Assembly: GCA_905479265.1 (NCBI GenBank)
Contig: CAJQLX010000050.1
Coordinates: 1 to 58,482 of the forward strand
DNA: 58,482 nucleotides
Direction of reading: 5' to 3'
From: an uncultured Alphaproteobacteria bacterium
GTDB lineage: Bacteria; Pseudomonadota; Alphaproteobacteria; UBA7985
Made by a program: the position numbers and the translations under genes. Shown one piece after another: positions 1-58,482 of this stretch (within the stretch, counting starts at the first letter, position 1; every line of letters starts with the position of its first letter). Under the pieces are notes generated by a model. It was not told where the DNA came from, searched no databases, and was given only the letters and a program-made list of their open reading frames with translations.

Positions 1-1
1 T

Positions 2-679
2 TCTGCAACAGCAGCGATCAAGGCGGATTGGAAAGCTCAGAGCTGTACCACCTGTAAGTCGGGCCACGTTAAGGACGCCACTGGCAAGTGTGGAAACCCT
101 GCACCTGCGTGTAATGGCGTTGGCCAGCTGAAGTCTGGCGACCAAATCTGGAAGCGTGCTTCGAACATGTGGAAAACCAAGGACGGTTCAAAGACGTACT
201 GTTCGGTGAAGTGTGAAAGTGGCACGACACTGACCAAGACGAATGGTGACACGCACGTCTGTAAGCCTAACCCACCGGTTTGTAATGGCGTTGGCCAGTT
301 GAAGTCCGGCGACCAAATCTGGAAGCGTGCTTCGAACATGTGGAAAACCAAGGACGGTTCAAAGACGTACTGTTCGGTGAAGTGTGAAAACGGCACGACA
401 CTGACCAAAACGAATGGTGACACGCACGTCTGTAAGCCGAACCAGACAGCCAACGCGACCTGTAAAGGACAGTTCAAAACGTTGCCTGGTTTCGTTAAGC
501 GGATTGCTCAAGAAGGCAAAACCGCTACGGCTCAGGAGAACATTTGGGTCTTCTATGGCGTCAAGGACTGTTACAACAAGAAGGACTTCAAGAAGGGTGC
601 TCGCGTTCGTTGTAACAACAACACCTTTGGCGATCCTTTCCCGGGGAAGCGGAAAGAATGTTACGCATTCTCTAAGTAA
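2..679 (+). CDS. Cys-rich tandem-repeat protein, 5' end outside window
   Basis: The reading frame is open from the first bases to the stop at 677-679, so the start and any signal peptide lie upstream. The visible 225 residues hold a partial unit, then two nearly identical 57-residue units (from 110 and 281), then a diverged Cys-containing C-terminal domain. Each unit has Cys at unit positions 1, 31, 35 and 51, and is rich in Lys, Thr, Gly and Trp. The regular Cys pairs and basic composition suggest a disulfide-bonded extracytoplasmic protein; this is inference. Codon use (GGT, GCT, AAG, AAC) resembles highly expressed genes and differs from the GC-rich neighbours. I do not recognise the family. 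A strong terminator follows 30 bases after the stop, so this is the last gene of its transcript. Confidence 0.8.
   Translation, partial: SATAAIKADWKAQSCTTCKSGHVKDATGKCGNPAPACNGVGQLKSGDQIWKRASNMWKTKDGSKTYCSVKCESGTTLTKTNGDTHVCKPNPPVCNGVGQLKSGDQIWKRASNMWKTKDGSKTYCSVKCENGTTLTKTNGDTHVCKPNQTANATCKGQFKTLPGFVKRIAQEGKTATAQENIWVFYGVKDCYNKKDFKKGARVRCNNNTFGDPFPGKRKECYAFSK
110..451 (+). repeat. Two 171-bp in-frame tandem repeat units
   Basis: Units at 110-280 and 281-451 have a period of exactly 171 bp (57 codons). They differ at only a few positions in the shared part (for example CTG/TTG, TCT/TCC, Ser/Asn) and diverge only at the end of the second unit. Near-identity at synonymous sites points to recent duplication or gene conversion. 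A partial, diverged unit with the same Cys spacing lies upstream. Confidence 0.9.
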
Positions 680-708
680 CCCGGCGGTCATTTGACCAGT
701 CTATTGAG

Positions 709-736
709 AGGGGCGGCTTCGGCTGCCCCTTTTTTT
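709..736 (+). terminator. Rho-independent terminator after the Cys-rich gene
   Basis: A 9-bp stem (709-717 with 722-730, one G-U pair) is closed by a TTCG tetraloop and runs into a T tract ending at 736. It lies 30 bases after the stop codon. Confidence 0.93.
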
Positions 737-855
737 ATGAGGAATGATAGCAGGGAGAAATGTCCGTTTGATTTTGCGGGGCTTCTGTAACACCCTCGTC
801 TTTCGCACGTGCGCTGCTTGCCTGCTGCCCTCACCCAAAGCCGTTTTAGGATCCC

Positions 856-2787
856 ATGACCGATTTTATTCCTGCCCATAAGCAACCGCTGGACGACAAA
901 ACGCGCGAAAAGTTGGTTGCCGGTGCAACGCGTCACCCGCTGACATTTATCGAACGTCTGGCGATGCCCTTGCTGCCCGCGCCCAAGGATGGCGCCCCGC
1001 CCGAGGACTTGCTCGCGTTTTTCTGGCATTTTGCCAAGCAGATCAAAGGCGCGCTCGGTTTGGCGTTGTTCTTCAAGGTGTTGGAAGTCGCGGCGGATCT
1101 GATGATCCCGCTGGCGTTGGGGTACTTCGTTGACATATTCGCCACGCCCGGTGTTGAGACATCCGCCGAGCGTTTGGCCTTGATCCAAGACCGGTTGCCC
1201 GTGCTGCTGATGATGCTGGGGTTCTTCCTGTTCTTCCGCCCACTGGCGATTATCGGCAAGACAGCCGTGGTCGAACTGGGGCTGATGGGGGGCTTCGGGA
1301 ACTTCATCCGTTGGCAGTCGCACCGGCATATCCTGGGGCAGGATATTTCGTTCTTTTCCAATGACTTCGCAGGACGGATCGCCAATCGAGTGATGCAAAC
1401 CGGGATCTCTCTGCGCGAAGTGATTCTCACGTCGCTCGATGGCATTTTGTACGGCTTTATCTACCTGCTGGGCTCCATCGTCATCCTGACGCTGACCTCG
1501 CTTTGGTTGGCTGTGCCCTTGCTGATTTGGACCGTCGCCTATATCGCCCTGATTGTGTTCTTCATGCCAAGGATCCAGCGGGCGTCCGAAGCACACTCGG
1601 AGTTGCGGTCTGAAGTGACGGGCCGGATCGTCGATAGCTATACCAACATCCAAACGGTCAAGCTCTTCGCCAATAAAGGGTTGGAAGACGCGAACGTGGC
1701 GGAGACCATCGACGACTTCAATTTTGGCTGGATCCAAGTCATGCGCCGATCTGTCACCATGTCGGCTTTGTTGATCGTCATCAACGCGATGTTGGTCGTG
1801 ATGACGGCGACGCTCAGCCTTTGGTTCTGGATCGGGGGCAGTGCGTCTGCGGGGACCATCGCCACCGCTTTACCGCTTGTTTCAACGCTGACGTGGTTCT
1901 CTGGCATGATGCTGTGGCTGCTGGGGCATATCTTTGAAAGCGCCGGTTCCGTGTCCGAGGGGCGGCAATCCATTGCGGTGCCGCATTCCATCGTCGATGC
2001 GCCGGGCGCGCAACCGCTGGACGTGCAGGCCGGTGGCATCTCTTACGACGATATTCTCTTCACCTATGGCAAAGAACGCAGTGTGATCGAAGGCCTCGCG
2101 CTGGACATCAAGCCCGGTGAAAAGATCGGCCTCATCGGTCATTCCGGTGCGGGAAAGTCCACGCTGGTGAACCTGCTACTGCGGTTCTACGACTTGGATG
2201 GGGGCAGCATTCGCATTGACGGGCAGGACATCAGCCAAGTTCAGCAAGACAGCCTGCGCCAGGCCATCGCGATGGTCACCCAAGACACAAGCCTGCTGCA
2301 TCGCTCCATTCGCGATAACATTCGCTACGGCAAGCCCGACGCGACAGAGGATGAGTTGATCGCGGCGGCGAAGCAGGCACAGGCTTGGGATTTCATCGTT
2401 GATCTCGAAGACAACAAGGGCCGCAAAGCCATGGACGCTCACGTGGGCGAGCGGGGGGTCAAGCTCTCGGGGGGGCAGCGGCAGCGCATTGCGCTGGCAC
2501 GGGTGATCCTCAAAAACGCGCCCATTTTGATTTTGGATGAAGCGACATCGGCGCTGGATTCCGAAGTCGAGCACGCGATCCAAGAGCAGCTCTTGGGCCT
2601 GATGTCCGGCAAAACCGTCATCGCCATCGCCCACCGCTTGTCCACCATCGCTCGATTGGATCGATTGGTGGTCATGGAAGACGGCAAGATTGTTGAGATG
2701 GGGACGCATCAGGAATTGTTGGATAAAGACGGCGTCTATGCGCGGCTTTGGACGTTGCAGTCAGGCGGTTTTCTCCCAACGGTCTAG
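856..2787 (+). CDS. ABC exporter, fused permease-ATPase (MsbA/Atm1-like half-transporter)
   Basis: A 643-residue half-transporter, expected to form a homodimer in the inner membrane and export a lipid or drug-like substrate. The N-terminal half (about residues 60-340) carries hydrophobic helices of a type I exporter domain. The C-terminal half is the ATPase: Walker A GHSGAGKST near residue 428, signature LSGGQRQR near 537, Walker B ILILDEATSALD near 557, and switch His in IAHRLST near 593. All catalytic residues are present. The ATG at 856 gives normal family length, although the upstream Shine-Dalgarno is weak. No neighbour hints at the substrate, so lipid A, peptide or drug export cannot be separated. 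Confidence 0.93.
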   Translation: MTDFIPAHKQPLDDKTREKLVAGATRHPLTFIERLAMPLLPAPKDGAPPEDLLAFFWHFAKQIKGALGLALFFKVLEVAADLMIPLALGYFVDIFATPGVETSAERLALIQDRLPVLLMMLGFFLFFRPLAIIGKTAVVELGLMGGFGNFIRWQSHRHILGQDISFFSNDFAGRIANRVMQTGISLREVILTSLDGILYGFIYLLGSIVILTLTSLWLAVPLLIWTVAYIALIVFFMPRIQRASEAHSELRSEVTGRIVDSYTNIQTVKLFANKGLEDANVAETIDDFNFGWIQVMRRSVTMSALLIVINAMLVVMTATLSLWFWIGGSASAGTIATALPLVSTLTWFSGMMLWLLGHIFESAGSVSEGRQSIAVPHSIVDAPGAQPLDVQAGGISYDDILFTYGKERSVIEGLALDIKPGEKIGLIGHSGAGKSTLVNLLLRFYDLDGGSIRIDGQDISQVQQDSLRQAIAMVTQDTSLLHRSIRDNIRYGKPDATEDELIAAAKQAQAWDFIVDLEDNKGRKAMDAHVGERGVKLSGGQRQRIALARVILKNAPILILDEATSALDSEVEHAIQEQLLGLMSGKTVIAIAHRLSTIARLDRLVVMEDGKIVEMGTHQELLDKDGVYARLWTLQSGGFLPTV

Positions 2788-3134
2788 CCGGTGCCGTCGG
2801 CGCGAGATCAAAGTTCGCTCGGTCACCCCTTGTGGGGCGCGACAGGCCTTGCCTGCGGCCAGCGTGGCAGTCTCGCGCGTAAAAAGTCATTCCTTCCAGC
2901 ATTCGGCGCTGAGAATCGTGATTTACCCGGAAACAAATAGTTTTTTTCCGGAGTGCAGATATTCGCTTGTGTGCGTATAGTGGCAACAGAGGGAGGAGTT
3001 TTGGCTGTTACGTGAGGTATTTGCCTAAACAGCCAAGAGGAAACTCTCGTCATTCGGTCTTTTTTCAAAAGACCTTTGAGTTCACAGCATTTTTCGTACG
3101 CGGCCGTCGTGCTGCGTATTTTTGGGAGGAAACT
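2788..3134 (+). promoter_or_regulatory. Intergenic leader of the sugar-binding-protein gene with operator-like repeat and hairpins
   Basis: No gene is evident in these 347 bases. An 11-bp inverted repeat with one mismatch and a 3-base centre lies at 2927-2951 (CCGGAAACAAA, TAG, TTTTTTTCCGG) and resembles an operator. Two perfect hairpins follow: TTGGCTGTT/AACAGCCAA at 3001-3036 with an 18-base loop, and GGTCTTTT/AAAAGACC at 3056-3074 with a 3-base loop. They suggest a long structured 5' leader on the mRNA of the gene starting at 3135. Regulator and transcript start are unknown. Confidence 0.5.
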
Positions 3135-4361
3135 ATGAAAAAGCTGATTCTTGCGAGCGCTGCTGCGCTGGCATTTGGTGCATTTGCGCATGCAGAAGGC
3201 GAGCTCGTCATTGCGTCCAATGCTTCCGACGCAGCGCCTAAGGCTGCTCTTGAAGAAGTTGTAGCAATGTTCGAAGCCGCTAACCCGGATATCAACGTTA
3301 CGATCAACACCACCGAGCACGAAGCTTACAAGACCTCGATCCGTAACTTCTTGGTTGCTGATGAAGGTCCAGACGTAGGCATGTGGTTCGCTGGTAACCG
3401 GATGGCTGGTTTTGTCGAAAACGGCCTGTTCGCTGACATCTCCGACGTATGGTCCGACAACGGCCTGTTGGATGACATGTCTTCGACTGCTGCTTCCGTA
3501 ACCTTTGGCGGTGCTCAGTACGGCGTTCCTTACGCGTTCTACCAGTGGGGCGTTTACGCTCGTGGTGACATCATGGAAGCAAACGGTATCTCCGTTCCAG
3601 ACACCTACGACGAAATGCTTGCTGCTTGTGAGACCCTGAACGCTGCTGGCATTACGCCGTTCACCATCGGTACCAAGTTCCTTTGGACTGCTGCTGGCTG
3701 GTTCGATTACGTGAACATGCGTACGAATGGGCTTGAGTACCACATCGACCTGATGCTGGGTAAGATCCCCTACACCGACGATGGTGTTCGTGCAACCTTC
3801 GCTAACTGGCAGCGTGCCGTAGACGCTGGCTGTTTCCTTGAAGGTCACCAGAACCTGTCTTGGCAGGAAGCTCAGGCTCCGCTGATCGCTGGTGAAGCTG
3901 CAATGTACGTGATGGGTAACTTCCTCATCGGTAACTTGCCCGCTGAAACTCAGGACCAGATGACCTTCTTCCAGTTCCCAGACATTGATGCGTCTCTCGC
4001 ACGTGGTGAAGATGCGCCAACCGATCTGTACTTCATTCCTTCGAACGCTCAGAACATGGAAAACGCAAAGAAGTTCTTGGCGTTTGCTAGCTCGGCTGAA
4101 ACTCTGAATGTTATTCAAAACGCAACCGGTATGCTATCTCCACACGCTGGCTCTGAAGCACCAACCGACCGCTTCATGCAGGCTGGTGCTGAGATGCTTT
4201 CGCGTTCGGTGACAGCTCAGTTCTACGATCGTGATACGACACCAGAAATGGCGTCTGCTGGCATGAAGGGCATGGTTGAATTTATGCTCGACCCGTCCGC
4301 TATCGATGACATCCTCGAAGACCTCGAAGATGCTCGCGAAGAAATCTTCGGCGCTCTCTAA
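3135..4361 (+). CDS. Carbohydrate ABC transporter substrate-binding protein (CUT1 family)
   Basis: A 408-residue periplasmic binding protein of extracellular solute-binding family 1, expected to deliver a sugar or sugar derivative to the permeases at 5497-7538. The ATG at 3135 is chosen because GGGAGG lies just upstream and a clear signal peptide follows (MKKLILASAAALAFGAFAHA, cleavage probably after AHA). Upstream in-frame codons lack both. The mature protein has the usual family pattern, with a TTEHEAYKTSIRN stretch near the N-terminus and the GEAAMYVMGNF motif typical of CUT1 proteins. Codon use suggests very high expression. A terminator follows directly, and the permeases lie on the opposite strand. 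The exact sugar cannot be told. Confidence 0.9.
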   Translation: MKKLILASAAALAFGAFAHAEGELVIASNASDAAPKAALEEVVAMFEAANPDINVTINTTEHEAYKTSIRNFLVADEGPDVGMWFAGNRMAGFVENGLFADISDVWSDNGLLDDMSSTAASVTFGGAQYGVPYAFYQWGVYARGDIMEANGISVPDTYDEMLAACETLNAAGITPFTIGTKFLWTAAGWFDYVNMRTNGLEYHIDLMLGKIPYTDDGVRATFANWQRAVDAGCFLEGHQNLSWQEAQAPLIAGEAAMYVMGNFLIGNLPAETQDQMTFFQFPDIDASLARGEDAPTDLYFIPSNAQNMENAKKFLAFASSAETLNVIQNATGMLSPHAGSEAPTDRFMQAGAEMLSRSVTAQFYDRDTTPEMASAGMKGMVEFMLDPSAIDDILEDLEDAREEIFGAL

Positions 4362-4408
4362 GTTCTAGAGACCTTGTATCAGCGGTTCAAAGTTGAGCCG
4401 TTGCTCGT

Positions 4409-4443
4409 AACCCCGGTAGAGAAATCTGCCGGGGTTATTTTTT
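4409..4443 (+). terminator. Rho-independent terminator after the sugar-binding-protein gene
   Basis: An 11-bp stem (AACCCCGGTAG with CTGCCGGGGTT, one G-U pair) with a six-base loop is followed by ATTTTTT. It separates the abundant binding-protein transcript from the aldo/keto reductase gene. Confidence 0.92.
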
Positions 4444-4512
4444 GCTCCCTTGACCGGCGTCTGGGTTCATCGAAGGGTAGGATGGTATCGGAAAGACTCT
4501 GGAGATGGCCCC

Positions 4513-5463
4513 ATGAACCTACAAATGACCCCGCAAATTCAGCGCGCTACGCTCAACGGTATGGAGGGCGAACTGAGCACGCTGATCGTTGGTTGTGACA
4601 ACAAAAATACGCTCGAAGCCGCCGCGCCGCTGTGGGACGCATGGTGGGAAGCCGGCGGTAACGCCTTTGACTCAGCTTTTGTCTATGGCAAGGGGCTGCA
4701 TGAGCAAGTTTTAGGGCAATGGATGCGGTCTCGCGGTGTGGCTGAGGAAGCGAAAGTCATCGTAAAGGGCGCACATACTCCCAACTGCCTACCGGATAAA
4801 ATTGCGGAACAGCTTGAAATCTCGCTCGATCGTCTTGGGTTGGATCATGCGCCGGTTTACATCATGCACCGAGATAATCTCGACGTGCCGGTTGGTGAGT
4901 TTGTCGACGCACTGAATGCGTTGGTAAACAAAGGCTTGCTTGGTGCGCTTGGCGGGTCGAATTGGACGGTAGAGCGGTTTAAAGAAGCCAGCGTCTATGC
5001 CGATGCTCACGGATTGAGGCGGTTGAGTATCCTCAACAACAACCTCTCATTGGCCGTCATGGAGAAGCCGGTTTGGGATGGTTGCATCACTTCCAACACA
5101 GCTTCGATGTTAAGGTTTTTGCGCGACAGCAAAGCGACACACATTTCGTGGTCGTCCCAAGCGCGTGGCTATTTCATCGAGCAGGGACAGCGCACAGAAC
5201 TTCCGAACGACACAGCCCCGGACACGTGCTTTGCCTCCGTCGATAATGAAGAGCGGCGCAGGAGGGCAGGCGTCTTGGCGGAACAGAGAGGCGTGCTGAC
5301 GCATCAGATTGCGACAGCGTGGGTGCTTGGGCAGGGGTTTCCTTCGATGGCGCTTATTGGGCCGCGAACAATCGAAGAGCTGGCCACGACCTTGCCAGCG
5401 TTAACGGTTCAGTTGAGCGAGGCCGAGTGTAATTGGTTGAACCTGGAACGTGACGCGCTGTGA
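4513..5463 (+). CDS. Aldo/keto reductase
   Basis: A 316-residue cytosolic NAD(P)H-dependent oxidoreductase of the aldo/keto reductase superfamily. The catalytic tetrad can be placed: Asp and Tyr in FDSAFVYG, Lys in VIVKGAH, and His in YIMHRD. The C-terminal ALIGPRT segment matches the cofactor-binding region (usual form IPG or GPR). The start is set at ATG 4513, with GGAG eight bases upstream; the frame continues upstream to a TTG without a good ribosome site. It sits between the sugar-binding protein and the sugar permeases, so it may reduce the imported sugar or an oxidised product of it. That role is inference from position. Confidence 0.87.
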   Translation: MNLQMTPQIQRATLNGMEGELSTLIVGCDNKNTLEAAAPLWDAWWEAGGNAFDSAFVYGKGLHEQVLGQWMRSRGVAEEAKVIVKGAHTPNCLPDKIAEQLEISLDRLGLDHAPVYIMHRDNLDVPVGEFVDALNALVNKGLLGALGGSNWTVERFKEASVYADAHGLRRLSILNNNLSLAVMEKPVWDGCITSNTASMLRFLRDSKATHISWSSQARGYFIEQGQRTELPNDTAPDTCFASVDNEERRRRAGVLAEQRGVLTHQIATAWVLGQGFPSMALIGPRTIEELATTLPALTVQLSEAECNWLNLERDAL

Positions 5464-5496
5464 TTGCTGGAATCTGAAACACGTCACGCCGTTTTT

Positions 5497-6366
5497 CTAG
5501 CCTTTTTGCGCACCCAGTGTCAGGCCCGCCACGAACTGCCGTTGCAGGAAGAAGAAGAACACAAGTGGTGGTAACGCGACGATAATCGATCCCCCGGCCA
5601 TGACGTTCCATTGGTTCTGCCACTGACCTCGGGCGAGGTTCACCAACTGAGTTGGGACGAGCATTAAATCGCCTTGGGTCAGGACCAATGACCAATAGAA
5701 ATCGTTCCAGACAAAGGTAAAGATCAGTAAGCCAAGGGCGGCGAGGGCAGGGCGCAGCAGTGGTAAGATGATTTTGGAAAACACCTGAAACTCATTCGCC
5801 CCTTCCATGCGAGCAGCTTCGATCAGCTCGCTAGGCAGAGCAGCGATAAAGTTTCGCATGAAGAAGACACAGAAGCCGGTTTGAAACGCACCGTGGAAGA
5901 TGATCAGCGCCCACAGTGAGTTGTAAGGGGACCAGTCGCCAAAGCCCAAGTCCTGCATCATCCGCAATACGGGAAAGGTCAGCACCTGAAACGGGACAAA
6001 GTTGCCCGCTACAAAAATCGCGAATAGCCACGTTCGGCCTGGAAACTTGTGTTTGGCTAAGACGTAACCGGCTACTGTTGCGAAGCCTACGGCGATGCAC
6101 ACAACGGGCAGCACGACCATGAAGCTGTAGAGGATCGATGTCCAGAATGAGCTGCTGCCCAAAATGGTCATGAAGCCTTCTGGCATTAGTGGTGAGGGCA
6201 GAGTAAATTTTGCGCCCTGCTCAGTATTAATCTGGACGTTGGATTTCAGCGCCGTCAGCAGCAGCAGCATGATCGGGGTCAACCAGACCAGCGTGACAGC
6301 AATCGCGCAGGACCAATAGAAGAGTCGAGCGCCCGGACGCCAGGTGTGTTCAGGACTTGGATACAT
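5497..6366 (-). CDS. Carbohydrate ABC transporter permease, MalG type (CUT1)
   Basis: A 289-residue inner-membrane permease with about six hydrophobic helices. The EAA loop that docks on the ATPase is clear (EAARMEGANEFQVFSKIILP). The start at 6366 has GGGAGG a few bases upstream. It is 14 bases downstream of the MalF-type permease gene, so the two are co-transcribed from the divergent region near 7.6 kb. It is convergent with the aldo/keto reductase gene. No ATP-binding subunit is encoded beside it. Confidence 0.92.
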   Translation of the reverse strand: MYPSPEHTWRPGARLFYWSCAIAVTLVWLTPIMLLLLTALKSNVQINTEQGAKFTLPSPLMPEGFMTILGSSSFWTSILYSFMVVLPVVCIAVGFATVAGYVLAKHKFPGRTWLFAIFVAGNFVPFQVLTFPVLRMMQDLGFGDWSPYNSLWALIIFHGAFQTGFCVFFMRNFIAALPSELIEAARMEGANEFQVFSKIILPLLRPALAALGLLIFTFVWNDFYWSLVLTQGDLMLVPTQLVNLARGQWQNQWNVMAGGSIIVALPPLVFFFFLQRQFVAGLTLGAQKG

Positions 6367-6380
6367 GTGAAAGCCCTCCC

Positions 6381-7538
6381 TTAATCGTCCGCTTGGCGGA
6401 TCATGTTGGTGACAAAGAAGATGATGAAGACGAGCATGATCAGGAACAGGATCACGGAAATTGTTGCTCCGTACCCATAGTTGCCCCCGTTTTCGCCGAA
6501 GCCGACTTCATACATGAGCCGGGCGAGGACTTCTGATTTCTGGCCCCCTACCGTCATTACGTGAACCAAGTCGAAGGACCGCAGCGCGCCGATGGTCGTG
6601 ACAACCACACAGATAAAGGTCGCTGGCCAAAGCTGTGGCATGACGATCTTTTGGAACAGGGTTATTCCTGCTGCGCCGTCGAGTTTGCCAGCTTCAATGA
6701 GTTCCGCGTTGATCGCTGTTAGCCCGGCTAGGTAAATGATCACGCAGTAAGCGATTTGGGGATACCATGCTGCGATAATGATGCCGATGTTGGACCATCC
6801 GTTCGTGCCAAGAATGCCATCTTTTCCCCAACCAACCCATTCGAAGAACCACAGGAGTGGCGAGCTGTCCGAGGTGTTGTAGACAAACTGGAATAGGAAG
6901 GCGATTACCGTTGGCGATAGCACAAACGGGAAAAAGAACATGGGCTTCATCAAGCGGGTGACGAAGTGGTTCTGGTTAAGAAGAACCGCTAGGGCCAAGC
7001 CTATAGGAATGGCGATCTGGAACAGGATCAGCCAAATGACGTTGTTTAACAAGGCTTCGGCAGGATCAGTTAGGCGGGGATAGCTTGGTTTGGCTTTCTC
7101 CCGTTCCTGTTCCGTCAGCGTTGGGTTCAGGTATTGGAAAGAGACCAGTTTACCGAATTCCTTGCGCAACCGTTTAATGTTGCGCGGGGTCTTTGCGAAG
7201 AAACGCTGGTAGTTCTTAAGGCCCACAAACTCCATCTTCTGCACCCGACGGCACCGTTCACCATCGTCGAGTTCAGCAATTTCACGGCCATCAGAACAAA
7301 TGATTCTGTCTGCGCGTACGTCGTGCAAGCTCATCCATGCTGAACCCCCAATCGGGTAGAGGACAAAAACGCCGAACAGGAGAAAGGCTGGGGCAAGGAA
7401 CAGGATCCGCGCTGGGCCATAGCGAAACAGTCGACCAACAGTAAACGCGAAAATGACGGTGCCCGCGACCAGCGCTGCGAGCCATAGCGTTAGGCTGGTC
7501 GGTCCAACCGCCTGCCAAATATCGGTAAAGAATGACAT
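6381..7538 (-). CDS. Carbohydrate ABC transporter permease, MalF type, with large periplasmic insertion
   Basis: A 385-residue permease partner of the MalG-type subunit. The ATG at 7538 (MSFFTDIW) is preferred because GGGGGAGG lies about 12 bases upstream; an ATG 27 bases further upstream falls on the purine-rich site. The EAA loop reads EAGKLDGAAGITLFQKIVMP. CUT1 MalF-like proteins of alphaproteobacteria are usually about 300-330 residues. Here an extra hydrophilic stretch of roughly 60-80 residues, with two Cys and several charged clusters, lies between the second and third helices (after the DVRADRIICSDGR segment). It may contact the binding protein; that is inference. Confidence 0.9.
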   Translation of the reverse strand: MSFFTDIWQAVGPTSLTLWLAALVAGTVIFAFTVGRLFRYGPARILFLAPAFLLFGVFVLYPIGGSAWMSLHDVRADRIICSDGREIAELDDGERCRRVQKMEFVGLKNYQRFFAKTPRNIKRLRKEFGKLVSFQYLNPTLTEQEREKAKPSYPRLTDPAEALLNNVIWLILFQIAIPIGLALAVLLNQNHFVTRLMKPMFFFPFVLSPTVIAFLFQFVYNTSDSSPLLWFFEWVGWGKDGILGTNGWSNIGIIIAAWYPQIAYCVIIYLAGLTAINAELIEAGKLDGAAGITLFQKIVMPQLWPATFICVVVTTIGALRSFDLVHVMTVGGQKSEVLARLMYEVGFGENGGNYGYGATISVILFLIMLVFIIFFVTNMIRQADD

Positions 7539-7845
7539 AGGATGCTTAGGCCTCCCCCTCTGCACACAGCCGGCAAATGACCACGCCTGCTGGTCCCTGT
7601 CCAGAGCTTAGGGTGGTGCATGCTTCCTGAATTCTTCGTTCCATTATTTTCGGGCAGATTTCGCAGAAAAGACAGAAAAACAAGTCATTGGCCCTTTTGG
7701 ATGTCAAATTTGGCTAACTGTAGCCGTGTTTGAGTTGTTTCTTTCATAAGCCCGTGGCACCTTTTCCCCTGCGTAAAACGGATGAGTGATTAGCCAACGT
7801 TTTGGTGCTAACCACGCATCACAATTAAATTGGGAGGAATGCCTC
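7539..7845. promoter_or_regulatory. Divergent promoter region between sugar permeases and polyamine-binding protein
   Basis: No gene is seen in these 307 bases between two divergent transcripts. Related short motifs occur three times: TTGGCTAA at 7710-7717, its inverted copy TTAGCCAA at 7790-7797, and TTGGTGCTAACC at about 7801-7812. They could be sites for a shared regulator. No confident -35/-10 pair was identified. Confidence 0.35.
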
Positions 7846-8931
7846 ATGAAAAAGTTTGCACTCGTCGCGGTTTCTGCGCTTGCGACTGTTGCTGTTAGCA
7901 CAGCGCACGCTCAGGAAGTCCGCGTATATAACTGGTCCGACTACATCGATGAGAGCTTGCTAGAAAAGTTCACCGAAGAGACGGGAATCAAGATCACCTA
8001 CGACCTCTTTGACTCCAACGAAGTTTTGGAAGCAAAGCTGTTGGCAGGCGGTTCTGGTTACGATGTTGTGGTGCCGTCCGCGTCCTTCCTCGCGCGTCAG
8101 ATCCAAGCCGGTGTGTTCCAGCAGCTCGACCAGAGCCAGCTGCCGAACAATGTTCACCTGTGGGATACCATCAAAAAAGCAACGGCATCGTCGGATCCGG
8201 GTAACGCATACTCCGTCAACTACATGTGGGGCACCACAGGTATTGGCGTGAACGTGGATATGGTTGCTGAGCGTCTGGGCGATGACTACGGTTCCTCATG
8301 GGATTTGGTCTTTGACGTCGATAAGATCTCCAAGCTTGCGGATTGTGGTGTTCACATCCTTGATGCACCGACGGAAGTTATTCCTGCGGCGATGAACTAC
8401 CTGGGCCTCGACCCAACCAGCCAAGAACCAGACGATATCGCAGCGGGTGGTGAGTTGCTGGAATCCATCCGTCCATACGTGACGAAGTTCCACAGCTCCG
8501 AATACATTGACGCTTTGGCAAACGGTGAAATCTGTTTGGCGCTGGGTTGGTCCGGTGACGTCTTCATCGCGCTTTACGAAGCTGACGATGCAGACAACGG
8601 TGTGACCATCGAGTACGTCGTGCCAGACGAAGGCGCGCTGATGTGGTTCGACCAGATGGCTGTTCCATCCGATGCGGAGAACGTTGCCGAGGCACACGCG
8701 TTTATCAACTTCATGATGGACCCGCAGAACATCGCGGATGCCACCAACTACGTCTACTACGCAAACGGCAACCTGACCTCTCAGCCGCTGCTGGAAGAAG
8801 ACGTGATTGGCGATCCGGCGATTTACCCACCAGAAGAGACCCAAGAGTCCCTCTACGTCCTCGCGCCGTACCCACCACGGATTCAGCGTGTTGTGACCCG
8901 CACTTGGACACGCGTCGTTACGGGCTCCTAG
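7846..8931 (+). CDS. potF: Polyamine (putrescine/spermidine) ABC transporter substrate-binding protein
   Basis: A 361-residue periplasmic binding protein matching the PotF/PotD family along its length. Visible hallmarks are NWSDYID, TYDLFDSNEVLEAKLLAG, VVPSASFLARQ, FHSSEYI, NGEICLALGWSGDV and the C-terminal TRTWTRV. The start at ATG 7846 has GGGAGG eight bases upstream and yields a standard signal peptide ending AHA. It is first in a potFGHI order. A terminator-like hairpin follows it, which would raise binding protein over membrane subunits. Polyamine specificity is well supported by the family; which polyamine is preferred is not visible. Confidence 0.93.
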   Translation: MKKFALVAVSALATVAVSTAHAQEVRVYNWSDYIDESLLEKFTEETGIKITYDLFDSNEVLEAKLLAGGSGYDVVVPSASFLARQIQAGVFQQLDQSQLPNNVHLWDTIKKATASSDPGNAYSVNYMWGTTGIGVNVDMVAERLGDDYGSSWDLVFDVDKISKLADCGVHILDAPTEVIPAAMNYLGLDPTSQEPDDIAAGGELLESIRPYVTKFHSSEYIDALANGEICLALGWSGDVFIALYEADDADNGVTIEYVVPDEGALMWFDQMAVPSDAENVAEAHAFINFMMDPQNIADATNYVYYANGNLTSQPLLEEDVIGDPAIYPPEETQESLYVLAPYPPRIQRVVTRTWTRVVTGS

Positions 8932-8957
8932 AGCTTTCTGACGCCTAAGCCTGTTTT

Positions 8958-9003
8958 GAAACCCTTTCGCCGCGTTGGTCGCGGGGGAGGGGTTTCTTTT
9001 TTT
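8958..9003 (+). terminator. Terminator/attenuator between potF and potG
   Basis: A long hairpin with outer stem GAAACCC/GGGTTTC and a GC-rich inner part is followed by seven T residues ending at 9003. It lies 27 bases after the potF stop and 18 before potG, so it probably gives partial termination within the operon. Confidence 0.8.
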
Positions 9004-9021
9004 GACACAGAGGGTGCTGCC

Positions 9022-10185
9022 GTGACCCAGCAAGACACATTGATATCCCCGGCGCCAACGACTGGTTTTTCCCCGTGGGCTGAACCGGATCGAGAGCCGT
9101 TGGTTCAGTTTCGGAATGTGACCAAGCGCTTTGGCTCCTTTGTCGCGGTCGATAACGTCAGCCTCAACATTTATCAGCGCGAGTTCTTTGCCCTGCTCGG
9201 CCCGAGTGGATGCGGTAAAACCACGCTGATGCGCATGCTCGCTGGGTTCGAAACGCCCACCAGCGGGGAGATCATCGTGGACGGCAAAAACATTGTGGAT
9301 GTTGCCCCCGATAAGCGCCCCATCAACATGATGTTCCAGTCTTACGCGCTGTTCCCGCACATGTCGGTCGAGCAAAACGTTGCCTTTGGGCTGCATCGCG
9401 CGGGCGGGGCGGCGAAGTCTGAGATTGCCGACCGCACCCAACGCATGCTCAAGCTGGTCCAGCTTGACGCCTTTGCCAAACGCAAGCCCGGCCAGCTTTC
9501 TGGCGGTCAAAAGCAGCGTGTGGCGCTGGCACGCGCGCTGGCGCGGTCGCCGAAAATCCTGCTGCTCGATGAACCCCTCGCTGCGCTGGATAAAAAGCTG
9601 CGCGAGCAGACGCAATTCGAGCTGATGAATATTCAAGAAGAGCTCGGCCTGACCTTCTTGATCGTGACCCACGACCAGCAGGAAGCTATGACGGTTTCCA
9701 GCCGGATCGGCGTGATGCGTGCGGGTCAGCTCCAGCAAATTGGGACGCCCGGCGAGGTCTATGAATACCCGCAAACGGGTTTTGTTGCGGATTTCATCGG
9801 TGACACATCCCTGTTTGATATCGAGGTACAGGGGCGGGAAGGGGACTACACCCTTGCCAAGTGGAAGGGCGCTGACAGTCCGGTCTACCTGCGTTCGGTG
9901 GATGATAGCCCGGTCAGCGAAGCGGCCAAGGTGTTCTCGGTGCGTCCGGAAAAGGTCACGGTTAGCCGTGAAAAACCAACGGGCGAGCCTAATGTTTTCG
10001 CGGGCAAAGTGGTGGATATCGCCTATTCCGGCAGCCAGTCCGTTTACCATGTCGAGCTGGCGCCCGGTGTGGTGATCAAGGCTTTGGACACCAACCGTCT
10101 TCGATTGGTCTCGTCGACCATCACATGGAATGATCAGGTGTGGGTCAGCTGGCGCGCGCGCTCTGGTGTGGTGCTGGGCTCATGA
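9022..10185 (+). CDS. potG: Polyamine ABC transporter ATP-binding protein
   Basis: A 387-residue cytoplasmic ATPase of the PotA/PotG group that energises import. Walker A GPSGCGKTT is near residue 60, the signature LSGGQKQR near 159, Walker B LLLDEPLAALD near 180, and the switch His in IVTHDQQEAM. The C-terminal 100 residues form the TOBE-type regulatory domain of this group. The start is taken as GTG 9022 with GAGGG seven bases upstream; an in-frame TTG lies upstream inside the terminator hairpin and is unlikely. Its stop overlaps the start of the next permease gene (ATGA). Confidence 0.93.
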   Translation: MTQQDTLISPAPTTGFSPWAEPDREPLVQFRNVTKRFGSFVAVDNVSLNIYQREFFALLGPSGCGKTTLMRMLAGFETPTSGEIIVDGKNIVDVAPDKRPINMMFQSYALFPHMSVEQNVAFGLHRAGGAAKSEIADRTQRMLKLVQLDAFAKRKPGQLSGGQKQRVALARALARSPKILLLDEPLAALDKKLREQTQFELMNIQEELGLTFLIVTHDQQEAMTVSSRIGVMRAGQLQQIGTPGEVYEYPQTGFVADFIGDTSLFDIEVQGREGDYTLAKWKGADSPVYLRSVDDSPVSEAAKVFSVRPEKVTVSREKPTGEPNVFAGKVVDIAYSGSQSVYHVELAPGVVIKALDTNRLRLVSSTITWNDQVWVSWRARSGVVLGS

Positions 10186-11102
10186 TGAGCGCCGTTCGTG
10201 GTCTGACCCGTCGGCTGCCTATTCTGATACCGTTTTTCTGGTTGCTGGTCTTTTTCCTGACGCCCTTCTTTATCGTCCTGCAGATCTCTTTTGCAGAATT
10301 CCAGTATGGCCAACCCCCCTATGTGCCGAACTTTCGCAAGGTCGAAGGCGTTGGCGACTTCTTCAATCAGCTGCAGATGATGACGCTCTACAGCTACGAA
10401 ATCCTGCTCAGCGATAACCTGTATTGGAAGGCGTTTCTGTCGTCCTTGCGCATCGCGGCGGTCGCGACGTTCTTTGCCCTGCTGATCGGCTATCCGCTGG
10501 CCTACGCCATGTCGCGCGCGCCGCGAAGTTGGCAGCCGATTTTGCTGATGGCGGTTATCCTGCCGTTTTGGACGTCGTACCTCATCCGAATTTACGCATG
10601 GAAAGCGATCCTGCAGAAAAACGGGTTCCTCAACAACGTGTTGATGGAGTTGAGCGTTATCACCGAGCCGCTGACCCTGCTCAGCACGCCGTTCGCTGTC
10701 TATCTGGGTATTATCTACACCTACCTGCCGTTCATGGTGCTGCCGGTCTATTCGAGCCTTGAGAAGATCGACCCGAGCTACAACGAAGCGGCACGAGACT
10801 TGGGCGCTAGCGGCTTGACGGCGTTTTGGCGGGTGACGGTGCCGCTGTCGCTGCCCGGGGTGATTGCGGGCTGTTTCCTGGTGTTTATCCCGGCCATGGG
10901 CGAATGGGTGATCCCCGACTTGCTGGGCGGATCGGGTACGTTGATGATTGGTAAGCAGCTGGCGACTGAGTTGTTCAACAACAACGATTGGCCCGTCGCA
11001 GCGGCGGTTGCCGTGTGCATGATCATGGTGCTGATTGTGCCCATCGTGATTTTCCAGCGTGCGCAAGAGAGCGACCAACGCCGCCGGCAGGAGGAGGGCT
11101 AG
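10182..11102 (+). CDS. potH: Polyamine ABC transporter permease, PotH type
   Basis: A 306-residue inner-membrane permease with about six helices. The EAA loop reads EAARDLGASGLTAFWRVTVP, and the MVLPVYSSLEKID segment is typical of PotB/PotH proteins. The start ATG at 10182 overlaps the potG stop by four bases, which suggests translational coupling. It forms the transmembrane heterodimer with the PotI-type protein directly downstream. Confidence 0.92.
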   Translation: MMSAVRGLTRRLPILIPFFWLLVFFLTPFFIVLQISFAEFQYGQPPYVPNFRKVEGVGDFFNQLQMMTLYSYEILLSDNLYWKAFLSSLRIAAVATFFALLIGYPLAYAMSRAPRSWQPILLMAVILPFWTSYLIRIYAWKAILQKNGFLNNVLMELSVITEPLTLLSTPFAVYLGIIYTYLPFMVLPVYSSLEKIDPSYNEAARDLGASGLTAFWRVTVPLSLPGVIAGCFLVFIPAMGEWVIPDLLGGSGTLMIGKQLATELFNNNDWPVAAAVAVCMIMVLIVPIVIFQRAQESDQRRRQEEG

Positions 11103-11105
11103 GAC

Positions 11106-11894
11106 ATGTCTCGCTTTTCCCCTTTCAACGCCGTTGCGCTGACTTTTGGGTTCGCGTTTCTCTATCTGCCGATCATGCTGCTGGTCGTCTACTCGTTCAA
11201 CGAGAACGATTTGGTGACGGTTTGGACTGGTTTTTCGTTCAAATGGTACGGCGAGATGTTCGCCAACCGGGGCTTCCGCGACGCCGCGTGGGTGACGATC
11301 CGCGTGGCGTTGATCAGCTCAACGGTTGCGACGGTTCTGGGCATGATGGCGGCCGTGACGCTGGTGCGGGCCAAGGTGTTCTTTGGGCGTACGCTGTTTA
11401 CCGGCATGGTCTATACTCCGTTGGTGATGCCCGAGGTAATCACGGGGATCTCGCTGTTGCTGTTTTTCGTAAATTTCGACATCAACCGGGGCATGGAGAC
11501 GCTGATTATCGCGCACATTACCTTCACGATGGCCTTTGCCACCGTGGTGATTTCGTCGCGGTTGATCGACTTTGACATGAGCTTGGAAGAGGCGGCACGA
11601 GATCTGGGCTGCAGCCGGTTTGAGGCGTTCATGCGGGTGACGTTGCCGAACATCGCGCCGGCGGTTGCCGCAGCGTGGTTCCTGTCGCTGGCCTTGTCGT
11701 TGGACGACGTGGTGGTCAGCCAATTCGTCAACGGCCCCGGCTCGACAACCTTGCCGATCAAAGTGCTATCCTCGGTCCGCTTAGGCGTATCGCCGGAAAT
11801 CAACGCCCTCAGCGCGACACTGATCGGTCTGGTGACATCGGCTGTGATCATCGCCACCATCATCCAAAAGACCCGCGCCGTGCGGGAAAGCTAA
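11106..11894 (+). CDS. potI: Polyamine ABC transporter permease, PotI type
   Basis: A 262-residue permease and the usual partner of PotH. The EAA loop reads EAARDLGCSRFEAFMRVTLP, followed by the LSLDDVVVSQFVNGPG segment typical of PotC/PotI. AGGAGGAGGG lies just upstream of the ATG at 11106. It is the last gene of the polyamine operon; the next gene (betA) begins about 80 bases later on the same strand, and no terminator is seen between them. Confidence 0.92.
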   Translation: MSRFSPFNAVALTFGFAFLYLPIMLLVVYSFNENDLVTVWTGFSFKWYGEMFANRGFRDAAWVTIRVALISSTVATVLGMMAAVTLVRAKVFFGRTLFTGMVYTPLVMPEVITGISLLLFFVNFDINRGMETLIIAHITFTMAFATVVISSRLIDFDMSLEEAARDLGCSRFEAFMRVTLPNIAPAVAAAWFLSLALSLDDVVVSQFVNGPGSTTLPIKVLSSVRLGVSPEINALSATLIGLVTSAVIIATIIQKTRAVRES

Positions 11895-11975
11895 AGCGTC
11901 GCCTGTCGCATGATCGCGGCGCTGTGTTAAGACTAAACGATCAAGCAAGCGCGATAAATGATTGAAGGTAATGCC

Positions 11976-13661
11976 GTGTCCGGTTCAGAGTTTGATTTTG
12001 TCATCGTAGGCAGTGGGTCTGCAGGGTCCATTATGGCGGCGCGGTTGAGTGAAGACCCTTCGGTCCGCGTGGCGTTGTTGGAGTTTGGCGGTTCTGATCG
12101 GTCGATCTTTGTGCAGATGCCAACCGCGCTTTCCATCCCCATGACCAAAGACCAATTCAACTGGGGCTACTGGTCAGATCCAGAGCCCGGCTTGGATGGA
12201 CGGGTCATGGATTGCCCGCGTGGCAAGGTTTTGGGCGGTTCATCGTCGATCAATGGCATGGCCTATGTCCGCGGCTGTGCGGGGGATTTGAACCAGTGGG
12301 AAGAAGCCGGGGCAGAGGGGTGGAATTATGCCAGTCTGCTCCCTTACTACCGCCGCATGGAAACCACGGCTTGGGGCGATGATGCCTATCGCGGGCGCGA
12401 GGGCGCCGTTGGTGTTGGCAATGGCAACGACCGCCAGATGAACCCCCTTTATGACGCCTTTATCCAAGCCGGCGAGCAAGCGGGTTATCCGGTTACAGAA
12501 GACTATAACGGACATCAGCAAGAGGGCTTTTCGCCCATGCAGATGAACGTCGCTGGTGGCGTCCGGCAGTCCACGGCGAATGCCTATCTTGCGCCAGCGC
12601 GAAAGCGGTCCAACCTGACCATCATCACCGGTGTGATGGCGCAGCGTGTGATCCTTGATGGGACCAAAGCGACGGGCGTTGAAATCACCAAGAATGGCAA
12701 AACAGCGCACGTTATGGCGACCCGTGAAGTCGTTCTTGCCGCGGGCTCGATCGGCTCGCCTACACTGCTCCAGCGGTCCGGCATTGGGCCGGCGCAGGTG
12801 CTGAAAGACGCTGGTGTCGTGCCGGTGGTTGACTTGCCGGGTGTGGGGGCAAACCTGCAAGATCACTTGGAGGTCTATTTCCAGTATCGCTGCACCCAGC
12901 CCATCACGCTGAACGGTCGTTTGAACCCGATCAGCAAGGCCTGGATTGGCGCGCGGTGGATGTTGACCAAAACCGGATTGGGCGCAACAAACCACTTTGA
13001 ATCGTGCGCCTTTATCCGCTCGGACAAGGGCGTGCAGTGGCCGGATATTCAGTATCACTTCCTGCCCGCGGCCATGCGCTATGACGGTCGAGCGGCCTTT
13101 GACGGCCATGGCTTCCAAGTCCACGTTGGCCCCAACAAGCCCCACAGCCGGGGTCGTGTTGCCATCAAATCACCGGCGGCAGAAGACGCGCCGAGCATCC
13201 TGTTCAATTATCTCAGTGATGAGCGTGATGTGCAGGACTGGCGCAAGGCCATTCGGCTGACCCGCGAAATCCTGCAACAGGACGCTTTGGCCGACTTCCG
13301 CGGTGAAGAAATTCAACCCGGTTTCCACATCGACAGTGACGAAACCATTGACCAATGGGTGCGCGAGAACGTCGAGAGCGCCTATCACCCCTCTTGCACG
13401 TGTAAAATTGGCCGCGACGACGACCCTATGGCCGTACTGGACCGGGATTGTCGCGTGCGGGGCGTAGAGAACCTGCGGGTGGCTGACAGCTCGATTTTCC
13501 CCGTCATCACAAATGGCAACCTGAATGCTCCATCGATGGTCGTGGGCGAGCGGGCGGCGGATATTATTGCGGGCCGGGATTTACTGCCGCCAAGCAATGC
13601 GCCGGCGTGGTTCGACCCCGAGTGGGAAACCCGCCAGCGTATCGGCGCAGCGCCGGCCTAG
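11976..13661 (+). CDS. betA: Choline dehydrogenase (GMC oxidoreductase)
   Basis: A 561-residue FAD enzyme that oxidises choline to betaine aldehyde, and possibly on to betaine. The FAD-binding GSGSAGS motif is at the N-terminus, with the GMC signature [14 protein letters not shown] near residue 90. The catalytic His is His471 (AYHPSCTC), followed by NGNLNAPS with the partner Asn. The C-terminus (PEWETRQR) matches BetA closely. GTG 11976 is chosen for the GAAGG seven bases upstream; ATG 11958 is in frame but lacks a ribosome site. No betB, betC or betI lies beside it; aldehyde dehydrogenases occur at 17.3 and 39.4 kb. Confidence 0.88.
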
Positions 13662-13704
13662 AGCGTGGCCTGTGCTGCGCCGGCCTAGAGCGTGGCCTGT
13701 GCTG
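13651..13704. repeat. 27-bp exact tandem duplication at the junction of two convergent genes
   Basis: The 27-bp unit at 13651-13677 is repeated exactly at 13678-13704. Each copy contains CCTAG. The TAG in the first copy ends betA on the plus strand, and the CTA in the second copy is the stop of the PLP-enzyme gene on the minus strand. Both genes therefore stay intact and the extra unit forms the spacer. Confidence 0.95.
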
Positions 13705-14896
13705 CTGCGACAGCGGCAGTGAGTTCGCTCAGCAGCAAATCGGGGTCTTCGATCCCGACAGACAGGCGGAAGAAGCCCTCATCAATACCCAATTCGGCTC
13801 TTCCGGCTGCCGTCAGACCGCGATGGGAGCTGGACGCCGGGTGCGAGAGGGTCGTGCCGATATCGCCCAAGGTTGGGGCAAACGGGATTTCCCCGGCGGC
13901 ACGAATGAAGGCGTTGGCCTGTGCCCGTCCGCCGCTGATCCGAAAACTGACCATATTGCCCGGATTTTGACCGAGCAGGGCTTGGGCCTTTTCCGCGTCC
14001 GGGTGGTCTGCGCGGCCCGGATAGATCACGGCTTCAACCCCCGCCAAACCGGCCAAGCGGTCGGCAATCTGTCCGGCGGTTTGCTGTGCTCGGTCGAACC
14101 GTAAATCAAAGGAATGCATGCCGCGCTCAGCCATCCAGCAGTCCCACGGCGAGGGCGTCAAACCCCATGTTACGGCGGCATCAACAATCGGTTGGCGCAA
14201 ACCGGGATCGGCGACCGAGGCATAACCCAAGGTCACATCCGAATGCCCGGCAAGCAGCTTGGTCACCGAGTGGATCACAATATCGGCGCCGTGGTCATAG
14301 GCGCGAATGGCCCGAGGCGTGGTGAAGGTGTTGTCCATCATCAGCAGGGCTTGGTGGTGCGCGGTGATGGCCGCGATCCCATCAAGGTCTGCAATCCGCA
14401 ATGTTGGGTTCGAAACGACTTCAACCATCACCAGTTTGGTTTCTGGCCGCATTGCAGCAGCAACGTTAGCCGCATCGCCAGCGTCAACAAATGTGCACTC
14501 GATGCCAAAGCGGGGCAGATCTTGGGTCAGCAAGCGCAAGCTGCGGCCATAGAGCTGATCGCCAGCAACGATATGGTCGCCTGCTTTCAATAGGCCAAGA
14601 AATACAGCCGAAATCGCGCCCATGCCGGAACCCAGCATGATCCCCGGTGTCGGGGAGGCTTCCAGCGCATCAATCTTTGCCGCCACAACATCCGCGTTGG
14701 GGTGTCCTTCGCGCGCGTAAGTATAGCCCGAAGCGCGGCCTTCATACTGGTCATCCAGCGCATCCGCATCGGGCGAGGCGTACACCACAGCGGGCTGCAA
14801 CGGCGTTCCAACCGCCACGGAAGCCGAAGACGGCATGGGGGTGCGGCGGACAAGATTGGGGGGGCGTTGGTTGGATCGGTTGCTGGCCATGATCAT
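13685..14896 (-). CDS. PLP-dependent Cys/Met metabolism enzyme (trans-sulfuration family)
   Basis: A 403-residue fold-type I PLP enzyme of the cystathionine gamma-synthase / beta-lyase / methionine gamma-lyase family. The PLP lysine lies in IHSVTKLLAGHSDV. Other hallmarks are YTYAREGHPN near the N-terminus, the MLGSGMGAISAVFL cofactor loop, and the Asp of MMDNTFTTP. The fine specificity cannot be fixed; a cystathionine beta-lyase or related lyase is the most natural reading. It is convergent with betA and shares its end with a 27-bp duplication. The MFS carrier gene starts divergently about 120 bases away and may be linked. Confidence 0.87.
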   Translation of the reverse strand: MIMASNRSNQRPPNLVRRTPMPSSASVAVGTPLQPAVVYASPDADALDDQYEGRASGYTYAREGHPNADVVAAKIDALEASPTPGIMLGSGMGAISAVFLGLLKAGDHIVAGDQLYGRSLRLLTQDLPRFGIECTFVDAGDAANVAAAMRPETKLVMVEVVSNPTLRIADLDGIAAITAHHQALLMMDNTFTTPRAIRAYDHGADIVIHSVTKLLAGHSDVTLGYASVADPGLRQPIVDAAVTWGLTPSPWDCWMAERGMHSFDLRFDRAQQTAGQIADRLAGLAGVEAVIYPGRADHPDAEKAQALLGQNPGNMVSFRISGGRAQANAFIRAAGEIPFAPTLGDIGTTLSHPASSSHRGLTAAGRAELGIDEGFFRLSVGIEDPDLLLSELTAAVAAAQATL

Positions 14897-15017
14897 TCAT
14901 CGGTTTCTGTCAGTGGGTTTGGTTCATAATCGGCGCGCGTGCCGCGAAAACACAAGAACTGGTTTTGACCATCGGGCAAGCAGGAAGGTGAAACCCCGTT
15001 GTGCAGGGACGCCAATC

Positions 15018-16262
15018 ATGACCGACGCTGACCGCCCAGACGTAAAAGACAACCCCAGCGCGCCAGCGGATCGCCGGGTGCGCGTGGTCGTGAGCTTGAT
15101 CGTGTCCATGATGCTGGTTGGTTTGGGCAATGGCCTGCTGTTCGCGTTTATCCCCATTCGTATGGCTGGTTTGGGCTATGAGCCCTTTGTGGCTGGCGCT
15201 TTGATTGTCGTGCTGGCGGTGGGCGGCTTTGTCGGGTGCTTTGTCACGGGGCCGCTGATGAAGCGGTTTGGAACAGCGCGGGCCTATCTGCTGGGGATTG
15301 CCATGCTGCTCAGTGCCCATACGATTTTGGCGCTGACCTCTGATCCGTTCTTCTGGGGCTTGTCGCGACTGATTTACGGCATCGCCGTCACGCAGTTGTT
15401 TATCGTCAGCTACAGCTGGATCAACGGCTCGGTCACCAACCAAGCGCGGGGGCGGGTGCAGGCGGTGTTCTATTCCTGCTTTATCGTTGGCATGGGCGTG
15501 GGTGGCTATGGCGTGAGCTTTGTTGACGTGACGACGAACATGTCGCCCCGCGTCTCCATCGTTCTGACCCTATTGGCCGTCATTCCGCTGATCATTCCGG
15601 GCTTGCCCAAGGTCAACATTGCCCGCGATTCGGCCATCCGGCTCCGGCGCACGTGGCAAATCTCGCCGGTGGGCTTCATGGGGATGTTCTTTGTCGGTGG
15701 ACTGACGTTGCTGGTCCAAGGCTTTGCGCCGATTTACGGACAGGCGGTGGGCTTCCAACCCGGACAGATCGGCTTCATGCTGCTGCTGATGCAAATCGGC
15801 ATTATCGGGGTGCAGATCCCGGCTGGAATTGCTTCTGACCGCTGGGATCGGCGCTGGGTGCTGATTGTCTGCGCGCTGATGATCACGGCGTTTGCGGGGC
15901 TGACCAGTCAGGTTACGGGGCTGAATTTCTTTTTGCTGGTTGCTGCATTTGCGCTGTGGGCTGGCGCGACAGAAACCATCTTTTCGATCTCGACCGCGCA
16001 AGCAAATGACCATGCCCGTTCGGATGAATACGTGATGCTGGCGGCAACACTGACCATGGTTTGGTCCATCGGCGCGACCGTCATTCCTTTGCTGACGTCC
16101 GTGCTGACCAAATTCATCGGACCAACAGCCTATATGTACACCGCGGGTGGTTTGGGGCTGATCTATGCGGTGTTTGTTGCAGTTCGGATCACCATGCGCG
16201 AAGTCCCCGAACCCGATCCGGCGTCAGAAGCGCACGAGCTGCACGAACCCCCTCGGCTGTGA
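15018..16262 (+). CDS. Major facilitator superfamily transporter
   Basis: A 414-residue protein with about twelve hydrophobic helices, in the usual MFS size range. The ATG at 15018 (MTDADRPD) is chosen because it follows AGGGA and gives a short cytosolic N-terminus; the frame is open upstream but not protein-like. A loop-2 motif of the GPLMKRFGTAR type and a central loop with the ASDRWDRRWV repeat of that motif support MFS topology. It is divergent from the Cys/Met PLP enzyme, so export of an amino acid or sulfur compound is possible, but the substrate is unknown. Confidence 0.88.
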   Translation: MTDADRPDVKDNPSAPADRRVRVVVSLIVSMMLVGLGNGLLFAFIPIRMAGLGYEPFVAGALIVVLAVGGFVGCFVTGPLMKRFGTARAYLLGIAMLLSAHTILALTSDPFFWGLSRLIYGIAVTQLFIVSYSWINGSVTNQARGRVQAVFYSCFIVGMGVGGYGVSFVDVTTNMSPRVSIVLTLLAVIPLIIPGLPKVNIARDSAIRLRRTWQISPVGFMGMFFVGGLTLLVQGFAPIYGQAVGFQPGQIGFMLLLMQIGIIGVQIPAGIASDRWDRRWVLIVCALMITAFAGLTSQVTGLNFFLLVAAFALWAGATETIFSISTAQANDHARSDEYVMLAATLTMVWSIGATVIPLLTSVLTKFIGPTAYMYTAGGLGLIYAVFVAVRITMREVPEPDPASEAHELHEPPRL

Positions 16263-16335
16263 GACAAAATGGGGACTTTATCGCGGCTGATTCAACAGCT
16301 ACTTAAAGCTTTCCGATCACCGTTTGAGAGCAGCC

Positions 16336-17247
16336 ATGGACCACCGCGAATTTGTCGCCGGATTGACCGCTGAGCAACGCCGCGCCCTGACCGCCAAATC
16401 AGACCGCGCCGGGCTGTTGCATCTCGCTGGGCATGGGGGCGTGATTGCGGTGCTGGGCGTTTTGATTGCGCTGCGCGTGCCGTTCTGGTGGGCGCTTATG
16501 CTGCCGTTGGGGGTGGCGCAGGTGATGCTGTTCACCCTGAACCACGAAGCCATTCACCGCACCGCCTTTTCAAGCCGATGGCTGAACGACTGGATTGCGC
16601 GCGCTTGCGGCGTTCTGCTGGTTCTGCCGCCAGAGTGGTTCCGGTTTTTCCATTTTGAGCACCATCGCCATACTCAAGACCCCGACCGCGACCCGGAGCT
16701 TGCCGGACACGCGCCAGAAACGCGCTGGCAGTACGTGCGGCACGTCAGCGGGATTCCGCTGTGGGTGGCGTCATTTCGCGTGGTGTTCCAGAACGCGCTG
16801 GGCCGCAACAGCGATGGTTTCATTCCCAACGCAGGCCGAGCGAAAATTCAGCGCGAAGCGCAGATATTGGTGCTGATGTACGCAGCGCTGCTGATCGGCT
16901 CCATCGCCATGCAAAGCGCACTGCTGTTGTGGCTGTGGGTGGTGCCTGTGGTGCTGGGCCAGCCGTTTCTGCGGCTGTACTTGATGGCCGAGCACGGGCG
17001 ATGCGCCTTTGTCGCCAATATGTTTGAGAACAGCCGCACGACGTTCACCGGGCCGCTGATCCGGTTCTTTGCGTGGAATATGCCTTTCCACGCCGAACAC
17101 CATGCGTTCCCAACGGTGCCGTTTCACCGGCTACCGGAACTGCACGGCTTAACGGCGCAGCACCTTCGCGCCACCAGCGAAGGATACCGCGCCTTTACCG
17201 CCGAAAGCCTGTCACAACTGACGACGCAAGCTGACCAAACGGTCTGA
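16336..17247 (+). CDS. Fatty acid desaturase / hydroxylase family membrane protein
   Basis: A 303-residue di-iron membrane enzyme. The three histidine clusters are present: HEAIH at residues 70-74, HFEHHRH near residues 108-114, and FHAEHH with His252, His255 and His256. Hydrophobic pairs lie between them. ATG 16336 has GAGAG upstream. The family introduces double bonds or hydroxyl groups into acyl chains or carotenoids using O2; the substrate is not evident. The stop codon lies inside a hairpin shared with the convergent gabD-like gene. Confidence 0.85.
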   Translation: MDHREFVAGLTAEQRRALTAKSDRAGLLHLAGHGGVIAVLGVLIALRVPFWWALMLPLGVAQVMLFTLNHEAIHRTAFSSRWLNDWIARACGVLLVLPPEWFRFFHFEHHRHTQDPDRDPELAGHAPETRWQYVRHVSGIPLWVASFRVVFQNALGRNSDGFIPNAGRAKIQREAQILVLMYAALLIGSIAMQSALLLWLWVVPVVLGQPFLRLYLMAEHGRCAFVANMFENSRTTFTGPLIRFFAWNMPFHAEHHAFPTVPFHRLPELHGLTAQHLRATSEGYRAFTAESLSQLTTQADQTV

Positions 17248-17265
17248 GCGTCCCTAGACGCTCAG
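17244..17265. other. Perfect 9-bp hairpin spanning two convergent stop codons
   Basis: CTGAGCGTC at 17244-17252 pairs with GACGCTCAG at 17257-17265 around a CCTA loop. It contains the TGA of the desaturase gene, and the loop carries the CTA stop of the aldehyde dehydrogenase gene. There is no T tract on either side, so a symmetrical block to convergent transcripts is possible but a classical terminator is not shown. Confidence 0.75.
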
Positions 17266-18702
17266 GCACATGTACTTGATTTCCAAATAGTCATCGATGC
17301 CGTGGCTTGACCCTTCGCGGCCCAAACCGGACTCCTTGATCCCGCCGAACGGCGCGACTTCGGTGGAGATGATGCCCGTGTTGATGCCAACAATGCCGTA
17401 TTCCAGCGCCTCAGCCACTTTGTACACCCGTGACAGGTTTTGGGAGTAGAAGTAGGACGCCAAGCCAAAGCGCGTGTCGTTTGCCTGCTCGATCACCTCG
17501 TCGTCGGTCTCGAACCGGTACAGCGGGGCGAGGGGGCCAAAGGTTTCTTCCTGTGTGACAGCCATGGTGCGGTCCACGTTGGTCATGATGGTTGGCTCAA
17601 AGAACAAACCGCCCAACGCGTGCTCCTTCCCGCCCAGAATGACTTCTGCGCCTTTGGAAACAGCGTCTGCGACGTGTTCTTTGACCTTATCAACGGCCTG
17701 TGGCTCGATCAGCGGGCCAAAGGCGACGCCGTCTTCCATGCCGTTGCCGACCTTCATCGCCTTGATGCGCGCTGCGAACTTTTCCGCAAAGGCATCGTAG
17801 ACGCCGGACTGAACATAAATCCGGTTGGCACAAACACAGGTTTGACCGTTGTTGCGGAACTTACAGATGATCGCGCCTTCGACAGCAGCATCAATATCCG
17901 CGTCATCAAACACGATGAACGGTGCATTGCCGCCCAGCTCCATCGAGGTCTTTTTGATTTGTGGCGCGCATTGCTCCATCAGCTTCGCACCGACTTCGGT
18001 GGAGCCGGTGAAGGACAGCTTGCGCACGGTGGGGTTCGAGGTGATTTCGGCCCCGATCGCAGCGGAGGAACCGGTTAGGACGGACAGCACGCCGGCTGGA
18101 ATGCCAGCCTGCTCCGCCAACACACACAGCGCCAATGCTGAGTATGGCGTCGCGGTCGCTGGCTTGACGACCATGGAGCACCCCGCCGCCAGCGCTGCGC
18201 CGGCTTTGCGGGTGATCATGGCATTGGGGAAGTTCCACGGGGTAATGGCTGCTGTTACGCCAATGGGCTGGCGAATAACCTGAATCCGCTTGTCGCGCTG
18301 GTGGCCGGGAATGATTTCGCCGTAGGTGCGCTTGCCCTCTTCGGCAAACCACTCGATGAAGCTGGCGCCATAGGCGATTTCGCCTTTCGCCTCGCCCAAA
18401 GGCTTACCCTGCTCCAGCGTCAGTAACTCACCCAAGGCGTCTTGGTTGTCCATCATCAGGTTGAACCATTTAATGAGGATGCCGTGGCGCTCTTTAGCGG
18501 TCATGGCGGCCCAAGCCTTTTGCGCGATGCGCGCGGCTTCGATGGCTTCAGCGGTTTCTGCGGCGCCCATCTTTGGGATCGTACCGATGCGTTCGCCGGT
18601 GGCCGGGTTGGTCACGTCGATGGTTTCGCCGGATTGAGCGTCCATCCACTGACCGTTGATGTAGCACTGCTGTTTGAAGAGGGGGCTGGAGAGAACGGAC
18701 AT
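17254..18702 (-). CDS. gabD: NAD(P)-dependent succinate-semialdehyde dehydrogenase
   Basis: A 482-residue aldehyde dehydrogenase oxidising succinate semialdehyde to succinate, the last step of GABA and putrescine breakdown. The catalytic Cys is Cys289 in NNGQTCVCANRIYV, followed two residues later by a second Cys, the pattern typical of GabD proteins. The general base Glu lies in MELGGNAPFIVFDDADID. The conserved EVAPFGGIKESGLGREGS lies near the end. It stands alone, without gabT. Together with the polyamine importer it would complete a putrescine route; this is inference. Confidence 0.9.
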   Translation of the reverse strand: MSVLSSPLFKQQCYINGQWMDAQSGETIDVTNPATGERIGTIPKMGAAETAEAIEAARIAQKAWAAMTAKERHGILIKWFNLMMDNQDALGELLTLEQGKPLGEAKGEIAYGASFIEWFAEEGKRTYGEIIPGHQRDKRIQVIRQPIGVTAAITPWNFPNAMITRKAGAALAAGCSMVVKPATATPYSALALCVLAEQAGIPAGVLSVLTGSSAAIGAEITSNPTVRKLSFTGSTEVGAKLMEQCAPQIKKTSMELGGNAPFIVFDDADIDAAVEGAIICKFRNNGQTCVCANRIYVQSGVYDAFAEKFAARIKAMKVGNGMEDGVAFGPLIEPQAVDKVKEHVADAVSKGAEVILGGKEHALGGLFFEPTIMTNVDRTMAVTQEETFGPLAPLYRFETDDEVIEQANDTRFGLASYFYSQNLSRVYKVAEALEYGIVGINTGIISTEVAPFGGIKESGLGREGSSHGIDDYLEIKYMCLSV

Positions 18703-18780
18703 GTTCCAAAACTTCCTTCGTTTGACTTTATTAAGCCTTAACCCTCTTCCCCCGTTCGATCAAACCCGCTTGTGACATGC

Positions 18781-20337
18781 CTAAGCCAAGAAAGCCGATA
18801 ATCCACGAGTTGAGGCGGACATTTGGGCCATGGCTTCGGGGTCGTTCTGCACGTCCTTGGCCATCTTCTTGCCCAGCTCGACGCCGAACTGGTCAAAGCT
18901 GTTGATGCCCCAAACCGCGCCCTCGACGAACACTCGGTGCTCATAGAGCGCGACGAGCTGACCCAGCACAAAGGGTGTGAGCTGCTGGTAAGCGATTGTG
19001 ACGGAGGGCCGATTGCCGTCGAAGCGGCGTTCGGGGCTGGGCTGTGGGTCGTCCTGCTGTGTGCCAACCATCAGGGCTTCAGCTTGGGCCAGACAATTGG
19101 CCTTCAGGATCTCATGCTGGTGCTGCAAGCCCGGTTCATGGCTTTGCGCGGCGATCAGGAACTCCGCGGGAACGATCCGCGTGCCTTGATGCAACAATTG
19201 ATAGAACGCGTGCTGACCATTGGTCCCCGGCTCCCCCCACACAATCGGCCCGGTCATCCCGGCAACGGGCGTGCCGTCCTTGGTGGTGTGCTTGCCGTTG
19301 GATTCCATATCCAGCTGCTGCAAGTAGGCTGGTAGCAGGCCAAGGCGCTGGTCATAGGGCAGCACAGCCCGGCTTTCATAGCCACAGAAGTTGTTGTGCC
19401 ACAGGCCCACCAAGGCGAACAGCAGCGGCAGGTTTTCTGCTGGCGCTGCGGTCAGGAAATTGGTGTCCATCGACAGCGCGCCTGCGAGCAAATCGGAGAA
19501 ATGCTCGGGGCCAATAGCGATCATGACGCTCAGCCCAACGGGCCCCCACAGGGAGTAACGCCCCCCAACCCAGTCTTCGAACCCGAATACGCGTTCTGGC
19601 GCGATACCGTAGGCGGACGTGCGGTCTTCTGCGGTTGAAACGGCTGCTAAGTGCGCGCCAAACTGCTCACCAACGGCGTCCTTGAGCCATGCAACGGCGG
19701 TGTCGGCGTTGGTCAGGGTTTCAATGGTGGTGAAGGTCTTGGACGCAATGATCACCAGCGTGCGCTGGGGGTCCAAAGCCGCGAGCGTGTCGGCGATGTG
19801 GGCGCCGTCAATGTTGGAGACGAAGTGCGGCGTTATTCGATCGATAAACGGCGAAAGCGCGCGGCAGGCCATGGCCGGCCCCAAATCAGAGCCGCCTATG
19901 CCGATGTTGACCACGTCGGTGAAAGGCTGGCCGTCAGAAGCTGTGATCGTGCCATCACGCAAGCCTTCAGCAAAGCCAGCCATCAGGTCCAGCGAGGCGC
20001 GAACGCCAACGGTTACATCTTCACCATCGACCATGACAGGACGGCTTGGGTCGGGGCGGAGGGCGGTGTGTAAAACCGAGCGGCCCTCGGTCACGTTGAT
20101 GGCCTGTCCACTGAACATGGCATCGCGCTGGGCTGCGACGCCCGTTTCCGTTGCAAGCGCCTGCAACGCGCTCAGGGTCTGGGCGTCAATATTGGTCTTG
20201 GAGAAATCCAGCAAAAGACCGTCGTGCTGCGCTGAAAAAGCGTCAAAGCGCGCGGGGTCAGCATCAAACAAACGGATGATGGGCCGGGTTTTGACAGCCT
20301 CAGCGCGCTGAGTGAGGTCGTTCCAGATGTCGGTCAT
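18781..20337 (-). CDS. pgi: Glucose-6-phosphate isomerase
   Basis: A 518-residue glycolytic enzyme interconverting glucose 6-phosphate and fructose 6-phosphate. Both family signatures are visible: IGIGGSDLGPAMACRAL in the N-terminal domain, and GTNGQHAFYQLLHQGTR in the C-terminal part. The catalytic Glu is in QLDMESNGKHT and the active-site Lys in the C-terminal FDQFGVELGKKMA. Length is slightly under the usual 545. A long inverted repeat lies about 46 bases upstream of the start. Confidence 0.95.
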   Translation of the reverse strand: MTDIWNDLTQRAEAVKTRPIIRLFDADPARFDAFSAQHDGLLLDFSKTNIDAQTLSALQALATETGVAAQRDAMFSGQAINVTEGRSVLHTALRPDPSRPVMVDGEDVTVGVRASLDLMAGFAEGLRDGTITASDGQPFTDVVNIGIGGSDLGPAMACRALSPFIDRITPHFVSNIDGAHIADTLAALDPQRTLVIIASKTFTTIETLTNADTAVAWLKDAVGEQFGAHLAAVSTAEDRTSAYGIAPERVFGFEDWVGGRYSLWGPVGLSVMIAIGPEHFSDLLAGALSMDTNFLTAAPAENLPLLFALVGLWHNNFCGYESRAVLPYDQRLGLLPAYLQQLDMESNGKHTTKDGTPVAGMTGPIVWGEPGTNGQHAFYQLLHQGTRIVPAEFLIAAQSHEPGLQHQHEILKANCLAQAEALMVGTQQDDPQPSPERRFDGNRPSVTIAYQQLTPFVLGQLVALYEHRVFVEGAVWGINSFDQFGVELGKKMAKDVQNDPEAMAQMSASTRGLSAFLA

Positions 20338-20382
20338 GGCGTCGAGGACCTTGAGCTATGGTATGGGGCTTCACGCCGTCAT

Positions 20383-20419
20383 TGAAACAAACGTTACAAA
20401 ATTTCAAGCGTTTGTTTCA
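20383..20419. promoter_or_regulatory. 11-bp perfect inverted repeat upstream of pgi
   Basis: TGAAACAAACG at 20383-20393 is repeated inverted at 20409-20419 with a 15-base spacer. It lies between the serine-hydrolase stop and the pgi start, both on the minus strand. No T tract follows in either direction, so an operator for a sugar-metabolism regulator is more likely than a terminator. The regulator is not identifiable. Confidence 0.55.
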
Positions 20420-20440
20420 TTGCGCCGATCAATCCCGCAA

Positions 20441-21649
20441 TCAATTTAAGGATTGATAAACCGCGTCCACGAGGCCCTGTCCACGTTCATTTGCGAAAAA
20501 GCCGATACCCAATCGTGTCATGGCGTAGCCAAAGGCGATGCGCTGGTCCGGATCGGCAAAGCTGATCGAGCCACCAATACCCGTATGGCCAAAGGCACCA
20601 TCGGGGATGAGCAGGGAGCGGGCTTGCTTGGTGGGGCCACTGTTGTCCATGCGCAGCATCGCGCCGAGAGAAAATCGTGTGGGAAGGCCAAGATTCAAGT
20701 CCTTCTGGCTTTCCATCGAAGGCCGGCGCAGCCGCTCAACCGCGTCCTGGCTCAGCAGCGAACCGTCATTTTCTGCCAAAGGGGCATACATGGCCGCCAT
20801 CCCGCGCGCATTGCCTATGCCCCCGGCACCGCCGATGTGAGCGGGCCAATAGATCGGTTTGTTTGGCGCAAATCGGCCTGAGTTAACCAGCGATAAAAAC
20901 GGAAGGGAGGTCTTGTCGAACACGATCTTTCTTAAGAAAGGGTTGGTCAACAGGCTTGCGAAGGACGGCGTTTGCAGGATCACAGGGGCAAAGCGATGAT
21001 ATTCGCTGCGGGGCAGTCCAATATAGAACTCAGCGCTTGTGGGCTGTCGGATATGGGTATCGAAGTATTCACCAAGGCTGAGCCCAGACACCCGGCGCAC
21101 GACTTCACCCACAAGCCAGCCAAAGGAGACCATGTGGTAGCCGTTGGTGCTGCCCGGTTCCCAAAACGGCTCTTCGGCGGCGAGGGCTTCGACCATGAAA
21201 TCCCAGTTTCGGAAACCAGCGTGCGGAACACGACGGCGCAAGGCGGGGAGGCCTGCGGAATGGTTCAGCAACGATGCCACCCGGATGCGGCCCTTACCCT
21301 GTGCGGCAAATTCCGGCCAATAGGTCGCGACAGGGGCATCGAGTTCGACTTTGCCCTCGTCCACCAACTTGTGCAGACACAGGGCTGTGGCAACCTTGGT
21401 GTTGGAAAAGACGGGCAGCAGGGTTTCAGCCTGCCAGGGGATTGTTTTGGCCGGGTTTTCATGCCCCATCCACAGATCCACGACGGTCTGTCCCTGATGG
21501 ATCACCGAAACACAGGCACCGACTTCTCCGTGCTGGCGGAAATTGGCGACAAAGGCCTCGGCGACAGGCATGAACTGCGGCGCGGCGAAGCCGCTTAGGG
21601 TTGGGTTGTCTTCGAAAAGCGCGTTGATGGCGGCGTTCCTTACGTCCAT
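20441..21649 (-). CDS. Serine hydrolase of the class C beta-lactamase / esterase family
   Basis: A 402-residue penicillin-binding-protein-like hydrolase. The nucleophile motif SxxK is in VFSNTKVA near residue 80. A Tyr in GYHMVSFGWLVGE sits where the YxN motif is expected, and a late GHTGIGGS segment matches the third motif (HTG). No signal peptide is seen, which favours a cytosolic esterase or peptidase over a true beta-lactamase. Three motifs are intact; the substrate is unknown. Confidence 0.86.
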   Translation of the reverse strand: MDVRNAAINALFEDNPTLSGFAAPQFMPVAEAFVANFRQHGEVGACVSVIHQGQTVVDLWMGHENPAKTIPWQAETLLPVFSNTKVATALCLHKLVDEGKVELDAPVATYWPEFAAQGKGRIRVASLLNHSAGLPALRRRVPHAGFRNWDFMVEALAAEEPFWEPGSTNGYHMVSFGWLVGEVVRRVSGLSLGEYFDTHIRQPTSAEFYIGLPRSEYHRFAPVILQTPSFASLLTNPFLRKIVFDKTSLPFLSLVNSGRFAPNKPIYWPAHIGGAGGIGNARGMAAMYAPLAENDGSLLSQDAVERLRRPSMESQKDLNLGLPTRFSLGAMLRMDNSGPTKQARSLLIPDGAFGHTGIGGSISFADPDQRIAFGYAMTRLGIGFFANERGQGLVDAVYQSLN

Positions 21650-21899
21650 AGAGGTGACAACCGAGGCACACAGCCCTCGTTTGGCGTCTTTTCATGCGTC
21701 ATGCGGACGTTAGCCGATGGCGCAGATTTCTGGCAATATTGTTCCAATCGACAAAACTTCATAGTGGGAAACGGTTTTCAGCACTGGCTTTTATCGTCCC
21801 TTTGCTTGCAGGTTTACTCGCGTAGAGCCTATGGTAATGTTTGAAAATAGCTTACCGCATAAGTCTAAAAACTTAATTTATCTAACCAGTTGAGACCCT

Positions 21900-22820
21900 A
21901 TGGATCGGATGCGTAGCTTGCGCCAGATTGTGACTCTGGCTGATGCAGGCAACTTCAGGAAGGCCGCAGAGCGCTTGGGTGTGACGCACTCAGCCTTGAG
22001 TCAGGCCATCGCCAAGCTGGAGGACAGCTATGGCGTTCCGCTGTTTGTTCGGAACAAGCAAGAGACAGTGCCGACGGCCTTTGGCCGCCGCATGGTCGAG
22101 GCGGCACGGCAAGCGCTGGTCGAAATTGAGCGCGCAGAACGTGATGTTGCGATGATGCGCAACTGGGAAACCGGTGTGCTGACCATCGGCTCTGACCCCA
22201 ATGTCGCCGAAAGCCTGCTGGCACCGGTTCTGGTCAGCATGATGCGGCGGCATCCGCACGTGCGGATCAAAGTGCTGTCGCGCAACTGGCAGGCGATGGA
22301 ACACAGCCTGATCAACAAGACCATCGACATCTACGTTGGCTTGGCCCCGGATCGACGCACCGATGCGCTGGTCTATGACAGCATCCCCTTGGCACCGCCG
22401 ATTTGTGTGTGCCGGGCAGGGCATCCCTTGATCGGGCGGCCTTTGCGCATGCAGGACATCCGCCCCTATCCATTTTTGGCCGCCGATGCGCCTGTTTGGT
22501 ATCTGGAAAACGTGCGTCAAACCTATCAGGACGAACTCAAGACACTGGACGATGTGCGCTCCACGTTCTTGATGACGCAGGACTTAGGCTTGATGCGCAA
22601 GATGATTGCGGAGACCGACGCCATTGGCGTGCTGCCGGCGCAGGTCGTGTCCGACCAGCTCAAGCGCAACGAAGTGGCGAAACTGCGTTTCCACCGCGAG
22701 CCGTTCCGCGGCAGCTTGCCCGGCGTCATCGCGCGCCTGGACGGCTACCCACTCCCGCCCATTGCCCAAGCCTTGGTCACACGGATTCACCGTGCGGTGC
22801 AAAAGCGGATGCCCGGGTAA
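21900..22820 (+). CDS. LysR-family transcriptional regulator
   Basis: A 306-residue regulator with the N-terminal winged helix-turn-helix (MRSLRQIVTLADAGNFRKAA, then HSALSQAIAKLE) and a periplasmic-binding-like effector domain. It is divergent from the serine hydrolase gene, the usual arrangement for a LysR target. The 250-base gap between them contains ATTG-TTC-CAAT at 21738-21748, a small dyad that could be part of a binding site. The effector is unknown. Confidence 0.92.
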   Translation: MDRMRSLRQIVTLADAGNFRKAAERLGVTHSALSQAIAKLEDSYGVPLFVRNKQETVPTAFGRRMVEAARQALVEIERAERDVAMMRNWETGVLTIGSDPNVAESLLAPVLVSMMRRHPHVRIKVLSRNWQAMEHSLINKTIDIYVGLAPDRRTDALVYDSIPLAPPICVCRAGHPLIGRPLRMQDIRPYPFLAADAPVWYLENVRQTYQDELKTLDDVRSTFLMTQDLGLMRKMIAETDAIGVLPAQVVSDQLKRNEVAKLRFHREPFRGSLPGVIARLDGYPLPPIAQALVTRIHRAVQKRMPG

Positions 22821-22980
22821 TCGAAGGTCTGTTCCCTTGTGCCGCCAGCAGCCAAGCTGGAAAGCGGGCGCGGGGTTTTGTGGGGACAAAAGGCGCGTCT
22901 TTGCCTCTTAATAGGCGGTGAAAACGCTCTATATCCGTTCTATTGATGGGTGAAAAACCCAAAACGGGAGGTTTAGTACA

Positions 22981-23406
22981 ATGAAATTGCTTCAGAAAAT
23001 CCTGATCACAGTCCTTATGGCGCTGTCGCTGCCGTTGGTTGCCAAGGCCGAGGACGCGGACGTCCACCCCGTTACGGGGCTTTGGGATACCGCCGGCGTC
23101 GGCGACCCGCCACGCTTTCTGATCGTGGATATTGGCACCTGTGCCGACGATGCGTCCAAGTATTGCGGCGAAGTCATCGCGGCGCCGGAGGCTGACGACC
23201 CGGATTACTTCCTGACCAAGCTGATCTTGTTCAACCTGATCGATCTGGGGGATGGAAAGTTCGGTAAAGGCAAAGTCTGGAACCCGATTGATGACAATAT
23301 TTACGGCGGGAAAATGCGGTTGATGGACAACGGAACGCTGGAGGTTGCTGGGTGTATTTTCGGCATTTGCCAGTCGCAAGTTTGGACCCGCACACCGGAA
23401 AGTTAA
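22981..23406 (+). CDS. Secreted DUF2147 protein
   Basis: A 141-residue protein with a signal peptide (first 23 residues, ending VAKAE). The mature part has the DUF2147 pattern: GLWDT near the start, then GKVWNPIDDNIYGGKMR and a C-terminal GCIFGICQSQVWTR. Function of the family is not established; members are small periplasmic or secreted lipocalin-like proteins. GGGAGG precedes the ATG. It is followed by a terminator and is probably monocistronic. Confidence 0.88.
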   Translation: MKLLQKILITVLMALSLPLVAKAEDADVHPVTGLWDTAGVGDPPRFLIVDIGTCADDASKYCGEVIAAPEADDPDYFLTKLILFNLIDLGDGKFGKGKVWNPIDDNIYGGKMRLMDNGTLEVAGCIFGICQSQVWTRTPES

Positions 23407-23478
23407 GGTCGTCGGTTGAGACCCTGATCCAAAGGCCTGTGTTGCCCTGTTAGAAGTCTGTAAAAGCCGTTGCAAAAG

Positions 23479-23508
23479 CCGTTGTAAAACGCTTGCAACG
23501 GTCTTTTT
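23479..23508 (+). terminator. Terminator between the DUF2147 gene and galU
   Basis: CCGTTGTAA at 23479-23487 pairs with TTGCAACGG at 23493-23501, followed by TCTTTTT. A second copy of the left arm (CCGTTGCAA at 23467) could pair with the same right arm. Confidence 0.8.
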
Positions 23509-23579
23509 CTGTGCGTTTGGTGGCGGTTCAGAGTAAACTCGTCAGGTCATTGAGTTTTCCCTCACGCGAAGGATCGATC

Positions 23580-24479
23580 ATGCGTCGCATTCGAAAAGCC
23601 GTCCTGCCTGTGGCTGGATTGGGTACGCGATTTCTGCCAGCCACCAAAGCGATGCCGAAGGAAATGCTGACGGTCGTTGATCGGCCCGTGATCCAGCACG
23701 CCGTGCAGGAAGCCTTGGCCAGCGGTATTGAACAGCTCATTTTCGTGACCGGACGGGGGAAAACCGCGATCGAGGACCACTTTGATCACGCCTTTGAGCT
23801 GGAGGCGACCCTGGCTGCGCGGGGCAAGACGGATGCTTTGCAAACCGTTGAAGCCACAAATTTCCCGCCCGGTACCATTGCCTATGTTCGCCAGCAGGAG
23901 CCCTTGGGTCTGGGGCACGCGGTTTGGTGCGCACGGCACGTGATCGGTGATGAGCCGTTTGCGGTGTTGTTGCCCGATGACATTATTCTGGGCGATCAGC
24001 CGTGTTTGGCGCAGTTGCTGGAGGTCTATAACGGCCTTGACGCACCCGGTGCCAATTTGATTGGTGTTGAGGGCGTCGAGCCAGAAATGACCCGGAAATT
24101 CGGTGTTTTGGACATAGACCATTGGCATGAAGACGGTGTCTCGTTCACAGCCAAGGGCATCGTTGAAAAACCAGAACCCGAAGATGCGCCGTCGAATATG
24201 GCCGTGTTTGGCCGCTATATCCTCGACAATTCGGTCTTGAAGCATCTGGATCGGCAAGAAAGCGGGGCGGGCGGTGAAATACAGCTGACAGATGCGATTG
24301 ATGCCAGCATTCGCGATGGCGTTGAGACGCTGGGCCATTTGTGCGAGGGGCGTCGGTTCGACTGTGGGTCGAAAGAAGGCTTTGTGCTGGCCAACGTGGC
24401 TTACGCGTTGAACGACGGCGTGATTGGCCCGGGCTTAAAACCAGCGATAAAGGCGTTGGTTGACGACGAGCGTTCGTGA
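23580..24479 (+). CDS. galU: UTP-glucose-1-phosphate uridylyltransferase
   Basis: A 299-residue enzyme making UDP-glucose for surface polysaccharide and glycolipid synthesis. The nucleotide-binding motif GLGTRFLPATKAMPKEML lies at residues 13-30. Also visible are the uridine-binding QQEPLGLGHAVW, the LLPDDI metal-site Asp, and FDCGSKEGF near the C-terminus. ATG 23580 is chosen for GAAGGA just upstream; an earlier in-frame start would run through the preceding terminator. Confidence 0.95.
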   Translation: MRRIRKAVLPVAGLGTRFLPATKAMPKEMLTVVDRPVIQHAVQEALASGIEQLIFVTGRGKTAIEDHFDHAFELEATLAARGKTDALQTVEATNFPPGTIAYVRQQEPLGLGHAVWCARHVIGDEPFAVLLPDDIILGDQPCLAQLLEVYNGLDAPGANLIGVEGVEPEMTRKFGVLDIDHWHEDGVSFTAKGIVEKPEPEDAPSNMAVFGRYILDNSVLKHLDRQESGAGGEIQLTDAIDASIRDGVETLGHLCEGRRFDCGSKEGFVLANVAYALNDGVIGPGLKPAIKALVDDERS

Positions 24480-24728
24480 TTCAGGGCTGAGCAAGCCGAC
24501 CAAAATATCATTGATGTCTGAAACGATTGGGGTGGCGCGCCGTTTTTTCGCCCGCTGCGCGGGCTTCAAAAAGCGTCACGCGCAAGCAGGTCGGCGACCC
24601 TGTCGCCGGTCGGCTATCGCCTCCGTCTTGCCCCCTCGACGGCGCAAGCGCGTCGGTCCCCCACGGATATGGGGGACCTGGGCTAAGCCAATAACAGGCG
24701 GCGTGTGTGTCGAGGTCTGACGGACGGC
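24480..24728. other. Intergenic gap between convergent galU and fhs with two strong hairpins
   Basis: No gene is seen. One hairpin is GCCCGC-TGC-GCGGGC at about 24550-24564, flanked by T6 before and A5 after, so the outer bases may also pair. The second is GGTCCCCCA at 24655-24663 with TGGGGGACC at 24670-24678. Neither has a T tract on its 3' side, so they are not classical terminators, though they may end the two converging transcripts. Confidence 0.6.
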
Positions 24729-26405
24729 CTAGAACAGACCTTCGATCTCGCCATCGTCATTGAGCATGATGGCTTCTGCCGCTGGTGTGCGTGGCAGGCC
24801 CGGCATGGTCATGATCTCACCGCAAATGGCGACAATGAAGCCGGCACCAGCAGACAAGCGCACTTCGCGTACAGGCAGCGAGTGGCCCGTTGGCGCACCG
24901 CGCAGGTTTGGATCGGTTGAGAACGAATACTGCGTCTTTGCCATACACACGGGCAGGTGGCCGTATCCAGCCTCTTCCCACGCCTTGAGCTGATCGCGGA
25001 TTTTCTTGTCCGCGAGCACTTCGTCTGCGCGGTAGATCCGCTTCGCCACGGTCTCGATCTTTTGGAACAGACCCATATCGTCGGGGTACAGGGTGGAGAA
25101 CTGAGCCATGCCGCTGTCCGCGATCTCTGCGACGCGCGTCGCCAGCTCGGTCACGCCTTTGGAGCCGTGCTCCCAGTGCTTGCACAGGATGGCCTCGGAG
25201 CCCATTTCTTCGACGTAGGCCTTGACCGCCGCGACTTCGGCGTCGGTGTCGGTGACGAAGTGGTTGATGGCCACAACAGCTGGCACGCCGAAGGACTTCA
25301 CGTTCTCGATGTGCCGTCCGAGGTTGGAGCAGCCAGCCTTGACCGCATCAACATTCTCTGGCCCCAAGTCGGCTTTTGCGACGCCGCCGTTCATTTTCAT
25401 GGCGCGAACGGTTGCAACGATCACCACCGCATCCGGCGCAATGCCGGCCTTGCGGCACTTGATGTTCATGAACTTCTCAGCGCCAAGGTCAGCGCCGAAG
25501 CCGGCTTCCGTCACCACGTAATCAGCGAGCTTGAGCGCGGTTGTGGTCGCGACCACTGAGTTACACCCGTGTGCGATGTTCGCAAAAGGACCACCGTGGA
25601 CAAAGGCAGGGTTGTTTTCCAGCGTCTGCACGAGGTTTGGCTGCATCGCCTGTTGCAACAGAACGGTCATGGCGCCGTCTGCTTTGATGTCTCGGCAGTA
25701 AACCGGGGAGCGGTCGCGGCGGTAGGCCACGATGATGTTGCCCAAGCGATTCTTGAGGTCGTCCAAATCGGAAGACAGGCACAGGATCGCCATGACTTCA
25801 GACGCGACGGTAATGTCGAAGCCGGATTGACGGGGGAAGCCGTTGGACACGCCGCCCAAGGACGTTACAACGTCGCGCAGCGCGCGGTCGTTCATGTCCA
25901 GAACGCGGCGCCAAACAACGCGGCGGGTGTCGATGCCCAGCTCGTTGCCCCAGTAGATGTGGTTCTCGATCATCGCGGCGAGCAGGTTGTGCGCGGAGGT
26001 AATCGCATGAAAATCGCCCGTGAAGTGCAGGTTCATTTCTTCCATCGGAACAACTTGAGCGTAACCGCCACCGGCAGCACCACCCTTCATGCCAAAGCAT
26101 GGGCCAAGCGAGGCTTCGCGAATACAGATCGCAGCTTTCTTGCCGATGGCGTTCAGGCCGTCACCCAGACCAACGGTCGTGGTGGTCTTACCTTCACCGG
26201 CAGGGGTCGGGTTGATGGCAGTAACGAGGATCAGCTTGCCATCCTTCTTGCCCCTTTGAGCCTGAATGAATTCAGCGGAAACCTTGGCTTTGTCGTGGCC
26301 AAAAGGCAGGAGATCTTCAAAACCGATGCCGAGTTTTTCACCGATCTGTTGGATCGGTTGTTTCTTGGCTTCGCGAGCAATTTCAATGTCGGACTTGTAA
26401 GACAT
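24729..26405 (-). CDS. fhs: Formate-tetrahydrofolate ligase
   Basis: A 558-residue ATP-dependent enzyme joining formate to tetrahydrofolate to give 10-formyl-THF. The P-loop [16 protein letters not shown] is near residue 67, with the family stretches [20 protein letters not shown] and [14 protein letters not shown] downstream. Length is standard. It lies 39 bases downstream of the formate dehydrogenase alpha gene on the same strand, so formate can be routed to C1 assimilation or to CO2 from one operon. Confidence 0.96.
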
Positions 26406-26444
26406 GGTGTGGCCTTGGTGTTGAATAGACTGTCAAAAAAGGGC

Positions 26445-29243
26445 TTAGGCGGATGCTTCGACAGAAGCTTTCTCCACCCGAACAGCGGAGAACTTGAACT
26501 CAGGAATCTTGCCGTAAGGGTCGAGGGCTGAGTTGGTCAGGATGTTCGCTGCGGCTTCGACATAAGCAAAGGGCAGGAACACTTGATCGGGGGACACGGC
26601 GCGGTCTTCGCGCACCATGACGTTGACCGAACCGCGACGCGTGGTCAGGCTGATCAGATCACCGGCAACAGCGCCAAGTTTGCGCAGCGTGCTGGGGTGC
26701 ATGGAGCAGTTTGCTTCAGGCTCGAGCGCGTCGAGCACGCTGGCGCGGCGGGTCATGGACCCGGTGTGCCAATGCTCAAGCTGACGGCCCGTGATCAGGA
26801 TCATCGGGAATTCAGCATCAGGCGTCTCGTCCGGGGCAACCAGCTGAGCTGGTGTGAACCGAGCGCGTCCGTCAGCCCGCGGGAAGCCATCGCCGAACAC
26901 GATGGGTTGGCCGGGGTCTTCAGGGCTGAGCGAGGGGTAGGTGACGGCGTTTTCATCCGTCAAACGGTCCCATGTGATGTTGTCGAGCGACTTCATGCTT
27001 TGCTTCATCTCGGCAAAGACTTCGCTCGGGTGCTCGTAGGTCCAACCCAGACCCAAGCGCTTGGCCAAGGCATTGGTGATGGCCCAGTCTTCGCGGGCTT
27101 CACCGGGGGAGGGCACAGCGGGGCGACCCATCTGTACCTGGCGGTTGGTGTTTGTCACCGTTCCTGTCTTCTCAGGCCACGCAGCAGCGGGCAGAATGAC
27201 GTCAGCGTAGTTCGCGGTTTCGGTCAGGAAGATATCCTGCACCACCAGATGTTCCAACTTGGCCAGCGCATCACGAGCGTGGTCAACGTCCGGGTCGGAC
27301 ATTGCCGGGTTTTCGCCCAGAACGTACATGCCCTTGATCCGGTCTTCGTGAACCGCATCCATAATTTCAACAACCGTCAGACCCTTCTGACTGGCGATGT
27401 CTTGACCATCTTCGTTCCAGATTTCGTGGAAGGCGGAGCGCACGCCTTCGTCTTCGACCGACTGGTAATCGGGCAGGAACATGGGGATCAGGCCGGCATC
27501 AGATGCGCCCTGTACGTTGTTCTGACCCCGCAGCGGGTGGAGGCCTGCGCCCGGGCGGCCAACGTGACCACACATGAGCGCCAGCGAGATCAAGCAGCGG
27601 GAATTATCCGTGCCGTGGATGTGCTGGGAAATGCCCATACCCCAGAAGATCATGCCCGCCTTTGCGGTTGCAAAGTCCCGAGCCACGGCCCGCAGCACGT
27701 CGGCTTCAATCCCGCAAATCGCCGCCATCTTTTCCGGCGTAAAGTCCGCCAAGTGCGCCTTCATCGCAGGCCAGTTTTCGGTGAAGCCGTCGATGTATTG
27801 CTGGTCGTACAGCTCTTCTTCCACAATCACGTTCATGATCGCGTTCAGCATGGCAACGTCGGTGCCCGGCTTGAACTGCAAGGAGTGCTCCGCGTAGCGC
27901 TTCAGGCCCATAGCGCGGGGATCCATCAGGATCAGCTTGCCGCCGCGCTTGGTGAACTGCTTGAAGTACGTTGCCGCAACCGGGTGGTTCTCGATCGGGT
28001 TGGCCCCGATGACAATCGCCACGTCCGCGTTTTCGATCTCGTTGAAGGTCGCGGTAACGGCACCAGAACCCACGTTTTCCATCAGCGCGGCCACTGAAGA
28101 TGCGTGGCAAAGGCGCGTGCAGTGATCGACGTTGTTGTGGCCAAAGCCCTGACGGATCAGCTTTTGGAACAAGTAGGCTTCTTCGTTCGAACACTTCGCC
28201 GAACCAAAGCCCGCAACCGTCTGTCCGCCTTCGGTATCTCGCAAGCGCGCCAAGCCGCCGGCAGCGGCGTCTAACGCTTCTTCCCACGTTGCTTCGCGGA
28301 AGTGCGTGGACAGATCAGAGGGGTCAACGTTCAGCCCCTTGGCCGGCGCGTCGTCGCGTCGGATCAGCGGGGTGGTCAGGCGGTGAGGGTGGGCGATGTA
28401 GTCAAACCCGAACCGGCCTTTGACGCACAAGCGCTGTTCGTTGGCGGGGCCATCGACGCCGTCTACCCAAGCGATTTTATCGTCTTTGATCTTGAAAGAT
28501 AGCTGGCAGCCAACACCGCAGTATGGGCAAACAGACTGAACTTCGCGGTCGAAATCCTGGCTATCACCCACTTCGTTCTCACCAACCGCACCCGAGGGCA
28601 TGAGCGCCCCCGTCGGGCAGGCCTGAACACACTCGCCGCACGCCACACACGTGGATTGGCCCATGGGGTCGTCGAGGTCGAAGGTAATCTTGGCGTCATG
28701 GCCGCGACCAGACAGGCCAATCACGTCGTTCACCTGCACTTCACGACAAGCGCGGACACACAAGTTACACTGGATACAGGCGTCGAGGTTCACGCGCATG
28801 GCGACGTGGGAGTCGTCCAACAGCGGCACGCGGCACTCTTCGATCGCAGGGAAGCGGCTATCTGTGACGCCCTGCATCTCGGCCATATCCCACAGGTGCG
28901 ATGACTTATCGTGCGCCATATCACGCTCAGGCTGATCCGCGACCAGCAGTTCCATCACCGTTTTGCGCGCCTTGTCAGCGCGCTCAGAACCGGCCGAGAC
29001 GACCATGCCGTCACGCGGCTCGCGGATACAGGATGCAACCAGCGTGCGCTCGCCTTCGACTTCGACCATGCACGCGCGGCAGTTGCCGTCCGAGCGGTAG
29101 CCCGGCTCGTCAGCGTGGCACAAGTGCGGGATGGTGGTGCCTTCACGCTTGGCTACTTGCCAGATGGTTTCACCGGGCAGCGCGTGGACTTCTTTACCGT
29201 CCAGCGTGAACTTGATTGTATCGACTGGGTTTCCGTCAGGCAT
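26445..29243 (-). CDS. fdsA: NAD-dependent formate dehydrogenase, molybdenum/tungsten alpha subunit
   Basis: A 932-residue cytosolic catalytic subunit oxidising formate to CO2. The N-terminus is a [2Fe-2S] domain (Cys in LCHADEPGYRSDGNCRACMV). Two [4Fe-4S] ferredoxin motifs follow (CIQCNLCVRAC and CVACGECVQAC), then the fourth cluster motif CPYCGVGC and the bis-MGD domains. The metal ligand is a cysteine (Cys379 in CTRLCHAS), not selenocysteine. Electrons pass to the fused diaphorase encoded just upstream, four bases away. Maturation genes such as fdhD are not in the window. Confidence 0.94.
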   Translation of the reverse strand: MPDGNPVDTIKFTLDGKEVHALPGETIWQVAKREGTTIPHLCHADEPGYRSDGNCRACMVEVEGERTLVASCIREPRDGMVVSAGSERADKARKTVMELLVADQPERDMAHDKSSHLWDMAEMQGVTDSRFPAIEECRVPLLDDSHVAMRVNLDACIQCNLCVRACREVQVNDVIGLSGRGHDAKITFDLDDPMGQSTCVACGECVQACPTGALMPSGAVGENEVGDSQDFDREVQSVCPYCGVGCQLSFKIKDDKIAWVDGVDGPANEQRLCVKGRFGFDYIAHPHRLTTPLIRRDDAPAKGLNVDPSDLSTHFREATWEEALDAAAGGLARLRDTEGGQTVAGFGSAKCSNEEAYLFQKLIRQGFGHNNVDHCTRLCHASSVAALMENVGSGAVTATFNEIENADVAIVIGANPIENHPVAATYFKQFTKRGGKLILMDPRAMGLKRYAEHSLQFKPGTDVAMLNAIMNVIVEEELYDQQYIDGFTENWPAMKAHLADFTPEKMAAICGIEADVLRAVARDFATAKAGMIFWGMGISQHIHGTDNSRCLISLALMCGHVGRPGAGLHPLRGQNNVQGASDAGLIPMFLPDYQSVEDEGVRSAFHEIWNEDGQDIASQKGLTVVEIMDAVHEDRIKGMYVLGENPAMSDPDVDHARDALAKLEHLVVQDIFLTETANYADVILPAAAWPEKTGTVTNTNRQVQMGRPAVPSPGEAREDWAITNALAKRLGLGWTYEHPSEVFAEMKQSMKSLDNITWDRLTDENAVTYPSLSPEDPGQPIVFGDGFPRADGRARFTPAQLVAPDETPDAEFPMILITGRQLEHWHTGSMTRRASVLDALEPEANCSMHPSTLRKLGAVAGDLISLTTRRGSVNVMVREDRAVSPDQVFLPFAYVEAAANILTNSALDPYGKIPEFKFSAVRVEKASVEASA

Positions 29244-29247
29244 GCTC

Positions 29248-30939
29248 TTAAACCTCGTCCGGGAAATGTTTCATGGTCAGGCGGATCGGGTTTGGTGCCG
29301 CTTGGCCCAGACCGCAGATCGACGCATCAACCATCGCTTGAGACAGGTCTTCGAGCAGGTCTTGGTCCCACTTGTCCTGTTCCATCAATTTGACTGCCTT
29401 TTCACAGCCCACGCGACACGGCGTACACTGTCCACAGCTTTCGTCTTCAAAGAACCGCAGCATATTCAGCGCGGCTTCCTTGGCGCTATCGTGCTCCGAT
29501 AGAACCACGATGGCCGCCGAGCCGATAAAGCTCCCGTGCGGTTGCAGCGTGTCGAAGTCCATGGGGACATCGTTCAGGCTTGCCGGCAGCAGACCAGCGG
29601 ACGGACCGCCGGGTTGGTAGGCTTTGAACGTGTGACCGTCCATCATGCCGCCCGCAGCGTCGATCAGGTCCATGATTGTTGAACCCGCAGGCAGCAGCTT
29701 TACGCCCGGTTCCTTAACGCGGCCAGAAATGGAGTAAGACCGCAAGCCTTTGCGCCCGTTCTTCTCAACACCGTTGAGCACCTCTGGCCCTTCGCGCATC
29801 ACGCGGGTGACCCAGTGCAACGTTTCGATGTTGTGGACCAATGTTGGTCGGCCAAAGACCCCGACTTGCGCCACAAAGGGTGGACGGTGGCGGGGAAGGC
29901 CTTTTTTGCCCTCAATAGACTCAATCATCGCGGACTCTTCACCGCAGATATAAGCCCCAGCACCCCGGCGCAGGTCGATGTAACCCGGCTCAACGATGCC
30001 TGCGCTTTCCAGCGCTTTGATCTCAGTGGCGAGGATTTCCAGCACAGCCGGATATTCGTCGCGCATATAAATAAAGGCGGTTTCCGCCTCCACGGCCCAA
30101 GCCGCGATCAGCATGCCTTCGAGGAAGAGGTGCGGCGTACGTTCGAGGTAGTAGCGATCCTTGAACGTGCCCGGCTCGCCTTCATCACCATTAACAGCAA
30201 GGTAACGTGGCCCCGCTTCGGCGCGCACGAACGACCACTTGCGACCCGATGGGAAGCCAGCACCGCCCAAACCGCGCAGGCCGGATTCTAGCACGCGATC
30301 TTGCACCGTCTCAGGGTCCATAGAGCCCCCGCGCAAGGCCGCCAGTTGTGCGTAACCACCAGCCGCCTGATAGGCAGCAAGGGTCTCATAGTCTGGCATC
30401 CGGTGATGCGTATCGTTTGCTGCAACCGCTGCCTTTACCGTTTCCGGTGTTGCGTGGTCGATGTGGTTGTGGCCCAGCTCACAGGTTGGTGCCGTATCGC
30501 AGCGGCCCATGCAGGGCGCGCGAACAACGCGGACCTGATCCGCTGGCAAGTCGCTTTCCAGCGCAGTCTTCAAAGCCTGCGCCCCGGCAAGCTCACACGC
30601 CAAGCTATCACACACGCGAATGGTCAGCGCTGGCGGCGGTGTTTCGCCGTCCTTGACGATGTCGAAATGCGCGTAGAAGGAGGCGACTTCGTACACTTCC
30701 GCCTGAGACATCTTCATCTCTTCGGCCAGTGCGCGCAGGTGTTGCGCCGACAGGTGGCCGAATTCATCTTGGATGAGGTGCAAGTGCTCGATCAGCAAAT
30801 CAGCGCGCCGCGGCTTGTCGCCCAGCAGGCGCTGGACATCGCCCCAAGCGGCTTCGTTTACTTGCCGTCCTTTGGGTGTGCGGCGGCCTTTGCCTTTGCC
30901 GGACTTCCAAACGCCTTCGGGTTGGTCAAAAGGAGCCAT
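29248..30939 (-). CDS. Formate dehydrogenase diaphorase, FdsG-FdsB fusion (NuoE-NuoF like)
   Basis: A 563-residue fusion of two subunits that are usually separate. Residues about 25-175 are NuoE/FdsG-like with the [2Fe-2S] ligands Cys110, Cys115, Cys143 and Cys147 (C-x4-C and C-x3-C). From about residue 195 on it is NuoF/FdsB-like: GLRGLGGAGFPSGRKWSFV, the NAD/FMN region NGDEGEPGTFKDRYYLE, and the [4Fe-4S] motif ESCGQCTPCRVG with a further Cys in ICGLG. It transfers electrons from FdsA to NAD+. ATG 30939 (MAPFDQ) is chosen with GAGGG nine bases upstream; another in-frame ATG lies nine bases earlier. Confidence 0.92.
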   Translation of the reverse strand: MAPFDQPEGVWKSGKGKGRRTPKGRQVNEAAWGDVQRLLGDKPRRADLLIEHLHLIQDEFGHLSAQHLRALAEEMKMSQAEVYEVASFYAHFDIVKDGETPPPALTIRVCDSLACELAGAQALKTALESDLPADQVRVVRAPCMGRCDTAPTCELGHNHIDHATPETVKAAVAANDTHHRMPDYETLAAYQAAGGYAQLAALRGGSMDPETVQDRVLESGLRGLGGAGFPSGRKWSFVRAEAGPRYLAVNGDEGEPGTFKDRYYLERTPHLFLEGMLIAAWAVEAETAFIYMRDEYPAVLEILATEIKALESAGIVEPGYIDLRRGAGAYICGEESAMIESIEGKKGLPRHRPPFVAQVGVFGRPTLVHNIETLHWVTRVMREGPEVLNGVEKNGRKGLRSYSISGRVKEPGVKLLPAGSTIMDLIDAAGGMMDGHTFKAYQPGGPSAGLLPASLNDVPMDFDTLQPHGSFIGSAAIVVLSEHDSAKEAALNMLRFFEDESCGQCTPCRVGCEKAVKLMEQDKWDQDLLEDLSQAMVDASICGLGQAAPNPIRLTMKHFPDEV

Positions 30940-31315
30940 GGCCCACATCCCTCATATCACTACGGTTTCGACAACGTGCCGCCCCGCACCTCTACCAGAC
31001 CTATTGGCGGTCCCAATCAAAGTGCAGCGACTGCTTCTGGCCGGTGAGCGTCTCCACGCCTGTGGAGGCTTTTCACCGAATCGCCACGCCGTCGGAGTGC
31101 GAATTGGAGCTGGAAGCTACGCCTTGGCTGCGCACTCAGCATCCAGAAAAAGGACATGGAGTTCCACAAAGAAGACGGGCGGTTTTGCAGCATAATGGCT
31201 GATTTACGACATGTTTTCAGCGGCATCGGCTGGAACAACGGTGAAATCAGAACGTGCTTGACCGGCTTTGTCGTGTCGATAGGGTGCAGCCGAACCTACA
31301 CGTGCGAGGCCCAAG
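30940..31315. other. Intergenic region upstream of the formate dehydrogenase operon
   Basis: No convincing gene in 376 bases. A short stem CTCCAC-GCCT-GTGGAG at 31052-31067 is followed by GCTTTT and could be a weak terminator. TTGACC at 31258-31263 with GATAGG about 17 bases on is a possible promoter for the YjbR-like gene. The promoter of the minus-strand formate dehydrogenase operon must also lie here, but no clear elements were found. Confidence 0.35.
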
Positions 31316-31663
31316 ATGGATAGAGACCAGATCAATCAATATTGCGGAACGTTTCCCGGCGCAGAACTGTCTGACCCCTTTGGTGGCGGCAATGATGCTT
31401 GGAAAGTCGCGGGCAAGATGTTCGCGATCATCGGTGCCAATGCCCAAGGGGTCAGCGTCAAAACAGACAGCATCGAGACAGCGCAAATGCTGATTGAAGC
31501 CGGTGTCGGCGTTAAAGCGCCCTACTTCCACCGCTCGTGGGTCCATGTACCTTTTGATGCCGACGTTGAGGAGCTGGAGCATCGCATCAATACGTCCTAC
31601 CGCCTCATCCGTGGTGGGCTGACCAAGAAGGTTCAGGCTGGTTTGGCTGCGTTCGACGGCTGA
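31316..31663 (+). CDS. MmcQ/YjbR-family small protein
   Basis: A 115-residue cytosolic protein with the YjbR/MmcQ pattern: short N-terminal helix, PGAELSDPFGGGNDAWKVAG, KMFAIIG strand, and a late SWVHVPFDAD followed by a basic helix. The family is described as DNA-binding-like from structure, but its role is not settled. ATG 31316 has GAGG six bases upstream. It is followed 75 bases later by tenA on the same strand. Confidence 0.85.
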   Translation: MDRDQINQYCGTFPGAELSDPFGGGNDAWKVAGKMFAIIGANAQGVSVKTDSIETAQMLIEAGVGVKAPYFHRSWVHVPFDADVEELEHRINTSYRLIRGGLTKKVQAGLAAFDG

Positions 31664-31738
31664 CGTTGCGCTTGATCGATGAAGCCGCTGGCGTAGAGTG
31701 CGCTCCAATCGCCGCAACCCACGAAAGAGAGTCCAATC

Positions 31739-32431
31739 GTGAACAACCAGCCATCTTATGGAAGCACATTCGACCGCTGGCGTGCGGGCGCGGGATCGGT
31801 CTGGACGGATTATAGCCGTCACGCCTTTGTCGAAGGCCTGCGCACGGGTGATTTACCACGAGCGGCGTTTCTTCATTACCTGATTCAGGATTACGTCTTC
31901 CTCGTCCATTTCTCGCGTGCTTGGTCGCTGGCTCTGGTCAAGGCGGAAACGCTCGACGAGATGAAAGTGTGCGCCGGGACCGTGGATGCGCTGGTGAACC
32001 ACGAAATGGATCTCCACGTTCGCACCTGTGCGGCGCAGGGGATTAGCGAAGAAGCCCTGTTCAACGCCGAGGAAGAAGTCGCCAATCTGGCCTATACCCG
32101 TTTCGTTTTGGACGCCGGGTTGCAGGGTGATTTCCTCGACATGATGGCCGCCTTGGCGCCCTGTGTCATGGGGTATGGCGAGATTGGCCGGCGCCTCGGG
32201 GCTGATGGTGTGGCGGGGACGGCTTACCAAGACTGGATCGACACCTACGCGCACGCCGACTATCAGGGCTTGTGCGATACCGTCGGGGCCATGATCGATG
32301 CCGCTGTGATCAGACGCCTTGGCAGCACCCCGGAACGCGCGCCACGCTGGGCGCAGTTGCAAGCCCGATTTACCAAGGCAACTGCGCTAGAGGTCGGGTT
32401 TTGGGACATGGGCCTTCGCCCGCCTGCTTAG
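31739..32431 (+). CDS. tenA: TenA family aminopyrimidine aminohydrolase / thiaminase II
   Basis: A 230-residue all-helical enzyme. TenA salvages the pyrimidine part of degraded thiamine by hydrolysing aminomethylpyrimidine to HMP. The catalytic Cys is Cys142 in LAPCVMGYGEIG; an acidic Glu in VNHEMDLH and the FLHYLIQDYVFL segment match the family. The start is GTG 31739 with GAAAGAGAG upstream. No other thiamine genes are beside it. It belongs to a three-gene plus-strand group with the YjbR-like gene and the GNAT. Confidence 0.9.
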   Translation: MNNQPSYGSTFDRWRAGAGSVWTDYSRHAFVEGLRTGDLPRAAFLHYLIQDYVFLVHFSRAWSLALVKAETLDEMKVCAGTVDALVNHEMDLHVRTCAAQGISEEALFNAEEEVANLAYTRFVLDAGLQGDFLDMMAALAPCVMGYGEIGRRLGADGVAGTAYQDWIDTYAHADYQGLCDTVGAMIDAAVIRRLGSTPERAPRWAQLQARFTKATALEVGFWDMGLRPPA

Positions 32432-32473
32432 GCCAGCTTCGCCACCTGCAACCCTCTTACGGAAGCTGCGTAA

Positions 32474-32935
32474 ATGCCTGAAATCAAGCCCTTGGAGCGT
32501 AAGCACGTCCGCGCTCTTTACTTCATGACGATCCGACCCGAGCAACAAGATTTTGTCTCGCCCAACGGCGTGACAATGGCCGAAGCGCCCTTTGAGCCGG
32601 GCTCGGAGGTTTTCAGCATTTGGCAAGACGATACGCCGGTTGGTTTGCTGGCCGTCATCGACTTCAGCCATCCCAATGCCCAGCTTGAACCCGGCGAAGA
32701 CCCCACCAGCCTCTATGTCTGGCGCTTGCTGGTCGACGAGGACCACCAGAAACGTGGCTATGGCACATTTGCCCTGAACCATGCCAAGCAAATGATGCGC
32801 GATAGGGGCTTAACCGCCATTTTCATCACCGCTGTCGATAAACCCGGCAGCGCGATTCCGCTTTACGAAGGCCAAGGCTTTGTCAGAACGGGCCGGATCA
32901 TTGATGGTGAGACGGAATTGGTCTGGCGGCCCTAA
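32474..32935 (+). CDS. GNAT acetyltransferase, BltD/polyamine-acetyltransferase-like
   Basis: A 153-residue acetyl-CoA-dependent N-acetyltransferase. The acetyl-CoA loop is KRGYGTFALNHAK, and YEGQGFVRTGRI is the C-terminal GNAT signature. The N-terminus (LRPIDRDN-like start, QQDFVSPNGVTMAEA) resembles the BltD/PaiA-type spermine/spermidine acetyltransferases. Polyamine acetylation would fit speD, the aminopropyltransferase and the pot importer in this window, but the substrate call rests on resemblance alone. Confidence 0.78.
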   Translation: MPEIKPLERKHVRALYFMTIRPEQQDFVSPNGVTMAEAPFEPGSEVFSIWQDDTPVGLLAVIDFSHPNAQLEPGEDPTSLYVWRLLVDEDHQKRGYGTFALNHAKQMMRDRGLTAIFITAVDKPGSAIPLYEGQGFVRTGRIIDGETELVWRP

Positions 32936-32960
32936 GTCCCCCGTGGCACCGCCGGCGTGA

Positions 32961-33851
32961 TCAGGCGTCAAAGTCTGGCGCGATGTGCTCAACAAAGCGC
33001 GAAGCCGCGACAGAGAGCGTCCGCCCTTTGAGTTGAATCAGTTTCAGCACCGTGCGGGCCTGCGGGTGCTCGATAGGCCGAGCGACCAAACCCTTGGGCA
33101 GCGCGCGGTCTGCGTCGGATGTCATCAACCGAAAACTGATCATCTCTGAGTCGCGCACGCATTCGACGATGAAAAACAGGTTGGACGACTGAATCGAGCT
33201 GACCAAATCCACCTGAGTCGCCAGCGAAATGCGCTGTAGCACGTCATACAGAATCGTGTTTTCGCTGGGTGTGGCAAGGGGGAAGGGGGCGCAGTCCGCA
33301 AGGCTGACGCGGCTCTTTTTCGCAAGTGGATGGTTTTCGTCGAAAACGACATTCACGACTTGGCTCATGTTGCCCAGCAACATGATGTCCGGCGAAGATT
33401 GCGGTTCCAACACCACGGCGACATCAGCCTCGTACTGCTTCAGCATAGACTCGGCTTCGTCCTTGAATGTCTCGTAAACCTGAAAATCCACACCAGGAAA
33501 CTTTGCGAGATAAGACTGAATCTTCGTGGGAAAGTAATGCGGCAGCACAGCCGGCGAGCCAGCAAGGCGAATGGTCCCCAGGCGCACGCCTGAGAGATCA
33601 GCAATCTGTGATTTAACTTTCTCAAGATCCGCGAACTGCTGACGAACATGCATCAGCACCAGCTCCCCCGCTGTGTTCGGACGCAGGCCCGACGGGGTGC
33701 GCTCGAACAAGGGCGTCCCGAATTCTTCTTCCATGGCTAAAATGCGCCGATTGAGCGCGGAAGGGGTGATGGACGCTTGTATTGCCGCCTTACGCACAGA
33801 ACCAAATCGAGCAACAGCGTCCAACAGCTTGTATGTCGTTAGGTCTGACAT
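32961..33851 (-). CDS. LysR-family transcriptional regulator next to speD
   Basis: A 296-residue regulator: N-terminal winged helix-turn-helix (LLDAVARFGSVRKAAIQ, then TPSALNRRILAMEEEFG) and the two-lobed effector domain. It is divergent from speD across 183 bases, so speD is the likely target. It is convergent with the GNAT gene. The effector is unknown; if it controls speD it may sense a polyamine or S-adenosylmethionine-related compound (inference). Confidence 0.9.
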   Translation of the reverse strand: MSDLTTYKLLDAVARFGSVRKAAIQASITPSALNRRILAMEEEFGTPLFERTPSGLRPNTAGELVLMHVRQQFADLEKVKSQIADLSGVRLGTIRLAGSPAVLPHYFPTKIQSYLAKFPGVDFQVYETFKDEAESMLKQYEADVAVVLEPQSSPDIMLLGNMSQVVNVVFDENHPLAKKSRVSLADCAPFPLATPSENTILYDVLQRISLATQVDLVSSIQSSNLFFIVECVRDSEMISFRLMTSDADRALPKGLVARPIEHPQARTVLKLIQLKGRTLSVAASRFVEHIAPDFDA

Positions 33852-34034
33852 GATTACCCGTTGGTTCGCGTTTATTTGTGAAGATCATGAGCCATGGTGC
33901 AAACCATGCGCAACCGGTGAGTTTACGTGTCTGGATTGAGGGGGCTTGAGGCTCAATGCATCCTTGAGCTCTCATGATGCCGGGCATAGGCTACCGCCCA
34001 TCGCTCCATCTCCGCAAAGCAAGCACGGAAACTC

Positions 34035-34418
34035 ATGACCACACCCAATGCCGCCCCTGACGCTGTCGGTTCGCATGTCCTGCTTGATGCTTGGGACTGT
34101 CACATGCCGCTGGCTCAAGCGCCGTTAGAGGCTGTGCTCGTGGCCGCTGCGCAGGCTGCGGGGGCAAAGGTTTTGGGCGTGTATTTCCACGATTTCGAAG
34201 CGACGGCAGCGGGCACAGTGCCGGGGCGTACGGGTGTTGTCCTGCTCGCTGAATCTCACATCACGGTCCATACGTGGCCCGAGAATGGGTTTATCGCCAT
34301 CGACATTTTCATGTGTGGGAGCTGCGATCCTGACCTCGCTGCCGATTACATCGTCAACGCCCTGCAACCCGCCCGGCACCACCGCACGCAGATTGCGCGC
34401 GGGAAGGGCGCTACATGA
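34035..34418 (+). CDS. speD: S-adenosylmethionine decarboxylase proenzyme
   Basis: A 127-residue class 1b enzyme producing decarboxylated SAM, the aminopropyl donor for spermidine. The self-cleavage site lies between Glu73 and Ser74 in LAESHITVHTWPE; Ser74 becomes the pyruvoyl cofactor. The catalytic Cys follows in FMCGSCDP. The gene overlaps the end of the convergent aminopropyltransferase gene by eight bases, so the two transcripts are complementary at their 3' ends. A LysR gene is divergent upstream. Confidence 0.94.
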   Translation: MTTPNAAPDAVGSHVLLDAWDCHMPLAQAPLEAVLVAAAQAAGAKVLGVYFHDFEATAAGTVPGRTGVVLLAESHITVHTWPENGFIAIDIFMCGSCDPDLAADYIVNALQPARHHRTQIARGKGAT

Positions 34419-35982
34419 ACCATTGGGCCCAGCCGTCGAGGTAATATTCGACCAGCGCATGGTTGGTGAGGCGATTGGCCTCGACCGGTCGTTTGGCCGT
34501 ATCCGCTGGAAATGACTGGGCGGCGCCCCAAATCGCCGGGTTGAGATATCGTAGGGAAAGACCGGAAAGACCGCCGTCAACCGCGCCCGCCTGAAATCGC
34601 CCGCGATGCCCCAAAGCAAAGCCCCAATCGCCAAAGCTCGGCACATAGCCGTGATAGGCAAGGGTTTCTGCGTCAGTCGCTGAAAAGCCCTCGGACAGGC
34701 TGGCATTGACCGACCAAAAGGCGTCGGGCGCAAACGTCGGTGATCCGGCTTGCGTGACAACCACAGCCGAGCCGCTGGTTGACTGCCGAAGCAGGCGGTA
34801 AAACTCGACGGAATAGAGCTTGGAAAGGGCGTAGTCCTTTGGGTCGGGTAAATCCGCAATAACAACGTCATACAGGGCGTCGGGTTTCTGGTCAGCCAAA
34901 CGCGTCTCCAGAAACGTCCATGCGTCTGCGTTGTAAACGCTCACGCGGGGATCATTCAGCGCATTTGCGTTCAATTGGCGCAGGGTCGCATGGGTCGAGA
35001 ACAGCGTCGTTACCGCTGGGTCCAGATCGACCAAATCGACCTGTTTCACTGTTTCATGCTTGAGCACTTCCCGCGCCGCTAAACCATCGCCACCCCCCAG
35101 AATCAGCACCCGCTCGGCCCGCGCTGCGCCCAAGATTGCGGGGTGGACCAGCAGTTCGTGATAGCGGTGTTCGTCCAGGCTATCGAACTGAATGCCGTTG
35201 TTCAGATACAGCCGAAACCGGTCGAGGTACTTGGTGACAATGATCTTTTGATAGGGCGTGGTCTGGCTGTAGATGATGTCGTCTTCGAAAATCGCCGTAT
35301 CGGTGAGGGAAACGAGGCGCTCGGTATTCATGAGACCACCGACCAGCACCACAGCGGCCGCAAGCCAGAACACTTGCATGGCGCGACTCACACTGTCCCA
35401 GAACACCAGCAACGTAATCCCGGCAATGGCGAGGTTGAGCGTGCCGAACAGCAGGCTGGATGAAATCAGCCCGAGCAGCGGGACAATGATGATGGGAAAC
35501 ATCAGCGAGGCGACAAGGGCGCCCACGTAGTCGAGCGAGAGGACGTTCTCAAACCGAAACTTCGCGGCGCCCATCTCGTTCAACATGCGCACGATCAGGG
35601 GGATTTCCATACCGCTGAGCGCGCCCGTTGCGATGATAAGCACCAGCAGCAGCGCGCCGGTTGAGCCAACGTAGGCATAGACGAGAAACAGCAGCGGTGC
35701 CGATGCACCGCCAATCAGCGCGAGGGCCATTTGCCCCCAGATAAACCCGACCCGCGCCGTCCCGACATAGCGCGACACCCAAGCACCAATCCCCATCGAG
35801 GTGAGAAACAGGCCAATCACAAAGCTGAACTGACGAACGCTATCCCCGATCAGAAAGGTCGAGGATGTGGCGATGACCAGCTCGTAGAAAATGCCAGCGA
35901 TCGACACCAAAAAGGTCGCCGCAAGCAGCCAAAAGATCCTCAGCCGGCTGAATCGGGAATCGTCAGCAGCGGTGCCTGACAC
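34411..35982 (-). CDS. speE: Membrane-anchored polyamine aminopropyltransferase (spermidine synthase family)
   Basis: A 523-residue two-part protein. The N-terminal part (about residues 10-230) has seven or eight hydrophobic helices. The C-terminal part is an aminopropyltransferase: SAM-like binding GGGDGLAAREVL near residue 295, the acidic VDLDP, and the catalytic Asp region IADLPDP near 373. Typical soluble SpeE is about 290 residues and lacks the membrane part. It is the last gene of the DUF4178/DUF350 operon, starting three bases after the DUF350 stop. The membrane anchor suggests that the acceptor is a membrane or envelope component, or that the product is delivered at the membrane. Confidence 0.9.
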   Translation of the reverse strand: MSGTAADDSRFSRLRIFWLLAATFLVSIAGIFYELVIATSSTFLIGDSVRQFSFVIGLFLTSMGIGAWVSRYVGTARVGFIWGQMALALIGGASAPLLFLVYAYVGSTGALLLVLIIATGALSGMEIPLIVRMLNEMGAAKFRFENVLSLDYVGALVASLMFPIIIVPLLGLISSSLLFGTLNLAIAGITLLVFWDSVSRAMQVFWLAAAVVLVGGLMNTERLVSLTDTAIFEDDIIYSQTTPYQKIIVTKYLDRFRLYLNNGIQFDSLDEHRYHELLVHPAILGAARAERVLILGGGDGLAAREVLKHETVKQVDLVDLDPAVTTLFSTHATLRQLNANALNDPRVSVYNADAWTFLETRLADQKPDALYDVVIADLPDPKDYALSKLYSVEFYRLLRQSTSGSAVVVTQAGSPTFAPDAFWSVNASLSEGFSATDAETLAYHGYVPSFGDWGFALGHRGRFQAGAVDGGLSGLSLRYLNPAIWGAAQSFPADTAKRPVEANRLTNHALVEYYLDGWAQWFM

Positions 35983-35985
35983 CGA

Positions 35986-36198
35986 TTAGGACCGGATGAC
36001 AGCGGCGACAATCAGGGCGATGGCAAGGAATACAGCGCCGAGCAGAACCGCCATGGCCATGTTTTTCTCTTGCTGGATTTCCCGTGTGATCGAGAACGGC
36101 GTGAGCCGGTCAAACAGCCAGTAACTGCCGGCCAGCAACGCCAGACCAAGGCCTGCGAAAAAAATGGTGTTCAAAACTTCCAACATAAAAGCAGTCAT
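35986..36198 (-). CDS. DUF350 family membrane protein
   Basis: A 70-residue protein with two hydrophobic helices (NTIFFAGLGLALLAGSYWLF and MAVLLGAVFLAIALIVAAVI) joined by a charged loop with the ITREIQQEKN motif typical of DUF350. DUF350 proteins are inner-membrane proteins of unknown function, often repeated in tandem; this is a single half-length unit. Its start overlaps the stop of the 29-residue ORF upstream (ATGA), indicating coupled translation. As I recall from comparative genomics, DUF350 is often a neighbour of DUF4178 and polyamine genes. Confidence 0.87.
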   Translation of the reverse strand: MTAFMLEVLNTIFFAGLGLALLAGSYWLFDRLTPFSITREIQQEKNMAMAVLLGAVFLAIALIVAAVIRS

Positions 36199-36284
36199 AC
36201 GGCTTTCCTTCGTTTCAGGGTCTCAGACGATTGCGTCATCTTCAGCAGCAGCAGCAGCAACAAAAACAGCGGGCGAGGCATCAT
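36195..36284 (-). CDS. Putative 29-residue coupled micro-ORF with leucine-rich helix
   Basis: Starts at an ATG that overlaps the stop of the 55-residue ORF (ATGA) and ends in a TGA that overlaps the start of the DUF350 gene (ATGA). Both junctions are the overlaps used for translational coupling. The product starts MMPRPLFLLLLLLL, with seven consecutive Leu, five from a CTG run, then a basic tail (LKRRKAV). It would insert in the membrane. Alternatively it may only serve to carry ribosomes between the flanking genes. No family is recognised. Confidence 0.5.
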   Translation of the reverse strand: MMPRPLFLLLLLLLKMTQSSETLKRRKAV

Positions 36285-36448
36285 TTGGGGATGCCGCCAG
36301 CGAGGTAGGGGCCACCATTGCTGCCCATTCGAACGCTACGATCCAGATCGGCGTTGCTGTAGCCAACGGCACTTTCCGTCAGTCGGAACGCACCAACGGT
36401 GATGCCGACAAACAGGCTGATGATCGCAATGCGGAATATCCATTTCAT
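36281..36448 (-). CDS. Small single-helix membrane protein between DUF4178 and DUF350 genes
   Basis: A 55-residue ORF starting nine bases after the large DUF4178 stop. The N-terminus is a signal anchor (MKWIFRIAIISLFVGITVGA), followed by a short polar segment and a glycine-rich tail (MGSNGGPYLAGGIPK). It has no Cys, so it is not a lipoprotein. Its stop overlaps the next ORF start. Position within a tight operon and a protein-like N-terminus support it as a real gene; family unknown. Confidence 0.65.
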   Translation of the reverse strand: MKWIFRIAIISLFVGITVGAFRLTESAVGYSNADLDRSVRMGSNGGPYLAGGIPK

Positions 36449-36457
36449 GGCTTCATC

Positions 36458-37816
36458 CTACCAATCTGTTCCCGACCAATTTGTGATAGTGGACCACATT
36501 CGCCTCAAAGCTGACAGTGCAGCGATAAAGAGGAAGAGCAGTGCGGTCATGCCCAGCCATTTCACCGCACCCAGATTTTCGCGGACACTGTAGCGGACTG
36601 TGCTGATTTGCTCGATTCCCATGTTGCTGCCGGTCCAGACGCCCGTTTCTGGAATATCAAGCTCCAGCGTATAGTCACCCGCCGTCTCAGCCCGGAAACG
36701 AATACGCGTGTTGTTCGTTCCCTCAGACCAGCTTTCACCGCCTTCGACGCCGCGATAGACGCCGACCTCTCGACCGACTTCGAACACGGGAATGTCTTCA
36801 GGATCATAGATTCCGGTTTCGATCCAACCCCAGGCGTTTTGAGAGTCGGCCTGCACGTAAATTTCGACACCGCGACCCGCAGCCGTGACCTCGAATGGCA
36901 GTTCGAGCGGCAGGGCGGATATTTGAGTCGTGCCTTGCAGAACGATCGGTTTGTCATCGTTTGCCGCCGCCATCGCAAACAGGGTGATCGCAACGAAAAT
37001 GAGCGCGACCAAGGATGCAAAGTTCAGCGTGGGGCTTTTGGGCCAAGGGCGCAAAGGGTGGGGGACGTTGTGGCGCAGCGTGCCCCTGCGCAAACCAAAT
37101 TCCAGCTCGATCTCACGCTGGTTCAAATAGGAAATCTCGTCGAGTTCCCTTTCACCCGTGACCTCTCCACTGTCCAACTCTGGCTTGGAAACCTCAAACC
37201 CGCGCGGTTCTCCGCTGGGCTGTCCGGTGATGAAGATCTGCGCCAAATCATGCGAGGGCGCATAGAATTGACCGTAGCGCTTGTCGCCGAGGCTGGGTTT
37301 CCACGAAAATTCACCTTCGAGCGACTCAATGACGGCGGTTCCGCTTTCGTAGTATTGAAACAGCATGCCTTCGCGTCGGGCCGTTGGCGGGTTTTCCATC
37401 TGCTCGATTTCGCCCTTGCCATAGAGCGGAAAGGATCGCCGCGGTCTCACCCGCCGGGAAAAGGTCGCAACGCCCGTCTCAAAGGTCAGCCACGCATAGC
37501 CATGGGTTGGGGAATACAGCTGGTGCTCGGCCCAATGCCAGGCCGAAACCCCTTCGTATTCACCCATGCCGATGGTGCCGATGATCGTCCATTTGACGCC
37601 CCGGATCATGCCGCTCATCCCAATGGAAAACGGGGTGCGAGGGCGGTGTTGAAGCTGCAGTTGCAGGTCTCGAACGACGCGGAAATTCTCATTCGGGTCA
37701 AGCTCGCTGCCACAGGAGCCACAGAACGCACTCGCCACCCGCCCCCCGCCCAGCAAATCCAGACCTGCGCCGCAACTCGCGCAGTTGACGGCATCAACCG
37801 TGTCGGGGCTGCGCAT
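36458..37816 (-). CDS. Membrane DUF4178 protein with N-terminal zinc ribbon and periplasmic domain
   Basis: A 452-residue protein of unknown biochemical function. Order: a zinc-ribbon-like N-terminus (CASC near residue 13, CGSC near 33); a DUF4178-type beta-rich domain (about 45-215), with the characteristic GMSGMIRGVKWTIIG and WHWAEHQLYSP stretches; a transmembrane helix near 270-290; a beta-rich domain of about 120 residues that should be periplasmic; and a second helix near 425-445. The start overlaps the stop of the upstream DUF4178 gene by one base. It looks like a sensor or scaffold linking the cytosol and periplasm; that is inference. Confidence 0.82.
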   Translation of the reverse strand: MRSPDTVDAVNCASCGAGLDLLGGGRVASAFCGSCGSELDPNENFRVVRDLQLQLQHRPRTPFSIGMSGMIRGVKWTIIGTIGMGEYEGVSAWHWAEHQLYSPTHGYAWLTFETGVATFSRRVRPRRSFPLYGKGEIEQMENPPTARREGMLFQYYESGTAVIESLEGEFSWKPSLGDKRYGQFYAPSHDLAQIFITGQPSGEPRGFEVSKPELDSGEVTGERELDEISYLNQREIELEFGLRRGTLRHNVPHPLRPWPKSPTLNFASLVALIFVAITLFAMAAANDDKPIVLQGTTQISALPLELPFEVTAAGRGVEIYVQADSQNAWGWIETGIYDPEDIPVFEVGREVGVYRGVEGGESWSEGTNNTRIRFRAETAGDYTLELDIPETGVWTGSNMGIEQISTVRYSVRENLGAVKWLGMTALLFLFIAALSALRRMWSTITNWSGTDW

Positions 37817-38562
37817 CAGCTTGCCCTTTCGACGTCAAAGGGGCTGTACCAGCGCCCCAGGAACCAGTCGGGATCCGTATCGCTTGCGTCGTCGATCTCG
37901 CAGCTCAGCAGGGATCCACCGCGTCCTTCAGCGTTGATATAGCGGTAGGTTTGTCCGATCTCGATAGGTTCAGGCCATGAGCCTTCGAACCCCAAGCAGG
38001 TCGCTTGTTCGGCTTCGGTGACTTTGTATTCAGCGTTTTCGTAGATCAGCGTGTCGCCGGGTTTGAGGAACCGGGCGGTTGACCCATCCATCGCTTTGCT
38101 GGGCGTTGATTTGGCCCATTCGTGATCAACAGCCTCGCGCTTGACCGACAGGTCGGCAGCCTCAAGCTGTCGCTGGATAACGACGTCGCCTTCATCCACG
38201 CTCAACCAATAAATTTCGTCCGTGTCGGCAATGTCGGTGCGGGCAACCCAGTATTCGTCCCAAATACCGCGCCCGTAACTATACTGCGCGCGGCCATAAA
38301 TCTCGAAGGAGCCATGGGCCAGATCAAAGCGGTCGCCCACAGCCAGCAGCGCCTCGCCCATGTGCACTTGCCCCGCAGAACCGGCGGCGCTGATGTCGTC
38401 TTTATTGACGATCAGCGTGGTCTGGCAATAGGCGCAGGCGTGGAGTCGGGCGCTACGGGGTGGGGTCGACAGTTCGGCACCACAGTTTGGGCAGGAAGCA
38501 GACACAGCAATCGCGTTCTGTTGATCGTTTATAATCCGATGCGGAGTATGCACCTGCATCAA
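37816..38562 (-). CDS. Cytosolic DUF4178 protein with zinc ribbon
   Basis: A 248-residue protein, first gene of the membrane-polyamine operon. The N-terminus has a zinc ribbon (CPNCGAE near residue 24 and CAYC near 43). The rest is a DUF4178 domain (AVGDRFDLAHGSFEIYGRAQ, DEYWVARTDIADTDEIYWLS). No membrane helix is seen. DUF4178 function is unknown; the family is often encoded with DUF350 and aminopropyltransferase genes. Two paralogues in a row, one soluble and one membrane-bound, suggest a complex. Confidence 0.83.
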   Translation of the reverse strand: MMQVHTPHRIINDQQNAIAVSASCPNCGAELSTPPRSARLHACAYCQTTLIVNKDDISAAGSAGQVHMGEALLAVGDRFDLAHGSFEIYGRAQYSYGRGIWDEYWVARTDIADTDEIYWLSVDEGDVVIQRQLEAADLSVKREAVDHEWAKSTPSKAMDGSTARFLKPGDTLIYENAEYKVTEAEQATCLGFEGSWPEPIEIGQTYRYINAEGRGGSLLSCEIDDASDTDPDWFLGRWYSPFDVERAS

Positions 38563-38665
38563 GCTTTTGACCAGACGCCGAGGTGATACAGAAGTTGTAT
38601 AGGCGAGGCAATGAACCCGCCATAAATCGTTGAAGGATCGGGCGCTCCGCAGATTGAATTTGGCT

Positions 38666-38704
38666 GGTTTTGACCGGTTTTGTCCGGTTTAAGCCGTTTT
38701 GAGC
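38666..38704. repeat. Four imperfect 10-bp direct repeats (GGTTTTGACC type)
   Basis: The units GGTTTTGACC, GGTTTTGTCC, GGTTTAAGCC and GTTTTGAGC follow one another with a 10-bp period. They span the stop of the cupin gene and lie about 100 bases upstream of the DUF4178 operon start. The period equals about one helical turn, as in cooperative binding sites. No known regulator site is recognised. Confidence 0.6.
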
Positions 38705-39372
38705 TGCGCTTCGATCTCGGCCCAATCATCACGCGGCGTAACCGCGCATTGGCCTTGGATGTCATTCAACCACGAAAAAACCGATAGGAATGGCGTTTCA
38801 TAGCTGCGTGTCGCGTGAACGGCATTGGGCGGGTTAAAAATGATGGATCCAGCGCCATGATCTTGCCAGTCGCCGTCGTCGAAACGCCACCCTGTGCGGG
38901 GCGAAAGGTTGATGTAGGTTTCTGGCGCGTCATGCTGATGATCGCGGTACAACGTCCGCGGCCCAAGCATAAACAACCCCAAGGTAAAATCATCGTGGTG
39001 GAAGCCACAGGCGCCGGGTCCAATCAGCAGTGTATGAAGGTTAGTCTGAATGTAGCCCGCACCCAAATCTGATTCCGGTGGATAGTATTTCATGTCGTCC
39101 TGCTGCCACCGTAAATCGTCCTTTGCTGCGATCAAACACTGACGCAAGGGTTGGAGAGCAGGGGTCGATATGGTGCCAATGGCCGTATCCAAAACCGCTT
39201 CGTGGCAGGGAATGCGGGGGGGAAGATCCGCAAAGGCGTCGGGGTGCAGGTCCGTGGACTCCACGCGCGCTATCGTCCGTGCCGCAGCGGGGACAGCAGC
39301 AGCGCCGTCGCTGGCCAAAAGGGCTGTAACCGCATCAATAACGGCGCGAACGCGTGCTTGTTTGTCCGACAT
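38689..39372 (-). CDS. DMSP-lyase-family (DddL/DddQ-like) cupin
   Basis: A 227-residue protein with a C-terminal cupin. The metal-site motif is RDHQHDAPETYINLS, a close relative of the HxHxxxExY pattern of DddL/DddQ-type dimethylsulfoniopropionate lyases; a later His in NAVHATRSYETP completes the usual ligand set. The FTLGLFMLGPRTLY lead-in also matches that family. DddL cleaves DMSP to acrylate and dimethyl sulfide, but family members with other activities are common. It is last in a four-gene catabolic operon whose other enzymes do not form a standard acrylate route, so DMSP is only one candidate substrate. Confidence 0.72.
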   Translation of the reverse strand: MSDKQARVRAVIDAVTALLASDGAAAVPAAARTIARVESTDLHPDAFADLPPRIPCHEAVLDTAIGTISTPALQPLRQCLIAAKDDLRWQQDDMKYYPPESDLGAGYIQTNLHTLLIGPGACGFHHDDFTLGLFMLGPRTLYRDHQHDAPETYINLSPRTGWRFDDGDWQDHGAGSIIFNPPNAVHATRSYETPFLSVFSWLNDIQGQCAVTPRDDWAEIEAQLKTA

Positions 39373-39391
39373 GTCTTAGGCCGCCTTAGGG

Positions 39392-40873
39392 TTATTCAAA
39401 GGGGTGCGCTTGGCTGGGCAAGGTCGCCAGCCAGACGGACTTGGTTTGCATGAAACAGCGCATGCCCTCGATCCCGTTTTCCCGGCCATAGCCCGACTGC
39501 TTAAACCCACCCACAGGGCTTTGCGTCGCGGCGTTGAAGTAGTTGTTGATATAGACGGTGCCCGCCTCGATCCGATTTGCCATTCGCATGCCCAAAGCGA
39601 CGTCAGCGGTCCAAATTCCGGCTGCGAGACCGTAGGGCGTGTCGTTCGCCTTTTGGATAACGTCGTCGTCGTCCGTCCACGCTTCTGTGCTGGCAACGGG
39701 GCCGAAAACTTCGGTTTGTGCCAAGGACGCGGTATTGGGGACATTGGCGAAGATCGTCGGGCCAACGAAATAGCCTTCGTCGCGCTTTGCTGTACGACCA
39801 TCGAGCACCAGCGCGTGTCCTGCCGCGACCGCTGCATCAATCTTGACGATAACAGACTCATAGTGCGGGCGATTGGCGAGGGGGCCGATGGTGCTGCGCG
39901 GATCAGACGGCGGACCGACCACGGCTTTGCTGGCAATGTCCACCAGCCGGGCGGTGAACGCGTCGATGACGCTGGCGTGGATCAGCAGACGAGAGCCGGA
40001 GATACAGCTTTGACCACCGCCGGGGAAAATTGCGCTTGCGATACCCTTGGCCGCAAGATCGAGGTCAGCATCCGCGCGAACAATCTGCGGAGACTTGCCG
40101 CCCAACTCCATGATGACAGGTTTCACCTGCTCTGCCGCGAGAGCCGCGACCGCGCGACCGCCACTGGTCCCGCCGGTAAAGCTGATCATGCGCACGTCGG
40201 GGTGGCGGACCAAGGGCGCGCCGGTGGTTGCGCCAAAGCCGGTGACAACGTTCAGCACACCCGGTGGCAGAACGTCGGCTTGGTTAAGGATATCCATGAG
40301 TTCCAGCACGGAACAGCTTGCATGTTCCGAAGGTTTGATCACGGCTGTATTTCCGGCGGCCAAAGCCGCTGCGAGCTTCCAGATCAGCGTTCCAATTGGC
40401 GCATTCCATGGCAGAAACAGCGCGACAACGCCAAAGGGCTCCCACGTCATGTAATTGTGCATATTTGGCATTTCAGCGGGGATCAAACTGCCCTCAAACT
40501 TATCGCAGAGTCCGGCGTAGTAGTGCCAACTGTCCACTTGCCACCCGCCTTCACTCAAGCCCGGCGCGATGTTGCTGGTCCGGCCATTATCGCGCAGCTC
40601 AACCGCGCCAAGACGCTCGGCGTTGGCGGTTATGACCTCCCCGATGCGGCGCAGGACACGCCCCCGCTGCGCCGGAAGCAAGGTGCCCCATGGCCCCTGG
40701 TAGAACGCAGCTTTCGCCGCGCTGACAGCGCGGTCGATGTCGGCCTCGCCACAGTCTGGAACGCGCGCCCAAACCTTGCCGTCAGCCGGGTTTTCGGAGT
40801 CAAACCACTGGCCGTTGTGGGGATCGTGCCATTGGTTGTTGGCGAAGTACTGGAAGGTAACGGGGTCAGACAT
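39392..40873 (-). CDS. Aldehyde dehydrogenase
   Basis: A 493-residue NAD(P)-dependent enzyme. The catalytic Cys is in GGGQSCISGSRLLI, the general base Glu in MELGGKSPQIV, and the late PVGGFKQSGYGRENG is typical of the betaine-aldehyde/phenylacetaldehyde group. Its first codons overlap the end of the GMC oxidoreductase gene by eight bases. The pair would oxidise an alcohol to an acid in two steps. The aldehyde is unknown; betaine aldehyde is possible. Confidence 0.9.
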   Translation of the reverse strand: MSDPVTFQYFANNQWHDPHNGQWFDSENPADGKVWARVPDCGEADIDRAVSAAKAAFYQGPWGTLLPAQRGRVLRRIGEVITANAERLGAVELRDNGRTSNIAPGLSEGGWQVDSWHYYAGLCDKFEGSLIPAEMPNMHNYMTWEPFGVVALFLPWNAPIGTLIWKLAAALAAGNTAVIKPSEHASCSVLELMDILNQADVLPPGVLNVVTGFGATTGAPLVRHPDVRMISFTGGTSGGRAVAALAAEQVKPVIMELGGKSPQIVRADADLDLAAKGIASAIFPGGGQSCISGSRLLIHASVIDAFTARLVDIASKAVVGPPSDPRSTIGPLANRPHYESVIVKIDAAVAAGHALVLDGRTAKRDEGYFVGPTIFANVPNTASLAQTEVFGPVASTEAWTDDDDVIQKANDTPYGLAAGIWTADVALGMRMANRIEAGTVYINNYFNAATQSPVGGFKQSGYGRENGIEGMRCFMQTKSVWLATLPSQAHPFE

Positions 40874-42539
40874 GGTGCGTCTCGCTTGGATGTTCAGGCG
40901 GCAGCGGAGGGCGCTGCAGGATCATGTCAGCGGCCTTTTCAGCCATCATGACAACAGTGGCGTAGAGGTTTCCGGTGATTTGCGAGGGCATGGCCGAGGC
41001 GTCGCAGACCCGGAGCCCTTGGGCGCCGCGCACCCGCAATTCACCATCGAGCACGGCGTTCAAATCCGTTCCCATTCGCGCTGTCGAGCACACGTGGTGG
41101 CCCGTATAGGCTGTTTCGCGGATGGCGTGGAGGATCTCGGCATCGGTTTTGGCGTCTTTCCAAACGCCAATCTCGCCCTGATGATACTGCGCAATTTCGC
41201 GCTGGGCCATAACCTCGCGCATGGCATGAACGCCCTTGACCAGCTCAGCAACATCCGAAGGGTGGGAGAAGTAATTGGGGTCGATCAGGGGGTATTCTGC
41301 CGGATTGCTGCTGCGCAGGCGAACGGTTCCAAGGCTCTTGGGCCGTTCCTGATTAATGTCGATTTGGATGCCGGGCTTGGCGACCTTTTTGCCGCGAACC
41401 AGCAGCTTTCGACCCAAGCGCTGCAGCAAGGGGGCGACGTCTTGGTCGCCGTCACCGATGTTCTCGTCGATGATCATGGGCGTCATGTAGACTTGCAACT
41501 CAGGCAAAGCCGCGTCTTCGAGCGCGTGGAACAGCACAGAAGAAAACAGCGCTCCACCCCCGGGGCCAGAGCCATTGAGCAGCCAGCGCCCCATCAGCAG
41601 TGCTGCGCGATCGAGCCGCTGGTGCTTGGCATAGCTTAGGTCGAGCCGGTCGGAGGCGTATTGGATGGAAACATCGACGTGATCTGCCAGATTGCTGCCG
41701 ACATCGGGCGCGTCGATGACGGGCTTAATGCCATGGTCGAGCAAGTGATCCGCTGGACCAATGCCGGAGAGCATCAGCAGTTGCGGCGTTCCAAAAGCGC
41801 CCTGACAGACGATAACTTCACGCTCCGCCCGGATGACCGAACCGTCAAGCGTCTCAACACCCACCGCGCGGGTTCCGTCCATGACAATCTTTGCGATTTG
41901 ACGATGGGTGAGAATGGTCAGGTTGCGGGGTTTATGGGCGAGGTAAGCGATGGCCGCAGACTGCCGAATGCCCTTTGAAACCGTGCTGTCGGTCCGCGCC
42001 ACGCCCGTGCGTTCTGGCCCATTAAAGTCGTTGAGTTCTCGGTGCCCCGCGGCCTTGGCCGCTTCGATAAAAGCCCGGTCGAGTTCGCCAAAATTCACCG
42101 ATGGTTCCGTTTTCAGTGGACCGTCGGCGCCGTGATACCCATCGCGCCGATCGCGGGAGCCCTCGGCGCGCTTGAAGTAGGGCAGGACGTCGGCATAGCC
42201 CCAGCCGGTCAGCCCCCGCTGCCGCCATTGCTCATAGTCCACCGCGACCCCGCGCATGTAAATCATGCCGTTCACGATGGATGAGCCACCCAGCGCTTTG
42301 CCGCGTGCAAAGTAAATGCTGCGGCCGTTCAGCCCTGCTTGGGGTTCGCTGTGATAGCCCCAATCGAGCTTTGGATTGCCGAACACAAAACCGTTCCCGG
42401 CGGGCATTCGGATGAACAGGTCTTTGCCCTTGCCGCCGGCTTCTACGATGCAGACAGAGACCGATGGGTCTTCCGCCAAACGCGCCGCCAGCGCGCACCC
42501 GGCGGAGCCGCCGCCGGCGATTACATAGTCAAACTTCAT
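40866..42539 (-). CDS. GMC-family FAD alcohol dehydrogenase (choline-dehydrogenase-like)
   Basis: A 557-residue FAD enzyme. The N-terminus FDYVIAGGGSAGCALAARL binds FAD, and ALGGSSIVNGMIYMRG is the GMC signature. The catalytic His lies in YTGHHVCSTARMG, and the partner Asn in ITGNLYA (the usual NAP is changed to NLYA). It differs clearly from the BetA at 12 kb, so it probably takes another primary or polyol alcohol. The start overlaps the upstream dehydrogenase stop by four bases. Confidence 0.88.
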   Translation of the reverse strand: MKFDYVIAGGGSAGCALAARLAEDPSVSVCIVEAGGKGKDLFIRMPAGNGFVFGNPKLDWGYHSEPQAGLNGRSIYFARGKALGGSSIVNGMIYMRGVAVDYEQWRQRGLTGWGYADVLPYFKRAEGSRDRRDGYHGADGPLKTEPSVNFGELDRAFIEAAKAAGHRELNDFNGPERTGVARTDSTVSKGIRQSAAIAYLAHKPRNLTILTHRQIAKIVMDGTRAVGVETLDGSVIRAEREVIVCQGAFGTPQLLMLSGIGPADHLLDHGIKPVIDAPDVGSNLADHVDVSIQYASDRLDLSYAKHQRLDRAALLMGRWLLNGSGPGGGALFSSVLFHALEDAALPELQVYMTPMIIDENIGDGDQDVAPLLQRLGRKLLVRGKKVAKPGIQIDINQERPKSLGTVRLRSSNPAEYPLIDPNYFSHPSDVAELVKGVHAMREVMAQREIAQYHQGEIGVWKDAKTDAEILHAIRETAYTGHHVCSTARMGTDLNAVLDGELRVRGAQGLRVCDASAMPSQITGNLYATVVMMAEKAADMILQRPPLPPEHPSETHHV

Positions 42540-43618
42540 CCTGCCAACCGCTCCAGAATTGCGTCTGTGACCTGTTCGGTGGTTGCGACCCCGCCGAGGT
42601 CAGGTGTCATTAAGCCTGCGTCGAGCGTGTCGCTGACGGCTTCATCGAGAGCCTTGCGCACGTCGGCGCGCTGAAAGCTGTGCTCGAACATCAAGCCGAC
42701 AGACAGGATCATCCCGATCGGGTTCGCGATGCCTTGACCGGCAATGTCGGGTGCGGAGCCGGAGGTGGATTCGTAGACGCCAAAGGTCGGTCCCAAGCCG
42801 GGATCGCTTGATAAGCAGGCCGAGGGCAGCATGCCCAGTGATCCCGCTAAAACGCCGGTCAAATCGCTCAACACATCCCCCAACTGGTTACAGCTCAACA
42901 CCACATCAAAGTCGGTTGGCCGGGTCATCAGTTGATAAGCACAATTGTCCGCAAACATGTTTTCAAACTCAACATCGGGGTAGTCTAGCGCGACTTCGGA
43001 AACCACGGCACGCCAGAGCTTGTAGCTTTCCATCACGTTGGATTTGTCACAGCTGACCACCTTGCGCCGTCGCATCCGCGCCAAAGCAAAGCCGCCACGA
43101 GCAAAACGCTCGACTTCGGCTTCGTCGTAGGCGGTCAGATCATAGCCCTGACGCTTGCCGTCAACGCGGCGCTGGCCGCGTTCGGTTGCAAACATGGCCC
43201 CGCCGCACATTTCTCGCAGGATCAGCACATCCGCATCGCGTGCAATGTCGGCGCGCAAGGGGATGGCGGTCAGCAAGCGGTTCCAAGACCGAGCCGGGCG
43301 CAGGCCGAGGTAAGTTTGCAGATGATGGCGCAGGTACATCAGACCATCCTGGCATTCCGGTCCGCCCGGCATGCGAATGTCATCCCACTGCGGACCGCCC
43401 ACAGCCCCGACAAGAACAGCGTCAGCCTGCCGTGCTTTGCCCAGTACGTCTTCGGTGCAGAACACCCCATAGCGATCATAGGACGCGCCGTGCAGCAGGT
43501 CGTGATCGATGTCAAACCGCAGATTGGCGCGCGGGGCGAGGGCGTACAGGACGCGCAGCGACTGTTCCAAAATCTCCCAGCCGATGCCATCGCCGGGCAG
43601 AGCGAGTAAACGGGGCAT
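42536..43618 (-). CDS. Isocitrate/isopropylmalate dehydrogenase family enzyme (LeuB-like paralogue)
   Basis: A 360-residue beta-decarboxylating dehydrogenase. The fold markers [29 protein letters not shown] and the metal-binding Asp pair in [12 protein letters not shown] are intact. The conserved EPVHGSAPD cofactor loop is altered to [12 protein letters not shown] 43618 is chosen for AGGAAG six bases upstream. With no leuC, leuD or leuA nearby, and with alcohol and aldehyde dehydrogenases in the same operon, a tartrate-, malate- or 3-alkylmalate-like substrate from a catabolic route is likelier than leucine synthesis. Confidence 0.83.
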
Positions 43619-43730
43619 GGCGCACTTCCTGTCCTGCTGTTCACGCACGTGAGTTCATTCGAGCCTACGTCCTTTTTTGCGACAAGGAGAACACAAAACT
43701 GCACGCCCTTGGCCTTGCGTGTTCATGGGG

Positions 43731-43748
43731 CTGTCATATTTCTGAAAC
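43731..43748 (+). promoter_or_regulatory. Putative PhoB box upstream of gap-arsJ
   Basis: CTGTCATATTTCTGAAAC has the layout of the Pho box, two 7-base half sites with a four-base AT spacer (consensus CTGTCAT-N4-CTGTCAT). The first half is a perfect match and the second matches at five positions. A weaker third 7-mer (TGTTCAT) lies exactly 11 bases upstream at 43720. The box ends 38 bases before the GTG start, close to the -35 position used by PhoB-activated promoters. Confidence 0.65.
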
Positions 43749-43786
43749 ACACAGGGTTTCATACCCAACCCAAGAAGGAACCGCTT

Positions 43787-44785
43787 GTGACAGTCTATGC
43801 GTTGAATGGCCTTGGCCGGATTGGAAAACTGGCGCTCAAACCGTTGCTGGAGCGCGGGGCACGCATTGCATGGATCAACGATGCCGTCGGCGATCCCGCG
43901 ATGCACTCGCATTTGTTTGAGTTTGATACGGTCCACGGCCGCTGGGACGCTCGCCACGCTTCGGACGCGGAAAGCGTGACCGTCAACGATCAGCGACTGC
44001 CCTTTATCGGGACCGCAGACCTCGCCGATCTGCCGCTAGAAGGGGTGGATGTGGTGATTGACTGCACGGGCGTGTTCAAGACCGAAGCGGCCTTGCAGCC
44101 ATACTTTGACGCGGGCGTGAAAAAGGTGGTGGTGAGCGCGCCGGTCAAGGATGGCGCAACGGCCAATATCGTTTACGGCATCAACCACAGCACCTACGAC
44201 CCCGCCACGCACACCATCGTTACAGCCGCATCCTGCACCACCAATTGCCTCGCACCCGTGGTCAAGGTGATCCACGAAGGGTTGGGCATTCGCCATGGCT
44301 CAATCACCACGATTCACGATGTCACCAACACGCAAACCATCGTCGATCGCCCGGCCAAAGACTTACGCCGCGCGCGGTCAGCCCTGAACTCGCTGATCCC
44401 GACGACAACCGGCAGCGCGACGGCCATCACCCTGATTTACCCCGAGTTGGCGGGAAAGCTAAACGGCCATGCGGTGCGGGTTCCTTTGCTGAACGCGTCC
44501 TTGACCGACTGTGTGTTTGAAGTCGAAACACCGACTTCGGCGGAAGCGGTAAACGCGCTGTTCAAAGCCGCAGCAGAAGGCCCGCTGAAGGGTATATTGG
44601 GTTATGAGGAACGGCCTTTGGTCTCCACCGATTACACCAATGACGAGCGTTCTTCGATCATCGATGCGCTGTCCACGATGGTTGTTAATGGAACACAGGT
44701 GAAGATCTACGCTTGGTACGACAATGAAATGGGCTACGCGCACCGCTTGGTGGATGTTGCCCTGATGGTTGGGGAATCGGTTTGA
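43787..44785 (+). CDS. gap: ArsJ-associated glyceraldehyde-3-phosphate dehydrogenase
   Basis: A 332-residue GAPDH. GLGRIG binds NAD, the catalytic Cys is Cys150 in ASCTTNC, and the following His lies in [12 protein letters not shown]. With arsenate in place of phosphate this enzyme makes 1-arseno-3-phosphoglycerate, which ArsJ exports; the gap-arsJ pairing is an established arsenate resistance unit. GTG 43787 has AAGAAGGA eight bases upstream; the frame is open further upstream but the N-terminal GAPDH fold starts here. No arsR, arsC or arsB is in the window. Confidence 0.9.
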
Positions 44786-46041
44786 GCGCTCTTTCAGCTT
44801 ACGTCAGTGTTACGGCCGCCTATTGGGCTTTAATGCTCACAGACGGCGCGCTGCGTATGCTGGTGTTGCTGCACTTTCACACCCTTGGTTTCACACCGGT
44901 TCAGCTGGCTTATCTGTTCCTGCTGTACGAGGTTGCGGGCATGGTGACCAACCTGTTTGCCGGGTGGATCGCGGCGCGGGTGGGGATGGTCTCGACCCTC
45001 TATGCCGGATTGGGGTTACAGGTCTTGGCTCTGCTGGCTTTGGCCTTTCTCGACCCCGGATGGACGATGGCGCTGTCGGTGGCTTATGTGATGCTGGTCC
45101 AAGGGGTCAGCGGGGTCGCCAAGGACTTGGCCAAAATGTCCTCCAAGTCCGCGGTCAAGATCCTCGCGCCCGAAACTCAAGGCGGCTTGTTCCGCTGGGT
45201 GGCTGTGCTGACGGGGTCTAAGAATGCCATCAAGGGGATTGGATTTCTGCTGGGTGCCGTGCTGCTGGGGCTGCTTGGTTTCACCACCACGGTTCTGGCG
45301 ATGGCGGCTGTCTTGGCTGTCATCCTCGCGGCCATTTTGGTCGCCATGCCGTCCAGCCTGCCAGCAGGGCGCAAAGGGGTTAAGTTCAGCGAAGTCTTCT
45401 CCAAATCCGCCAACGTCAATTGGCTCAGCGCGGCGCGCGTGTTCCTGTTCGGCGCGCGCGATGTCTGGTTTGTGGTGGGCATCCCGATCTATTTCTACGC
45501 TGTGTTGTCAGACGGATCAGAAGCCAGCAACCGCACCGCCTTTTTCGCCATTGGGACGTTTATGGCGGGGTGGATCATCCTCTACGGTGCGGTCCAAGCC
45601 CTCGCCCCGCGCCTTCTGCGTGCTGCAACAGCGCCAGAGCGGGTGCTGGTGGGCCGGGCACAGGTTTGGGCGTGGGTGCTCAGCGCCATTCCTGCCGCGC
45701 TCACACTGGCCATTCTGGTGCTGCCGCCCCAGGCGTTTGGGACCACCGTCGCGCTGGTAACAGGGTTACTGGTCTTTGGGGCCGTGTTCGCGGTCAATTC
45801 ATCGCTGCACTCTTACCTCATCCTTGCGTTCTCCAAGTCCGAGCGCGTGACCATGGACGTGGGTTTTTACTACATGGCAAACGCCGGTGGGCGACTGTTG
45901 GGGACAGCGCTTTCGGGGCTGTCTTACCAAGTGGGTGGCTTGCCGCTTATGTTTGGAACGGCAACGGCCATGGTGGCGCTCTCAGCGCTGGCTGCGAGCC
46001 GCTTGACTGCGCCAGAACCCAGCGTTTCAGCCAAAGCTTGA
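44782..46041 (+). CDS. arsJ: Organoarsenical efflux MFS transporter ArsJ
   Basis: A 419-residue MFS carrier with about twelve helices. Its N-terminus ([20 protein letters not shown], then HFHTLGF) and the [19 protein letters not shown] loop are characteristic of ArsJ, which exports 1-arseno-3-phosphoglycerate made by the partner GAPDH. The TTG start overlaps the gap stop by four bases (TTGA), which couples the two genes. No other function is indicated. Confidence 0.9.
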
Positions 46042-46093
46042 TCCCGCCCGCCACCTGTGCGCTTGATCGCCAACGCGCATCAGAGGGAGCCGT

Positions 46094-46825
46094 ATGGACT
46101 GGTCAATCGTCATTGTGGGCGTCGGATGCTTCGTTGCGGCGTTTGTGAACGCAGCCTTTGCGACCGGTGGGGTGTTTATCGTCCTCGCCACGCTGACCGC
46201 GATCTTTCCACCTTCGGTCGCCATTCCGTTGATGGGTCCAGCGTCAGCCGGGTCGCTGGTTGGCCGCATCTGGCTGTTTTGGCAGGACATCAACTGGCGC
46301 ATCAGCGTGCTGTTCAGCCTTGGTGCCACGGTGGGGGTGGTTGCAGGCATTTCCGTCTTCTTTGCTATGCCGGAAAATGCGCTGCGTGTGGGTTTGGCAG
46401 TGCTGCTGCTGTTCATGATCTGGTTTCCCCCTTCGCTGTGGCTGGGGGAGCGGCGGATCCCCATTCTGGGCGTTGGGGTGGTGCATGTGTTCATCGCCAC
46501 ATCGCTGGGGCTGGGCGGATTGCTGCAGGCTGTGCTGATCAATACCCGGATCACCAAAGCCGCACTGACCGGTACGCTTGCCCTGTGCATGTTGGTCGCC
46601 GATGGCCTCAAGGTCTTTGGCTACGGCGCCTTGGGCTTCGACTACCGCGCCTATATCCCGCACCTCATCGTCGCCACGCTGGTGGGTTTTGCGGGCGCAT
46701 GGGCAGGAAAGCGGGTCGCGCACCGGATCAGCGAGCGAATGTTCCGCCTCGTCTTCAAGTCCATCGTGACCTTGCTCGCCCTGCGGCTGATGGCCCAAGC
46801 TCTGACCAGCTGGTTGAGCGCTTAA
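46094..46825 (+). CDS. TauE/SafE-family sulfite/anion exporter
   Basis: A 243-residue membrane protein with about eight helices and the two-repeat layout of the TauE/SafE (DUF81) family (GCFVAAFVNAAFATGGVFI at the N-terminus and a related GLGGLLQAVLINTRITKAAL in the second half). Members export sulfite, sulfoacetate or other organic anions, and some work inward. It starts about 50 bases after arsJ on the same strand and may be co-transcribed. The substrate is unknown. Confidence 0.85.
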   Translation: MDWSIVIVGVGCFVAAFVNAAFATGGVFIVLATLTAIFPPSVAIPLMGPASAGSLVGRIWLFWQDINWRISVLFSLGATVGVVAGISVFFAMPENALRVGLAVLLLFMIWFPPSLWLGERRIPILGVGVVHVFIATSLGLGGLLQAVLINTRITKAALTGTLALCMLVADGLKVFGYGALGFDYRAYIPHLIVATLVGFAGAWAGKRVAHRISERMFRLVFKSIVTLLALRLMAQALTSWLSA

Positions 46826-46988
46826 TCCGCCGCCCGTGGCTCTGATCGCGCACACTCGACTGTTGACTTATGGGCTGAATCACAAGAAACGTGACATGTG
46901 ACGTATTTTTGTTTTGCCGTCGGTTCTGACTGCTGAAGCAGGTGCGCAGACCAAAACAAAACATCTCAGGCGTGGAGGATGACTTGGC

Positions 46989-48214
<1,226 letters not shown>

Positions 48215-48215
48215 T

Positions 48216-49172
48216 ATGGTTAAAATAGGCGTAGCGGGCGCTTATGGTGCCTTTGGTCTGAAGCATTTGGACGCGCTGGCAAACATTCCCAACGCGGAAG
48301 TCACCGCGGTCTTCGGTCCCAACAAAGACAAGATCGAAGCCCTCGCAGCCGAGCGCGGCATTGCAACGGCGTGCGCGTCCTATGATGAGTTTTTGGCAGC
48401 AGATACCGACGCCGTCATCCTCTCAACCCCGACGCAAATGCACTGCGAGCAGTCCGTAAAAGCTATGGAAGCGGGCAAGCATACGTTCAGCGAGATCCCA
48501 ATGGCTGACAGCCTTGCTGATGCCGAAGCCATGGTTGCGGCGCAAGAGCGGACGGGTGTTGTGGGCATGGTTGGCCACGTTCGGCGCTTTAACCCAAGCC
48601 ATCAATACATCCGCAACAAGATTGATGCGGGCGCGTTCAATATTCAGCAAATGGACGCCCAGACCTATTTCTTCCGGCGTTCTAACCTCAATGCCAAAGG
48701 CGAGCCGCGCAGCTGGACCGATCACCTGCTGTGGCACCACGCTTGCCACACCATCGATCTGTTCATGTACCAAACGGGGGAGATCCCAAGCGAGGTTTTC
48801 GGCATGCAAGGTCCGGCGCATCCTGAGCTTGGGATTGCCATGGATATGACCATTGGCCTCAAAACCCCGACGGGCAAGCTGTGTACACTGTCCCTGTCGT
48901 TCAACAACGACGGACCGCTGGGCAGTTTCTTCCGATATATCGGCGACACGGGCACGTATATCGCCCGCTACGATGATCTGGTCGATGGCCGCGAACAGCC
49001 GATTGACTTGAGCGACGTTGCGGTGAGCAACAACGGGATCGAGTTGATCGACCGGGAATTCATCGCTGCGATCGAGGAAGGGCGCGAGCCGAATTCCAGC
49101 TTTCAACAAGGGCTGGCGGCGATGCAGGTGATGCAGAAGCTCGAAGACCAAATGGGCGTGATGAAGGTCTAG
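48216..49172 (+). CDS. ligC: 4-carboxy-2-hydroxymuconate-6-semialdehyde dehydrogenase (Gfo/Idh/MocA family)
   Basis: A 318-residue NAD(P)-dependent enzyme with the Rossmann motif GVAGAYGAFGLKHLD and the family HIS-type segment (WTDHLLWHHACHTIDLFMYQ). Directly following ligB, it should oxidise the ring-cleavage product to 2-pyrone-4,6-dicarboxylate. The next enzymes (LigI, LigJ, LigK) are not in the window. A strong terminator ends this operon. Confidence 0.92.
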   Translation: MVKIGVAGAYGAFGLKHLDALANIPNAEVTAVFGPNKDKIEALAAERGIATACASYDEFLAADTDAVILSTPTQMHCEQSVKAMEAGKHTFSEIPMADSLADAEAMVAAQERTGVVGMVGHVRRFNPSHQYIRNKIDAGAFNIQQMDAQTYFFRRSNLNAKGEPRSWTDHLLWHHACHTIDLFMYQTGEIPSEVFGMQGPAHPELGIAMDMTIGLKTPTGKLCTLSLSFNNDGPLGSFFRYIGDTGTYIARYDDLVDGREQPIDLSDVAVSNNGIELIDREFIAAIEEGREPNSSFQQGLAAMQVMQKLEDQMGVMKV

Positions 49173-49202
49173 ACCCAGCCGCGATAAGCCGGGAAAGTTT
49201 CA

Positions 49203-49233
49203 GGCCGGGGAGCGCTGCTTCCCGGCCTTTTTT
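49203..49233 (+). terminator. Rho-independent terminator after ligC
   Basis: An 11-bp stem (GGCCGGGGAGC with GCTTCCCGGCC, one G-U pair) and a GCT loop are followed by six T residues. It separates ligABC from the convergent TRAP genes. Confidence 0.93.
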
Positions 49234-49252
49234 GTGTCTGTGCGGCCGGGCG

Positions 49253-50599
49253 CTAGAACAACAGCCGAACCAGAAACAGCGTGATTCCGGGAAACGCCAC
49301 CAGAATGACAATCCGCACCACGTCGGACGCCACAAAGGGAAGGGCGCCCTTGTAGGTCTCGATCATCGGGATGTTCTTATCCAGATTGTTGATGACAAAC
49401 AGGTTCATCCCCACGGGCGGCGTAATCAGGCCGACTTCAGCCGACATCAGCACCAATATCCCAAACCACAGCCCGACTTCGGTTGGGGTCAGGCCAAAGT
49501 CCAATTGCGCGATGATGGGAAAGAAGATCGGCACGGTGAGGAAGATCATCGCGATGGAATCCATCACCGTTCCGAGGATCAGGTAAAGTAGCAGCATACC
49601 CAGCAGAATGAGCCACGGATTTAAGTCCGACGTGATGAAAAACTCGGCCAACGTTTGCGGCACTTTGGCGGAGCTGAGGAAGGAATTGAACACCCCGGCC
49701 GCGACAATAATGAAAAAGATCATGGCGGAGGTTTTGGCTGTGGCGAGCAAGGCGTCTTTCAGTCCTGCCCAGGTCAAACCGCCATTCAGCGCGGCGATAA
49801 TGCCTGTTCCGGCTGCCCCTACGGCTGCTGCGGCTGTGGGCGTGAACGCACCGGTGTAGATGCCGCCAATGACCAGAATAAAGATCAGCAAAACAGGCCA
49901 AACGCGGGTCATGATCCGAAACCGCTCGGCATAGGGCAGGCGAGGCCGCGACTGCTCTGCGCCCTTTACCAAGCGGGTGTAGATTGACACGGTGAGCATG
50001 TACCCGAGCATGGCGAGCAAGCCGGGGATAAAGGCGGCGGTGAACAGTTTTTCGATGTTGACCTCGGCAAGGATGGCATAAATCACCAGCACCACCGATG
50101 GTGGGATCAGAATGCCAAGCGTGCCGCCTGCGGCGAGGACGCCGGTGGAGAGCGAGCCAGAGTAGCCTGAACGCTGCAGTTCGGGCAGGGCGACTTTTCC
50201 CATGGTGGAAGCGGTTGCCAGAGACGAGCCACACACCGCACCAAATCCGGCTGACGCGCCAATCGCGGCCATTGCTACCCCGCCTTTGCGATGGCCAAGC
50301 CACGCGCCCGCAGCTTCAAACAACGACCGCGACATGCCACCGCGCGTTGCAAACTCGCTCATCAGCAAGAACAGCGGAATGATCGACAGCGAATAGTTGT
50401 TCAGGGTGCCAAAGGCGAAGGATTTGAGCTGGCTGTCCATCATCCGGACGTTGCCCGTCACCAGAACAGTCCCCAGCGTACCAACGATGAACATGGCCGC
50501 AGCCAAGGGCAGGCGCAGCGCGACGAGCAGCAGTAAGACAGGAAACGACAGCAAACCCATCTGGAAGCCCGTGAGGGACCAAGTGTACCATTCTTCCAT
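49253..50599 (-). CDS. dctM: TRAP transporter large permease
   Basis: A 448-residue membrane protein with about twelve helices and the DctM pattern (LLLVALRLPLAAAMFIVGT at the start, then IPLFLLMSEFATRGGMS and a late SAEVGLITPPVGMNLFV). It moves the solute bound by the DctP-type protein using a Na+ gradient. Its start overlaps the small-permease stop by one base (TAATG). Convergent with ligABC, so the likely cargo is an aromatic or other carboxylate. Confidence 0.93.
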   Translation of the reverse strand: MEEWYTWSLTGFQMGLLSFPVLLLLVALRLPLAAAMFIVGTLGTVLVTGNVRMMDSQLKSFAFGTLNNYSLSIIPLFLLMSEFATRGGMSRSLFEAAGAWLGHRKGGVAMAAIGASAGFGAVCGSSLATASTMGKVALPELQRSGYSGSLSTGVLAAGGTLGILIPPSVVLVIYAILAEVNIEKLFTAAFIPGLLAMLGYMLTVSIYTRLVKGAEQSRPRLPYAERFRIMTRVWPVLLIFILVIGGIYTGAFTPTAAAAVGAAGTGIIAALNGGLTWAGLKDALLATAKTSAMIFFIIVAAGVFNSFLSSAKVPQTLAEFFITSDLNPWLILLGMLLLYLILGTVMDSIAMIFLTVPIFFPIIAQLDFGLTPTEVGLWFGILVLMSAEVGLITPPVGMNLFVINNLDKNIPMIETYKGALPFVASDVVRIVILVAFPGITLFLVRLLF

Positions 50600-51336
50600 T
50601 AGACGTTCACCCCGTCTGTGTCTGTGTCCTTATCTGTGCCGGTGGCCGGGGGCGTGTTGGGACGGAACAGGCGGATCAGGCTTTCAACCGTGCAATACAG
50701 CGCCACAATCATAAACAGCGCCACGCACAGCTCGGCAAAGGCGTAGAACGGCCACAGCTTCATGCTCAAAATTTGTGATTCCGGCTGCACGCGCAGGCGC
50801 CCCAGCGCGCCCGCCCAATCGCCGCTCATGACCAGATCCGGCATAGGCTCTTGCGAGCGCCGGGCTTTCTTGAAAATCAGGTACCACTGGCGTGTGAGAA
50901 TCATGTAGGAGACGAACAGCAGCGACAGGTCAGCGGCGACATTCAGCAGGCGGTTGAAAACCCCGCCAAAAAGCGGTTCGAAGATGTCGATGCGGACGTG
51001 TCCGCGCCGGATCATCACCCACGGCAGCGCCGAGAACAGGGCGACGCCAACGGCGTACTGCACCAGTTCTTCTTCGCCCAAAATGGGTTTGATACCCGAC
51101 CAAAGCGCAGCGTCGAATACGCCTGAAAGTGTGAAGTCGAGGACGCGGCGGGTGACTTTGAGGACGATGCTCAAGCACGTCACAACAATCGCGAAAATCA
51201 GGCCCAAGCCGCCCAAAAAAGCAAACAAGCCGGCGGTTGCGTTGAGAATGCGACCCACGCGATCCGAACGCCCGGTGTTCTGTCGGGTCGTCTGCGCGGT
51301 ATTTTGGGGGCGTGCTGCGGTTTCTAGGTCACTCAT
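50599..51336 (-). CDS. dctQ: TRAP transporter small permease
   Basis: A 245-residue membrane protein, longer than the usual 160-200 residues. The N-terminus (MSDLETAARPQNTAQ...) is a polar tail of about 40 residues, followed by four helices. A hydrophilic insert of about 40 residues (starting FKKARRSQEPMPDL) lies between helices three and four. The ATG at 51336 has GGGGAG five bases upstream; the frame is open further upstream but lacks a ribosome site. It pairs with DctM. Confidence 0.87.
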   Translation of the reverse strand: MSDLETAARPQNTAQTTRQNTGRSDRVGRILNATAGLFAFLGGLGLIFAIVVTCLSIVLKVTRRVLDFTLSGVFDAALWSGIKPILGEEELVQYAVGVALFSALPWVMIRRGHVRIDIFEPLFGGVFNRLLNVAADLSLLFVSYMILTRQWYLIFKKARRSQEPMPDLVMSGDWAGALGRLRVQPESQILSMKLWPFYAFAELCVALFMIVALYCTVESLIRLFRPNTPPATGTDKDTDTDGVNV

Positions 51337-51501
51337 GGGGGCTCCCCGTGCGGTCCTGCGGTGGTTTCGAGGTGGAACCTGTGTCCAAGACGCGCGAGAG
51401 CCGGAGGGGGCGCGCGCCTCAAGAGGCAAATGCGACCCATTCCGTAAAGCTGAGGTGGTGGATTGTCTAGCGCGATCCAGCCACCCCAGTTCTGTGTCGG
51501 C

Positions 51502-52512
51502 TTAGCGGTTTGCTGAAATCAGCTCGCGTGCCATGTCGATGGTTGCTTGGCCATCAAAGCCCTTGTCACCAGCGCGTTCGATCCAGCGGCTGTAAACCGG
51601 CTGTGCCGCTTCGATCCAGCGATCAACTTCGTCCTCAGAGAGTTGGATGATGTTGTTGCCTTCATAGACCGAACGGCCCACGGCATCCCGTTCAACCATG
51701 GTCGCAGCCACGTCACGGGACATCGCCTTGCCGGTGTTTTCGTCGAGAATGGCGCGCAGGTCGTCTGGCAACGCCTCGTAAGCATCCCAGTTCATGGCGA
51801 GGATAAACGTCGAGGTGTAAAGCGCCCGATCACCGCCAAGTTCCGTATGGTTGGACACCAGCTCACCCAATTTGATCGCCGGGGTGATTTCCCACGGCAG
51901 CACCGTGCCGTTGATCACACCCTTGGACAGCGCCTCGGGAATGCCGGGAAGGGGCATGCCCACGGGGGTTGCGCCGTATTCACCGAGCAGGTCGGTGATG
52001 ACACGCGTGGGGCCGCGCAGTTCTTTGCCGGCCATGTCTTCAAGTTTCATCACCGGTTCAGCGGTGTGAAGAACGCCCGGACCGTGTACCCAAGCCGCCA
52101 AGATCTTCGCATCAGCAAGTTCGCCATCCTGCAAATCGGCTTGGATCATGTCGTAGTAAGCCGCTGAAGTGGCTTCGGCATCTTCCATCATGAAGGGCAG
52201 TTCAAACACTTCGGATTTGTTAAAGCGGCCCGGCGTGTAACCGGTCAGCGTCAGGCTGATATCGACGGCACCGTCAATCGCCTGATCGATCAGATCACCC
52301 GGTCTGCCGCCCAAGCTCATGGACGGGTAAACCTCAACCACCAAGCGTCCGTCCGTCTTCGCAGCCATCTCTTCAGCCCACGGGATGAAGAAGTGCTTCG
52401 ACAGGGTCGCTGGGGGAGGCATGAAGTGGTGCAGGCGCAGCGTTACTTCTTGGGCATAGGCCGTAGAAGCAACCATGACAGCTACGGTGGCAGCCAGAAT
52501 AATCTTCTTCAT
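51502..52512 (-). CDS. dctP: TRAP transporter substrate-binding protein (DctP family)
   Basis: A 336-residue periplasmic binding protein. The ATG at 52512 has GGAGG eight bases upstream and begins a normal signal peptide (MKKIILAATVAVMVASTAYA). The conserved Arg that binds the ligand carboxylate is in GKELRGPTRVITDLL. An upstream in-frame ATG is ignored. A gap of about 165 bases separates it from dctQ. Ligand unknown; the lig and P450 neighbours make a methoxy- or hydroxybenzoate plausible. Confidence 0.92.
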   Translation of the reverse strand: MKKIILAATVAVMVASTAYAQEVTLRLHHFMPPPATLSKHFFIPWAEEMAAKTDGRLVVEVYPSMSLGGRPGDLIDQAIDGAVDISLTLTGYTPGRFNKSEVFELPFMMEDAEATSAAYYDMIQADLQDGELADAKILAAWVHGPGVLHTAEPVMKLEDMAGKELRGPTRVITDLLGEYGATPVGMPLPGIPEALSKGVINGTVLPWEITPAIKLGELVSNHTELGGDRALYTSTFILAMNWDAYEALPDDLRAILDENTGKAMSRDVAATMVERDAVGRSVYEGNNIIQLSEDEVDRWIEAAQPVYSRWIERAGDKGFDGQATIDMARELISANR

Positions 52513-52832
52513 TGTAATTCCTCCAAACAAAAAGAAGTCCCTCACCTGACCATGACAGAGAGGGGCGGCTTCGATCTCGCGGGTGAGACCCAAAACCGCA
52601 AAAATACGACGATCTGTCGTCGTGTGCGGACCCGCCATCTCCCTAAAACAAAAAGAATATCGAGTAAATTGTGATGCACGCGCTGTGCTCTGTTTCACAG
52701 CGGATTTGACAGGGTTTTAGATTTTGTCGTGACACGTGCATTGATCATCTTGCCGGGGTGAGGCAGGCTTTTTCCATGGCGAGTGTCTCGGCTTTCTATT
52801 GTGGCAGCAGGGACAAGCACAGGGAGGCATTC
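52513..52832. promoter_or_regulatory. Divergent promoter region between dctP and the P450 gene
   Basis: No gene is seen in 320 bases. A perfect 7-bp inverted repeat, CGCTGTG and CACAGCG, lies at 52681-52702 with an 8-base spacer. A consensus -35 TTGACA lies at 52706-52711, and a palindrome TGTCGTGACA at 52725-52734. The arrangement suggests a repressor controlling both transporter and P450. A good -10 was not found. Confidence 0.45.
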
Positions 52833-54059
52833 ATGGAAGCGCAACTGGTTCACCAGCACAAATCAATCACCCCGCCCAAAGGCGTCGAGGTGTGGGATAT
52901 TGATCCCTATGACGAAGCGATCCTGACCAATCCCATTCCGTTCTTTGCCGAACTGCGGGCCAAGGGCGGTTTGGCGTACATCCCGCGCTACGAGATTTTG
53001 ATCAGTGGCCGCTATGAGGAAACGCGGGAAATCTTCTACGACCACGCGCGGTTCCTGTCGTCTCGCGGGGTTGGTATGGCGGATTTCAAGCTCGAAGCGC
53101 CCTGGCGCCCACCGTCGATTGTGTTGGAGGTTGATCCGCCCGAGCACACCCACAACCGCCGCGTGATCATGCGCGCCCTGTCGCCGTCTGTGGTGCGAAA
53201 GTTGGAGCAAGACTTTGTTGAGGATGCGCAGCGGCTGGTTGACGAGGTTTTGGCGCAAGGTGAGATCGAGGCCGTTGCCGCCATCGCTGAAGCCTTCCCC
53301 ACCCGTGTTTTCCCCCGAGCCGTCGGCATCAAGCAGCCGGATGCGCGCAAGTTGGTGGACTATGGCGCGATGGTCTTTAACGCCATCGGCCCTGACAATC
53401 CGCTCCGCCAGCGCATTATGGCAAAAGCGCCCGACATCGTACCGTGGATCAATGAGCAATGCGACCGTGCCCAGCTGACCGAAGACGGCATCGGCGCGAC
53501 CATCTACGCCGCCACCGATACCGGTGAAATCGGGGAAGCCGAGGCGGGCATGTTGATCCGCTCGCTGCTTTCTGCTGGCGTGGATACGACCGTTTCGGGG
53601 ATCGGGAGCGCGCTGTGGTGCTTGGCGCAATACCCCGAGCAATTCCAGCAGCTCCGTGCTGACCCGGCCAAGCGGGCTGGTCCAGCGTTCGAGGAAGCGC
53701 TGCGGTTCTGCACCCCGGTTCAGGCGTTCTTCCGCACCGCAGCGGACACGACAACCGTTGGCGGGGTGGAAATCGAGGAAGGAACCAAGATTTTGTGCGT
53801 CTTAGGCGCGGCGAACCGTGATGCCCAGAAATTTGCAAACCCGGATGAATTTATGATCGACCGCGATACGCGAGGGCATCTGGCGTTGGGCGTTGGCGTG
53901 CATTCCTGCGTCGGGCAGATCATTGCGCGGGCCGAAGGACGGGCGATCTTGCAGGCTTTGGCGGAGCGTGTATCGAGCATCGAATTCGCGGGCGATCCCG
54001 TATGGCGACCCAATAACTCCATGCGCGCTTTGGATACGTTGCCGCTCAAGCTCCGCTAA
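52833..54059 (+). CDS. Cytochrome P450, CYP199-like (para-substituted benzoate O-demethylase type)
   Basis: A 408-residue soluble P450. The I-helix has SAGVDTTVSG (Asp251, Thr252), the K-helix FEEALRF, and the heme loop LALGVGVHSCVG with the proximal Cys359; the usual first Phe of the loop is Leu here. Several stretches (SSRGVGMADFKLEAPWRPPS, RSLLSAGVDTTV, TPVQAFFRTA) closely resemble CYP199A enzymes, which oxidise 4-methoxy- and 4-alkylbenzoates. ATG 52833 has GGGAGG upstream. It would feed aromatic rings to LigAB. No ferredoxin or reductase is encoded beside it. Confidence 0.87.
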   Translation: MEAQLVHQHKSITPPKGVEVWDIDPYDEAILTNPIPFFAELRAKGGLAYIPRYEILISGRYEETREIFYDHARFLSSRGVGMADFKLEAPWRPPSIVLEVDPPEHTHNRRVIMRALSPSVVRKLEQDFVEDAQRLVDEVLAQGEIEAVAAIAEAFPTRVFPRAVGIKQPDARKLVDYGAMVFNAIGPDNPLRQRIMAKAPDIVPWINEQCDRAQLTEDGIGATIYAATDTGEIGEAEAGMLIRSLLSAGVDTTVSGIGSALWCLAQYPEQFQQLRADPAKRAGPAFEEALRFCTPVQAFFRTAADTTTVGGVEIEEGTKILCVLGAANRDAQKFANPDEFMIDRDTRGHLALGVGVHSCVGQIIARAEGRAILQALAERVSSIEFAGDPVWRPNNSMRALDTLPLKLR

Positions 54060-54247
54060 CCCGTCGATCGCGCAGATTAGGAACGCCGACACAGGCGGGA
54101 CATCCTCGGAAAAGCCCTCTCTGCCGCCGCCTTATCGCGCGGTAGAGGCTGCGGCAGGGCTGCGTTCACGGTCGTGAGAGTGGCCGTTGTTCATGGCTGC
54201 CTTTGGGTGGACAGCGGGGGGCGTCGGTCTACCTCATGTCATGAATT

Positions 54248-54273
54248 ATTTTGAGCGCTTCGAGCCTCAAAAT
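54248..54273. promoter_or_regulatory. 8-bp inverted repeat upstream of iorA
   Basis: ATTTTGAG at 54248-54255 is repeated inverted as CTCAAAAT at 54266-54273, with a 10-base spacer that is itself partly self-complementary. It lies 31 bases before the iorA start. It could be an operator or a 5' leader hairpin. The other 190 bases back to the P450 stop show no gene. Confidence 0.5.
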
Positions 54274-54304
54274 GGCCCTACATGTAAAGGATCGGGGACA
54301 AATC

Positions 54305-54769
54305 ATGACGGTAAAACTTGTCGTAAACGGTGATGCGTTGGAGAGTGCTTCAGCACCAGACACGCCGCTTTTGTGGGTTCTGCGAGACGAGTTCGGTCTC
54401 ACCGGGACCAAGTTCGGCTGCGGCGTTGCTGTGTGCGGCGCGTGTACCGTGCATGTCGATGGCGAGGCTATGCGATCCTGCCAACTGCCTGTCGGTGATG
54501 TTGACGGCGCCGTCACGACCATCGAAGGGTTGAGCGACGGCGAGACCTTGTCAGCGGTCCAGACGGCTTGGGTCGCGCATCAAGTCGCCCAGTGCGGTTA
54601 CTGTCAAGCAGGGCAACAGATGCAGGCAGCGAGCCTGCTTTCCGACAATCCCCAGCCCACGGACGCGGACATCAGCGCAGCGATGAACGGCAATCTCTGC
54701 CGCTGCGGCACCTATCCTCGGATCCGCGCCGCCATCCACACGGCCGCTGCCGCGCTGAGGGAGGGTTAA
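54305..54769 (+). CDS. iorA: [2Fe-2S] subunit of isoquinoline 1-oxidoreductase-type molybdoenzyme
   Basis: A 154-residue electron-transfer subunit. The plant-type ferredoxin cluster uses Cys39, Cys44, Cys47 and Cys59 ([20 protein letters not shown] plus the next Cys), and the second cluster lies in [10 protein letters not shown] and [11 protein letters not shown]. It starts at ATG 54305 with GGGGA upstream; the in-frame extension upstream crosses the inverted repeat. Four bases separate it from iorB. It passes electrons from the molybdenum subunit to an unknown acceptor. Confidence 0.92.
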
Positions 54770-54773
54770 AGCC

Positions 54774-57026
54774 ATGGGACGTGTTGCAAAGATTGCTCGT
54801 CGTACGTTTTTGGTTGGTTCTGCCGCTGTTGCTGGTGGGGTGGCCTTTGGGGTCTACAAGTTTGTTGAACCTGCGCCCAATCCGCTCAACAGCTCTGAGG
54901 GCCGCATCAGCCTGAACGCCTTTGTCATCATCACCGAAGACGGCGTTACGCTGGTCAGCCCAAAGGCGGAAATGGGGCAGGGGGTTCACACCACGTGGGC
55001 CGCGCTGATCGCCGAAGAGCTTGACGTGGATTGGAAGGATATCACCGTCATCCACGGGCCACCGGCCAAGGCCTATTACAATTCGGCTTTGTTCGGGATG
55101 GCGCTGCCGTTCAAGGATTACAAGGTCAATGACTTTCAGCAGGCCATGCGCGAATTTGCCGGAAATGGCGCGAAGTTGCTGTCCTTGCAAATGACCGGTG
55201 GCTCGACGTCCATGCGGGATGGTTTTGAGCGGATGCGGTTGGCGGGCGCGACGGCGCGAGAGGTGCTCAAGCGTGCCGCTGGCAAGCGGTTGGGCCTTGC
55301 GCCCGATGCGCTGGAAACCCGTGACGGCCAAGTGATTGCCCCCGATGGCCGCACCCTGAGCTATCAGGACGTCGCGGTTGAGGCGGCTGACATAAACCCG
55401 CCAAGCGTTGAGCTGCGGGATCCGTCCACGTGGCGCTATTTGGGCACGTCTCTGCCGCGCGTGGACATGGAAGACAAAATCACCGGCAAGGCAATGTACA
55501 GCATCGATGTGGTGCTCGAAGGTATGAAATTCGCCTCCGTGAGGATGAGCCCGCGCCGGCAGGGAATGCGCCGCTTTGATGCCTCTGCGGCCAAGGCGAT
55601 GTCTGGGATTGATGGTGTCATCGATATGGGCGAAGGCATTGCCGTTATCGCCGATAACACTTGGATTGCCATGCAGGCTGTTGAAGCTGTCGATATCGAT
55701 TGGGAGCCGTCGCTCTACCCGGATACGACAGCCGGTTTGATGCAGGAAATCGAAGCCGCCTTTGACGCAGCACCGAATACCGTGGGCCGTGATGATGGCA
55801 CGGCTGACGCAGACCATCCCGGCCAAGAATTGCTTGCGGAATACAGTGTACCGTATCTGGCGCACGCAACGATGGAGCCGATGAACGCCACCGCCTTGTT
55901 CACCGACGATGCCTTATCGATTTGGTGCGGAAACCAGTCTCCGACCTCGATTCAGTCGGCTTGCGCCCAAGAAGTGGGTTTTGAGCCCGAGCAGGTGACA
56001 GTGACGACCACGGTGATGGGCGGCGGCTTTGGCCGGCGAGGGGAGGCGGATGTCGCCGTTCTTGCTGCGCGTATCGCCAAGAAACGCCCCGGCGTTCCGA
56101 TCAAACTGACGTGGTCCCGCGAAGAAGACATGCGGCGCGACTTCTATCGTCCGGCTGCTATGGCGCGCATGCGGGGGGTGGTGAATGCCGGTCAGCCCGT
56201 GGCCGTGGACGTGTCCTTTGCTGCATCTTCGGTGATCCTGCAATCCCGCGCTCGTCCTGCGCTTACCCCCTTTACGGTCGAGCAAGCGGCCTTGTCGGGG
56301 TCTGACCCCGAAGGCTTATCTGGCGCGCACGATCAGCCCTATCAAATACCGAACTATCGCGTGCGCGGGCACATTGTGCCGTCAACCTTGCCCATTGGTT
56401 ATTGGCGAGCGGTTGGCGCGTCTTTTGGTGGGTTTTTCTTTGACAGCTTTATCGATGAAATGGCCCATGCCGCTGGCCGCGACCCACTGGCATTCCGGAT
56501 TGATATGGCGCGGGAGGAACATGCACCCAGTGTCCGTGTGCTCGAAGCGGTGGGGGAGATGTCCAATTGGTCAGCGGCACGCAGTGCGGGCCGCGCGCTT
56601 GGCGTCGGTTTCACCTATTCGTTCGGCTCGCCTGTCGCTCAAGTCGTTGAAGTGGTCGAGGAGGATGGCGCGATCCGCATCGCAAAAGTCTGGATTGCTG
56701 CGGACGTGGGTATCGCGCTGGATCCCGGTAACATTGAGGCTCAGTTGACCGGCGGTTGCCTGTTTGGTCTCTCGGCTGCCGTGATGGGGGAGGTGACATT
56801 TCGTGATGGTGAGGCCGAACAGTCGAACTTTTACGACTATGACGCCTTGCGCATGGGCGCAGCGCCAGCGTTTGACGTGCAGATCCTTGAAAACGCGCCC
56901 TATATCGGTGGGGTGGGGGAGATCGGTACGCCGCCGGCTGCGCCAGCACTGGGTAACGCACTCTTTGCCCTTGCGGGGAAGCGTGCTCGGACGTTGCCGT
57001 TCAACCAATCATTCTCTTTTGTTTGA
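54774..57026 (+). CDS. iorB: Molybdopterin-binding subunit of isoquinoline 1-oxidoreductase-type enzyme
   Basis: A 750-residue periplasm-directed subunit. The twin-arginine signal is MGRVAKIARRTFLVGSAAV, indicating Tat export after folding with the cofactor. Cofactor-binding stretches visible are VMGGGFGRRGEAD and the GEIGTPPAAPALGNALFAL C-terminus, which match IorB/aldehyde-oxidase type proteins. Such enzymes hydroxylate N-heterocycles or aldehydes; the substrate here is unknown. There is no cytochrome c gene beside it. Confidence 0.92.
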   Translation: MGRVAKIARRTFLVGSAAVAGGVAFGVYKFVEPAPNPLNSSEGRISLNAFVIITEDGVTLVSPKAEMGQGVHTTWAALIAEELDVDWKDITVIHGPPAKAYYNSALFGMALPFKDYKVNDFQQAMREFAGNGAKLLSLQMTGGSTSMRDGFERMRLAGATAREVLKRAAGKRLGLAPDALETRDGQVIAPDGRTLSYQDVAVEAADINPPSVELRDPSTWRYLGTSLPRVDMEDKITGKAMYSIDVVLEGMKFASVRMSPRRQGMRRFDASAAKAMSGIDGVIDMGEGIAVIADNTWIAMQAVEAVDIDWEPSLYPDTTAGLMQEIEAAFDAAPNTVGRDDGTADADHPGQELLAEYSVPYLAHATMEPMNATALFTDDALSIWCGNQSPTSIQSACAQEVGFEPEQVTVTTTVMGGGFGRRGEADVAVLAARIAKKRPGVPIKLTWSREEDMRRDFYRPAAMARMRGVVNAGQPVAVDVSFAASSVILQSRARPALTPFTVEQAALSGSDPEGLSGAHDQPYQIPNYRVRGHIVPSTLPIGYWRAVGASFGGFFFDSFIDEMAHAAGRDPLAFRIDMAREEHAPSVRVLEAVGEMSNWSAARSAGRALGVGFTYSFGSPVAQVVEVVEEDGAIRIAKVWIAADVGIALDPGNIEAQLTGGCLFGLSAAVMGEVTFRDGEAEQSNFYDYDALRMGAAPAFDVQILENAPYIGGVGEIGTPPAAPALGNALFALAGKRARTLPFNQSFSFV

Positions 57027-57034
57027 GCCTCAGA

Positions 57035-57066
57035 AAAACGAAAGGCTTGCCGAAGCAAGCCTTTCT
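57035..57066 (-). terminator. Terminator between iorB and the coiled-coil gene
   Basis: A perfect 10-bp stem GAAAGGCTTG/CAAGCCTTTC (57041-57066) with a CCGAAG loop. On the minus strand it is followed by GTTTTT, so it is best as the terminator of the coiled-coil gene; on the plus strand the T tract is weak but iorB also ends here. Confidence 0.82.
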
Positions 57067-57075
57067 TGATGGGCG

Positions 57076-58311
57076 TTATTCGGACACGTCCGAAGGGCTT
57101 TCCAAGTGATTATCGACCAGGGGATTAAGACCGTTCTTGAACGCGTTCTTATCCGCCTCACAAGCCGACAGCTTGGCCCGTGTCATGGTGATCTCTTGCC
57201 GAAGCTCGACGTTCTTCGCCTCGACATAGCGCAGGCGCTCTTGCTCCATGATCGCTTGACCCAAGCTGCCTTCACAGGTGCTGAGTAAGGACCGAAGCTC
57301 CTGAATGTCTCGGACCAACGCCGCGTTCTCAGCGCTTTGAATATCGAATTTCATCTCGATTTCAGAGTACTCGCGCTTGCAGACCCTCAGCCCTTCTTCA
57401 CAGCTCTCTAACGCGAGACTCAGGTCAGCGATTGATCGTTGCATCCCTCGGACCGTCTTGTTGAGGTCGTCGATTTGCTCGAGCAAGAACGCATTCTCTG
57501 CCTTCAATCCCTGTTCAATCTCAATCAGTTGCCGGATCATGGATTCCCGGTCAGCAATTTCTGCCTGAAGCGCTTTGATTTCCTCGTGCAGTCCACCAAT
57601 CGCCCCGTTCTTGGCTTCGATGGTTTGCTCCAGCTCAGCGATGTGATCCCGAAGCGCGTCTTGCTGTTTCTGACAGCCGGTCTCGATCAAATTCACCTGT
57701 GTGGTGCATTGCGCCCGCTCGGATGTACGAACCCCGAGAACCCGTGCCTCACAGTTTGATGTTGCTGTAATGACCGTCTGCTCAAGCTCAGTAATCTTGA
57801 TCGTCATGCGATCGAGCGTTTCATTGAGTGCTTGTTTCTCAGTTTGGCAGGCTTCCAACGAAACCCGCAAATCAGCGATTTCCTGAACCTTTTCGCCCAA
57901 TGAGATTTTCAGGGCGTCCCGCTCTGTGATCAACCGAACAATATGCTCGTTGAGAATACCGATTTCTTCGTTCGCTGCCTCTAAGTTCGAAGTCAGCCGC
58001 GCAACCTCTTCACGCAGCGCCGCGTTCTTGTCTGTCAGGTCTTTCACTGAAACATGCAGCGCGGCAATGGCGCCGTCTTTTTCAGTAATGACACCTTCGA
58101 GGTATTCGATGGTATCGCTCATCTCAGCGATGAGAACCTGCTGATCGGCAACCAACTGATTGAGCTTCGCAACTTCGGCTTTCAGCAAAGCGTTCTCTGC
58201 TGACAGTCCTTCGACCGCGCTGTGCAGTTCACCGATGGTTTGCTTTTGTTCAGCAATGGTGACATCGCGCTCTGCGATGGTTTTTTCGCGGCGTTCCAGC
58301 ATGACCAGCAA
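57076..58311 (-). CDS. Long coiled-coil protein, start uncertain (possibly 5' truncated)
   Basis: At least 411 residues of almost unbroken heptad pattern rich in Glu, Leu, Ile, Lys and Ala, with recurrent units such as IAELEQTIEAKNG and ITELEQTVI. A few Cys are scattered (for example SCEEGLRVCKREY). The frame is open for 42 more codons, to a stop at 58438-58440, and the extra segment still looks like coiled coil (SEDCADPNAELEYENGELVQ). Those 42 codons hold no ATG, GTG or TTG. TTG 58311 and ATG 58302 are the first candidate starts, without a clear ribosome site. The flank at 58418-58482 is AT-rich, unlike the rest of the window. No signal peptide or known domain is seen. Confidence 0.7.
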   Translation of the reverse strand: MLVMLERREKTIAERDVTIAEQKQTIGELHSAVEGLSAENALLKAEVAKLNQLVADQQVLIAEMSDTIEYLEGVITEKDGAIAALHVSVKDLTDKNAALREEVARLTSNLEAANEEIGILNEHIVRLITERDALKISLGEKVQEIADLRVSLEACQTEKQALNETLDRMTIKITELEQTVITATSNCEARVLGVRTSERAQCTTQVNLIETGCQKQQDALRDHIAELEQTIEAKNGAIGGLHEEIKALQAEIADRESMIRQLIEIEQGLKAENAFLLEQIDDLNKTVRGMQRSIADLSLALESCEEGLRVCKREYSEIEMKFDIQSAENAALVRDIQELRSLLSTCEGSLGQAIMEQERLRYVEAKNVELRQEITMTRAKLSACEADKNAFKNGLNPLVDNHLESPSDVSE

Positions 58312-58482
58312 ATCTTTGATCTGCTGAACCAGCTCGCCATTTTCATACTCAAGTTCGGCGTTTGGATCGGCGCAATCTTCCGATCCGGCGCGCAGACGAT
58401 GGCAGGTTCTCGGTGGATTATTTAGTTTAAAGTCATTTCATAGATTAAAATTCTTAGGAATTTGGGACAAAAATAGTATAAG

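Follow-up and report, generated by a model that had tools for sequence, protein, structure and literature searches.

The cassette occupies positions 34035-38562 of the window, the whole 58,482-nucleotide stretch of alphaproteobacterial DNA that was analysed, and consists of speD facing a tight minus-strand operon (Table 1). The ORF list and translations place all seven ORFs where an earlier sequence-only reading had put them and bear out its account of their packing and of speD facing the last gene. The minus-strand genes are separated by gaps of 3-9 nt or overlap by 1-4 nt, and the convergent speD and 7TM-SpeE genes overlap by 8 bp.

Table 1. Genes and features of the cassette and its two flanks (coordinates of the window)
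Feature	Position	Strand	Description	Family match
LysR	32961-33851		Flanking gene	
speD	34035-34418	+	Class 1b AdoMet decarboxylase	PF02675 8e-30; TIGR03330 108 bits (cut-off 75.65)
7TM-SpeE	34411-35982	-	Seven-TM domain fused to a SpeE-like aminopropyltransferase domain (~residues 235-460)	Spermine_synth (Pfam) E 5e-32; NCBIfam NF002956/PRK03612 578 bits (cut-off 472)
DUF350	35986-36198	-	Small membrane protein, 70 aa; conserved beside 7TM-SpeE	PF03994 1.7e-13
29-aa ORF	36195-36284	-	Doubtful gene; no relative	No Pfam/NCBIfam family
Lys-tailed anchored peptide	36281-36448	-	Proposed aminopropyl acceptor; 55 aa with one N-terminal TM, C-terminus ..YLAGGIPK	
Codon of the C-terminal Lys	36284-36286	-	AAA; TGA stop at 36281-36283	
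Membrane DUF4178	36458-37816	-	Zinc ribbon and DUF4178-like domain, TM helix, beta-sandwich, TM helix	
Soluble DUF4178	37816-38562	-	DUF4178 with zinc ribbon	PF13785 7e-16
Cupin	38689-39372	-	DMSP-lyase-family cupin flanking the cassette	PF16867

The family assignments of the earlier reading were upheld as well, by Pfam for AdoMet_dc, Spermine_synth, DUF350 and the soluble DUF4178 protein and by profile comparison for the membrane DUF4178 protein. The translation of speD contains the ESHITVHTWPE..MCG motif. The membrane DUF4178 protein had no match to the Pfam DUF4178 model; it aligned to the soluble DUF4178 profile with an hhalign probability of 99.4, and its Novosphingobium counterpart is named DUF4178 in RefSeq. 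Both proteins carry a zinc ribbon with four invariant cysteines: C12, C15, C32 and C35 in the membrane protein and C24, C27, C43 and C46 in the soluble one. In the AF2 model of the membrane protein (pLDDT 78.6), the N-terminal part is beta-rich and a beta-sandwich lies between TM helices 262-286 and 418-446. A Foldseek search with this protein gave no convincing whole-protein match, and partial similarity of the beta-sandwich to the collagen-binding domain 3jqw.

Pfam scans of the genome, which is 96% complete, matched AdoMet_dc only in the cassette speD, Spermine_synth only in 7TM-SpeE, leaving no other SpeE, and DUF4178 only in the soluble DUF4178 protein. Neither the ATP-grasp family GSP_synth (PF03738) nor DUF1190 was matched in this genome (G000). 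PspA (PF04012) likewise had no match anywhere in it, which ruled out the cassette as a PSP operon. A genome-wide search for putrescine-forming decarboxylases of two PLP-decarboxylase folds returned only LysA, with no PF01276; the absence of a putrescine-forming enzyme noted in the earlier reading therefore holds genome-wide for these folds.

7TM-SpeE was missing from five genomes of the same genus that are 63-94% complete. In one of these, G001, the flanking ALDH, cupin, LysR and GNAT genes form an uninterrupted run that lacks the cassette. This empty site indicates gain or loss of the whole cassette as one block at the junction of the LysR and cupin genes. Its GC content does not stand apart. 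In the relative L205, the cupin gene adjoins the LysR gene.

The sequence-only reading had staked itself on the gene order being kept in relatives. A scan of the genome collection yielded at least 579 loci, the best 80 of which were analysed. Dozens of these best 80 loci, from Rhodobacteraceae, sphingomonads, Acidobacteria, Gemmatimonadetes, epsilonproteobacteria and Leptospiraceae, indeed have the soluble DUF4178 gene followed by membrane DUF4178, a short gap, DUF350 and 7TM-SpeE. The order is thus conserved across several phyla, far beyond chance. Variant loci were of three kinds: those with both DUF4178 parts fused into one protein of ~650-680 aa; those, in Massilia and Burkholderia, whose DUF4178 and SpeD genes lie together as a block on the other strand; and those with PspA, DUF2170 and a large lipoprotein added.

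Within the short gap before DUF350 lies a small ORF; its product has an N-terminal TM segment, a diverse sequence and Lys as its last residue. In the window this is the 55-aa ORF, in which K2 and K55 are the only Lys residues. The earlier reading had listed it as one of two micro-ORFs and passed it over; it is conserved by position and features and proved to be the most informative part of the cassette. The other, the 29-aa ORF, had no relative among the ORFs of the best 80 loci, a low-power test at such length; it is probably not a gene and was dropped as a cassette component.

When gap ORFs were picked by hydrophobicity alone, blind to their ending, 72 of 74 distinct ORFs ended in Lys (57/59 and 15/15), a count that, like those below, overstates independence because the Lys-tailed sequences are related. 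By comparison, 7.3% of 1158 background ORFs ended in Lys. One exception, L084, reflects a wrong-frame choice, another ORF at this locus ending in ..RYFGGK; at the other, L144, the DUF4178 protein itself ends in ..SGGGHK. A Lys-ended anchored protein was present in 36 of forty more loci, which were taken after the pattern had been noticed and a few of which duplicate earlier species. The remaining four (L147, L158, L177 and L180) are loci at the end of a contig or loci where no operon neighbours were detected. No recognisable peptide was found within reach of 7TM-SpeE at L050, L054, L064, L091, L092 and L147.

The Lys ending is not confined to micropeptides. Among proteins defined by position, it was found in 12/12 lipoproteins directly upstream of a long DUF350 and in 7/7 DUF4178 proteins directly before DUF350. 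It was also found at 5/5 named plasmid loci (Novosphingobium, Gemmatirosa, Ensifer, Tritonibacter and Alteromonas). DUF4178 proteins mostly have acidic ends where the peptide is separate and end in ..HK where it is fused to them. Overall, the terminal Lys is common to ~10 distinct tail types and to four architectures: single-TM micropeptide, small lipoprotein, 300- to 510-aa lipoprotein and DUF4178 C-terminal tail. Tails that are basic and rich in Gly/Ser are found across the family, and no Pfam family was found for the Lys-tailed proteins tested. Terminal Arg occurred in none of 104 distinct proteins, a set selected in part by ending; the fair test is therefore given by the subsets defined by position. 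The terminal codon in this set was AAA in 74 and AAG in 30, followed by TAA (46), TGA (33) or TAG (25). The use of all three stops and both Lys codons ruled out that the terminal Lys stems from an AAATGA stop/start overlap.

The AF2 model of 7TM-SpeE (pLDDT 92.4) comprises seven long helices followed by a SpeE fold, and its closest folds are true polyamine aminopropyltransferases. In an alignment that includes E. coli SpeE, the motifs GGGDG, YHE and DxPDP and residues D299, D377, D380, Y274, H275, Q245 and Q265 are invariant. The canonical acceptor-side Tyr (Tyr226 in E. coli SpeE) is replaced by Phe450, and this position is Phe in 49/49 sequences. These residues suggest an enzyme in which donor binding and catalysis are retained and the acceptor pocket is altered.

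Such a membrane-bound enzyme might make spermidine or another polyamine from a free amine, imported putrescine or some other, and the peptide would then be only a regulatory or assembly subunit. The retained SpeE catalytic motifs GGGDG and D-x-x-D-P, the closest folds and the NCBIfam name, polyamine aminopropyltransferase, all agree with this. Nevertheless, the score of 7TM-SpeE against the speE equivalog TIGR00417, 125 bits, lies below the cut-off of 249.55; the acceptor-side Tyr has become Phe, a suggestive change; the genome search returned no PLP-fold putrescine-forming decarboxylase; and the invariant terminal Lys is left unexplained. An ordinary spermidine synthase was rejected on these grounds. 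In addition, fusions of this type, in work by Li from 2019, reportedly did not complement a spermidine synthase deletion. We therefore consider a synthase of free polyamines rather unlikely. Of the sequence-only reading, the idea of a membrane aminopropyl-transfer system whose acceptor may not be a polyamine agrees well with these findings; its other candidate acceptor, imported putrescine, has become less likely.

The invariance of the terminal Lys suggests this residue as the missing target of the enzyme. The side chain of Lys has the same four-carbon amine arm as putrescine. The 55-aa product is a conserved partner of 7TM-SpeE, and its position and ending suggest it as the best candidate acceptor. 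Alternatively, the terminal Lys could serve recognition rather than modification: it might contact DUF350, 7TM-SpeE or anionic lipids, or act as a pseudo-substrate inhibitor, the acceptor being a lipid or another envelope amine. Basic Gly/Ser-rich tails throughout the family would suit such a role, as would the constant adjacency of the peptide to membrane partners. Three features make it unlikely: the Lys end persists when the tail sits on DUF4178; Arg never replaces Lys, which argues against a simple charge role; and the Lys tail tracks 7TM-SpeE and is missing in the sibling ATP-grasp systems.

The last of these features emerges from the E. coli loci ygiBC and yjfIJKLMC, in which DUF1190 lipoproteins (with DUF350 in yjf) are paired with YgiC and YjfC, annotated as peptide--spermidine ligases (Pederick 2023, by its title as given in PMC12568646). 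YgiB ends in ..SSRSMGG and YjfM in ..RGHWGG. The DUF1190 relatives that could be read mostly end in GG, GS or SS, and none ends in Lys. The two systems would share polyamine chemistry on peptides, and they have in common a DUF350 neighbour (yjfL) and a Gly/Ser-rich lipoprotein tail encoded next to the enzyme. They differ in that YgiC/YjfC are ATP-grasp ligases acting on a carboxylate, with Gly-ended tails, whereas the cassette encodes an aminopropyltransferase, with Lys-ended tails. This correlation, of Gly tails with carboxyl-ligating enzymes and Lys tails with an amine-directed aminopropyltransferase, would be expected if the last residue were the substrate. The conserved Gly/Ser tails of the DUF1190 lipoproteins in this branch (L184, L186 and L187-L202) raise the possibility that the C-terminal residue is the ligase target in the peptide-spermidine-ligase systems.

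The loops of 7TM-SpeE differ in charge: the mean number of K+R is 2.3-3.2 in loops 2, 4 and 6 and 0.2-0.8 in loops 1, 3 and 5. Together with the odd number of TM helices, this bias predicts an N-terminus inside the cell and a catalytic domain outside the cytoplasm. The peptide is positive on its N-side, and versions with a lipobox occur at L105, L111, L031 and in Alteromonas. A flavin amine oxidase with an RR motif (Tat-like) is encoded directly downstream of 7TM-SpeE in 24/123 loci (e.g., L066, L078, L105 and L212). Four of five RR-motif flavoproteins tested matched the amine oxidase family PF01593, and one had a Pfam TAT signal. The window contains no such oxidase; where present, it might oxidise the product of the enzyme. 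The N-side charge, the lipobox versions and the RR-motif flavoproteins place the peptide tail, by prediction, on the same outer side as the catalytic domain.

The acceptor could also be the peptide, but with the opposite topology or with a modification that precedes export and takes place in the cytoplasm. In favour of this, the cytoplasm is where dcAdoMet is made and where the soluble zinc-ribbon DUF4178 protein, having no TM segment, would also reside. This arrangement is nonetheless quite improbable given the positive-inside pattern of 7TM-SpeE with its seven helices, the lipoprotein forms of the peptide and the Tat-like amine oxidases adjoining the enzyme.

We consider it reasonably probable, from these sequence comparisons, that the cassette is a peptide-tagging machine in which the membrane enzyme aminopropylates the C-terminal Lys of the peptide using dcAdoMet made by SpeD. 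The gene content, its conservation, the invariant terminal Lys and the conserved catalytic residues are the observations on which this tagging model builds. It would account for the acceptor, for Lys without Arg, for survival of the ending across architectures and for its restriction to one branch of enzymes. Specifically, SpeD would make dcAdoMet in the cytoplasm, and the SpeE-like domain would move its aminopropyl group onto the epsilon-amine of the C-terminal Lys of the 55-aa peptide. We hypothesize that the product is a C-terminal aminopropyl-lysine, which would be hypusine-like and possibly extended by repeated rounds. Because the peptide tail and the catalytic domain are both predicted to lie at the outer face of the inner membrane, the model requires passage of dcAdoMet through this membrane, perhaps by way of DUF350 or the 7-TM domain. 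For the DUF4178 proteins we hypothesize a role as cytoplasmic and transmembrane scaffold or sensor, and for the cassette a purpose in membrane or envelope homeostasis. Two points count against the tagging model: a charged metabolite, dcAdoMet, would need to reach the outer face, and some 7TM-SpeE genes have no recognisable peptide nearby. The broader claim is a serious possibility, somewhat short of probable: a new post-translational modification, in which the C-terminal Lys of a membrane-anchored peptide would be aminopropylated once or repeatedly at the outer face of the inner membrane, giving AdoMetDC and 7TM-SpeE a polyamine-independent function.

Deoxyhypusine synthase, which is cytosolic, transfers an aminobutyl group from spermidine onto an internal Lys of eIF5A. 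In the cassette, too, a single Lys of a single protein would gain a polyamine-derived arm, but the enzymes are unrelated. In teichoic-acid D-alanylation, a membrane enzyme works together with DltX, a small peptide that has one TM segment and a conserved extracytoplasmic C-terminus. There a labile ester is passed on, whereas here a stable C-N bond would be expected; no homology is claimed. Neither aminopropyl-lysine nor aminopropylated peptides were found in a search of the literature available to us.

Also related to the cassette are the clusters that Li reportedly described in 2019, in which MFS/7TM-spermidine-synthase fusions lie with AdoMetDC and DUF350; an acceptor other than putrescine is said to have been proposed, and a peptide acceptor is not known to have been proposed there. 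The enzyme fusion, the AdoMetDC class and the DUF350 neighbour are the same, and the Lys-tailed anchored peptide is identified here.

The association of the enzyme with DUF350 and DUF4178, which the sequence-only reading had brought up, is documented: Ravi 2024 (PMC11237479) describes a PspA-CesT/Tir operon group with a 7TM spermidine-synthase-like protein, DUF350, DUF4178 and a Ctha_1186 lipoprotein, and names actinobacterial DUF4247 proteins for a variant operon. The word lysine is missing from the main text of that paper. The cassette shares 7TM-SpeE, DUF350 and DUF4178 with this group (group 2); it differs in having no PspA, two DUF4178 proteins and a micropeptide instead of the lipoprotein. 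In relatives with the Ravi 2024 layout, the lipoprotein itself ends in Lys. Because the gene association is published, the cassette is a PspA-free version of a known layout, and the candidate Lys-tailed acceptor is its new element.

Many bacteria of several phyla carry an AdoMetDC with a membrane SpeE-like enzyme whose acceptor is in question. An adjacent encoded peptide or lipoprotein with an invariant terminal Lys turns that question into one mass-spectrometry experiment. If the tagging model is true, a hypusine-like modification would be added to the bacterial envelope, and many bacterial AdoMetDC/7TM-SpeE pairs would have a polyamine-independent function. Together with the peptide-spermidine ligases YgiC/YjfC, they would define a class in which polyamine chemistry is used to tag membrane peptides and which, in some bacteria, is tied to the PspA stress machinery.

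Two further observations concern outlying loci. Frames of 850-1280 aa (e.g., G096:C111:60393-61652 and G193:C28:109397-110656) align to the 7TM-SpeE profile over a stretch that runs from the TM part to about position 413; they make up a different, larger membrane family. Finally, a plasmid of Alteromonas mediterranea (L216) carries a variant cassette in which DUF4178 and DUF350 are accompanied by a TelA-like (toxic-anion-resistance) protein and by a lipoprotein of 510 aa ending in ..GPSSGK.

Follow-up and report, generated by a model that had tools for sequence, protein, structure and literature searches.

The window analysed here, the whole stretch of 58,482 nucleotides from an uncultured alphaproteobacterium, carries a cassette of polyamine and membrane-protein genes (Table 1) and raises the question of whether the gap between its second DUF4178-type gene and its DUF350 gene encodes anything and, if so, what a product at this position might do. 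A sequence-only reading had placed two ORFs in the gap, of 55 and 29 codons, joined to each other and to DUF350 by ATGA overlaps, and both the coordinates and the overlaps are correct. On the minus strand the 55-codon ORF begins with an ATG 9 nt past the DUF4178 stop and closes in a TGA that overlaps the first codon, ATG, of the 29-codon ORF; the TGA of the latter in turn overlaps the DUF350 ATG (36196–36198). Comparison with related cassettes shows the 55-codon ORF to be a genuine gene, encoding a single-pass membrane microprotein with a flexible Gly/Ser-rich tail that ends in lysine. The conserved C-terminal lysine is the key feature of this protein, and is absent from the earlier reading.

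The second DUF4178-type protein of the window gives no Pfam DUF4178 match on its own; its counterpart at locus L010 matches PF13785. No Rfam match was found across 33800–39500, and promoter and terminator scans gave results near chance level. Immediately upstream of the cassette, at 38689–39372 and on the same strand, lies a gene for a member of the DMSP lyase family (PF16867, E 1e-26).

Table 1. Positions of the cassette features in the window and the basis for each assignment.
Feature	Position	Strand	Basis
First DUF4178 protein, zinc ribbon, 248 aa	37816..38562	-	PF13785 E 6.9e-16
Second DUF4178-type protein, zinc ribbon and TM helices, 452 aa	36458..37816	-	28% identity to L010 member
AGGA, ribosome-binding-like, 7 nt 5' of microprotein ATG	36456..36459	-	sequence
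Lysine-tailed membrane microprotein, 55 aa: one TM helix, Gly-containing tail, C-terminal ...GGIPK	36281..36448	-	ORF and comparison
29-codon ORF (poly-Leu), unsupported as gene	36195..36284	-	counterpart lacking; 22.9% open by chance
AAGGAAA, ribosome-binding-like site of DUF350, within end of 29-codon ORF	36204..36210	-	sequence
DUF350 membrane protein, 70 aa	35986..36198	-	PF03994 E 1.7e-13
7TM-aminopropyltransferase (SpeE type), 523 aa	34411..35982	-	PF01564 E 4.9e-32; NF002956; AlphaFold pLDDT 87.6
SpeD, S-adenosylmethionine decarboxylase, convergent with SpeE	34035..34418	+	PF02675 E 8.1e-30

Relatives of the cassette were sought using the second DUF4178-type gene as the anchor. With the window protein as query this gene is rare, occurring in 1 of 6 genomes of the genus, counting that of the window, in 1 of 11 of the order, and in 3 of 385 of the class; none of the five other genus members or the ten other order members has it, and a first contig scan with the window protein alone returned no match. 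Alignment queries located the anchor gene in 12 of 246 genomes of the G022 order, 20 of 398 of the phylum, 22 of 295 of the G928 family, and 47 of 300 of the G702 order. Tritonibacter L157 resembles the G928 family and Burkholderia L158 the G702 order, lineage labels that we infer. The first batch comprised 103 cassettes, namely the window, 22 others, and the best 80 of 342 relatives kept as loci from a scan of named genomes, mostly Sphingomonadaceae, with some genomes occurring twice; the second comprised 64 loci, five of which repeat earlier genomes (L161, L162, L202, L209, and L211). The recurring arrangement is DUF4178-DUF4178-DUF350-7TM spermidine synthase, often accompanied by SPFH, amine oxidase, and SpeD. 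Cassettes with a counterpart of the 55-mer come from other Pseudomonadota and one Gemmatimonadota. On a plasmid of Gemmatirosa kalamazoonensis (L155, Gemmatimonadota), SpeD lies between SPFH and DUF4178 and the tail ends in ...RHGK, and a contig labelled Candidatus Obscuribacter (L146) carries a cassette resembling the proteobacterial ones, which points to misbinning or transfer. Among the 24 genomes checked for a full-length 7TM-SpeE, all 18 of the G702-order genomes carrying the DUF4178 gene have one, and neither the window's five genus-mates nor G1127 does; SpeD is present in 27 of 27 cassette genomes of one set and in three of four of another (not in G1396).

Each gap following the second DUF4178 gene was represented by whichever of its ORFs with 30 or more codons is the most hydrophobic, a rule that is blind to the last residue. 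An ORF was found in 102 of the 103 first-batch cassettes, the remaining one (L134) being truncated, and these counterparts share the position, a single TM helix, and a tail rich in Gly and Ser that, with one exception, closes in lysine. Lysine is terminal in 101 of 102 loci, equal to 94 of 95 distinct proteins; in the exception, L128, the Lys-ended protein is the second choice of the rule. Only one of 76 other ORFs of the same gaps ends in lysine, as do 19 of 669 other first-batch cassette proteins, of which 17 are SPFH. The second batch yielded a gap ORF in 58 of 64 loci, Lys-ended in 53 of the 58. Four of its five exceptions have a Lys-ended ORF as second choice and L216 has none, and the six loci without a gap ORF are accounted for by truncation (L182, L208), by repetition of an earlier genome (L202), and by fusion of the tail (L209, L211, L222). 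These rule-based counts are the fair ones, because the pooled set of 108 loci, which gives 101 distinct proteins that all end in lysine, includes the protein chosen for L128 and six hand-picked members from plasmids. The six plasmid loci, one of them from Gemmatimonadota, are all Lys-ended. Among the 101 distinct proteins the penultimate residue is His in 91, Val in four, Gly in three, Ile in two, and Pro in one, which is the window protein. A second conserved C-terminus of the cassette is a final Gly on DUF350, present in 86 of 94 cassettes (e.g., ...AAIHG); the DUF350 of the window closes in ...IRS.

Evidence for selection comes from the DNA of these genes. In 102 distinct DNAs the terminal Lys codon is AAA in 78 and AAG in 24, followed by TAG in 38, TAA in 34, and TGA in 30; use of both codons and all three stops indicates that selection acts on the residue. 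The pooled pN/pS is 0.16 over 14 independent close pairs drawn from other members of the family, the window copy having no genus-mate (0 of 5) with the cassette gene to be paired with. Shifted into the other two frames, this DNA yields pN/pS values of 2.0 and 2.4, and substitutions in the close pairs are distributed over the codon positions as 46/32/166. Searches of Pfam and NCBIfam with the window 55-mer and ten other members returned no match above cut-off, with sub-threshold E values of 0.02–0.24 for two members.

The window ORF shares with the family its position, flanked by the second DUF4178 gene on one side and the following cassette gene on the other, a TM helix (hydropathy 2.18 over 17 residues) followed by the tail GSNGGPYLAGGIPK, and a lysine as last residue. 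It has DLDRSVR-GS-GG in common with the Rhodobacterales-type members, and BLASTP against the Tritonibacter L157 protein as a single comparison gives 45% over 47 residues (E 8e-10). An HMM of six Rhodobacterales-type members ranks it first of 1516 window segments, with E 7.3e-7 and the next segment at 2.1; an HMM built from 100 members, with the window protein left out, places it third with E 2.2, which is not significant. The window SpeE carries the DLPDPK motif, as seen with tails ending in VK and IK.

Eight cassettes (L062–L064, L066–L069, and L072) seemingly have no microprotein, and in all eight the C-terminus of the DUF4178 protein consists of a TM helix followed by a Gly/Ser tail with the end ...HK. 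The DUF4178 protein has no such fused tail in the four cassettes with a separate microprotein that were compared (L065, L070, L071, and L158). Likewise, L222 has a fused tail and its genus-mates L221 and L224 a separate gene. The L221 genome (G1465) has two DUF4178 copies, one with a free tail and the other with a fused ...YSGGHK end. At L216 (G1319) no tail lies nearby, and a Lys-tailed ORF overlaps the speD start on another contig. The idea that some cassettes lack the tail altogether was rejected in view of the eight fused tails and the L216 copy displaced to speD. A plasmid search anchored on SpeE found exactly one matching tail within ~15 kb in 10 of 10 records with a full-length SpeE; an eleventh record, L233, holds a piece of SpeE only and no tail.

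The shorter ORF fares differently. The 55-mer exceeds what chance would give, by its conserved counterparts, its HMM match, and the low pN/pS of other members; the 29-mer does not, and the double-relay argument is weak: with the ATGA ends fixed, the interior stays open in 22.9% of 5000 dinucleotide shuffles. The 92 other cassettes measured could not accommodate it because the distance from the microprotein stop to the aligned DUF350 start is −8 to 68 nt in these; the median spacer over all 93 cassettes is 18 nt and that of the window, 82 nt, is the longest. Its seven consecutive Leu are a CTG/TTG triplet run at 36243–36263. No ribosome-binding-like site was seen 5' of the 29-codon ORF in the window sequence, and the DUF350 ATG is preceded at 5 nt by AAGGAAA. 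The proposal that both ORFs are real and translationally coupled has in its favor the two ATGA overlaps in the window, but given the lack of room elsewhere, the chance opening, and the ribosome-binding-like site that DUF350 carries for itself, it is extremely improbable; the 29-mer was rejected as a gene on the same grounds and looks like a chance reading of the spacer. In the other cassettes measured the gap holds no counterpart of the 29-mer, and the prediction of single-helix membrane peptides in a polyamine operon survives for the 55-mer, as a conserved family, and lapses for the 29-mer. Annotation does not always overlook the 55-mer, as its size had suggested it might: in the one annotated relative examined, PGAP lists its counterpart as a 'hypothetical protein' (WP_193828724.1).

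The window SpeE passes NF002956 (7TM-spermidine synthase, PRK03612 type) with 577.6 bits against a cut-off of 472. Its AlphaFold model, built from 18 sequences (pLDDT 87.6, pTM 0.75), has seven helices in residues 5–218, a short helix, and then the aminopropyltransferase domain, and searches by solved structure and by fold find polyamine aminopropyltransferases as its nearest relatives, which confirms the fold only. The motifs Q..DE..YHE and D.PDP are kept in all 117 distinct SpeE proteins and GGGDG in 115. The canonical acceptor-loop motif D.[TS]DP.G occurs in none of the 117, all of which have D.PDP, unlike the aligned PDB chains, which carry T or S before DP. Judged from these sequences, absence of the canonical motif may reflect a changed acceptor or a changed activity.

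Topology calls were made with rules of thumb applied to related sequences. Lys and Arg in the SpeE loops are skewed to the N-terminal side (mean 10.9 versus 3.9, all 117 agreeing), and the aminopropyltransferase domain is placed outside in 117 of 117 because of these positive-inside charges and the seven helices, a placement that depends on the helix count. Helix flanks of the microprotein, read by the positive-inside rule, put the tail outside the cytoplasm in 150 of 155 proteins. The charge of the whole tail exceeds that of the N-terminus and points inward in 109 of 155; the cytosolic tail that this would imply was set aside in view of the opposite signal of the helix flanks. The amine oxidase (PF01593, E 4.4e-13) has a Tat-like N-terminus in 81 of 93. 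By these estimates the enzyme domain of SpeE, the amine oxidase, and the microprotein tail would all be extracytoplasmic. A loose lipobox-like Cys is found in 10 of 155 tail proteins and is absent from that of the window.

Comparison has shown the conserved position, the TM helix, purifying selection in relatives, the near-invariant terminal Lys, the fusion to DUF4178, and the linkage to speD and 7TM-SpeE. The best explanation of the locus as a whole, offered tentatively, is a real gene for a Lys-tailed microprotein whose tail would be the aminopropyl acceptor of 7TM-SpeE, the acceptor role being the part that we infer. The tail is a candidate acceptor because a Lys-ended, flexible, membrane-tethered tail co-occurs with an aminopropyltransferase and SpeD, and the membrane-bound polyamine enzyme may chemically modify the terminal lysine. 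In such a scheme SpeD would make decarboxylated AdoMet, and since this arises in the cytoplasm, an enzyme on the outside needs a transport step, which is unproven; passage outward by the 7TM domain or DUF350 is a speculative route. The aminopropyltransferase domain, predicted on the outer face with the tail, would move the aminopropyl group onto the terminal Lys at its side-chain amine, the side chain being a butylamine that would mimic putrescine as acceptor. The product would be an aminopropyl-lysine (hypusine-like) end, and the Tat-signal amine oxidase, where present, could act on the aminopropyl group. Taken in full, the scheme would be a system for protein modification at the external side of the inner membrane: the 7TM domain or DUF350 would supply decarboxylated AdoMet, the membrane aminopropyltransferase would modify the C-terminal Lys of the microprotein or of the DUF4178-fused tail, and what is formed could then be acted on by the exported amine oxidase. 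In this full form it is on the unlikely side.

Several observations bear against this explanation, among them the need for a transport step, the charge of the whole tail, the varying penultimate residue, the missing canonical acceptor-loop motif, and the failure of the whole-family HMM to find the window ORF; the fusion to DUF4178 is just as compatible with a structural part. The Lys-ended tail may instead be an unmodified docking or assembly signal whose C-terminus, held in a pocket of DUF350, SPFH, or SpeE, keeps a membrane complex together. This reading, possible rather than probable and of similar weight to the leading proposal, accords with the constant gene order beside DUF4178 and DUF350 and with the eight fused tails, from which it follows that physical association with DUF4178 suffices; however, it leaves unexplained the displaced copy beside speD and the choice of lysine, a putrescine-like residue, beside an aminopropyltransferase.

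The co-occurrence of the tail with SpeE and SpeD, its butylamine side chain, and its flexible Gly-rich linker would also suit a substrate-mimic regulator, in which the terminal Lys would plug the SpeE acceptor pocket and be displaced by polyamines, making the complex a polyamine sensor. A regulator, however, need not keep one terminal residue in nearly every cassette, and this alternative is improbable. Modification of the terminal amine by another cassette enzyme, e.g., the exported amine oxidase, which would oxidize it to an aldehyde, is suggested by the PF01593 match and the frequent Tat-like start of that protein, but the Lys tail is still there beside the window SpeE and in five Rhodobacterales-type cassettes, where the amine oxidase is absent, and such a reaction is very unlikely to account for the tail.

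The acceptor proposal can be set beside known chemistry. Deoxyhypusine synthase, a cytosolic, NAD-dependent enzyme, transfers an aminobutyl group from spermidine to an internal lysine; the proposal shares with hypusine a polyamine-derived group on a lysine side chain and differs in each of those respects. In E. coli the yjfIJKLMC operon, with the DUF350 neighbor yjfL, encodes YjfM with the tail ...GHWGG, and ygiBC encodes YgiB with the tail ...SMGG, each adjacent to an annotated peptide–spermidine ligase; for the ligase of the DUF350 operon the reference is said to be Pederick 2023. Both operons resemble the cassette in having a protein with a Gly/Ser-rich C-terminal tail beside a polyamine-attaching enzyme, and the first also in its DUF350 neighbor, whereas the enzyme is an ATP-grasp ligase and the tails end in Gly-Gly; the likeness drawn is one of arrangement. 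By analogy, YjfM and YgiB would be candidate substrates of the peptide–spermidine ligases. These two DUF1190 proteins (L159, L228) have their Gly-Gly ends after Ser/Gly-rich tails. Lysine amines bearing aminopropyl units are described for diatom silaffins, which share aminopropyl-lysine with the proposed product and differ as eukaryotic biosilica peptides (PMC4557024).

Operons with DUF4178, DUF350, and a spermidine synthase fused to a 7TM region appear in the accessible text of the PSP survey, which includes in them a small 'novel lipoprotein (Ctha_1186 domain)' and raises the possibility that other substrates are aminopropylated (PMC11237479). The group described there has a CesT/Tir-PspA dyad and an 8TM DUF350, whereas the present cassettes have SPFH or nothing in place of the dyad and a DUF350 of ~70 aa; the Ctha_1186 lipoprotein is likened to the microprotein by description alone, and the main text of the survey does not mention the terminal lysine, the word 'lysine' having 0 occurrences (PMC11237479). 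The same text describes an actinobacterial DUF4247 variant, a related polyamine operon in which the small partner is a secreted protein or lipoprotein (PMC11237479). It shares the small-partner arrangement, as compared by description, and no Pfam DUF4247 match was found in ten tail proteins and the window protein. The literature searched, which includes few subscription papers and has DUF4178 in one paper, contains no description of the microprotein or of a lysine-modifying SpeE, and neither do the accessible portions of PMC11107197 and PMC10407285. The cassette type is known, and the microprotein family, its fused form, and its terminal lysine appear to be undescribed in the searchable literature.

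Many bacteria have operons that combine DUF350 and DUF4178 with polyamine enzymes and that still await an explanation; the conserved Lys-ended tail, free or borne by DUF4178, provides them with a concrete candidate substrate. It also defines a conserved family of ~50-residue proteins for which there is no Pfam or NCBIfam model. If modification on the outer face proves true, SpeD and SpeE would have a non-polyamine use, and the reaction would be, to our knowledge, the first extracytoplasmic one of decarboxylated AdoMet.
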